A stretch of DNA of 32,292 nucleotides, from the IMG/VR virus record IMGVR_UViG_3300033143_000132, positions 1-32,292 of that record; one strand, given 5' to 3'. Below, piece after piece: positions 1-32,292 of the stretch. Numbering within the stretch: the stretch's first letter is position 1; each line of letters starts with the position of its first letter. Origin of the DNA: a virus. Both the position numbers and the translations under genes were made by a program. Below the pieces are notes generated by a model, which was given only the letters and a program-made list of their open reading frames with translations, searched no databases and was not told where the DNA came from.

Positions 1-60
1 ATCTACTAATTCTGCACGTCTTTGTTTCCAATTCATATGCTCTTGTTCTAAATCTCTCAT
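1..60 (-). CDS. Small phage protein, N-terminal part only (runs off window)
   Basis: Reading leftwards from an ATG at 60-58, 20 codons are open up to the window edge. The peptide begins M-R-D-L-E-Q-E-H and is rich in charged residues. The start is preceded by an A/T-rich leader ending in ACT, the context shared by the neighbouring minus-strand genes, and a T7-like promoter copy (81-113) would start its transcript 27 nt upstream. No function can be assigned from 20 residues. Confidence 0.6.
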   Translation of the reverse strand, partial: MRDLEQEHMNWKQRRAELVD

Positions 61-77
61 AGTTTTAATTTAATTTA

Positions 78-287
78 TTATATTATCGATTCTTCTTCGT
101 ATTTAATTTGTAAATTCTCTAACGCTATTTTATAACCAAAGTTAATTGCCATTTGCATTAGTAAAATATCCATAGAACCTTGATTAGCTTTAGCAAATGA
201 TTCTAGATAGTTCCTGTCTTTCGGCGTAGCTACGATACCTCGATCGAGCTTTGCCATTTCGCTTTTTATATATTTATTTATTTCCAT
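78..287 (-). CDS. Hypothetical small protein (69 aa)
   Basis: A 69-residue protein rich in Lys, Glu and Ile, with no membrane segment and no motif I recognise. A second ATG just upstream is out of frame and closes after a few codons, so 287 is the start. The gene follows the 50-aa gene 295-447 by 7 nt and is probably co-transcribed. Its last eleven codons coincide with T7-like promoter copy 1, so its C-terminus (L-Q-I-K-Y-E-E-E-S-I-I) is dictated by promoter DNA. Function unknown. Confidence 0.65.
   Translation of the reverse strand: MEINKYIKSEMAKLDRGIVATPKDRNYLESFAKANQGSMDILLMQMAINFGYKIALENLQIKYEEESII
81..113 (-). promoter_or_regulatory. T7-like promoter, copy 1
   Basis: A 33-bp motif read on the minus strand: WTACAWAY block, AATACGA, nine variable bases, GATAATA. 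AATACGA plus the preceding A/T matches positions -17 to -10 of the T7 consensus, and the first G of GATAATA falls at +1 (position 87). The leader to the ATG at 60 would be 27 nt. It lies inside the 3' end of gene 78-287. Confidence 0.7.
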
Positions 288-294
288 ACATAAT

Positions 295-447
295 TTATTC
301 TTTTACCCACTCTACAATTTCTTTACACGTTTCTAAGACGTCTTCAAAGTAATCATTTTCTAAGTAATCTGGATCTTCATCGCCTGCGGCGTCTGAGTAT
401 TTAATAGTGTTTAACAACTCATCTAGTTGTTGGTAAAGATATTTCAT
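295..447 (-). CDS. Acidic small protein (50 aa)
   Basis: ATG at 447-445, stop TAA at 297-295. The product begins M-K-Y-L-Y-Q-Q and is strongly acidic, with many Asp and Glu residues in its middle (D-E-D-P-D-Y), as is common for phage host-takeover or nucleic-acid-mimic proteins, though nothing specific supports such a role. The start is preceded by the A/T leader ending in ACT. The nearest upstream elements are the 11-bp hairpin (474-540) and tRNA-like element 1 (546-648), so its mRNA may arise by processing rather than from its own promoter. Confidence 0.6.
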   Translation of the reverse strand: MKYLYQQLDELLNTIKYSDAAGDEDPDYLENDYFEDVLETCKEIVEWVKE

Positions 448-473
448 AGTTATATTTTTAAATTAGTAATATT

Positions 474-540
474 TTAACAGTAGGCATTGCGACTCGGTAA
501 CGCTGCACCCTTCTTGTCCAGGCTTGGTACCTACTGTTAA
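474..540. ncRNA. Long perfect hairpin closing a 45-nt loop
   Basis: Positions 474-484 (TTAACAGTAGG) and 530-540 (CCTACTGTTAA) are perfect reverse complements, an 11-bp stem. The 45-nt loop contains a smaller GCG/CGC stem (489-491 with 501-503). It sits directly 3' of tRNA-like element 1 in the minus-strand direction and is GC-richer than the neighbouring genes. It may be a separate structured RNA, a processing signal or an attenuator. There is no T-run after it, so a simple intrinsic terminator is unlikely. Confidence 0.45.
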
Positions 541-545
541 TTAGA

Positions 546-648
546 GGACGTGGCAGGAATCGAACCTGCGTTACTGTATATGAGTTAGTGGGCTACTGTC
601 TTGCAGATTTACGCGCTAACTTCCAACAGCCTAACCATCTTCACGCCC
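546..648 (-). ncRNA. tRNA-like element 1 (acceptor and T-arm, no anticodon arm)
   Basis: On the minus strand 648-642 (GGGCGTG) pairs with 552-546 (CACGTCC) as a 7-bp acceptor-like stem with one G-U. A perfect T-arm lies at 569-553: GCAGG, loop TTCGATT, CCTGC. Just after the 5' acceptor comes ATGGTTA, which resembles a D-loop. The remaining roughly 60 nt do not form a 5-bp stem with a 7-nt loop in the right place, so I assign no anticodon. It is about 103 nt, longer than ordinary tRNAs. No CCA is encoded. A divergent real tRNA cannot be excluded. Confidence 0.55.
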
Positions 649-909
649 AAATACCCAGACATTTCCTAAGCGCGGTGCACCACTGTAATTAAACCGGTGC
701 GCGTCTTTGTTATTTATTCGCTGGGCTAATACAGTTATCTCTGTTTCCACGAGTTCATAACGATCCCTCGCCGCTTCAACAATCGGACTTCCACCGTGCA
801 TGCAGTTAATTACTCTGCAACCCGTGATACTGCACTGTACTACAATCATCGAGCCGACGTCACGCTGTACCTCGTCGTTAGACTTAACTAGTGAGGATTC
901 GAACCTCAT
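631..909 (-). CDS. Doubtful 92-aa ORF between two tRNA-like elements
   Basis: The frame is open for 92 codons, but its ATG lies at the T-stem of tRNA-like element 2 and its stop lies within the D-like part of element 1. The GC is about 48 percent with G/C-rich third positions and frequent CGN arginine codons, unlike the AT-rich genes on both sides. It lacks the A/T-ACT leader of the other minus-strand genes. It may be a chance frame through structured RNA. If real, the product is a 92-residue soluble protein with three cysteines and no motif I know. Confidence 0.2.
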   Translation of the reverse strand: MRFESSLVKSNDEVQRDVGSMIVVQCSITGCRVINCMHGGSPIVEAARDRYELVETEITVLAQRINNKDAHRFNYSGAPRLGNVWVFGREDG

Positions 910-966
910 ACCCGTCGGTAGCCCGAGTCGCGAAGCCTGTCTTGCGTCTCTAACCTGACCTAGTTG
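885..966 (-). ncRNA. tRNA-like element 2 (acceptor, D-like loop, T-arm)
   Basis: On the minus strand 965-960 (AACTAG) pairs with 891-886 (CTAGTT). It is followed by a D-arm-like GTC-AGGTTAGA-GAC and ends with a perfect T-arm at 908-892: TGAGG, loop TTCGAAT, CCTCA. The 37 nt between them fold into CGCAAG/CTT-C-GCG with loop ACAGG rather than an anticodon arm. A 9-mer GCAAGACAG is shared with element 1. Length is 82 nt and no CCA is encoded. A divergent class II tRNA remains possible. Confidence 0.5.
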
Positions 967-1041
967 CCGCTAGCTATTCACTTATGTACACACGTATCTC
1001 CTCCCTGAGTTCCTATGTGTCTAATTAAGCTACTCGTCTAG

Positions 1042-1230
1042 CTATTTACGTCGCCAAGCTTTGTGCACTGATGCACTTACTTCTTGGCTAACGACTTGTA
1101 TTGTATTACCTGTTTTATGGTTTATTATAGGTATATAACTATAATCCTGAACTGTGCTACAAGGAACACATGTTTTATAACCATAATTTACTCTAATAGG
1201 GTGCACTACTGTGCCGCATTTACAATACAT
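1042..1230 (-). CDS. Small zinc-ribbon-like protein (62 aa)
   Basis: The product starts M-Y-C-K-C-G and carries a second pair C-V-P-C about 18 residues later, giving CxC ... CxxC, a plausible four-cysteine zinc site. The tail is basic (K-A-W-R-R-K). Small zinc-binding proteins of this kind are common in phage early regions and often bind nucleic acid or RNA polymerase; that role is inference. The start has the A/T-ACT leader, and T7-like promoter copy 2 lies 33 nt upstream. Downstream in the same transcript is tRNA-like element 2. Confidence 0.7.
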   Translation of the reverse strand: MYCKCGTVVHPIRVNYGYKTCVPCSTVQDYSYIPIINHKTGNTIQVVSQEVSASVHKAWRRK

Positions 1231-1256
1231 AGTTTTATTTTTATTTGTTACAGTTA

Positions 1257-1289
1257 TATTATCAATAACTATTCGTATTATATTTGTAA
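1257..1289 (-). promoter_or_regulatory. T7-like promoter, copy 2
   Basis: Same 33-bp layout as copy 1, with AATACGA and GATAATA separated by 9 nt. Predicted +1 G at 1263, leader of 33 nt to the ATG at 1230. It overlaps the last codons and stop of gene 1278-1454. Confidence 0.7.
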
Positions 1290-1454
1290 TAACTTATTAA
1301 GAGCAACATTTATTACATATTGTTTCATTTCTTGATAGTCATCACCGTCAAGTGGTTGGTCGGCTAGTTGCCAATCAACACTATCTTCAATAATTTCTTT
1401 TATGTGATCCGCTACACCCTGTGCAATCGTATCTAGTTCTTTCATTTTACTCAT
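1278..1454 (-). CDS. Acidic small protein (58 aa)
   Basis: ATG at 1454-1452, TAA at 1280-1278. The protein begins M-S-K-M-K-E-L-D-T-I and is acidic in its middle (D-Q-P-L-D-G-D-D). It starts 1 nt after the stop of gene 1456-1590, so the two are translationally linked. Its stop codon overlaps T7-like promoter copy 2, and its final L-L-Q-I comes from promoter bases. No family recognised. Confidence 0.6.
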   Translation of the reverse strand: MSKMKELDTIAQGVADHIKEIIEDSVDWQLADQPLDGDDYQEMKQYVINVALNKLLQI

Positions 1455-1455
1455 G

Positions 1456-1590
1456 TTATTTAAATTTATCTGCTACTTCGTATATTTCTTCTTTGTCTTC
1501 TGAATCTAGTCCAGGTGTTTGCTGAGCGTACATACGTAGTACATAATGTACAAAAGTGCAGTCGTTTTCTGTTAGTTTAAGTGTTTTCAT
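1456..1590 (-). CDS. Hypothetical small protein (44 aa)
   Basis: ATG at 1590-1588, TAA at 1458-1456. The protein begins M-K-T-L-K-L-T-E-N-D and ends in an acidic helix (S-E-D-K-E-E-I-Y). Its start directly abuts the stop of gene 1591-1737 and its stop is followed by the ATG at 1454, a tightly packed operon transcribed from promoter copy 3. Too short for confident family assignment. Confidence 0.6.
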   Translation of the reverse strand: MKTLKLTENDCTFVHYVLRMYAQQTPGLDSEDKEEIYEVADKFK

Positions 1591-1737
1591 TTAATCTTGT
1601 TCTAATAATTCATATATTTCGCTAAGTGTCATTTCGTCCACTTCACATTTCTTATAATTCTGTTGTACCCACCATTTAGACCACGCTAAATTCCATGGGT
1701 TAGTTTCTTTAGTTTCCACGTTGTATAAATTCTTCAT
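1591..1737 (-). CDS. Trp-rich small protein (48 aa)
   Basis: ATG at 1737-1735, TAA at 1593-1591. It contains four tryptophans within residues 15-23 (N-P-W-N-L-A-W-S-K-W-W) followed by an acidic helical tail. It overlaps the end of gene 1709-1969 by 29 nt in another frame, and its stop abuts the ATG of gene 1456-1590. This ordered packing supports it as real. Function unknown. Confidence 0.55.
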   Translation of the reverse strand: MKNLYNVETKETNPWNLAWSKWWVQQNYKKCEVDEMTLSEIYELLEQD

Positions 1738-1969
1738 TAGTTACCATCCATTCACAGTTTATTATTTGATGTCCTGCGCCGTATAAAAACGATTCACAAG
1801 ATTCTGTATCTGGATTCCATTCATTTTCTTTTGTACATAATGCGCTAATGTCATATCTATACGCTTTACCATCTGTAAAATCTAATACAAATATATATTT
1901 AGCTGACTCATCTGCTACTGTTATTTTTTCTTCTTGCATATCATGCCACTTTTTTATTGTATCGCTCAT
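1709..1969 (-). CDS. Hypothetical protein (86 aa)
   Basis: I take the ATG at 1969-1967, whose ATGA overlaps the stop of the upstream gene 1966-2220. The frame is open further upstream (to 2023), but those codons would lie inside that gene. The protein begins M-S-D-T-I-K-K-W, has a beta-rich middle (Y-I-F-V-L-D-F) and two cysteines. No membrane segment or known domain. It is a member of the six-gene operon behind promoter copy 3. Confidence 0.65.
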   Translation of the reverse strand: MSDTIKKWHDMQEEKITVADESAKYIFVLDFTDGKAYRYDISALCTKENEWNPDTESCESFLYGAGHQIINCEWMVTNEEFIQRGN

Positions 1970-2220
1970 GTTTTTACTATTTCTATTAATTGTTTTACTG
2001 AATATCTTGATTGATGTTTCCACATACGGTTGTGAGTGAACTTTCGTGCTTTGGCCGAATAGGATTTCTTGCCGTTAATTTGTACGCGAGTGTACTCTGC
2101 ATCTGTGAGTCCACTACACCTGCCGTCATGTGCGTGCTTGAGCCTATGCACTCTTGCACGATTTTGTTGCGCCTGTTTAGCATAGAGACACAGTTCTTTC
2201 ATGTTAGTTGGATTAGACAT
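1966..2220 (-). CDS. Basic small protein, probably nucleic-acid binding (84 aa)
   Basis: Very basic throughout, with many Arg, Lys and His (for example N-R-A-R-V-H-R-L-K-H), which suggests nucleic-acid or ribosome contact; this is inference from composition only. The start overlaps the stop of gene 2213-2416 by 8 nt and the stop overlaps the next start as ATGA, so translation is coupled in both directions. GC is somewhat higher than in its neighbours. Long ORFs on both strands here are shadows. Confidence 0.6.
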   Translation of the reverse strand: MSNPTNMKELCLYAKQAQQNRARVHRLKHAHDGRCSGLTDAEYTRVQINGKKSYSAKARKFTHNRMWKHQSRYSVKQLIEIVKT

Positions 2221-2416
2221 AAGACCAGATTGTAGGTTTGTGTTCGATATAAGTTAATCCTTGGTAGTTAAACCACGAGTTAATACCTTCTTGATCTTTA
2301 TCGCTATTGTAGATGAAGGCAAATCTATTTGGTAATTCGCCAACATTGTAACCTTTATAGGTTATGTTGTTTAATTTGATAGTAGTTTTGTCTACTTGTT
2401 TGATTATATTTTGCAT
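2213..2416 (-). CDS. Hypothetical small protein (67 aa)
   Basis: First gene of a six-gene operon. ATG at 2416 with leader AAATTAAACT, and T7-like promoter copy 3 starting transcription 21 nt upstream. The sequence alternates beta-like segments (T-T-I-K-L-N-N-I-T-Y) with aromatic residues and has no known motif. Downstream genes 1966-2220, 1709-1969, 1591-1737, 1456-1590 and 1278-1454 follow without gaps. Confidence 0.65.
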   Translation of the reverse strand: MQNIIKQVDKTTIKLNNITYKGYNVGELPNRFAFIYNSDKDQEGINSWFNYQGLTYIEHKPTIWSYV

Positions 2417-2430
2417 AGTTTAATTTATTA

Positions 2431-2463
2431 TATTATCAATAGTTAATCGTATTTCGTATGTAT
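2431..2463 (-). promoter_or_regulatory. T7-like promoter, copy 3
   Basis: Same 33-bp layout, with AATACGA nine bases before GATAATA. Predicted +1 G at 2437, leader 21 nt to the ATG at 2416. It is the only promoter-like element ahead of the six-gene operon. Its first base overlaps the stop codon of gene 2463-2705. Confidence 0.7.
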
Positions 2464-2705
2464 TATAGTACGGATTTATCTGTACCTTGAAATGCTTTAT
2501 GAGCATTGTGAGTAGCATAATTAGCTATTCCTTGTCTGAATTGCCATTCACGCTTACGATATTCGTAGTCAGTACACCATTTGTACATAGCTATACTTGA
2601 AGTACAAGGTTTGTACTTAGTTTCAAACTCTTTTATTTGATTTAGTTTATCAGTGATTAGACCTTTAGCGTCTAGCTCTTTAAATTTAGTATCTTGAAAT
2701 TGCAT
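2463..2705 (-). CDS. Hypothetical protein (80 aa)
   Basis: Starts M-Q-F-Q-D-T-K-F-K-E and is predicted helical and charged, with two cysteines and several Tyr and Trp residues in the second half. ATG at 2705 with leader AATAATACT. It follows gene 2710-2844 by 4 nt. Both genes lie downstream of mini tRNA-like element A, not directly behind a promoter copy. No family recognised. Confidence 0.65.
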   Translation of the reverse strand: MQFQDTKFKELDAKGLITDKLNQIKEFETKYKPCTSSIAMYKWCTDYEYRKREWQFRQGIANYATHNAHKAFQGTDKSVL

Positions 2706-2709
2706 AGTA

Positions 2710-2844
2710 TTATTTATTAGTATTTTGATAAAATGTTATTCTTTCTTGAACGTCTTCACGAGTTATCTCGCCGCTCATTTGTTTTAGTATGTCGCTTGAC
2801 ATATCTATTTGTTTACCGTTAGGTAGATTTAGTATAAATTGCAT
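2710..2844 (-). CDS. Hypothetical small protein (44 aa)
   Basis: ATG at 2844-2842, TAA at 2712-2710, begins M-Q-F-I-L-N-L-P-N-G. The first residues resemble a short beta strand, followed by a helical, charged segment. The start lies 30 nt downstream of the 3' end of mini tRNA-like element A, in the same A/T-ACT context as its neighbours, so its leader could be generated by cleavage at that element. Function unknown. Confidence 0.6.
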   Translation of the reverse strand: MQFILNLPNGKQIDMSSDILKQMSGEITREDVQERITFYQNTNK

Positions 2845-2874
2845 AGTATTATTATTTTAAAAGTTATTATTAGT

Positions 2875-2914
2875 AGACATGGTGAGAATCGAACTCACGT
2901 TAACCATTATGTCT
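2875..2914 (-). ncRNA. Mini tRNA-like element A (acceptor plus T-arm only, 40 nt)
   Basis: On the minus strand 2914-2909 (AGACAT) pairs with 2880-2875 (ATGTCT), followed by an A-C mismatch at the seventh pair. The connector 2907-2899 reads ATGGTTAAC, with a D-loop-like GG. The T-arm 2898-2882 is GTGAG, loop TTCGATT (perfect TTCRANY), CTCAC. There is no room for D and anticodon arms. It lies between gene 2927-3046 and gene 2710-2844. Compared with element B, paired bases change together. Confidence 0.65.
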
Positions 2915-2926
2915 TTTTTATGTACA

Positions 2927-3046
2927 CTAGTAGAAATCGTAGTAGATATCCATAACTTTAGACTTTTGCTCGTCAGTTAATTTAGTGTAATGCTTGTCGT
3001 ATAGTCGCCAAGATATTTTTAGTAATGTGTATGAAAATGTAGACAT
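2927..3046 (-). CDS. Hypothetical small protein (39 aa)
   Basis: ATG at 3046-3044, stop TAG at 2929-2927. The protein begins M-S-T-F-S-Y-T-L-L-K and is rich in Tyr and Lys. It is the first gene behind T7-like promoter copy 4 (leader about 43 nt, A/T-ACT start context) and is followed 12 nt later by mini tRNA-like element A. Short, but its position in the promoter-gene-element pattern supports it. Confidence 0.55.
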   Translation of the reverse strand: MSTFSYTLLKISWRLYDKHYTKLTDEQKSKVMDIYYDFY

Positions 3047-3076
3047 AGTTATATTGTTTAAAGATTATTAATTAGT

Positions 3077-3220
3077 TTATTGTATTATCGATTTTGAGTC
3101 GTATTTAGTTTGTATTGGTTTTTCGTAGTTCTCATCATTGAGAGTTCCAAAGAGTAGCTCGTCAAAATATTCTTCACGAGCTATAAATCTCTGTTGTAGT
3201 TTGCTATAGTAACTTTTCAT
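3077..3220 (-). CDS. Small protein whose 3' end encodes promoter copy 4 (47 aa)
   Basis: ATG at 3220-3218 overlaps by one base the stop of gene 3220-3429 (TAATG). TAA at 3079-3077. It begins M-K-S-Y-Y-S-K-L-Q-Q. The whole of T7-like promoter copy 4 (3083-3115) lies inside its last codons and gives the C-terminus P-I-Q-T-K-Y-D-S-K-S-I-I-Q, strikingly like the end of gene 78-287, which covers copy 1. The likeness therefore reflects promoter DNA, not shared protein ancestry. Confidence 0.6.
   Translation of the reverse strand: MKSYYSKLQQRFIAREEYFDELLFGTLNDENYEKPIQTKYDSKSIIQ
3083..3115 (-). promoter_or_regulatory. T7-like promoter, copy 4 (closest to T7)
   Basis: Same 33-bp layout. Here the bases after AATACGA are CTCA, so AATACGACTCA is identical to the T7 promoter from -16 to -6, and G at +1 (3089) is in register. 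Leader about 43 nt to the ATG at 3046. Confidence 0.75.
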
Positions 3221-3429
3221 TAGTAGCAGATTTGACAGTTAATAGAATCCATCGCTGAATAATCAACTTGGCCTGTTATCATCATAAAGATGAAGAAGGT
3301 AATTCCACCAATCGCTAATGGCATTAGTAAACCGAAAGCTATTACTTCCGCCACAACTTCTGTTAGTGGCTTTGATTTTACGTATTTAGTTACTGCAGGA
3401 ATAAATCCTCTGAATTTGAAATTTGACAT
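3220..3429 (-). CDS. Small single-pass membrane protein (69 aa)
   Basis: A hydrophobic stretch of about 22 residues (roughly 29-52, V-I-A-F-G-L-L-M-P-L-A-I-G-G-I) predicts one inner-membrane helix, with a basic N-terminal part and a C-terminus with two cysteines (C-Q-I-C-Y). ATG at 3429 with leader ending ACT, 21 nt after the 3' end of mini tRNA-like element B. The next gene overlaps its stop by one base. Small early membrane proteins in phages can act in superinfection exclusion, but that is a guess. Confidence 0.65.
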   Translation of the reverse strand: MSNFKFRGFIPAVTKYVKSKPLTEVVAEVIAFGLLMPLAIGGITFFIFMMITGQVDYSAMDSINCQICY

Positions 3430-3450
3430 AGTTATAATTTAGTTATTAGT

Positions 3451-3492
3451 TGTCATAGTGTGAATCGAACACACTCGAGTACCATAATGACA
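3451..3492 (-). ncRNA. Mini tRNA-like element B (acceptor plus T-arm only, 42 nt)
   Basis: On the minus strand 3492-3487 (TGTCAT) pairs with 3456-3451 (ATGACA), again followed by a mismatch at the seventh pair. The connector 3485-3475 begins ATGGT, and the T-arm 3474-3458 is GTGTG, loop TTCGATT, CACAC. Both stems differ from element A by paired substitutions, while the ATGGT, TTCGATT and trailing ACTAATAA are conserved. It lies 21 nt upstream of the start at 3429. Confidence 0.65.
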
Positions 3493-3612
3493 TAGCTGTT
3501 TTCAACATTGTTTAGACAGGTGATGTACACAGCTTAACGCGCCTGTATAATATCCAGTTTAGCCTGTTGCCTGCTCGGTTCGGATAGTCACCGTTTGGTA
3601 AAGAAGTAGTAG
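3493..3612. other. Gene-free spacer with possible further RNA structure
   Basis: No ORF with a plausible start. A 74-nt stretch 3519-3592 is closed by GGTGA/TCACC, which is tRNA-sized, but lacks a T-loop consensus or a good anticodon arm. GC is somewhat above the neighbouring genes. It could be an additional, more diverged member of the tRNA-like set. Confidence 0.3.
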
Positions 3613-3843
3613 TTATACTACCTCTTTATCTCTTAGTACAACTGGCACACTAGTTGAAGAAGTGTAAGAGCCATACTTTTCAAAGCAATTTATAGAAGAT
3701 AATTTGTCTTTCATAATTTCATACACTTTATCGTGATTGTAAGTGAATGATTTGCCTGATTTAAATTCTACATTGATAGTAGTATTTTTGCCGATTAAAG
3801 ATTTTCTGATGACGAATCTTTTTGAAGTAATTGAATTTTGCAT
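3613..3843 (-). CDS. Hypothetical protein (76 aa)
   Basis: A 76-residue soluble protein beginning M-Q-N-S-I-T-S-K-R-F, alternating beta-like stretches (T-T-I-N-V-E-F-K-S-G) with a short helix and one cysteine. The ATG at 3843 has the A/T-ACT leader, and T7-like promoter copy 5 lies 54 nt upstream. The stop is followed by the structured spacer and mini tRNA-like element B. No family recognised with certainty. Confidence 0.65.
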   Translation of the reverse strand: MQNSITSKRFVIRKSLIGKNTTINVEFKSGKSFTYNHDKVYEIMKDKLSSINCFEKYGSYTSSTSVPVVLRDKEVV

Positions 3844-3890
3844 AGTTAAAAGTATTTATTATTATTATTAGTATTTATTAGTTACATTAT

Positions 3891-3923
3891 TATTATCATT
3901 ATGTATTCGTATTAAGTTTGTAA
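3891..3923 (-). promoter_or_regulatory. T7-like promoter, copy 5
   Basis: 33-bp motif containing TAATACGA (identical to T7 -17 to -10) and GATAATA nine bases later, with predicted +1 G at 3897. It overlaps the stop codon of gene 3912-4055, whose TAA is part of TAATACGA. Confidence 0.75.
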
Positions 3924-4055
3924 TAACTTGTATTGAAATCTTTGAAAGTAATATATTTCATTTAGTATACACTTTGGCATTACATTTTGTATAATTACTT
4001 CTGGATTTTTTATTAGAAATAATTCTATTGATTGTATGTAAGTTATTCGTTTCAT
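3912..4055 (-). CDS. Hypothetical small protein (47 aa), first gene of the left arm
   Basis: ATG at 4055-4053, TAA at 3914-3912. It begins M-K-R-I-T-Y-I-Q-S-I and ends in L-L-Q-T, the last codons being supplied by promoter copy 5. It is the gene closest to the divergent control region and would be transcribed from promoter copy 6 with a 26-nt leader. Ile, Tyr and Gln rich; no motif. Confidence 0.55.
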   Translation of the reverse strand: MKRITYIQSIELFLIKNPEVIIQNVMPKCILNEIYYFQRFQYKLLQT

Positions 4056-4074
4056 AGTTAGTTTGTTACATTTA

Positions 4075-4107
4075 TATTATCATTATAACTTCGTATTAAG
4101 TATGTAA
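4075..4107 (-). promoter_or_regulatory. T7-like promoter, copy 6
   Basis: 33-bp motif with TAATACGA and GATAATA in the same register, +1 G at 4081. It is the promoter nearest the divergent control region and abuts the TGTCA-rich cluster. Confidence 0.75.
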
Positions 4108-4125
4108 AATAGTTTAGTAGTAGAA

Positions 4126-4233
4126 TGTGACAAGATGTCATACCACTATGTCACTATGTCACTAACAATAGTATATTAAATATATGACGTAATGTCATGA
4201 CAATCAGTCATATGTGTCATGTCAATGTGTCAT
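4126..4233. repeat. Cluster of TGTCA/TGACA pentamers
   Basis: About nine TGTCA or TGACA pentamers in 108 nt, including the 8-bp direct repeat CTATGTCA (4146-4161) and the near-palindrome ATGTCATGACA (4192-4202). Two more occur around 4466 and 4504. It lies just upstream of the leftward promoter array and before the rightward late genes, where operators or replication iterons are expected. Confidence 0.4.
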
Positions 4234-4577
4234 ACGCTAAATCTCACAAGGAAAAGAAGAGCGAGACAGGATAATAACCTTGAAATCTAGGTAGAAAAGT
4301 CTAAACCCCCCGCTCGGGGCCCTGAAAAGTCGCATATATGACATGGAAAATCCTAAAACGCACGCGGACCCGCAAATTTGAAACCCATTTCTCGTAGGGA
4401 AAAAGAAAGCGAGGATAGGGGGCAACACCATACCCCTATATTTGTAACAACTTTTTTAAAAACAGTGACATAAGCCTTATAATATAGATAAGTAACACCC
4501 TATTGTCACACTTTATGTAAAAACACTTCAAAACCTGTAATGATATAGACTAAAGAAAACAAACAAAAACTAACTAA
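4234..4577. other. Divergent control region without genes
   Basis: Roughly 340 nt with no credible gene. An imperfect GC-richer repeat of about 30 nt occurs at 4243-4274 and 4391-4419 (shared GGAAAA-GAA-GCGAG-GGAT). A CCCC-GCTC-GGGG hairpin lies at 4308-4319. TATATTTG at 4437-4444 matches the Bacteroidota -7 element TAnnTTTG on the plus strand but without an obvious -33 TTG. TATAAT occurs at 4478-4483. Rightward late transcription probably starts here. Confidence 0.4.
4306..4320. terminator. Possible GC hairpin terminator
   Basis: CCCC-GCTC-GGGG at 4308-4319. In the minus direction it is followed by GGTTTAGACTTTTC, a weak T-rich tail. A four-base-pair stem is short, so this is tentative. Confidence 0.2.
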
Positions 4578-5036
4578 ATGTCTATAATTCAAAGTTATCC
4601 AAAAGGTACGCCTAAAAAAGAAGATTATGTAATAGGTACATCTATACCTACGGCTAATTCTGATGAAACGCCAACTACTAGAAACTTTTTAGTAGGATCA
4701 ATAGTTGATCTAGCAAATAGTACAAGTTTAGGTTACACATCATACGTAGCTTTAATAAGTCAAACAGGAACAAACGATCCTATAGCTACACAATTAGCTA
4801 ACACAACTAATAAAACATTTACATTCACTAGAGCATCAAATGGAAGTTATAGCATAATCGCATCAGGTAGTTTGTTTACCTCAGGTAAAACTATAGTGTT
4901 TTTAAATGGAGGCGCTGCAGAAAATAATCATGACGTAGCGTGGCTAAGAGTAAGTGATACTATTATAAACCTAGAAACACATAACAGCGACAATAAATTT
5001 ACAAACGGTTCTTTAGAAATAAGAATATACTCATAA
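4578..5036 (+). CDS. Small virion/fibre protein with SYP-type N-terminus (152 aa)
   Basis: First gene of the rightward block. The N-terminus (I-Q-S-Y-P, then about 12 residues, V-I-G-T ... T-R-N-F) matches the N-terminus of the next protein, suggesting a shared attachment domain. Residues about 50-150 alternate Ser/Thr-rich beta strands, as in receptor-facing or head-decoration knobs. No signal peptide or membrane helix. The start is chosen at the ATG preceded by AAAACTAACTAA. Placement before the large fibre genes supports a structural role; the exact position in the virion is unknown. Confidence 0.65.
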   Translation: MSIIQSYPKGTPKKEDYVIGTSIPTANSDETPTTRNFLVGSIVDLANSTSLGYTSYVALISQTGTNDPIATQLANTTNKTFTFTRASNGSYSIIASGSLFTSGKTIVFLNGGAAENNHDVAWLRVSDTIINLETHNSDNKFTNGSLEIRIYS

Positions 5037-5045
5037 AATTAACAC

Positions 5046-5753
5046 ATGGCTAGAATAAGTTCGTATCCATTTGATACAACTGTCACAGATAATGACGCAT
5101 GGATAGGAACTGACGCGGCAAACAGACAGACAAAGCAATTCACTGCATCGGCAGTAGCTAAATATCTAAACCTTAACGCTAAAGTTAATATAGGTGGCCA
5201 AATGTCTTTTAAGTGGTCTGATACACAAAACGGTGGAGCAGGTACTATATCTAAAACTGGTGGTGGTGGATCTGGTGATTCTCTTGATACTTTAACACAA
5301 GTAAGAATATCTATAACAGAACTAAATGGTCAAAATGTAGTTAAGTTTTTAGAGTATATAACAGGTACACCTATATTACTAGGTCAAGGTGATCAGATAA
5401 GTCAGTTTGGTAATTATACACTAGACACTTACACTGTAGATCCTGCAGATCCTTTTTACTATATAGCTGATTTAACTTACATCGGTGGTAATGGAGTTAT
5501 CGCTCCACAAGGAACTCAATATACGTTAATACACTTTAATATACAAGGTGCTGATGTAAATTTAAAACAAGATTTTTCCTCTTCAGCACAATGGGTTATA
5601 AACAATACAACAGGCAAAGCGGAGCCTTCAGTTACATTAACTGACAATTCAAATCCGCCAAAAGAAATAAAAGGATGTGTAACATACACAAACGCAACAA
5701 CAATAACAGTTGATTTTGACCAGTCGGTGGCAGGTTCATCAATACTAAACTAA
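5046..5753 (+). CDS. Virion/fibre protein with SYP-type N-terminus (235 aa)
   Basis: Begins M-A-R-I-S-S-Y-P and has D-A-W-I-G-T and T-K-Q-F in the same spacing as the preceding 152-aa protein, so the two are likely paralogues anchored to the same virion site. A glycine linker (T-G-G-G-G-S-G, about residues 73-80) separates this anchor from a beta-rich C-terminal part. It starts 10 nt after the previous stop. A short fibre, adaptor or base protein is the likely role, by inference. Confidence 0.65.
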   Translation: MARISSYPFDTTVTDNDAWIGTDAANRQTKQFTASAVAKYLNLNAKVNIGGQMSFKWSDTQNGGAGTISKTGGGGSGDSLDTLTQVRISITELNGQNVVKFLEYITGTPILLGQGDQISQFGNYTLDTYTVDPADPFYYIADLTYIGGNGVIAPQGTQYTLIHFNIQGADVNLKQDFSSSAQWVINNTTGKAEPSVTLTDNSNPPKEIKGCVTYTNATTITVDFDQSVAGSSILN

Positions 5754-5774
5754 TAAACTAAAAAAAAACAAACT

Positions 5775-7724
5775 ATGCCTATTAATTACTACTGCGCCAT
5801 TGCGATGAATGGCTCTGACATTGAGATGAACAAAAATCAGCTGCAATTGCCGGTTATTGACAATGAATCATCAGCACCTACATCACCAGTCGAAGGTCAA
5901 ATGTATTTTGACACGAGCGTCGGTGACAAAACAATGTATTTCTACAATGGAACTGCATGGATAGAAATGGATGGTTCTGGCTCAGGTGTAGAATCTTTTA
6001 CAAATGCTAATGGTACATATATATCTGCAACTACTGTTAATACAGCGGCAACAGGTGCTGTAACAGTTGGAACTATAGATCTTAGTGCTGCAGACGGAAC
6101 AGACACGAGTGGCAGATTTTTAAGTAAAGATAATGTTTGGTCAGCAATTGACGCAGGCGTTACAACCGTAGATACAACAGATGGTACATATATTGACTTA
6201 ACTCCTAACACAGCAACATCAGGCGCTGTGACGGTAACTGCAGATTTAAGCGCGATTGATGGTACGTCTAGTACTACAACTAGATTTTTATCTAAAGACA
6301 ATACTTGGGATATTCCTTCTTATACCACAAACACAGACGAAACATATACATTACCAGTCGCTGCAGGTGCTGCTAATTCTGCTTATCTTAACTTAACAGC
6401 TGGAGGTACTGGTTCAGGTATTAAATCTTCTACACAAATAACTGGAGATACTACTACTATTAAAGTTACTCCAACTGCTGGAAACAACGGAAATATACTT
6501 TTTGATTTACAAGATGACGTTACAATAACAACCTCATTAACAATAAGTGGAAGCGCAGGTGATGCATTGGATATTCCTTCTGGTAAGGGAACAAGTGCTT
6601 TAACTATAGGAACTGATCCTTCTGATACATTAACAACTAAAAGTTATGTTGATGGTTTAGTTTCAGGTGGTTTAACTTTTAAAGGTACTTTTAGAGCTGA
6701 TACAGGTGCTATACTCTCAGGAGGTAATTCTGGTTCTTTCTTATATAATTGTCCAGGTGGTGCAGGAACTAGAGTAGCCGTAACGCAAGGTGATTACTAC
6801 GTGGTTGCAACAGCGGGAGGTTCTTTCTATTGTTCAGGTGTTACACTAGATATTGGTGATGCTATTATAGCTGTAGATGATGCGGCAGCTGATTCTTCAG
6901 ACGCGGCTGATTGGTCAACAATATCACAAGGTGTTACTGTGAATAGTTTTACAAATGCCAATGGTACTTATATTTCTGCTGGCACGGTAAACACTAACGC
7001 CACTGGGGCGGTAACAGTAGGTACAATAGATTTATCTGCCGTAGACGGAACTTCTGATACATCTACAAAATTCTTAAGTAAAGACAACACATGGGATGTA
7101 CCTTCCTACACAACAAATACTGACGCTAAATATGCATTGCAAGCAGATCCTAAAAGTGGATCAGACGTTCCTTTAACATTAAACGGTTCAGATGGTGGTG
7201 CAGATACTACTGTAAATCTAACACAAGGAACAGGTATAACATTAACTAGAAATAGCGCTACACAAATAACAATAGCAGCTGATAACAATGGTGATATAAC
7301 AGATGTAGAAGCTTCAACTGTAAACGCGGAACTAGGTATTAAAGTAACAGATGGCTCTGGTCCTATACCAAAAGTTGGTCTTGATATTAAAGGACTTTCT
7401 GACGTTGGAACGGGACTTTCTGGCGCTGATCAATTTCCTATATATGATGTAACTGCAGATGCAAACAAATACGTCCAAGCATCTAACTTAGCTCCTATTG
7501 TAAGAAAATCAAGCACTATAGCTACTACAATAACTTCTTTTGGAACTGTAACACACGGTCTAGGATCTTTCGATGTAATAGTTCAACTTTATGATGCTAG
7601 TACTTATGAAACAATATATGCTTGTGTTGATAGAGCTACTGTTGATACTGTTGCTATATCTGGAGGTAGTTTCCCGGCAGGAAACATAAGAGTGTTAGTT
7701 TCTCTTGCTGATCAAGGAGCATAA
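5775..7724 (+). CDS. Tail fibre protein (649 aa)
   Basis: A long Gly/Thr/Ser/Asp-rich beta protein. The N-terminus I-N-Y-Y-C is shared with the next gene. Residues 35-70 contain the fibre motif P-V-E-G-Q-M-Y-F-D-T ... Y-N-G-T-A-W. A module with S-F-T-N-A-N-G-T-Y-I-S and F-L-S-K-D-N occurs at about residues 72-128, in reduced form at 130-190, and again at 389-449. A typical fibre tail (V-T-H-G-L-G ... I-R-V-L-V-S-L) ends the protein. Likely homotrimeric and host-contacting. The start has the leader AAACAAACT. Repeats are similar in protein but differ at many synonymous sites, so the duplications are old. Confidence 0.8.
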   Translation: MPINYYCAIAMNGSDIEMNKNQLQLPVIDNESSAPTSPVEGQMYFDTSVGDKTMYFYNGTAWIEMDGSGSGVESFTNANGTYISATTVNTAATGAVTVGTIDLSAADGTDTSGRFLSKDNVWSAIDAGVTTVDTTDGTYIDLTPNTATSGAVTVTADLSAIDGTSSTTTRFLSKDNTWDIPSYTTNTDETYTLPVAAGAANSAYLNLTAGGTGSGIKSSTQITGDTTTIKVTPTAGNNGNILFDLQDDVTITTSLTISGSAGDALDIPSGKGTSALTIGTDPSDTLTTKSYVDGLVSGGLTFKGTFRADTGAILSGGNSGSFLYNCPGGAGTRVAVTQGDYYVVATAGGSFYCSGVTLDIGDAIIAVDDAAADSSDAADWSTISQGVTVNSFTNANGTYISAGTVNTNATGAVTVGTIDLSAVDGTSDTSTKFLSKDNTWDVPSYTTNTDAKYALQADPKSGSDVPLTLNGSDGGADTTVNLTQGTGITLTRNSATQITIAADNNGDITDVEASTVNAELGIKVTDGSGPIPKVGLDIKGLSDVGTGLSGADQFPIYDVTADANKYVQASNLAPIVRKSSTIATTITSFGTVTHGLGSFDVIVQLYDASTYETIYACVDRATVDTVAISGGSFPAGNIRVLVSLADQGA

Positions 7725-7763
7725 TAAAAATAAAATAAAATTAAATAAATAAACTAAACTTAT

Positions 7764-10226
7764 ATGGCTATAAACTATTTTTGCGACGTCAGTGTTGGAG
7801 CTAAGCTATTTGCAGAGCCAACCAGCACGAGTGCCCCAACAAATACAACATACAAATTTGAAGTAACTGGCGGGAGTAATTTTTTAGGCGCTTGGGGTGG
7901 TTTTGATAGCACGTATAGTACTGTAATTGAAGGAATAAAATTATTGGCAGATAGTTTAAGCGAGCATATGTTAACTAGAATAACACCACGCTTAGAGGTT
8001 TATCCTTACGAAAATCCAGTTGATACTGTAGACAATACATACACAACGGGTTTCGTAGGATCTTCTTTTTCTATTGGGTCAGAAAACACTATAGGTGATT
8101 CTAGTTCTACAAACTTAGGTATAATAGGATTTAACAATAAACTTTCAGGAGATAAAATGCTAATTGTAGGTCAAGGTAATGAAGTTCAAGGCAGTAATGT
8201 CTCTTCTTTATTAGTTGGTACTACGAATGCATTAGTTTCACCTGGAGCAATAATAAACTCAACTGTTGTTGGTCAAAACCATAGTATTAGTAAAAGCTTA
8301 ATTAGAAGTATATTTAGTGGTATAAATAATACACTCGATGCCAACGCCACAAACGTTTTAGTAGCCGGTAGTGGTTTGAAAATTAGCGGTAATAATAGTT
8401 CTATATTTGGAGCTAATAATCAAATAATAAGTGCTAGTAATGTTTTAGTTGGTGGGTTTAGTAATGAAATAGAAAACACTTCAAGTTCAAGTAATATAAA
8501 TTATTACGGAACAACAGTGTTTGGCTGGAATAATAGCGTCAAAAACAGGCAGTCTGAGGGCGCCACTTCTAATCATACTAACTCTTCACTTGTAGTAGGT
8601 AGAGATAATCAAGTTGCGCCAAACTCCCTAGGGTCTATAGAAAGTATGATTGTTGGTGGTTACAACAATTACATATGGGCGGGCGCAGATAGAGGTTTAG
8701 TAGTTGGTGCTAATAATTATGTTATTGGTAGTGGGTCTTTTACATCTGAACCAGGTTCTTCTCCTAGTGCCTCTATTTTTGAATCATCAATAGTTGCGGG
8801 TAATACAAACTACATAAACACTACAGATAGTATAGTTGTAGGTAGAAACAATGGTGATGTATCTAATAGTGGTGGCGCTATAACTTATACCCCTTTACAA
8901 GGAAAAGAACTACTTATAATAGGTAATAATCATACGTCTAATGATCCTAATACTAAAGGTTGTTTTGCTATTGGAAACAACATTACTATAGCAAATGGTT
9001 CTACAGCAACTGGTTTTATAGGAGCTAATATGACAGGTGGTGGTAACAATAATCTTTATGTAGGTTCAAGTCACTCAGGAAGCACTTCTAATTCTATTTC
9101 AGTTGGGCAAAATAACGATTTTGAGCCTACTGGATTTGGAAGCAACCCTTCACAATTATCACTGATAGCCGGTAGAAATAATGAAAGTAAAGGTATTTTA
9201 AACTTTACACTTGGAAGTTCTGGTACTATTAATGGTGATACTATTGGTAATAACTTTATTATAGGAAACCTTTGTTCTATTGGTGATGCAAATACACAAT
9301 TACAAAAAAATATTTCAATAGGTTTTAATAACGTTTCTCAATTAAATAGTAAAATATTAATTGGTAAAAATCTAAACCAAAATATAGGCTACAACTCAGT
9401 AGGAGAAATTGTTGTGTTAGGAAAAAACAATGATTATGCTAATAGTCATTATGATAAAACAGGACTAGCACCTGCTCTTATTGTCGGAGCTTCTAACGCA
9501 AGTGGCTCAACCACAAGAAGAGACGCTTTAATAATAACAAACAGAACGAGTAGTACTAAAGAAAGCTGTGTTATACTACCTACGGTAGGCAAAAACCACA
9601 ACTACCCTAACGACGCTTCAGCGGCTATAGGTGGTGTACCACTGTATGGTGTATATCACAACGATGGTGATCTTAAAATAAGATTAACATCTGACACTGG
9701 TTTTACGTCATATAGCAGTAGCATCCGTTACACAACTCAAACACTGGCTTGTGCTGGAACAGCTAACCAAACCTATTATCACTCTGGAACATCCGCATAC
9801 CCTGTAACAGGTGACACATGTATGTCTAGAAGTGGATCAACAGGTAATTATACTTTTACAAAACTAACAGGAGGTTGGTACTTGTTAGGAAACGCGGGAT
9901 TAATACAAATAAACTCAGTAGGTGTAATGATTGCATCAGCGTCATGCCCTAACCAACTAATAGATTTCTTAGCAACTGGACCAACTAATTTTAACAGTAT
10001 ATGCTCATTTGGAACCAGTTTACCAGTTCCAACTACAACATACTACCACGATGGTGGCGGTACTTTCCCTACTGATGGTGATAAAATGTATACTGATTCT
10101 TCAGGTAATTCACCGGCGTCGGCAGGTTACTATTATTTATATGATGCTGGGTGTGATAATGTATACGTAAGAATAACAGCTAGTGACGGAACTATATTAG
10201 AGCAAACAGAGTGTACCGTATGCTAA
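7764..10226 (+). CDS. Large adhesin-like tail fibre with YadA-type head repeats (820 aa)
   Basis: N-terminus A-I-N-Y-F-C resembles the preceding fibre. From about residue 110 to 610 there are around twenty copies of a short repeat of the form hydrophobic-hydrophobic-G-x-N-N (V-V-G-R-N-N, I-F-G-A-N-N), the pattern of the beta-roll in trimeric autotransporter heads such as YadA. The C-terminus holds two related Cys-containing domains (T-Y-Y-H-x-G ... P-x-x-G-D), probably the receptor-binding tips. No signal peptide, so it is assembled on the virion rather than secreted. Host adhesion is the likely role. Confidence 0.75.
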   Translation: MAINYFCDVSVGAKLFAEPTSTSAPTNTTYKFEVTGGSNFLGAWGGFDSTYSTVIEGIKLLADSLSEHMLTRITPRLEVYPYENPVDTVDNTYTTGFVGSSFSIGSENTIGDSSSTNLGIIGFNNKLSGDKMLIVGQGNEVQGSNVSSLLVGTTNALVSPGAIINSTVVGQNHSISKSLIRSIFSGINNTLDANATNVLVAGSGLKISGNNSSIFGANNQIISASNVLVGGFSNEIENTSSSSNINYYGTTVFGWNNSVKNRQSEGATSNHTNSSLVVGRDNQVAPNSLGSIESMIVGGYNNYIWAGADRGLVVGANNYVIGSGSFTSEPGSSPSASIFESSIVAGNTNYINTTDSIVVGRNNGDVSNSGGAITYTPLQGKELLIIGNNHTSNDPNTKGCFAIGNNITIANGSTATGFIGANMTGGGNNNLYVGSSHSGSTSNSISVGQNNDFEPTGFGSNPSQLSLIAGRNNESKGILNFTLGSSGTINGDTIGNNFIIGNLCSIGDANTQLQKNISIGFNNVSQLNSKILIGKNLNQNIGYNSVGEIVVLGKNNDYANSHYDKTGLAPALIVGASNASGSTTRRDALIITNRTSSTKESCVILPTVGKNHNYPNDASAAIGGVPLYGVYHNDGDLKIRLTSDTGFTSYSSSIRYTTQTLACAGTANQTYYHSGTSAYPVTGDTCMSRSGSTGNYTFTKLTGGWYLLGNAGLIQINSVGVMIASASCPNQLIDFLATGPTNFNSICSFGTSLPVPTTTYYHDGGGTFPTDGDKMYTDSSGNSPASAGYYYLYDAGCDNVYVRITASDGTILEQTECTVC

Positions 10227-10265
10227 TAGTAAAAATAATTAAAAACAAGTGACTATATAAATATA

Positions 10266-10276
10266 CCCGGCACGGG
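10266..10276 (+). terminator. Weak hairpin after fibre gene
   Basis: CCCG-GCA-CGGG between the 820-aa fibre gene and the next gene, flanked by TAT/ATA that can extend the stem past a bulged A. There is no T-run, so it may be an RNA-stability hairpin rather than a terminator. Confidence 0.2.
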
Positions 10277-10315
10277 ATAGTGTAAACCAAATAATAACAT
10301 AAAAAACCAAAACCA

Positions 10316-10606
10316 ATGACGTTTTATTACGAGACTAATTCGTGGACTAGTCAACCACAACCAGATGAAAACCAAATCAAACTATGGAACCATATAGCCG
10401 ATAAAGCTAACTGGCGCATAGTTCAATTACCAAACGGTTACTACCAAACAGAATACCAAGATCTTCGAAATGAAGAAACCTGGAAGGATGTTACGCGGCG
10501 AGAAACAATGGAAGCCGCTGAGACTTCAATAGATAAGACAATAGAACACTACAAAAAGAAAGTTGAATTTTTAAACGGACCTAAAGTAGTAAAAACTTTT
10601 AAATAA
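10316..10606 (+). CDS. Conserved-looking phage protein of unknown function (96 aa)
   Basis: A 96-residue soluble protein with an aromatic N-terminal half (N-G-Y-Y-Q-T-E-Y) and a C-terminal helix (V-T-R-R-E-T-M-E-A-A-E) ending in G-P-K-V-V-K-T-F-K. The compact order and clear start (ACCAATG) support it as real. I believe similar proteins occur next to fibre genes in marine phages, from memory only. It sits directly upstream of groEL in the same direction. Confidence 0.65.
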   Translation: MTFYYETNSWTSQPQPDENQIKLWNHIADKANWRIVQLPNGYYQTEYQDLRNEETWKDVTRRETMEAAETSIDKTIEHYKKKVEFLNGPKVVKTFK

Positions 10607-10634
10607 AATAAATTAAATTAAATCTAATTAAATC

Positions 10635-12185
10635 ATGGCGGATGCTATAGTAAAAAATCTTAGTTTTGGAGACAAAGCTAAAGATAAAATATTTAAAGGA
10701 ATTGAACAACTCACAAATGCTGTTAGCTCCACTTTAGGAGCTAGCGGTAAATGTGTCATAATGGAAGATGACCAGGGTAATCCTGTTATAACAAAAGATG
10801 GTGTTACTGTTGCAAACTGCATAACATTGCACGATCCAATAGAAAATATGGGTGCTACCTTATTAAAAGGTGCGGCTAGAAAAACAGTTAATGAAGCTGG
10901 TGATGGAACGACTACGGCCACCGTGTTAGCTCACGCTATATTAAGTGAGGCTCGTAGTAAAGATGTAAATCCTAGAGAATTAAAAGAAGGAATAAACAAA
11001 GCTGTTAACGAAGTTGTTAAGTATTTAGAATCAATAAGTATACCTGTTAAAGGTGACATGATAGATGACATAGCAACTATATCAACTAATAATGACAAAG
11101 TTTTAGGTAAATTAATAGGTGATGCTTTTAGAGAGGTAGGTGAGACAGGGATTGTAACACTAGGTGTTTCTGAAAACGGAATAACAGAGACTGAAATAGT
11201 AGATGGTATAGAATACTATAAAGGTTATTGTCATCAAAACTTTATAACTGACAAAGAAAAAGGCACGGCGGAACTAGATAGACCGCTGGTTTTAATAATG
11301 GAATCAAAAGTAGAATCTATTAGACAAATACAACCAGTACTAGAACATGTGATAAAAAACAATAAACCATTACTTTTAATAGGTGAAGTTGATCCAACGG
11401 TTCTTTCTGCTTTAGTAATGAATAAAATGAAGGGTAATATTAAAGTAAATGTTGTAGACCCTCCAGCATATGGCTTGCGTAAAAAAGAAATACTAAATGA
11501 TTTAGCTTTGCTTACAAACTCAACTATAATAAATGAGGATCTAGGTGATGATTTAAATGCAATACAAATAGATTATTTAGGTGAATGTGTAAAGTCAGTT
11601 TCTCAAGAAAATCAAACAGTAATTCAAGTAGAAGAAATACCTGATGAAGCTAAAGATTTTATAGAAAAAATAAAAAAAGATTTAAAAAAGAAAAACCCTG
11701 CACACGTTGTTGTTAATTTAGAAAGAAGATTAGCTACATTAAGTGCTAAAGTGGCTATAGTAAAAGTAGGTGCTTTTTCTGATGTAGAATTAAAAGAAAA
11801 AACAGATAGGGTCGAAGACGCTATATGTGCTACAAAAGCCGCTATAAAACAAGGTATAGTACCAGGAGGTGGTATTGCTTTATTAAATGCTTCATCAATA
11901 ATAAAACCTAAAACAAAAGGTCAAAAAGTATTATTAGAAGCTATAAAATCACCTTTTAAAACTATACTTAAAAACGCTAATATTAAAGAACCGGATTTTA
12001 GTAAAAATGACGGTACTGGATTAAACGTGGTTACAGGAAAAATGGTAAATATGGTTGAGTCAGGGATTATTGATCCTTTGCTCGTGACTAAAAGCGCTTT
12101 GATTAACGCGGCTTCTGTGGCAACAACTATTCTTTCTACTGATTGTGTAATTAATAATATGAGAATAGATGAAAGCGCTAGGTAG
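10635..12185 (+). CDS. groEL: Phage chaperonin GroEL (Hsp60, 516 aa)
   Basis: A full-length group I chaperonin subunit, which folds proteins inside an ATP-driven double ring. Visible signatures: T-L-G-A-S-G-K (about 33-39), I-T-K-D-G-V-T-V-A (52-60), G-D-G-T-T-T-A-T-V-L (89-98, with the ATP/Mg aspartate), an apical segment around 190-205, L-E-R-R-L-A-T-L-S (362-370), R-V-E-D-A (392-396, with the hydrolysis aspartate) and G-G-G (411-413). It is about 30 residues shorter than bacterial GroEL, lacking the C-terminal Gly-Gly-Met tail, and has N202 where the apical domain usually carries a tyrosine. It overlaps groES downstream. Probable clients are capsid or tail proteins of this phage (inference). 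Confidence 0.95.
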   Translation: MADAIVKNLSFGDKAKDKIFKGIEQLTNAVSSTLGASGKCVIMEDDQGNPVITKDGVTVANCITLHDPIENMGATLLKGAARKTVNEAGDGTTTATVLAHAILSEARSKDVNPRELKEGINKAVNEVVKYLESISIPVKGDMIDDIATISTNNDKVLGKLIGDAFREVGETGIVTLGVSENGITETEIVDGIEYYKGYCHQNFITDKEKGTAELDRPLVLIMESKVESIRQIQPVLEHVIKNNKPLLLIGEVDPTVLSALVMNKMKGNIKVNVVDPPAYGLRKKEILNDLALLTNSTIINEDLGDDLNAIQIDYLGECVKSVSQENQTVIQVEEIPDEAKDFIEKIKKDLKKKNPAHVVVNLERRLATLSAKVAIVKVGAFSDVELKEKTDRVEDAICATKAAIKQGIVPGGGIALLNASSIIKPKTKGQKVLLEAIKSPFKTILKNANIKEPDFSKNDGTGLNVVTGKMVNMVESGIIDPLLVTKSALINAASVATTILSTDCVINNMRIDESAR

Positions 12186-12429
12186 AAATTTAATTATAGA
12201 AAAGCTAGAAGATCAAATTCAAGAAACTGATGGCGGGTTACTTTTAGCAGAAATACATAGAGATGACATTAGGTACTTAAAAGCTAAAATTATAAGCCTA
12301 GGTAATGATGTTGAGGGTGTTAAAAAAGAAGATATTATATTTTATGACAAGCACGCTGGTCATAAGATACAGAATAATAAAAAAATATATCACGTTATTA
12401 AGTCAACAGACGTGGTCGTTGTTTTGTGA
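12169..12429 (+). CDS. groES: Phage co-chaperonin GroES (86 aa)
   Basis: A lid protein for the GroEL ring. It begins M-K-A-L-G-R-N-L-I-I-E-K, followed by the mobile-loop region with G-G-L-L-L-A (about 22-27, the GroEL-contacting hydrophobic triplet) and the beta-barrel core V-K-K-E-D-I-I-F-Y, ending in D-V-V-V-V-L. It is slightly shorter than the E. coli protein (97 aa). The start lies 17 nt inside the end of groEL in another frame, so translation is coupled. The gene order is reversed relative to the bacterial groES-groEL operon. Confidence 0.85.
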   Translation: MKALGRNLIIEKLEDQIQETDGGLLLAEIHRDDIRYLKAKIISLGNDVEGVKKEDIIFYDKHAGHKIQNNKKIYHVIKSTDVVVVL

Positions 12430-12872
12430 AAAAGCTAGAAGCAGGAGATTTAAAAAATCTTAATCTGCTAAAACATTATCGAATAATACGTAAATGGGCT
12501 TCCAAAAACAACGATCTAAATGAGGCAGATTTAGAACTATTGATATATTTAGATTGTATAGACTTGTTTACAAAAAAAGATTTTGAAGCAGGTTCTTACT
12601 CTTACAGTTGGGATAATAGAAGATGGAGTAGATTAATAAAAGGTGAATGGATTTCTGTTTGGAGACAAAGAAATAGAACAACTCAAAAATACAATATATA
12701 CAAAGTTTCTTTTAAAGGTAAACAGCTTATTAAAAGAATATATCGCATAATGCTAGGTGAAGATGATATTCCTATCAGTAAAAGGCGAAACAAGATTATA
12801 AAAGGAAATTCATATATAGATAAGGTTTTAACTAAATCTATATATAATGTTAATAAAGATAAAAACAGATAA
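12426..12872 (+). CDS. Winged-helix-like protein (148 aa)
   Basis: Starts with GTG, overlapping the groES stop (GTGA). Residues about 15-110 look like a MarR-type winged helix: helical L-N-E-A-D-L-E-L-L-I-Y-L, then L-F-T-K-K-D-F, then a basic aromatic region (W-R-Q-R-N-R-T-T) and Y-K-V-S-F-K-G-K as the wing and following strand. The C-terminus is basic. Possible roles are a late transcription regulator or a DNA-binding packaging factor; the fold call is from pattern, the role is inference. Confidence 0.6.
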   Translation: MKKLEAGDLKNLNLLKHYRIIRKWASKNNDLNEADLELLIYLDCIDLFTKKDFEAGSYSYSWDNRRWSRLIKGEWISVWRQRNRTTQKYNIYKVSFKGKQLIKRIYRIMLGEDDIPISKRRNKIIKGNSYIDKVLTKSIYNVNKDKNR

Positions 12873-13631
12873 ATGTCTACAATAACAGCAATCACAGCAG
12901 CAAGCACAGCAGCGTCGGGAAGCTCAGAACCTAGATTTACTCAACTTACAGGAAGTAGGTCTGGAGGACTTATATCATCTCTTGGAAAGAGTTTGGGAGC
13001 TAATAATCAACAAGATGCTGGAACTGCAGAATCAGAATCAACTGACCCAAGCTACTTGTCCGATGCTAACTCAGCTTATAATGACGCTTACTCTGCAATG
13101 ATGGATAATCAAGGTCCAGGTGGAAGAGCAAACGCTCAGTCAGCTGGTTTAATGGATGCTTTTAATTCTGCTAAAAAAGCAAGGGACGCAGCCAGATTGA
13201 GATTTAAATCAGAAGAGGCAGGTATGTCTCCAGAGGAATACAGTCAAGATCAAGTGTCTCAGTACGGTGGAGGTTATGGAAGAAGATTAGGTATTGGTAA
13301 TATGATGTCTCAATATGGTAACATTAGAAATGGTGTTAATGCAACTCAGAACCAATTAGTGTCAGACGCGCAGCAGTCTTATACGGATAATCCTAGCGAA
13401 CAAGAAAGTGCTGTATCTAACCTAAGAAATCCTTTAGGGCAAGAATTAGAACCAATGACAAACGCTGTAGGTTTTAAAAATAGCGCTATAACAAACGCTG
13501 GAAAAATGTTTGGTCAATCTTACGGAGGATTGTTTGCTGGTGCTGCTAAAAAATATAAAGGACCCGCACACTGTAATGTAGACACAATGCATACTATGTA
13601 TTGGAACGATATGAGAAAAAGAAATAAATAA
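12873..13631 (+). CDS. Virion-associated protein with C-terminal GAAKKYKG motif (252 aa)
   Basis: Directly abuts the previous stop. Ala/Ser/Gly/Gln-rich and low-complexity, with helical middle sections (S-A-K-K-A-R-D-A-A-R-L-R-F). Near its C-terminus (223-229) is G-A-A-K-K-Y-K followed by G-P-A-H-C-N, a short motif that recurs in several neighbouring proteins. No signal peptide or membrane helix. Composition and position suggest an internal or minor virion protein, but no homologue is recognised. Confidence 0.65.
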   Translation: MSTITAITAASTAASGSSEPRFTQLTGSRSGGLISSLGKSLGANNQQDAGTAESESTDPSYLSDANSAYNDAYSAMMDNQGPGGRANAQSAGLMDAFNSAKKARDAARLRFKSEEAGMSPEEYSQDQVSQYGGGYGRRLGIGNMMSQYGNIRNGVNATQNQLVSDAQQSYTDNPSEQESAVSNLRNPLGQELEPMTNAVGFKNSAITNAGKMFGQSYGGLFAGAAKKYKGPAHCNVDTMHTMYWNDMRKRNK

Positions 13632-13646
13632 ATAAATAAAATAATT

Positions 13647-13874
13647 ATGGACCACAAAAAATACGATCCAGCAATGGAAAAATTAAAACCAGGAACAAAA
13701 GTTGGTGTAGTAGGTGAATCTCATATATGGGACGGGCCTTTAAATCAAGAAGGCAGAGTTCATGGTCAAGGAGCTAGTAATGGAATAACGGGTATGCAAA
13801 TACTTAAAGCTCCAGTTAAATATAAAGGAATTAATCCAGTTCTTTGCGCACAAGGCAGAGTTGGAGAATTATAA
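13647..13874 (+). CDS. Small protein with KYKG motif (75 aa)
   Basis: Begins M-D-H-K-K-Y-D-P-A-M and carries L-K-A-P-V-K-Y-K-G-I-N-P-V-L-C near the C-terminus, matching in layout the K-Y-K-G-P-A-H-C of the preceding protein. The start is preceded by AAATAATT. Located between virion-like genes in one operon. Function unknown; a tagging or assembly motif is one possibility. Confidence 0.55.
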   Translation: MDHKKYDPAMEKLKPGTKVGVVGESHIWDGPLNQEGRVHGQGASNGITGMQILKAPVKYKGINPVLCAQGRVGEL

Positions 13875-13885
13875 AAAACAAAAAA

Positions 13886-14371
13886 ATGAGTACATACAAT
13901 TCATCGGTAAGTGTTATCCTCAGCGACACTATTAATATACCTCAACCTGGGGTTATAGCTAGTGGCACAAACACAGGAGCTACAAATCAATTAATTGATA
14001 ATGGTAGTGATTTTTTACCAGCAGTAACTAACGCGTTAGGATATGTTATATCTGGAGGAGACGTAGTATACACTAATGGTGAAATATTTACCGTGGTAAG
14101 TGTGGACGACTCAAATACAATAACGTTAAGCGGTAGCCCTGCTCAAGTTGGTACATATCAAATATATAAAAGTAACGCTGCTAATATTAGTGATGGTTAT
14201 TCTTTGTATTTTGGAACAACAGGTGATGTTGTTGTTGAAGACGTTTCTGGTAATCAAGTTACTTTGAGTAACGTGCCTGCTGGAAAAGTTATAGACTTAC
14301 AAATAGTAAAAGTGTTATCAACTGGATCAACCGCCTTAACTGATATAGTAGCTTTAGAAAAAGTAGATTAA
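13886..14371 (+). CDS. Beta-rich virion protein (161 aa)
   Basis: I choose the ATG at 13886, preceded by an A-run (ACAAAAAA), over the longer frame starting at 13844 inside the previous gene. The product (M-S-T-Y-N-S-S-V-S-V-I-L) is almost all beta strands with Ser/Thr/Gly/Asn turns (D-D-S-N-T-I-T-L-S-G), like capsid decoration or head-fibre proteins. No GAAK motif. Role inferred from composition and neighbours. Confidence 0.6.
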   Translation: MSTYNSSVSVILSDTINIPQPGVIASGTNTGATNQLIDNGSDFLPAVTNALGYVISGGDVVYTNGEIFTVVSVDDSNTITLSGSPAQVGTYQIYKSNAANISDGYSLYFGTTGDVVVEDVSGNQVTLSNVPAGKVIDLQIVKVLSTGSTALTDIVALEKVD

Positions 14372-14373
14372 TT

Positions 14374-14577
14374 ATGGGAAACATGTTAATGAATAGGTTA
14401 GGTGCTGCAAAAGCTGGTAAAGGTTGCGCAGAATCAGAAGGTGGAAGTGGTTGTGTTGTAAAGCGCGGCGATAAATACGTTATTTTAAACAATAAAAAAG
14501 GTGGTGTTTGGAAATCAGGTTTTTCTTCAGCCGAAGAAGCTAAGAAAATGCTTTCTGCATATCATGCAAATTCATAA
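14374..14577 (+). CDS. Small protein with LGAAKAGKG motif (67 aa)
   Basis: Starts 2 nt after the previous stop. Residues 9-18 are L-G-A-A-K-A-G-K-G-C, another version of the GAAK motif, and a second cysteine follows in G-S-G-C-V-V-K. The C-terminal half (K-Y-V-I-L-N-N-K-K-G ... S-S-A-E-E-A-K-K-M) reads as a small beta-alpha unit. Unknown function. Confidence 0.55.
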   Translation: MGNMLMNRLGAAKAGKGCAESEGGSGCVVKRGDKYVILNNKKGGVWKSGFSSAEEAKKMLSAYHANS

Positions 14578-14579
14578 TT

Positions 14580-14930
14580 ATGGGATACAATTATAAAGGA
14601 CATTACGGTCATTACAGCGGAAATGCTAAACATTCAAAACATCACATGGTTAATTCATGGGAAGAAGAAGATGTAGCAAGAGGTAGAAAAGAAATGGCAG
14701 AAGGCCACAAAGGACACGCTGAGGCTTTGTTTGACGATGCTCATGGTAGTTACAATTACGATGGTCATAATTCCACTGGTGCTGAACATCATGGAGCTGC
14801 TAAGACAGTTAGTTGGAAATATGGAGATGCTACATACTCAGGTGAATTAATACCTAGCAAAGAAACATCTACACATAGATACGCTAGAACACATAACGGT
14901 AAAATAAAATCCTTACCGAAGAATAAATAA
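14580..14930 (+). CDS. His-rich small protein with GAAK motif (116 aa)
   Basis: Starts 2 nt after the previous stop. Very rich in His, Gly, Tyr and Lys (G-H-Y-G-H-Y-S, K-H-S-K-H-H), with H-H-G-A-A-K about residue 70-75. The composition could allow metal binding or electrostatic contact with DNA, but this is speculative. Followed by a 68-nt A-rich gap. No homologue recognised. Confidence 0.55.
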   Translation: MGYNYKGHYGHYSGNAKHSKHHMVNSWEEEDVARGRKEMAEGHKGHAEALFDDAHGSYNYDGHNSTGAEHHGAAKTVSWKYGDATYSGELIPSKETSTHRYARTHNGKIKSLPKNK

Positions 14931-14998
14931 ACAGAGTAAACTGATAAATCAAAAAAAAACAACCAAACCAGGCTTAACAGCCACAAAACAAAAAACAA

Positions 14999-15388
14999 AT
15001 GTCAAAATTTTTAAAATTCAACATTGTTAACTCGGGAGCTTTAGATACTCAAGGAACTCAATTAGTTAACGTAGATCAAATTCAAAGCGTAGGGTACGTT
15101 GCTGGAACAGGAGTATTATCAATTGTTCTAGACGGCGCAGTAGGTACAGATGTTGCATCTTATTCAGGTAGAGTAATAAACATTACCGTAACAACAACTA
15201 AAGATGGTACTGCTGGTGTTCCAACAATCACAAATGGATCTAAGTCACCACAAAAAGCTGTATACGCAGCGTTAACTGCTAATCCAGGAGGCGTACAATC
15301 AACAGTTCAATTAGGACTTGATGAAGCGGGAACTCCATTGCAAATGTATTTTTCTGACTTTGCAATAGCAACTGAAGTAATAGCGTAA
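14999..15388 (+). CDS. Beta-rich virion protein (129 aa)
   Basis: Begins M-S-K-F-L-K-F-N-I-V and continues as alternating strands with G, T and V (V-L-S-I-V-L-D-G-A-V), lacking Cys and long helices. It has a long A-rich leader (A-C-A-A-A before the ATG), suggesting strong translation. Compatible with a decoration, head-fibre or tail-tube-like protein; I cannot decide which. Confidence 0.6.
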   Translation: MSKFLKFNIVNSGALDTQGTQLVNVDQIQSVGYVAGTGVLSIVLDGAVGTDVASYSGRVINITVTTTKDGTAGVPTITNGSKSPQKAVYAALTANPGGVQSTVQLGLDEAGTPLQMYFSDFAIATEVIA

Positions 15389-15550
15389 ATGGAATCCAAA
15401 GGATTAGGCGATAGCATTGCTAAATTCACTAACAAAACAGGTATTAAGACCGTTGTAGATAAAATATCAGACGGTCTTAACATACCTTGTGGTTGTGATA
15501 AAAGACAATCATGGTTTAATAAAAAATTTCCTTACAATAATGGCATTTAA
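15389..15550 (+). CDS. Tiny conserved-looking protein with CGC motif (53 aa)
   Basis: The ATG directly abuts the preceding TAA. The product begins M-E-S-K-G-L-G-D-S-I-A-K-F, has G-I-K-T-V-V-D-K-I and then C-G-C-D-K-R-Q followed by W-F-N-K-K-F-P-Y. I recall similar short proteins in marine phages with the same C-G-C ... F-P-Y ending, but cannot name a function. The two cysteines may bind metal. It overlaps the next gene by 11 nt. Confidence 0.6.
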   Translation: MESKGLGDSIAKFTNKTGIKTVVDKISDGLNIPCGCDKRQSWFNKKFPYNNGI

Positions 15551-15920
15551 AATAAACCCTCCATTTGACCTTAGATATATGAGAACAAATATGTTTGAGA
15601 GAGACATGGGTGATGATCCTGTTTATGCAAGAACACCTAAAAATGGAGTTATTATTTTAAACGAAGATTCCATAGTTGATGATCCTGTAGAGCTAGCTAA
15701 AACAAAAGAGCATGAATTAGTACACGTGCAACAATATTTAGACGAAGCTAGAAACCCAGGAACTGGATTAAACTATGAGGTTGACGGCGCTGGAAAAGGC
15801 AAGGTTAATTATTTAGGAAAAGAATATGATTACTCGGTAATGCAGGCCGGTAAAGGTCCTTGGGAAAAAGACGCTCAATTAGCAGAAAAAAAATTAATGC
15901 AAAAAAACAAACAAACGTAA
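15540..15920 (+). CDS. Small HExxH metallopeptidase-like protein (126 aa)
   Basis: The ATG at 15540 (M-A-F-K-I-N-P-P-F) is preferred over the frame opening at 15489, which lies inside the previous gene. Residues 58-62 are H-E-L-V-H followed by V-Q-Q, a zinc-binding gluzincin-type motif resembling the DUF4157 signature (H-E-x-x-H-x-x-Q-Q). The third ligand is not certain. Possible roles are processing of virion proteins or attack on the host envelope, both inferred. No signal peptide. Confidence 0.65.
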   Translation: MAFKINPPFDLRYMRTNMFERDMGDDPVYARTPKNGVIILNEDSIVDDPVELAKTKEHELVHVQQYLDEARNPGTGLNYEVDGAGKGKVNYLGKEYDYSVMQAGKGPWEKDAQLAEKKLMQKNKQT

Positions 15921-16903
15921 TGGATAAAAAAATGAAAACAAATCAAGACGGTGGTGGCGAAAGTTCAACAGCCCCTGCTAACGAATTAAAAGCAAACCAA
16001 AAAGGCGCTGCTAAATATAAGCATGGCGCAGCAGACGGTCACATGAAAGGTGAAAAAAAAGGTGCAGCTAAATACAAAGGTGCTCATGATTATGATACAT
16101 CTAAAGGTTCTCACGATCACCCACATGGTGCTGCAAAAATGGGTTACTCTCAATCTTTTGGAGCTGCAAGAATGAATGGTTATGCTAAAGGAGCTGCGAA
16201 AGTAGCTAGTGTAATGAGTTTTGGAGCTTCTAAGTACATGAAACATGGGGCAGCTGACGCAGGACACGGTGGACCAGAAGGTCACGATCACCCATCAATG
16301 ACAATAACCTCTAGAGATACTAGCGGTGGTGGAAGTTCTTCTTCTCGCTCAAACACCACTGGAGGCGGAAGTTCTAGCTCTACGCAATCAACAGATAATT
16401 TAGCTAAATACCAAGCAGGTTTAAAAGATTTAGGCCCTGATTTTAAACCCACCCAAGCGCAAACAGACGCGGCAAACGCTAGAGTTGCAGAGTTGAAAAA
16501 GAAAGACGCGGATGCTGCTGCAGCTAATGCCGCAAATGTAACATCGTCTAGTAGTTCATCTGACAATACTAACGCTGGTAGTAGTACAACTACTTCTAAG
16601 ACAACTACATCACCAAACTCGATGGCTGAGACACTTCTTCAATCTAGTATTGGAGATGAAAATAGATCACAGAGATTTAATTTTGATAGAGACGAGGCTA
16701 ATATTACAGCCGCTAATGATTCTATTAATGCTAGAAATAAAGCGTTAGATAGATTGCCTAGACATAGACAATTTACGCCACAAGGACAGAATTACGCAGG
16801 TAGAGCTGGATCTGTAGCGGCTGCACAATCTAGACGTGATAGCGGTCTTTTCAGTAGAGAAGAGGTTACTAATATGTTTAGAAGTGGTCAAAATAAACAA
16901 TAA
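15920..16903 (+). CDS. Low-complexity protein with repeated GAAK motifs (327 aa)
   Basis: Starts at the ATG overlapping the previous stop (TAATG). Residues 29-113 hold repeated units G-A-A-K-Y-K (twice), G-A-A-K-M, G-A-A-R-M, G-A-A-K-V, G-A-S-K-Y and H-G-A-A-D (twice), rich in His, Gly and Lys. The middle (about 135-255) is a Ser/Thr/Gly/Ala linker, and the end is a basic helical tail. Probably disordered. Likely virion-internal or a scaffold for assembly; role unproven. Confidence 0.6.
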   Translation: MDKKMKTNQDGGGESSTAPANELKANQKGAAKYKHGAADGHMKGEKKGAAKYKGAHDYDTSKGSHDHPHGAAKMGYSQSFGAARMNGYAKGAAKVASVMSFGASKYMKHGAADAGHGGPEGHDHPSMTITSRDTSGGGSSSSRSNTTGGGSSSSTQSTDNLAKYQAGLKDLGPDFKPTQAQTDAANARVAELKKKDADAAAANAANVTSSSSSSDNTNAGSSTTTSKTTTSPNSMAETLLQSSIGDENRSQRFNFDRDEANITAANDSINARNKALDRLPRHRQFTPQGQNYAGRAGSVAAAQSRRDSGLFSREEVTNMFRSGQNKQ

Positions 16904-16909
16904 TAGATT

Positions 16910-17311
16910 TTGAAAAAAATAATTCAATGGCTTACAGGTGGCGTCATCAAGGAAGTTGGTGACGTCATTGATAAGCTTACAACCACGAAAGAAGAAAAGC
17001 TGTTAATTAAAAAGCAAATCCAAGAAATCATGGATAAAGCTAATGCTGAGGCAGAGAGTCAAATAACAAGGCGTTGGGAAAGCGATATGAGATCAGATTC
17101 TTGGCTTTCTAAAAACACACGACCTATGGCTTTAATATTTTTATCTATTATGGCTATAGCTTTTATATGGGTTGATAGTCATCATGAAATATCTTTTACC
17201 GTAGAACAAGAGTGGATTGGATTATTAAAGCAGTTACTTACAACTGTTTATATAGCTTATTTTGGATCACGAGGCGTGGAAAAATTCAAATCTATAAGTA
17301 ATAATAAATAG
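16910..17311 (+). CDS. Holin, three-helix type (133 aa)
   Basis: A TTG start is used, 6 nt after the previous stop. A hydrophilic N-terminal helix with many Lys and Glu is followed by R-R-W-E-S-D-M-R-S-D-S-W-L-S-K-N-T-R-P and two membrane helices (about residues 68-86 and 101-120). This layout is that of the GTA-type 3TM holin family, which makes pores in the inner membrane at lysis. No endolysin is recognisable beside it in this window. Confidence 0.75.
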   Translation: MKKIIQWLTGGVIKEVGDVIDKLTTTKEEKLLIKKQIQEIMDKANAEAESQITRRWESDMRSDSWLSKNTRPMALIFLSIMAIAFIWVDSHHEISFTVEQEWIGLLKQLLTTVYIAYFGSRGVEKFKSISNNK

Positions 17312-17347
17312 TAAGAGTATTAATTAAATTAAATAAAATCTAATAAA

Positions 17348-17689
17348 ATGAAAAAACTAATATTATCATTATGTTTATTCTGTTCTATTCTAATGTATTC
17401 ACAAGATAGAAAAGAATTTGCTGGAGTATGGCAAGACATCAATAACGAAGAAACTGTTTTAGTTGTGTATCACGACAAAATTATTAAATCTTTAAAATTT
17501 TGGAACTTTAAATTAGGTGACAAGTTTAACATTAAAGAAAGTTTTTTATATGAAAAAAACGGTTTAGTTCAAACAGAGTATGAAGACAATATTAATAATG
17601 TCAAATTTATTACCGAGTACAGATTAGAAGATAATATATTAACAAAAGAAGCAAATGGTATGCTTCAACAATTCACTAAATTAAATTAA
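17348..17689 (+). CDS. Secreted/periplasmic protein with signal peptide (113 aa)
   Basis: N-terminus M-K-K-L-I-L-S-L-C-L-F-C-S-I-L-M-Y-S-Q-D is a classical signal peptide with the Y-S-Q cleavage context common in flavobacteria. The mature part is about 94 residues of alternating beta strands (E-T-V-L-V-V-Y-H-D). Exported by the host Sec system. It follows the holin by 36 nt. Possible jobs are spanin-like lysis help or superinfection immunity, but no motif decides. Confidence 0.65.
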   Translation: MKKLILSLCLFCSILMYSQDRKEFAGVWQDINNEETVLVVYHDKIIKSLKFWNFKLGDKFNIKESFLYEKNGLVQTEYEDNINNVKFITEYRLEDNILTKEANGMLQQFTKLN

Positions 17690-17694
17690 ATAAA

Positions 17695-17967
17695 ATGGCA
17701 GAAAGCTTTAAAATTACAGAAGAAGAGTTAAAAGTTGTTCAAGAACAACAAGTCAATTATCAAAAAATAATAGAGCAATTAGGTTTGTCTGACGTGAGAA
17801 AGCACACGCTTTTATCTCAATTAGATGTACTACTCCCTAAAATAGAAGAAAACAAACAAGCTCTTGAAGAGAAATACGGCTCTATTAATATAAACATACA
17901 AACAGGCGAATACACTGAAATAGAGAAAGATGATGGTGAAACAGCTGTTGTTAAAGCTGAAGACTAA
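17695..17967 (+). CDS. Small coiled-coil protein (90 aa)
   Basis: Long amphipathic helices (E-E-E-L-K-V-V-Q-E-Q-Q and I-E-E-N-K-Q-A-L-E-E-K-Y) ending in an acidic tail with G-S-I-N-I-N-I-Q-T-G. The start is preceded by TTAAATAAA. Small coiled-coil proteins with the same Y-G-S-I-N-I ending are, as I recall, frequent before terminase genes in marine phages. Function unknown. Confidence 0.6.
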   Translation: MAESFKITEEELKVVQEQQVNYQKIIEQLGLSDVRKHTLLSQLDVLLPKIEENKQALEEKYGSININIQTGEYTEIEKDDGETAVVKAED

Positions 17968-18194
17968 TGACTAACGTAATAAGAAAAATCAGTATAGGTA
18001 CTGATTATAAAAGCGATGCTATGCACTACTCTGTTGGACAAAGTGTCTATGGTGGTCATGAAATTGCCTATATAACTCAAGACCAAAAAGATAATTCTTA
18101 TAATATTCACATAAAGAAAAACAATGAGGTATTGCCATGGAAGAAATTTAATTCTAACATGGCTATATCCATTGAGTACGATTTAGAGTATTAA
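17967..18194 (+). CDS. Small beta-rich protein (75 aa)
   Basis: The ATG overlaps the previous stop (TAATG). Begins M-T-N-V-I-R-K-I-S-I-G and shows A-M-H-Y-S-V-G-Q-S-V and W-K-K-F-N. No Cys, no membrane helix. It is translationally coupled to the next gene, whose ATG overlaps its stop. It belongs to the same pre-terminase operon; function unknown. Confidence 0.6.
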   Translation: MTNVIRKISIGTDYKSDAMHYSVGQSVYGGHEIAYITQDQKDNSYNIHIKKNNEVLPWKKFNSNMAISIEYDLEY

Positions 18195-18799
18195 TGAAAA
18201 GCTTATATGATTTCATAGTAAAACCTCTAGGAAATACTTATGAAAATAAAAAAACAATAGGTGACAAAGAACTTATATTAAATACTAAAATTGAAAGTTT
18301 TAAATTCGTAAATAATGTAGCGGAGGTTATTGAAACTCCAGCTGCTTATGAAACTATTATAAAAAAAGGCGATTTAATATTAATACACCATAATGTTTTT
18401 AGAACTTTTTATAGTATGCAAGGTGTAAAGAAAAAATCAAGATCTTATTTTAAAGATGATCTGTTTTTTTGTGCTCTTGATCAAATATACTTATGTAAGA
18501 ATAAGAGCAAATGGAAAGCTGTAAACAATAGATGTTTTGTTAAACCTTTAAAATCTAAAGACAAATTAACAACAAATAAAGAACAGCACCTGATTGGTAT
18601 ACTTAAAATAGGTAATAGTTCCTTAGAAGCGCTAGGAATAAACGAGGGAGACTGTGTTGGTTATACTCCTTATGGGGAATATGATTTTAATGTAGAAAAC
18701 GAGCGTTTATATTGTATGAAATCTAATGATATTGTAATTAAATATGGAAATAAAGAAAACCAAGAAGAGTATAATCCAAGCTGGGCAAATAGCGGTTGA
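18194..18799 (+). CDS. Putative tandem GroES-fold protein (201 aa)
   Basis: Two halves each resemble GroES in order. First half: L-Y-D-F-I-V-K-P, a possible mobile loop K-E-L-I-L-N-T, then V-A-E-V-I-E-T-P, I-I-K-K-G-D-L-I-L-I-H-H and D-L-F-F-C-A-L-D-Q-I-Y. Second half: R-C-F-V-K-P-L, then I-G-I-L-K-I-G-N, I-N-E-G-D-C-V-G-Y and R-L-Y-C-M-K-S-N-D-I-V-I-K-Y. This matches the GroES layout (hydrophobic start, barrel, G-D turn, last strand). A two-domain co-chaperonin like plant Cpn20 is a possible analogue. It overlaps the next gene by 56 nt. The call is pattern inference, not a search result. Confidence 0.5.
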   Translation: MKSLYDFIVKPLGNTYENKKTIGDKELILNTKIESFKFVNNVAEVIETPAAYETIIKKGDLILIHHNVFRTFYSMQGVKKKSRSYFKDDLFFCALDQIYLCKNKSKWKAVNNRCFVKPLKSKDKLTTNKEQHLIGILKIGNSSLEALGINEGDCVGYTPYGEYDFNVENERLYCMKSNDIVIKYGNKENQEEYNPSWANSG

Positions 18800-19019
18800 A
18801 GAACTAATAAAGGTCGCTAAAGAGCCCATTATAGATTTTGGCCCTGACATTTCAGCAGATAGACTTAAAAATGCTGCAGCTACTAAAAAGTTAGCTATAT
18901 TTGATGCTTTTGAGATATTACAAAGAATACAAGAAGAAGAAAATATTATAAACGAAAAACCAAAAGAAGTTAAAGAAGAAAAAGCTTTTAAGGGTTTTGC
19001 AGAAGGAAGATCTAAGTAA
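18744..19019 (+). CDS. Probable terminase small subunit (91 aa)
   Basis: A helical, charged 91-residue protein (I-Q-A-G-Q-I-A-V-E-E-L-I-K-V-A and N-A-A-A-T-K-K-L-A-I-F-D-A-F). It lies directly before the large terminase, with its stop overlapping that gene's ATG. Size and position fit a small terminase subunit, which recognises packaging sites; no helix-turn-helix is clear. The start overlaps the end of the tandem GroES-like gene by 56 nt in another frame. Confidence 0.55.
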   Translation: MEIKKTKKSIIQAGQIAVEELIKVAKEPIIDFGPDISADRLKNAAATKKLAIFDAFEILQRIQEEENIINEKPKEVKEEKAFKGFAEGRSK

Positions 19020-19822
19020 TGTATACGCAAGATCTTTTTACTATTGTTGAAGACCACATAAAACCTAAAGTTCTAAAAAGAATGAATAGGTATGGAAAAT
19101 GGGAGTATGGTTACAATGAAGAACATGATATAGTTATTATATCTAAAACAGGAAAAATTGGTGAAATATATAAAATACAAAATTTATATATAGGGCTACC
19201 TGAGGTTCCTAAAGATGTTGTTAAATTTAAAAACAACAAATGGAATAGAGAAACACTACCAGTTGCTTTCAAAAAAATCAAAACAATTTTTGATTGGGAA
19301 GAATACCCAGTTGATTTTAAAGAAAAATGGTATGATTATATTGATAAAGAATTTAATAGAAGAGAACAAGGTTTTTGGTTCTATAATAAGAGTGTGGCTA
19401 CTTACCTTACTGGTACTCACTATATGTACTTGCAGTGGTCCAAAATTGATGTTGGGAAACCAGACTTTAGAGAAGCAAACAGATTATTCTTCATATTCTG
19501 GGAAGCTTGTAAAGCAGACATCAGGTGTTATGGAATGTGTTATCTCAAAAACCGTAGAAGCGGATTTTCGTTTATGGCATCAGGAGAGGTGGTTAATCTT
19601 GCAACTATTAATTCCGATTCACGATACGGCATACTGTCCAAATCTGGGGCCGACGCCAAGACAATGTTTACAGATAAAGTCGTCCCAATATCGGTCAATT
19701 ATCCGTTCTTTTTTAAACCGATACAGGACGGAATGGATCGTCCCAAGACCGAACTCGCCTATAGAGTACCGGCCTCCAAGTTCACCAGGAGGAAACTGGC
19801 GTGTTACGAAAACCACCCTTAG
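19019..19822 (+). CDS. terL: Terminase large subunit, N-terminal ATPase part (267 aa, frame ends early)
   Basis: The N-terminal part of a TerL packaging motor. Residues about 155-200 (Y-L-K-N-R-R-S-G-F-S-F-M-A-S) sit where the deviant P-loop of this family lies, followed by G-I-L-S-K-S-G-A-D-A-K and P-F-F-F-K-P-I-Q-D-G. After P-A-S-K-F-T-R-R-K (19796) the frame runs into eight unrelated residues and a stop. The usual next segment with the Walker B acidic pair is absent. From about 19620 to 19800 GC rises to about 49 percent, unlike both flanks. The ATG overlaps the previous stop (TAATG). Confidence 0.8.
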   Translation: MYTQDLFTIVEDHIKPKVLKRMNRYGKWEYGYNEEHDIVIISKTGKIGEIYKIQNLYIGLPEVPKDVVKFKNNKWNRETLPVAFKKIKTIFDWEEYPVDFKEKWYDYIDKEFNRREQGFWFYNKSVATYLTGTHYMYLQWSKIDVGKPDFREANRLFFIFWEACKADIRCYGMCYLKNRRSGFSFMASGEVVNLATINSDSRYGILSKSGADAKTMFTDKVVPISVNYPFFFKPIQDGMDRPKTELAYRVPASKFTRRKLACYENHP

Positions 19823-21074
19823 ATTAGGTAGTAGAATTATTGGTAAGTGTATGATGGGATCAACATCTAACGCTTTAGATAAAGGAGGTGATAACTTCAA
19901 GAAATTATATTATGACTCAGATGTTACAGAAAGAAACGCCAACGGACAGACTCGCAGCGGACTCTATTCTTTGTTCATACCTATGGAATGGAACTACGAA
20001 GGATACATTGATTCTTATGGCGTACCTGTATTCGACACACCAAAAACACCGGTTGAAGACCCTCACGGGGTAAAAATAAAACAAGGAGTAATAGAGTATT
20101 GGCAAAACGAAGTTGATGGTTTAAAGCAAGATCAAGACGCATTAAATGAATTTTACAGACAATTTCCGAGAACTGAAGAACACGCTTTCAGAGACGAAGC
20201 CAAATCTTCGTTATTTAATTTAACTAAAATTTACGAGCAAATAGATTACAATGGTGATGTTGGTAAAACAAAGCTAGTAACTAGAGGAGATTTTTACTGG
20301 GAAAATGGAATAAAAGATACACGCGTTCTTTTTGCACCTAAAAATAATGGTAAGTTTTATATATCATGGGTACCAGACGTTAGTCAGCAAAATAGTATTA
20401 TAATAAAGAGAGGTATAAAGTACCCAGCTAACGAGCATATGGGGGCTTTTGGATGTGACTCTTATGACATATCAGGAACAGTAGATGGTAGAGGCTCTAA
20501 TGGATCTTTGCACGGCTTAACTAAATTTAGCATGGAGAACGCTCCTGCGAATCATTTCTTTTTAGAATATATAGCAAGACCTCAAACTGCTGAAATGTTT
20601 TTTGAAGATGTTTTAATGGCTTGTATTTTTTATGGCATGCCTATATTAGCAGAAAATAATAAACCTAGATTACTTTATCATTTTAAAAGAAGAGGTTATA
20701 GAGGTTTTGCAATGAATAGACCAGATAAATTAAAACTATCTGTTACAGAAAGAGAAATAGGTGGAATACCTAACTCATCAGAAGATATTAAACAAGCCCA
20801 CGCAGCTGCTATAGAATCTTATATAGAGGACTTTGTGGGTTTAAAACAAAATGGAACATACGGAGATGTTTATTTTCAAAGAACATTAAACGACTGGTCT
20901 AAATTTAATATAAATAACAGAACAAAACACGATGCATCTATAAGTTCTGGTTTAGCAATAATGGCTTGCAACAAAAATAAATATAGACCAATACCTACAA
21001 TTACAAGAAAAACTTATGATCTTGGTTTTAAAAGATATAATAATAAAGGAACAATATCAAAAATAATTGAATAA
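19791..21074 (+). CDS. terL: Terminase large subunit, C-terminal nuclease part (+1 frame)
   Basis: In the next frame homology resumes at G-N-W-R-V-T-K-T (19791) and continues through C-M-M-G-S-T-S-N-A-L-D-K-G-G. The RNase H-like nuclease follows: F-G-C-D-S-Y-D-I-S-G-T (first aspartate), P-I-L-A-E-N-N-K (Glu) and K-H-D-A-S-I-S-S-G (last Asp). It cuts concatemeric DNA during packaging. The frame is open back to 19215 but that part is an out-of-frame shadow, so I start at the homology. A first ATG in frame is at 19851. Together with the upstream part this is one gene disrupted by a deletion of 3n+2 bases or an assembly error. Confidence 0.8.
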   Translation, partial: GNWRVTKTTLRLGSRIIGKCMMGSTSNALDKGGDNFKKLYYDSDVTERNANGQTRSGLYSLFIPMEWNYEGYIDSYGVPVFDTPKTPVEDPHGVKIKQGVIEYWQNEVDGLKQDQDALNEFYRQFPRTEEHAFRDEAKSSLFNLTKIYEQIDYNGDVGKTKLVTRGDFYWENGIKDTRVLFAPKNNGKFYISWVPDVSQQNSIIIKRGIKYPANEHMGAFGCDSYDISGTVDGRGSNGSLHGLTKFSMENAPANHFFLEYIARPQTAEMFFEDVLMACIFYGMPILAENNKPRLLYHFKRRGYRGFAMNRPDKLKLSVTEREIGGIPNSSEDIKQAHAAAIESYIEDFVGLKQNGTYGDVYFQRTLNDWSKFNINNRTKHDASISSGLAIMACNKNKYRPIPTITRKTYDLGFKRYNNKGTISKIIE

Positions 21075-23486
21075 ATGAAAATGTACACTAACTCAAATAG
21101 CGCATTTCCTAGTCAGGTAGTACCGGATTATGAAAAAGCTTCATGGGAATACGGTTCACAAGTGGCGCAAGCTATTGAGACAGAGTGGTTTAATCAAGGC
21201 CGAACTAACGGTAATAGATATCTTACTAGTTTTAATAATTTTCATCATTTAAGATTATATGCTAGAGGCGAACAACCTGTTCAAAAATATAAAGATGAGT
21301 TATCTATAAACGGTGACTTAAGCTACTTAAATCTAGATTGGAAGCCAGTTCCTATATTGTCTAAATTTGTGGACATTGTTGTAAATGGTATATCTAGCAA
21401 AGAATACGATATAAAAGCTTATTCTCAAGATCCTGCATCTGTCAAGAAAAGAACTATGTATGCAACTGCTGTTGCGGAGGATATGTTTGCTAAAGAGCAA
21501 ATGCAAGCTGCTGAAGATTTACTAGGAGTTCAATTACAAAGAACAAGTATCCCTCCAGCAGATTTACCAGAAACAAAAGAAGAATTAGAATTACACTTAC
21601 AGTTAAGTTATAAACAAGCTATTGAAATAGCAGAAGAAGAAGCTATAACACAGACTTTAGCTAAAAATAAATGGGAACTTACTAAAAGAAGATTAAATGA
21701 AGATCTTGTCGTATGTGGAATAGCGTGCGCAAAAACTAATTTTAATGTTGCTAATGGTATAACTTTAGACTACGTTGATCCTTCTTATTTAGTATATTCT
21801 TATACTGAAGACCCTAATTTCCAAGACATATATTATGTTGGTGAAGTTAAATCAATAACTATACCAGAACTTAAAAAACAGTTTCCTAATATTCCAGAAG
21901 ATGAATTACAAAGAATTCAAGAAATGCCTGGTAATAGACAATATATAACTGGATGGGGTAACTATGATAACAACACGGTTCAAGTTTTATATTTTGAGTA
22001 CAAAACCTATATGAATCAAGTTTTTAAATTAAAAAGAACTGAAAACGGGTTAGAAAAAATAATAGAAAAAACAGACGAATTCAATCCTCCGCCAAATGAC
22101 GGGTTTGAAAGAGTAGGTAGAAGTATAGAAGTATTATATACTGGTGCTAAAGTACTAGGAACAAATACAATGCTTAAGTGGGAATTAGCAGAAAATATGA
22201 CAAGACCAGCTGCTGATACTACTAAGGTGGAGATGAACTACTCTATAGTTGCGCCAAGAATGTACAAGGGTAGAATAGAATCTATTGTAAGTAGATGTAC
22301 AGGTTTTGCAGACATGATACAGTTAACGCATTTAAAAATGCAGCAAGTATTAGCTAGAATGGTTCCAGATGGTGTGTTCTTAGACATGGACGGTTTAGCA
22401 GAAGTTGATCTAGGTAATGGAACAAATTATAATCCAGCTGAAGCGTTGAATATGTATTTTCAAACAGGTAGTATAGTTGGTAGATCGCTAACACAAGATG
22501 GTGATCCAAATAGAGGTAAGGTGCCTATTCAAGAATTACAATCATCTGCAGGTGGACAAAAATTAGCAGCGCTTATACAAACGTATCAATACTATCTACA
22601 AATGATACGTGATGTCACGGGTCTTAATGAAGCTAGAGACGGTAGTTTACCTGATAAAGATGCTTTAGTAGGTCTCGCTAAGATGGCAGCTAATCAATCT
22701 AATATAGCTACAAAACACATAAATCAAGGTAGTTTATATATTGCTTTAAAAATATGTGAAAACATATCTTTAAAATTAGCAGATGCTTTGAGTTACCCTC
22801 TAACCGCTAATGCTTTGGTAGAAGGTATATCTGTTTATAATGTAGAGACATTAAGGGAAATATCTAATTTGAATTTACACGATTTTGGTATATTTTTAGA
22901 ATTAGAACCTGACGATGAAGAGAAGGCACAGCTAGAACAAAATATACAAGTTGCTTTACAATCTGGAGGTATTGACTTAGAAGATGCTATTGATATTCGT
23001 CAAATAAAAAACTTAAAACTAGCAAATCAATTATTAAAACAAAAACGTAAAAAGAAATTAGCTAGAGAAAAAGCAAATCAAGAAAGAATGATAGCTGCTC
23101 AGGGTGAAGCTGCGGCTAAAACAGCAGAGCAAACCGCATTAGCAGAGACTCAAAAGCAAGCGGCGCTAACTCAACAAAAGGTTAGTATAGAAAAAGCTAA
23201 GTCTCAGTTTGAAATAAGTAGAATGGAAACTGAGATGCAAATAAAAGCTAAATTAATGCAGCAAGAATATGGTTATCAATTTCAGTTGGCTCAAATAAAA
23301 ACAGGTGCTGAAGGTTCTAAAGAAAAAGAAATTGAAGACCGTAAAGACAAGAGACTAAAAATGCAAGGTACTCAACAGAGTAAATTGATACAACAGAGAC
23401 AAAATGACTCTAACCCTGTTGATTTTGAAACTACAGGAGAAAATAATTTAGGATTTAACATAGAAGAGTTGATGCCTAAAGTTTAA
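21075..23486 (+). CDS. Portal protein (803 aa)
   Basis: The size, position directly after TerL (abutting its stop), and sequence pattern fit the portal ring at the capsid vertex. Visible parts: D-W-K-P-V-P-I-L-S-K-F-V-D-I-V-V (about 88-103), a helical insert to about 200, D-Y-V-D-P-S-Y-L-V-Y-S-Y-T-E-D (about 233-247) and Y-Y-V-G-E-V-K-S-I-T. The last 180 residues are a long Lys/Glu/Gln/Ala helix region (about 640-780), probably a coiled-coil barrel. The arrangement resembles portals of crAss-like and related marine phages, from family recall. Confidence 0.85.
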   Translation: MKMYTNSNSAFPSQVVPDYEKASWEYGSQVAQAIETEWFNQGRTNGNRYLTSFNNFHHLRLYARGEQPVQKYKDELSINGDLSYLNLDWKPVPILSKFVDIVVNGISSKEYDIKAYSQDPASVKKRTMYATAVAEDMFAKEQMQAAEDLLGVQLQRTSIPPADLPETKEELELHLQLSYKQAIEIAEEEAITQTLAKNKWELTKRRLNEDLVVCGIACAKTNFNVANGITLDYVDPSYLVYSYTEDPNFQDIYYVGEVKSITIPELKKQFPNIPEDELQRIQEMPGNRQYITGWGNYDNNTVQVLYFEYKTYMNQVFKLKRTENGLEKIIEKTDEFNPPPNDGFERVGRSIEVLYTGAKVLGTNTMLKWELAENMTRPAADTTKVEMNYSIVAPRMYKGRIESIVSRCTGFADMIQLTHLKMQQVLARMVPDGVFLDMDGLAEVDLGNGTNYNPAEALNMYFQTGSIVGRSLTQDGDPNRGKVPIQELQSSAGGQKLAALIQTYQYYLQMIRDVTGLNEARDGSLPDKDALVGLAKMAANQSNIATKHINQGSLYIALKICENISLKLADALSYPLTANALVEGISVYNVETLREISNLNLHDFGIFLELEPDDEEKAQLEQNIQVALQSGGIDLEDAIDIRQIKNLKLANQLLKQKRKKKLAREKANQERMIAAQGEAAAKTAEQTALAETQKQAALTQQKVSIEKAKSQFEISRMETEMQIKAKLMQQEYGYQFQLAQIKTGAEGSKEKEIEDRKDKRLKMQGTQQSKLIQQRQNDSNPVDFETTGENNLGFNIEELMPKV

Positions 23487-23506
23487 CTATTTAATTATAT
23501 TATATT

Positions 23507-24718
23507 ATGTCAGAAAACACAAAGACCGAAGAGGTCAAACAAGAAGGTGATTTTAAGATTAAAAAGAAAAAAACACCAAAAAACTTAGGACATCTCAGTA
23601 GTAGTGATCCTGTAAAAGTAGATTTAACAAAACCAGAAGCAACAGGTGAAATACAACCGGATGTTGTAAAGGTTGAAATACCAAAAGAAGACAATGCCAT
23701 TCGTATCGGAGAAACAGGAGATGTTCCTGAAGAAAAACAAGCCGGAGATTTGGTTGAAGTGGACAAACAAGTACAAGAGCCCAGCGAGGTTGTTGAAGAA
23801 GTCACTCCACTCCAAGAAATAACCGACGAAGAAGTTAAAGAGGTTAAACAAGAAGCTCAAGAAGCTGTAAGAGATCAACAGATCTTAGGAAAACCTTTAC
23901 CGGAAAATGTAGAAAAACTAGTTTCTTTTATGGAAGAAACAGGTGGAAGCGTAGAAGACTACGTGGCATTAAACAAAGATTACTCTAAGCTTAATAGCTC
24001 AGAGGTTTTAAAAGAATATTATCTTAAATCCAAACCACACTTAGATTTAGAAGAAATAGCTTTCTTAATGGAAGATAACTTTAAGTATGATGAGGACGTA
24101 GATGAAGAGCGAGCTATACGTAAAAAGAAACTCGCTTATAAAGAAGAAGTTGCAAAAGCAAAACAATACTTAGAAAGCTCTAAGAGTAAGTATTACGACG
24201 AGATCAAGTTGAGACCGGGCGTAACTCAAGAGCAGCAAGAAGCGTTAAGCTTTTATGACCGATATAAAAAGCAGCAAGAAAAAGCTCAAGCACAACACGG
24301 TGATTTTAGAGATCGTACTAAAAAATTATTCAATAAAGAATTCAAAGGTTTTGATTTTAATGTGGGGGATAAGAAATTTAGATACGGTGTTAAAGACCCG
24401 GCTAAGGTAGGTGAAACTCAAATAGATGTTCAGAATTTCGTAGGTAAGTATTTAGACAAAGACGGAAATATGACAGATCCAAGTGGATATCACAAAGCTA
24501 TGTACGCTGCAATGAATGCTGATAAATTAGCTCATCATTTTTACGAACAAGGAAAAGCTGATGGCATCAAAGGTGTTATTACAAATTCTAAAAATCCATC
24601 ACAAGACGGACCTAGGCAAGTTGCCGATGGAAATGTTTTTATAAATGGATTAAAAGTAAAGTCGATTAGTGGTTTAGATTCATCAAAATTAAAAATAAAA
24701 ACAAAAAAGTTTAACTAA
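23507..24718 (+). CDS. Acidic scaffold-like protein (403 aa)
   Basis: Located between portal and major capsid protein, the classical scaffold position. The first 130 residues are Glu/Lys/Val-rich and likely disordered. The rest is helical (V-E-D-Y-V-A-L-N-K-D-Y, then D-L-E-E-I-A-F-L-M-E-D, then Y-D-R-Y-K-K-Q-Q-E-K-A) ending in a small basic tail. Scaffolds guide prohead assembly and leave before packaging. A capsid-maturation protease is not recognisable in it. Confidence 0.7.
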   Translation: MSENTKTEEVKQEGDFKIKKKKTPKNLGHLSSSDPVKVDLTKPEATGEIQPDVVKVEIPKEDNAIRIGETGDVPEEKQAGDLVEVDKQVQEPSEVVEEVTPLQEITDEEVKEVKQEAQEAVRDQQILGKPLPENVEKLVSFMEETGGSVEDYVALNKDYSKLNSSEVLKEYYLKSKPHLDLEEIAFLMEDNFKYDEDVDEERAIRKKKLAYKEEVAKAKQYLESSKSKYYDEIKLRPGVTQEQQEALSFYDRYKKQQEKAQAQHGDFRDRTKKLFNKEFKGFDFNVGDKKFRYGVKDPAKVGETQIDVQNFVGKYLDKDGNMTDPSGYHKAMYAAMNADKLAHHFYEQGKADGIKGVITNSKNPSQDGPRQVADGNVFINGLKVKSISGLDSSKLKIKTKKFN

Positions 24719-24733
24719 TTAAAATTAAAAATT

Positions 24734-26200
24734 ATGGCTTTATCCCCACAGTTTGGAAGTATAGTACCTTCTCAAACTCAACAATTACTTCAACAGAACT
24801 ATCTTACATTCGATGGCGCTGCTGGTGGTAACTTTGCACAGCAATATTTACCAGAGCTTTACGAAGCTGAAGTAGAAAGATACGGTAACAGAACGTTATC
24901 CGGATTTTTAAGAATGGTAGGCGCTGAAATGCCTATGACTTCTGATCAAGTAATTTGGTCTGAACAAAATAGATTACATATATCTTACGCTGATTGTGCG
25001 ATCGCTGCTAATGCTGGCGGTGGTGCAAATCTAGGTATTGATATTACTAACGGTGGTGCAAACACGCAGGTAAACAATGTTGTTTCTCCAGCTTCAACAG
25101 TTGTCGTTATGGACGACTTTGGTGGTGAATTAAAATGTTTTGTAGATGCTTCTAATAGCGCTACTGGTCTTATATCTGTACAACCTTATACTGCCGCTGA
25201 TCTATCTGGTTTAACTGGTTTGGTAAAAGTATTTGTATACGGTTCTGATTACCAAAAAGGACAGAGTTCAGCTCAAGCTATTTCTGGTGCAAACGCAATC
25301 GGAGGTGCTAATCCTATGATTACTGTAAACCCTCAGTTTACTACTTTTAGCAATAATCCTATTATCATTAGAAGCCAATATTCTATTAATGGTTCTGACA
25401 CTGCTCAGATCGGTTGGGTAGAAGTTGCTACTGAAGATGGAACAGGAGGTTACTTATGGTATTTAAAAGCTGAATCTGAAACTAGACTACGTTTCGAAGA
25501 TTACCTAGAAATGTCTATGGTTGAAGGTGAGCTTAAAAATGCTGCTGTATCTCCTATCGCTGGAGCTGCTGGTGTAGGTATTATTGGTACTGAAGGTTTA
25601 TTTGCTGCTATCCAAAACGGAGGTAACGTAGAAGTAGGATTTACTGCTGCTGCTGGTATCGACGCTTTCGACGCAATACTTAAAAACCTAGATACTCAAG
25701 GAGCTATCGAAGAAAACATGTTATTCTTGAACAGAAATACTGCTCTTGATTTTGACGATATGTTAGCTTCTATCTCTGGAGGTTATGCAGGTGGTACTGC
25801 TTTTGGTCTTTTCGAAAACTCTGAAGAAATGGCATTGAACTTAGGATTCTCAGGATTCCGTAGAGGTTCTTATGATTTCTATAAAACAGATTGGAAATAC
25901 TTAAACGACGCTTCAACACGTGGCGCAATGACTGGTCCTGCTTCAATTGAAGGAGTATTAGTTCCTGCAGGTACTTCTACTGTTTATGACCAAATCTTAG
26001 GTACAAACATTAGACGTCCTTTCTTACACGTAAGATACAGAGCTTCTCAAGCTGATGACAGACGAATGAAATCATGGCTAACTGGTTCAGTTGGTGGTGC
26101 ATTTACTTCTACGTTAGATGCAATGGAAGTTAACTTCTTATCTGAAAGATGCTTAGTGACTCAAGCTAGAAACAACTTTGTATTATTCAAAGGTATCTAG
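24734..26200 (+). CDS. Major capsid protein (488 aa)
   Basis: The protein begins A-L-S-P-Q-F-G-S-I-V-P-S and has Y-E-A-E-V-E-R-Y-G-N-R-T-L (about 46-58) like the N-arm and spine helix of HK97-fold capsid proteins in marine phages. It is rich in Gly, Ala, Phe and Asn. Codons are more regular and C-richer than in its neighbours (TAC, TTC, AAC), as expected for a very highly expressed gene. A strong hairpin follows its stop. Role: shell of the icosahedral head. Confidence 0.85.
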   Translation: MALSPQFGSIVPSQTQQLLQQNYLTFDGAAGGNFAQQYLPELYEAEVERYGNRTLSGFLRMVGAEMPMTSDQVIWSEQNRLHISYADCAIAANAGGGANLGIDITNGGANTQVNNVVSPASTVVVMDDFGGELKCFVDASNSATGLISVQPYTAADLSGLTGLVKVFVYGSDYQKGQSSAQAISGANAIGGANPMITVNPQFTTFSNNPIIIRSQYSINGSDTAQIGWVEVATEDGTGGYLWYLKAESETRLRFEDYLEMSMVEGELKNAAVSPIAGAAGVGIIGTEGLFAAIQNGGNVEVGFTAAAGIDAFDAILKNLDTQGAIEENMLFLNRNTALDFDDMLASISGGYAGGTAFGLFENSEEMALNLGFSGFRRGSYDFYKTDWKYLNDASTRGAMTGPASIEGVLVPAGTSTVYDQILGTNIRRPFLHVRYRASQADDRRMKSWLTGSVGGAFTSTLDAMEVNFLSERCLVTQARNNFVLFKGI

Positions 26201-26216
26201 TATATTAATGTAATTC

Positions 26217-26243
26217 TTACCCTCGTTATATCAACGGGGGTAA
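26217..26243 (+). terminator. Strong hairpin after major capsid gene
   Basis: TTACCCTCGTT (26217-26227), loop ATATC, AACGGGGGTAA (26233-26243): an 11-bp stem with one G-U. The following bases are A/T-rich without a pure T-run. Likely a partial terminator or 3' mRNA stabiliser that raises capsid mRNA over downstream genes. Confidence 0.6.
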
Positions 26244-26276
26244 TTATTACACTTATTAATTTTATTATATTATATT

Positions 26277-27041
26277 ATGGCAAAAAAAGAAAAAATCCAA
26301 CAAACTGGTTGGGAAATAAAAGATAGAAGATATTTTTTAAAAGATAACTCTTCACCACTAACATTAACAATACCAAGTAAACATACTAAAAAACATGCTT
26401 TATTATGGTTTGATGAAGAAACAGGTTCTCAAAGAGAATTAAGATATGCAACAAACCAAGCATCAGTTTTTGTAGATGAACAAAGAGGTGAAGCAACAAT
26501 GGGGCATATATCTTTTACTGATGGGGTTTTACACGTTCCAAAAGAACAACAAGCTTTACAGAAAATGTTATCTATATATCACCCTTTATTAGGTAAAAAA
26601 TACCTAGAACATAAACCTCAAGCTGTCGCTCAAGATCAATTAGCTTATTTAAATATAGAAATAGATGCGTTAAACGCTGCTAGAGAAATAGAAATAGATC
26701 AAGCTGAAGCAATCATGAGAGTAGAAATTGGCTCTAAGGTTAATAAGATGAGTTCTAAAGAACTTAAAAGAGATTTATTAATATTTGCTAAAAACAATCC
26801 TAAATTGTTCTTAGATTTAGCTAATGACGAAAACGTAATGTTGAGAAACTTTGCGATTAGATCAGCTGAACTTGGAATAATTTTATTATCTCAAGATCAA
26901 AGGCAAATATCCTGGGCGTCTAACGGTAGAAAACTAATGAACGTTCCATTTGATGAAAATCCTTATTCAGCTTTTGCTGCTTATTTAAAAACAGACGAAG
27001 GTGTAGAAGTATTTAAATCAATAGAGAAAAAAATGATTTAA
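26277..27041 (+). CDS. Conserved-looking structural protein of unknown role (254 aa)
   Basis: A 254-residue protein, basic at the N-terminus (M-A-K-K-E-K-I-Q-Q-T-G-W), with a C-terminal helical region (L-R-N-F-A-I-R-S-A-E-L-G-I-I-L-L) and N-G-R-K-L-M-N-V-P-F-D-E-N-P-Y. I recall this ending as widespread in marine phages next to the capsid gene, without known function. It lies between two strong hairpins and so forms its own mRNA segment. No signal peptide. Confidence 0.65.
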   Translation: MAKKEKIQQTGWEIKDRRYFLKDNSSPLTLTIPSKHTKKHALLWFDEETGSQRELRYATNQASVFVDEQRGEATMGHISFTDGVLHVPKEQQALQKMLSIYHPLLGKKYLEHKPQAVAQDQLAYLNIEIDALNAAREIEIDQAEAIMRVEIGSKVNKMSSKELKRDLLIFAKNNPKLFLDLANDENVMLRNFAIRSAELGIILLSQDQRQISWASNGRKLMNVPFDENPYSAFAAYLKTDEGVEVFKSIEKKMI

Positions 27042-27051
27042 CAGGTGATTA

Positions 27052-27089
27052 TAATAATGGGTGATCACTTTGTGGTCACCTAATTATTA
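27052..27089 (+). terminator. Hairpin after gene 26277-27041
   Basis: GGTGATCAC (27060-27068), loop TTT, GTGGTCACC (27072-27080), 9 bp with one G-U. TAATAAT/ATTATTA extends it by 7 bp past a small internal loop. It is followed by an A-run and the next start, so it may be an RNA-processing or stability element rather than a terminator. Confidence 0.5.
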
Positions 27090-27103
27090 AAAAAAAACAT
27101 AAA

Positions 27104-28033
27104 ATGGCAATAAACGTAAATCAAGTTTATCAAACAGTTTTACTTATTCTCAATAAAGAACAAAGAGGATATTTAACTCCTGATGAATTTAATAGAATAG
27201 GCGCACAAGTGCAGCTTGAAATATTCGAGTCTTATTTTGAAGATTTAAATCAACAATTACGTGTGCCAGACAACGACTCTGAATACTCAGATCGTATAAA
27301 AAATACGCAAGAAAAAATTGCGCTCTTCCAAGAATCGGGCACGTGTCCTTATATAGGCCCTTATTTTGGTGTGCCAACAGTATCAGGTAACACCACATCT
27401 CAAACATTCAACACAACAACAGCTCAGCAGTATATAGTAACTACTATTACAGCAGATGAATTAGACGCTGGGCAACCAAGCGTTACTTTAGAAGATGCTA
27501 ATGGTGTTCAACAACCTTTAGCTGAATTTACTGATTGGACTATATCTGGTCTTACACTTAGTTTAACTAACATACCCACAGCTGGTAGAGCTTTAATCTT
27601 AACAGTTAATGAGTTTGATTTTTATAAACTAGGAACTGTTATACATAAAGATGAAACGCCTGTTCAATATGTTCAACCTAATGAATTATTAGAATTGAAT
27701 TTATCACCTATAACAAAACCATCTACTTCTTTCCCTGTCTACAGATATAAAGATAGACAAATATTTGTATCACCATCCACTATACAGAGTGACTTGTCTT
27801 GTACCTATTTAAGAAAACCACTAAATCCAATGTGGAACTTTACAGCAACAGCTCCAGCTTATCAATATATTTATAACGCTAGTAGCTCTGTAAACTTTGA
27901 ATTACATCCAACAGAACAAACTGAAATAGTGCTAAGGATACTAATGTACGCTGGTGTCATAGTTAAAGATCCACAGTTAATACAAAGCGCAGCTCAACAA
28001 GTTGCTATGGATAATCAAAACGAAAAAATATAA
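27104..28033 (+). CDS. Head-tail connector/ring protein, putative (309 aa)
   Basis: An N-terminal helix region (V-Y-Q-T-V-L-L-I-L-N-K-E-Q-R-G-Y-L) is followed by beta-rich middle and C-terminal sections (V-Y-R-Y-K-D-R-Q-I-F-V-S-P) and a final helix. The place after the capsid gene, before the two tail genes, and this helix-beta-helix plan fit a neck or ring adaptor under the portal. The leader is an A-run after a hairpin. The assignment rests on order and shape rather than a diagnostic motif. Confidence 0.6.
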   Translation: MAINVNQVYQTVLLILNKEQRGYLTPDEFNRIGAQVQLEIFESYFEDLNQQLRVPDNDSEYSDRIKNTQEKIALFQESGTCPYIGPYFGVPTVSGNTTSQTFNTTTAQQYIVTTITADELDAGQPSVTLEDANGVQQPLAEFTDWTISGLTLSLTNIPTAGRALILTVNEFDFYKLGTVIHKDETPVQYVQPNELLELNLSPITKPSTSFPVYRYKDRQIFVSPSTIQSDLSCTYLRKPLNPMWNFTATAPAYQYIYNASSSVNFELHPTEQTEIVLRILMYAGVIVKDPQLIQSAAQQVAMDNQNEKI

Positions 28034-28036
28034 AAC

Positions 28037-29293
28037 ATGGCTATACAACCTCCAAATAACGGATTACTAAACGAAACTGGTCAACAATACTACCAAGGTG
28101 CTGAGGGTTTTGTAGGCGATGGGGCTAATAGAACTTTTCCTACAACTTTTGATACTGACTTATATTTAGGTAATTGGAATCCTAGTGCTGAAAACTACGC
28201 GTTAAATAATTTTAAAGTGTATACTAGTACAAGTGGTTTTCCTGGATCCTGGTCTGAATACATTACAGAGTTTTCTATTTCAGATAATTCAATTGTTTTT
28301 CCTGCTAATGCAATACCCGCTAATGGTTTGTATATAGTAGTTCAATTAAAAATACTAGATGGTGGTAAATACGGTTCTACGCCTGCTGAAAAAGCATATG
28401 GTCAAACCGTAGAAGATAATTATGGTAGTTATAAATATGTGAAATTAGTTGACATAGTAAATAACTTTCTAGTAGGATACGTTGGTACTGGTAAATTACT
28501 ACCAGATGCTAAAAGAACAGATGTTATTTTTCACGCAAAGAGAGGTATGCAAGAATTTAGTTATGATACTTTAAAAAGTATTAAATCTTCTGAGCTAACA
28601 ATACCTGAGGGTTTAACTCTTGTACTTCCTCAAGACTACGTTAATTATGTAGGTATGTCTTGGATTGATGAACAAGGAGTAAAAAGACCTATATATCCAG
28701 CTAATAATTTAACTATAAGTCCCTTTAACACACAGTTACAAGATAGTCAAGGAATACCTACACAGGATAATTTTGGTAATGATTTAGAAGGAACTTCTAT
28801 AGTTCAAGAAAGATGGCATAGTGCTAATGACAAGTTAATAAACGGTAGTTGGACAATGCAAGATTTCACAAATGATTTATGGGCTTACAATTGGGATTAC
28901 CCAGGTTCTTTCTTTGGCGCTACAAGAGGTCAAATGTACGGAATGGATCCTCAGTATTCTCAATATAACGGTTGGTTTAACATGAATGAAAGAGAAGGTA
29001 AAGTTTCTTTTTCAGCAAACTTAAAAGATAAATTAATTGTTTTAGAATACATATCAGACGGTTTAGCTACTGATTTAGATACTAAACTACCTAAGCTCGC
29101 TGAAGAGGCAATGTACGCTTATATACTGTATTCTATAATATCTACTAGAGCAAACCAACAAGAGTATGTAGTTCAAAGACTAAAAAGAGACAAGAGTTCA
29201 AAATTGCGTAATGCAAAAATAAGATTATCTAATATAAAGCTTGAAGAAATAGTTCAAGTTATGAGAGGTAAATCTAAATGGATTAAACATTAA
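28037..29293 (+). CDS. Head-tail connector or tail-stabilisation protein, putative (418 aa)
   Basis: Starts 3 nt after the previous stop. After a Gly/Asn-rich N-terminal beta section it carries Y-K-Y-V-K-L-V-D-I-V-N-N-F-L-V-G-Y-V-G (about 132-150) and H-A-K-R-G-M-Q-E-F-S-Y-D-T, a helical pattern I associate with gp4-like adaptors in P22 and crAss-like phages. The end is basic. Likely part of the ring stack joining portal and tail. Moderate confidence. Confidence 0.65.
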   Translation: MAIQPPNNGLLNETGQQYYQGAEGFVGDGANRTFPTTFDTDLYLGNWNPSAENYALNNFKVYTSTSGFPGSWSEYITEFSISDNSIVFPANAIPANGLYIVVQLKILDGGKYGSTPAEKAYGQTVEDNYGSYKYVKLVDIVNNFLVGYVGTGKLLPDAKRTDVIFHAKRGMQEFSYDTLKSIKSSELTIPEGLTLVLPQDYVNYVGMSWIDEQGVKRPIYPANNLTISPFNTQLQDSQGIPTQDNFGNDLEGTSIVQERWHSANDKLINGSWTMQDFTNDLWAYNWDYPGSFFGATRGQMYGMDPQYSQYNGWFNMNEREGKVSFSANLKDKLIVLEYISDGLATDLDTKLPKLAEEAMYAYILYSIISTRANQQEYVVQRLKRDKSSKLRNAKIRLSNIKLEEIVQVMRGKSKWIKH

Positions 29294-29298
29294 GTCAC

Positions 29299-29802
29299 AT
29301 GAGTTTTTCATCAAAATTTACGGGTAAAAACCCTATTAACAAACAAGATCCACCAAACCAGTCTAATGCTTTGTCAAACATAGAACATAAAGCTGAAGAG
29401 GCTTTAAACTTTCCACAAGAAAAAGCAAGACAAAGAACTGATGAGTATTTAAGTATTACTCCAGACGAAGATGGTTTAATGGAAGAGCAAAACTCTTTTG
29501 AGCACGGCGATACGGCTAGACATTATTTTGCTGGTGATCAAACTTCTAGGTCAATACAAAACAAGTTAGGATCTTTTGGAAAAACACTACCAGGTAAAAC
29601 TATTGGTGTTATTGGTTCTAATGTAGGTGGATTAATTCACGAAGCTCAAAATATAAAAGAAGGCAGACCTATTTTAGAATCAGTAGAAGATGCAACTAAT
29701 AATTTTGTAGGTTCACTTGGATCTTTGTTTTCTAAAAACACTAGCACTAAAATATTAGATAGATTAAAAAAATATTTACCAGACGGAAAATCAAAAAATT
29801 AA
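29299..29802 (+). CDS. Small protein with RH/HE/NN motif set (167 aa)
   Basis: After a Pro/Asn/Gln-rich N-terminus, the second half shows G-D-T-A-R-H-Y-F-A-G (about 69-78), G-L-I-H-E-A-Q-N and V-E-D-A-T-N-N-F-V-G. The spaced R-H, H-E and D-x-x-N-N-x-x-G are reminiscent of the DUF6973-type toxin/effector family. This could be an enzyme-like domain in the tail region, or only a resemblance. It sits between connector and large tail genes, 5 nt after the previous stop. No membrane segment is clear. Confidence 0.55.
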   Translation: MSFSSKFTGKNPINKQDPPNQSNALSNIEHKAEEALNFPQEKARQRTDEYLSITPDEDGLMEEQNSFEHGDTARHYFAGDQTSRSIQNKLGSFGKTLPGKTIGVIGSNVGGLIHEAQNIKEGRPILESVEDATNNFVGSLGSLFSKNTSTKILDRLKKYLPDGKSKN

Positions 29803-29805
29803 TAC

Positions 29806-32292
29806 ATGGCAGAATCTAAAAATACTTTTCTAAAATCCAAGATGAATAAAGATCTTGATGATAGAATATTACCTAACGGTGAATATAGAGATGCTCTGAA
29901 TATATCTGTAGGTAGATCAGAAGATAATGATGTTGGCTCGCTTGAGAATGTACTAGGTAACTCTTTAATAACAGCTACAGCTTCTAGCAATGCTGATTTA
30001 AAATGTATAGGTAAGTTTGAAGATGAAGTTGGTAATAGAATATTTCAGATACTAACAGACTACAGTGATACCGATGAAACTTGTCAAACGATAAATTATC
30101 CATCAGCATCTACTACTGTAGAAATGAAAATAACTGTTCTTGATCTTAACAATAATACTTATAGTACTTTGGTTGAAGGTAAGTTTTTAAATTTAGCTAA
30201 AAACAGATGTTGGCAAGTTACAGGAATAAATTTAGTAGAAGATTTATTGTTTTGGACTGATAATAGAAATCAACCTAGGAAAATAAACGTAACTACAGCT
30301 TTATCAAACCCTAACTATTATACTGAAGAAAGTCAAATATCTGTAGCTAAGTATATGCCTCAAAAAGCTCCTGAGCTTTACAAAGAAGTGGATACAACTG
30401 TTACTACAGTTACAGATACTAAAAACTTTGTATTAGAAACGGTTACCGGTATATCTATTAATATGTTTGTGGTTTCTAACGCAGCTCAAAATGCTGGCTC
30501 AGAAAGTATACTTGGAAGCGAATACATAAGAGTAACAGCTGTAGATACAGTTACAAACACAGTGACATTAAACGAGGCGCCACTAACCGCTGTTGTTGTC
30601 GGGCAAAGACTTAGGTTCATTGAAACAACAATGACAAACGAAAGTGATAATACTAGTTGGCCAGGAGACCCTAGGTATTTAGAAGATAAGTATGTTAGGT
30701 TCGCATATAGGTTTCAATTTGACGACGGTGAATATTCTTTAATGTCTCCTTTTACTCAAATAGCTTTTATACCTCAACAATCAGGGTTTTTTCTAAATGG
30801 AAACGAGACACAAGCTTTTGAGAGCACTATAATAAAATGGTTTGAAAATAATGTTGATAATGTTAAATTAAGAATAACTTTACCTGGTGTCGGTACAAAC
30901 GTTAACTTAGGAGGTAGTGTTTCTAAGAATGTTCTTACAGAATATAAAATACAAAATATAGACATACTATATAAAGAATCAAATGGCTTAGTAGTTAAAG
31001 TTTTAAAAACTATATCGGGCACAACTATGGCGTCTGAAATGGATGAGGATATTTATGTTTATGAATATCAATCTGAAAAACCATACAAAACACTAACAGA
31101 AGGACAAACAACTAGAGTCTATGATAAAGTACCAGTCAGAGCGTTAGCACAATCTATCGCTGGTAATAGAGTTATATATGGTAACTTTAAAGACAAGCAC
31201 ACTCCTTATAGCACACTTGATTATAACTGCACGGTACAAGAGAAAAATGACTTGTATACTTCTTGGGCAGAATATCCTAATCATACAGTAAAACAGAATA
31301 GAACTTATCAAATAGGTTTTGTTTTAGCGGATAAATTTGGAAGACAATCTTCTGTTATATTATCTTCATACGATACTGTTTCTTCATCTCAAGGTAACAC
31401 TGTGTTTGGTGGATCTACTGTTTTTCACCCATACTATGATGCTAACGACTCTTTAGATGTGAAGTCTTGGTTTGGTGATGCAGCTTTAATTTTGTTAAAC
31501 CAAACAATAGGTGACTTTACAATTGGATCTTCAGATCGTAATTTAGCTACAGGTGCTCCAGGTATATATGCAGAACCTCAAGCATCTTGGGTTGTAGACA
31601 ATAGCACCAACGATTCCTTGACTTATAACGCAGGTACTAACGTATGGACATTAAGCTTCTCTACACCAACTATAGGGTCTTTACCTACAACAGACATGTA
31701 TTTAAGAGGTGAATATGTAGACTATACTCAAATATTAAGTATTAGTAGTGCGGCTGGAGTAACTAGCATTACTACGCTTGATAAACCAAATAGTTATTAT
31801 TTATACTTAATACAAAACACAGATACTGACACTAAGTTTGCGTACTTTATAAATCCATTAGGTTGGTATTCTTATAAAGTAGTAGTCAAACAAAGAGAGC
31901 AAGATTATTACAATGCATATCTACCTGGGTTTTTAGATGGATATCCTGAGCAAATGACTCAAGGAAGCGAAATACAATACATAGTAGATACAACTAATCA
32001 AACATCTTATGCTCAAAATGCTAATGGTATAAATGAAATTTTATTCCCAGGTGGAGAACTGGATGATACCGCTCATGCTGTTTTAATAAACGATAATATA
32101 AATAAAATACCTAGAGATTTATCTGAAGTAGGACCTGATCAAAAACAATATAGAAGTAGTGTAGAACTATTTGGTAGAGTAAATAACTACGAGGGTAAGT
32201 TTAATATAACAGGCTTTACACATTCAGGTTGTACTAGCCCACCTTGCGCTGGTGCTGATCAAGTAAATGAAATTAAATTTAATGGTGTAAAT
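29806..32292 (+). CDS. Large tail protein (nozzle/muzzle-like), N-terminal 829 codons, incomplete
   Basis: The ATG at 29806 follows the previous stop by 3 nt. The frame is open for 829 codons to the window edge. The N-terminus N-T-F-L-K-S-K-M-N-K-D-L-D-D-R and P-N-G-E-Y-R-D-A-L-N-I is, in my recall, the hallmark of the large tail nozzle or stabilisation proteins of crAss-like and marine podoviruses. The rest is beta-rich, with many Tyr, Thr and Asp. A tail tube or nozzle component next to the connectors fits the order. Confidence 0.75.
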   Translation, partial: MAESKNTFLKSKMNKDLDDRILPNGEYRDALNISVGRSEDNDVGSLENVLGNSLITATASSNADLKCIGKFEDEVGNRIFQILTDYSDTDETCQTINYPSASTTVEMKITVLDLNNNTYSTLVEGKFLNLAKNRCWQVTGINLVEDLLFWTDNRNQPRKINVTTALSNPNYYTEESQISVAKYMPQKAPELYKEVDTTVTTVTDTKNFVLETVTGISINMFVVSNAAQNAGSESILGSEYIRVTAVDTVTNTVTLNEAPLTAVVVGQRLRFIETTMTNESDNTSWPGDPRYLEDKYVRFAYRFQFDDGEYSLMSPFTQIAFIPQQSGFFLNGNETQAFESTIIKWFENNVDNVKLRITLPGVGTNVNLGGSVSKNVLTEYKIQNIDILYKESNGLVVKVLKTISGTTMASEMDEDIYVYEYQSEKPYKTLTEGQTTRVYDKVPVRALAQSIAGNRVIYGNFKDKHTPYSTLDYNCTVQEKNDLYTSWAEYPNHTVKQNRTYQIGFVLADKFGRQSSVILSSYDTVSSSQGNTVFGGSTVFHPYYDANDSLDVKSWFGDAALILLNQTIGDFTIGSSDRNLATGAPGIYAEPQASWVVDNSTNDSLTYNAGTNVWTLSFSTPTIGSLPTTDMYLRGEYVDYTQILSISSAAGVTSITTLDKPNSYYLYLIQNTDTDTKFAYFINPLGWYSYKVVVKQREQDYYNAYLPGFLDGYPEQMTQGSEIQYIVDTTNQTSYAQNANGINEILFPGGELDDTAHAVLINDNINKIPRDLSEVGPDQKQYRSSVELFGRVNNYEGKFNITGFTHSGCTSPPCAGADQVNEIKFNGVN

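Follow-up and report, generated by a model that had tools for sequence, protein, structure and literature searches.

What is the role of a tRNA-like element that consists of an acceptor stem and a T-arm and has no anticodon? Two such elements, A and B, are present on the minus strand of the IMG/VR virus record IMGVR_UViG_3300033143_000132, of which positions 1 to 32,292 (32,292 nucleotides) were analysed here as the window. Portal, terminase, virion structural protein and GroEL of the window pointed to the lineage of the Flavobacterium elemo, Cellulophaga and Maribacter podophages. The phage-encoded GroEL (PHROG 5725) was located at 10635-12185 on the plus strand and was conserved in many related contigs.

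Anatomy of elements A and B

Both elements were located in a leftward run of small genes without assigned function. Element B followed a 76-aa ORF, and element A was a second copy after another small gene of the same run. The features of this region were:

2710-2844, minus strand: 44-aa ORF, with its AUG 30 nt downstream of A
2867-2874, minus strand: trailer ACTAATAA of element A, N73 = A, then CTAA
2875-2914, minus strand: mini tRNA-like element A, with acceptor AGACAT/ATGTCT, D-loop-like ATGGT and T-arm GTGAG-TTCGATT-CTCAC
3220-3429, minus strand: 69-aa ORF, the variable partner, with its AUG 21 nt downstream of B
3443-3450, minus strand: trailer ACTAATAA of element B, N73 = A, then CTAA
3451-3492, minus strand: mini tRNA-like element B, with acceptor TGTCAT/ATGACA, D-loop-like ATGGT and T-arm GTGTG-TTCGATT-CACAC
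3494-3546, minus strand: type I H-type pseudoknot directly 5' of B, with S1 ACAGG/CCTGT and S2 AGCTGT/ACAGCT ending 1 nt before the acceptor
3551-3593, minus strand: type II H-type pseudoknot, with S1 CGGT/ACCG and S2 TATCC/GGATA
3613-3843, minus strand: 76-aa ORF, the conserved upstream partner of the mini elements

Read 5' to 3', element A was AGACAT-A-ATGGTTAAC-GTGAG-TTCGATT-CTCAC-C-ATGTCT, then A-CTAATAA, and element B was TGTCAT-T-ATGGTACTCGA-GTGTG-TTCGATT-CACAC-T-ATGACA, then A-CTAATAA. The linker comprised 9-12 nt, and acceptor position 7-66 was unpaired in both. The coordinates, strand, stems, ATGGT connector and TTCGATT loop in the preliminary description were exact, and so was its distance of 21-30 nt to the next start codons. 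ARAGORN identified no tRNA in the window in default and intron modes. The calls of its relaxed modes for mitochondrial-type tRNA and tmRNA were noise and yielded nothing useful.

A covarying family in related phages

A and B are members of a widespread family of anticodon-less tRNA-like elements of ~40 nt in uncultured marine flavobacterial phages. The family unit is a 6-bp acceptor stem, a D-loop-like AUGGU without a D stem, and a T-arm, followed by N73-CUAA. A generic descriptor (T-loop TTCRANN, 5-bp T-stem, 6-bp acceptor, 6-20 nt linker) matched 99 times in the window and 2.35 Mb of fetched phage DNA taken together, compared with two matches when the same DNA was reversed. The latter correspond to ~0.03 expected matches per 32 kb, and two were found in the window. 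Since the fetched loci were chosen partly by the ATGGT/T-arm pattern, the fair tests are the covariation of the acceptor stem and the gene linkage in loci fetched by protein.

The search pattern for viral contigs fixed ATGGT and half of the T-arm, left the acceptor free and returned at least 120 matching stretches. Among the matches listed, the T-stem was completed in 98 of 109 distinct copies, and a 6-bp acceptor helix in tRNA geometry was present in 79 of 109. Shuffling the acceptor 3' sides between the 109 copies left 7.3 such helices (maximum 15). There were 35 different acceptor helices among the matches listed. In an alignment of 35 sequences, which were selected for pairing, 98.7% of the cells paired and 10 of 11 base pairs showed two-sided changes. 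The covariation score of this alignment was 0.797; shuffles gave 0.184, and slid partners did not exceed 0.160. The preliminary description had concluded from two copies that structure and not sequence is kept, and the strong covariation in many relatives bears this out. The D-loop likeness of ATGGT and the pseudoknots upstream had escaped it. A and B scored 67.0 and 58.0 bits with the family model, values reached by construction because the identical sequences sit in the model.

ATGGT was invariant in the 35-sequence alignment, though most copies had been retrieved with a pattern that included it. It resembles the conserved G18-G19 of a D-loop; a D stem is absent, an arrangement also present in the tRNA-like domain of tmRNA. 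It could dock on the T-loop and thereby rebuild the elbow.

Genomes usually held one to three mini elements per 40-70 kb. Among 45 near-whole or partial records, the majority had one, and a few had two or three. The mini element was absent from the cultured relatives examined, namely Cellulophaga phi38:1, phi46:3, phi19:3 and Calle_1, Maribacter Panino, Tenacibaculum Gundel_1, Flavobacterium elemoA and immuto, and MW202828. R1 matches in cultured relatives were weak, and those checked against annotation were mostly ordinary tRNA genes. In 257 Gb of cellular genomes the pattern was nearly absent, with six matches. Four of these have the 76-aa gene upstream and therefore look like phage contigs.

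Two longer anticodon-less tRNA-like RNAs, of types termed C and D, share the run of genes with A and B, and a hairpin is located there too:

475-539, minus strand: long hairpin of high GC content (TAACAGTAGG/CCTACTGTTA), located between ORF 295-447 and the C-type RNA
546-648, minus strand: C-type tRNA-like RNA, with acceptor GGGCGTG/CACGTCC (G3.U70), GATGGT, a 72-nt insert and a T-arm, then TCTAA
886-965, minus strand: D-type tRNA-like RNA, with acceptor AACTAG/CTAGTT, hairpin insert TACC-GACG-GGTA and T-arm TGAGG-TTCGAAT-CCTCA

The C-type was represented by 33 distinct copies in related loci, with the acceptors GGGCGTG/CACGTCC, GGGAGTG/CACTTCC or GGGGGTG/CACCTCC. G3.U70, the alanine identity pair that also occurs in tmRNA, was found in 31 of 33, and position 4-69 covaried. 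The inserts of 30-100 nt were unrelated between phages. The D-type was also present in four related loci (L239, L245, L256 and L273) with the acceptor (T)AACTAG/CTAGTT(A). It held a covarying, variable-arm-like hairpin around GACG (TACC/GGTA, TACT/AGTA) immediately before the T-stem. A separate array was detected in a 54.6-kb virus record (L233; also L170), with eight mini elements on one strand in ~1 kb, compared with none in shuffled or reversed sequence. Their T-loops were TTCGATT, TGCAATT or TGCAAAT and their acceptors comprised 7 bp. The L233 virus encodes an MCM helicase and a tyrosine integrase and is possibly archaeal. Mini elements of other sequence, mostly intergenic, were present in the unrelated phages L274 (G040), L278 (G041) and L277 (G043).

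Linkage to a conserved gene, pseudoknots and tRNA-like trailers

The 76-aa protein has no Pfam family, and its AF2 model (pLDDT 87.6) had no fold match. Homologues of its ORF preceded 69 of 99 distinct elements. The linkage was also examined in reverse, with loci fetched by the 76-aa protein alone, 68 of which had enough sequence past its stop codon. An element of the covariance model was present in 32 of the 68. An acceptor plus T-arm element with any linker was found within 200 nt after the stop codon in 47 of the 68, compared with 0 in reversed, 0 in antisense and 0.4 (maximum 2) in dinucleotide-shuffled controls. With near-copies removed, 38 of 58 loci held such an element. Sub-types with the linkers TTGGAGCAGNGG and ATAGATNCGTAA and with 45-nt inserts occupied the same slot behind the 76-aa gene, and their acceptor stems covaried too. 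Acceptor and T-arm are the parts that are kept.

The gene downstream of the mini element differed between relatives, and a phage promoter followed the element directly in 3 of 77 non-redundant cases. The preliminary description had proposed that cutting of the elements gives the 5' ends of the next genes. The short distance to the next AUG stands, but the emphasis on the next gene has to be revised: with a conserved partner upstream, a variable gene downstream and, in these three cases, a promoter directly after it, the element can at least equally be read as a 3'-end element belonging to the upstream message.

Between the stop codon of the 76-aa gene and the mini element, one or two H-type pseudoknots were frequent. 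A joint search for both helices reached the 2/40 shuffle level in 31 of 74 non-redundant upstream regions, compared with ~4 expected. The type II consensus was NGGT-GA-CTNNCC-GA-ACCN-...-AACTGGNNAG, with a covariation of 0.438 vs 0.106. In type I, a loop such as ACTTGTT pairs with GAACAAGT immediately before the acceptor stem. A swap test of S2 alone was weakly positive for type I (10 best of 68 vs 2.2 expected), so the case for type I comes chiefly from S1 and S2 tested jointly. In the window, a type II pseudoknot followed by a type I pseudoknot preceded B; the type I copy at 3494-3546 was read by eye, its loop 2 being longer than the limit of the joint search, and its class is supported elsewhere. 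Element A had no pseudoknot, and a homologue at a related locus (L215) has a type II module inserted exactly there.

The 3' side of the mini elements resembled that of the true tRNAs of these phages. These tRNAs (Met, Gln, Arg and Gly), with ARAGORN ends shifted by one base, carried no encoded CCA and had a CTAA trailer after N73. Of 70 mini elements, 66 had A at N73 and 65 had A at N76, followed mostly by A77; C74 and T/A75 belonged to the filter for these 70. The AUG was typically located 15-25 nt after mini elements and 15-22 nt after true tRNAs. The reading of A and B as tRNA mimics in the preliminary description is thus backed by covariation and by a trailer and a placement common to real tRNAs. 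A candidate role of CTAA as part of a promoter was rejected. The promoter-like motif TTACAAANTAAATACGA-N9-GATAATATAA occurred upstream of small genes on the minus strand of the window and in relatives with 113 copies, 109 of which had a spacer of 9, and 75 of the 113 lacked CTAA within a distance of 60 nt. An alanine identity of A and B was likewise rejected because G3.U70 is absent.

Candidate mRNA processing signals and alternative explanations

Structural features of an RNase P substrate are a coaxial stack of ~12 bp with a T-loop, N-1 unpaired with N73, and an RCC-like 3' end. The mini elements held 6+5 pairs plus one more position in the acceptor/T-stem stack, the T-loop and N73-C74, and pairing of N-1 with N73 was possible in only 7 of 70. 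Among the RNase P model substrates (AT1, pMini), AT1 consists of exactly acceptor stem, T-stem and T-loop, and E. coli RNase P cuts it at the canonical site (PMC11143913). The enzyme also cuts phage M3 RNA, C4 RNA and the TYMV tRNA-like RNA (PMC11143913). Cleavage of A and B by RNase P and RNase Z is plausible by this analogy. AT1 is synthetic, and the M3 and P1/P7 C4 RNAs are antisense or other RNAs, whereas the mini elements bear a D-loop and form an intercistronic cassette that would be cleaved. Neither RNase Z nor a CCA enzyme was encoded by the phages in 21 genomes examined, so host enzymes must be assumed.

A and B may, with a probability of about one half, be minimal RNase P/RNase Z substrates that punctuate the phage mRNA, with pseudoknots guarding the new 3' end. 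Each mini element is built like the upper half of a tRNA alone, its acceptor stacked on a T-arm and its D-loop lacking a stem, and is embedded in the leftward transcript of the small genes. The cassette runs from the 76-aa stop codon through the H-type pseudoknot(s), the mini tRNA, CUAA and ~15-30 nt to the AUG. Host RNase P would cut where the acceptor stem begins on its 5' side, and host RNase Z after N73, thereby splitting the polycistronic message. The upstream mRNA would be left with an exonuclease-resistant pseudoknot at its end, and the downstream mRNA would begin with a short unstructured CUAA leader. Several observations speak against punctuation. Type I pseudoknots lie 0-2 nt from the acceptor, which leaves no single-stranded leader and may hinder RNase P. 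General punctuation would call for more than the usual one to three mini elements per 40-70 kb, the gene conserved next to them lies upstream and not downstream, and the CUAA trailer could be part of the leader of the next gene.

Known RNA families did not account for the elements. With Rfam 15, nothing in window positions 1-4600 and 20 related loci reached the gathering score except a true tRNA in L213. Compared with tRNA (RF00005), the mini elements had no D arm, no anticodon arm and no ARAGORN call. The likeness to the tRNA-like domain of tmRNA (RF00023) lies in an acceptor and T-arm with a stemless D-loop, and tmRNA was the best Rfam match of element A. However, the scores of 15.5 (element A) and 17.0 bits were far from the gathering score of 47, an mRNA-like domain was absent, and A and B had no G3.U70, which was present in most C-type RNAs. 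Truncated or armless mitochondrial tRNAs of nematodes and mites share the strongly reduced tRNA body, but they keep the anticodon arm and decode, whereas the mini elements keep the T-arm and have no anticodon. Plant mitochondrial t-elements define mRNA ends, where RNase P and RNase Z cut them, and are CCA-tailed but not aminoacylated (PMC11658184). They resemble the mini elements in their tRNA-like nature and lack of an encoded CCA (PMC11658184); the mini elements lie between genes and would give mRNA ends if cut. The t-elements are described as homologous to tRNA genes and as having a typical tRNA-like structure, whereas the mini elements have no D stem, anticodon arm or recognisable parent tRNA; the acceptor stems of the mini elements vary freely, and the related loci showed no tRNA that shares one of them. 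Unlike t-elements, the mini elements carry 5' pseudoknots and belong to phages, not organelles. The nearest kinds are t-elements and RNase P model substrates, compared with which the mini elements are more reduced, pseudoknot-linked and located in phages. No description of such elements was found in a limited literature search with few subscription journals and no preprints.

An unlikely alternative is an uncut tRNA-like structure in the 3'-UTR or between cistrons, in which pseudoknot and mini element stabilise the message or boost translation. RNase P without cleavage, EF-Tu, the CCA enzyme or the ribosome could bind there, as at the 3' ends of plant-virus RNAs. In tobamoviruses, the stop codon is followed by a pseudoknot domain and a tRNA-like structure. 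The same order of stop codon, pseudoknot(s) and tRNA-like element was fixed behind one conserved phage gene, with a pseudoknot adjoining the acceptor stem, and the strict link to this gene, the variable gene downstream and the three promoters in 77 cases fit this explanation as well. The phage elements differ from those of plant viruses in being much smaller and intercistronic in a DNA phage, without a CCA end or an aminoacylation identity. They are internal rather than at the transcript 3' end, with a CUAA trailer and an AUG typically 15-25 nt downstream. The lack of an encoded CCA and of an anticodon, which makes an amino-acid identity unlikely, also counts against it.

Somewhat less probable still is a stable small decoy RNA, in which freed mini elements would sequester host enzymes or defence toxins directed at the acceptor ends of tRNAs. 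Conservation of the upper half of the tRNA alone with varying inserts, and several tRNA-like RNAs in one run of genes, would suit a decoy, but it needs neither the fixed linkage to an upstream gene nor the spacing to the next AUG.

An exchange site at the DNA level, where cassettes of the small-gene region would be swapped by recombination at the conserved tRNA-like sequence, is improbable. The downstream gene does differ between relatives, and the type II pseudoknot module of L215 is missing at the same place before element A. However, compensatory changes and the reversed and antisense controls show selection on RNA from one strand, and acceptor stems of differing sequence are poor for homologous exchange. 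Functionless decayed or truncated tRNA genes, suggested by the tRNA-like T-arm and acceptor and by the long inserts of the C- and D-types, are largely refuted and the least probable of all, because 35 different helices covary in a uniform, repeated architecture with gene linkage and with the trailer and AUG distance of real tRNAs, related loci showed no tRNA from which those acceptor stems could derive, and intact tRNAs occur in the same genomes. Two refuting conditions named in the preliminary description, a lack of counterparts in relatives and an origin as fragments of decayed tRNAs, were answered against; relatives carry many such elements.

Returning to mRNA punctuation, we tentatively suggest, with somewhat less confidence than for A and B themselves, a new class of natural minimal tRNA mimics that serve as programmable mRNA end signals in DNA phages. 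They would recruit host tRNA-maturation enzymes and belong to a broader anticodon-less repertoire of C-type, D-type and separate mini arrays. Because tRNA finders and Rfam miss RNAs of this kind, many may lie unannotated in phage genomes. If uncut, the mini elements would be the closest DNA-phage counterpart of the pseudoknot and tRNA-like 3' ends of plant viruses. If cut, they would be natural minimal RNase P/RNase Z substrates used as phage mRNA punctuation, a strategy otherwise best known from organelles, and as small modular processing tags they would make it easy to test what the elbow of a tRNA recruits on its own.
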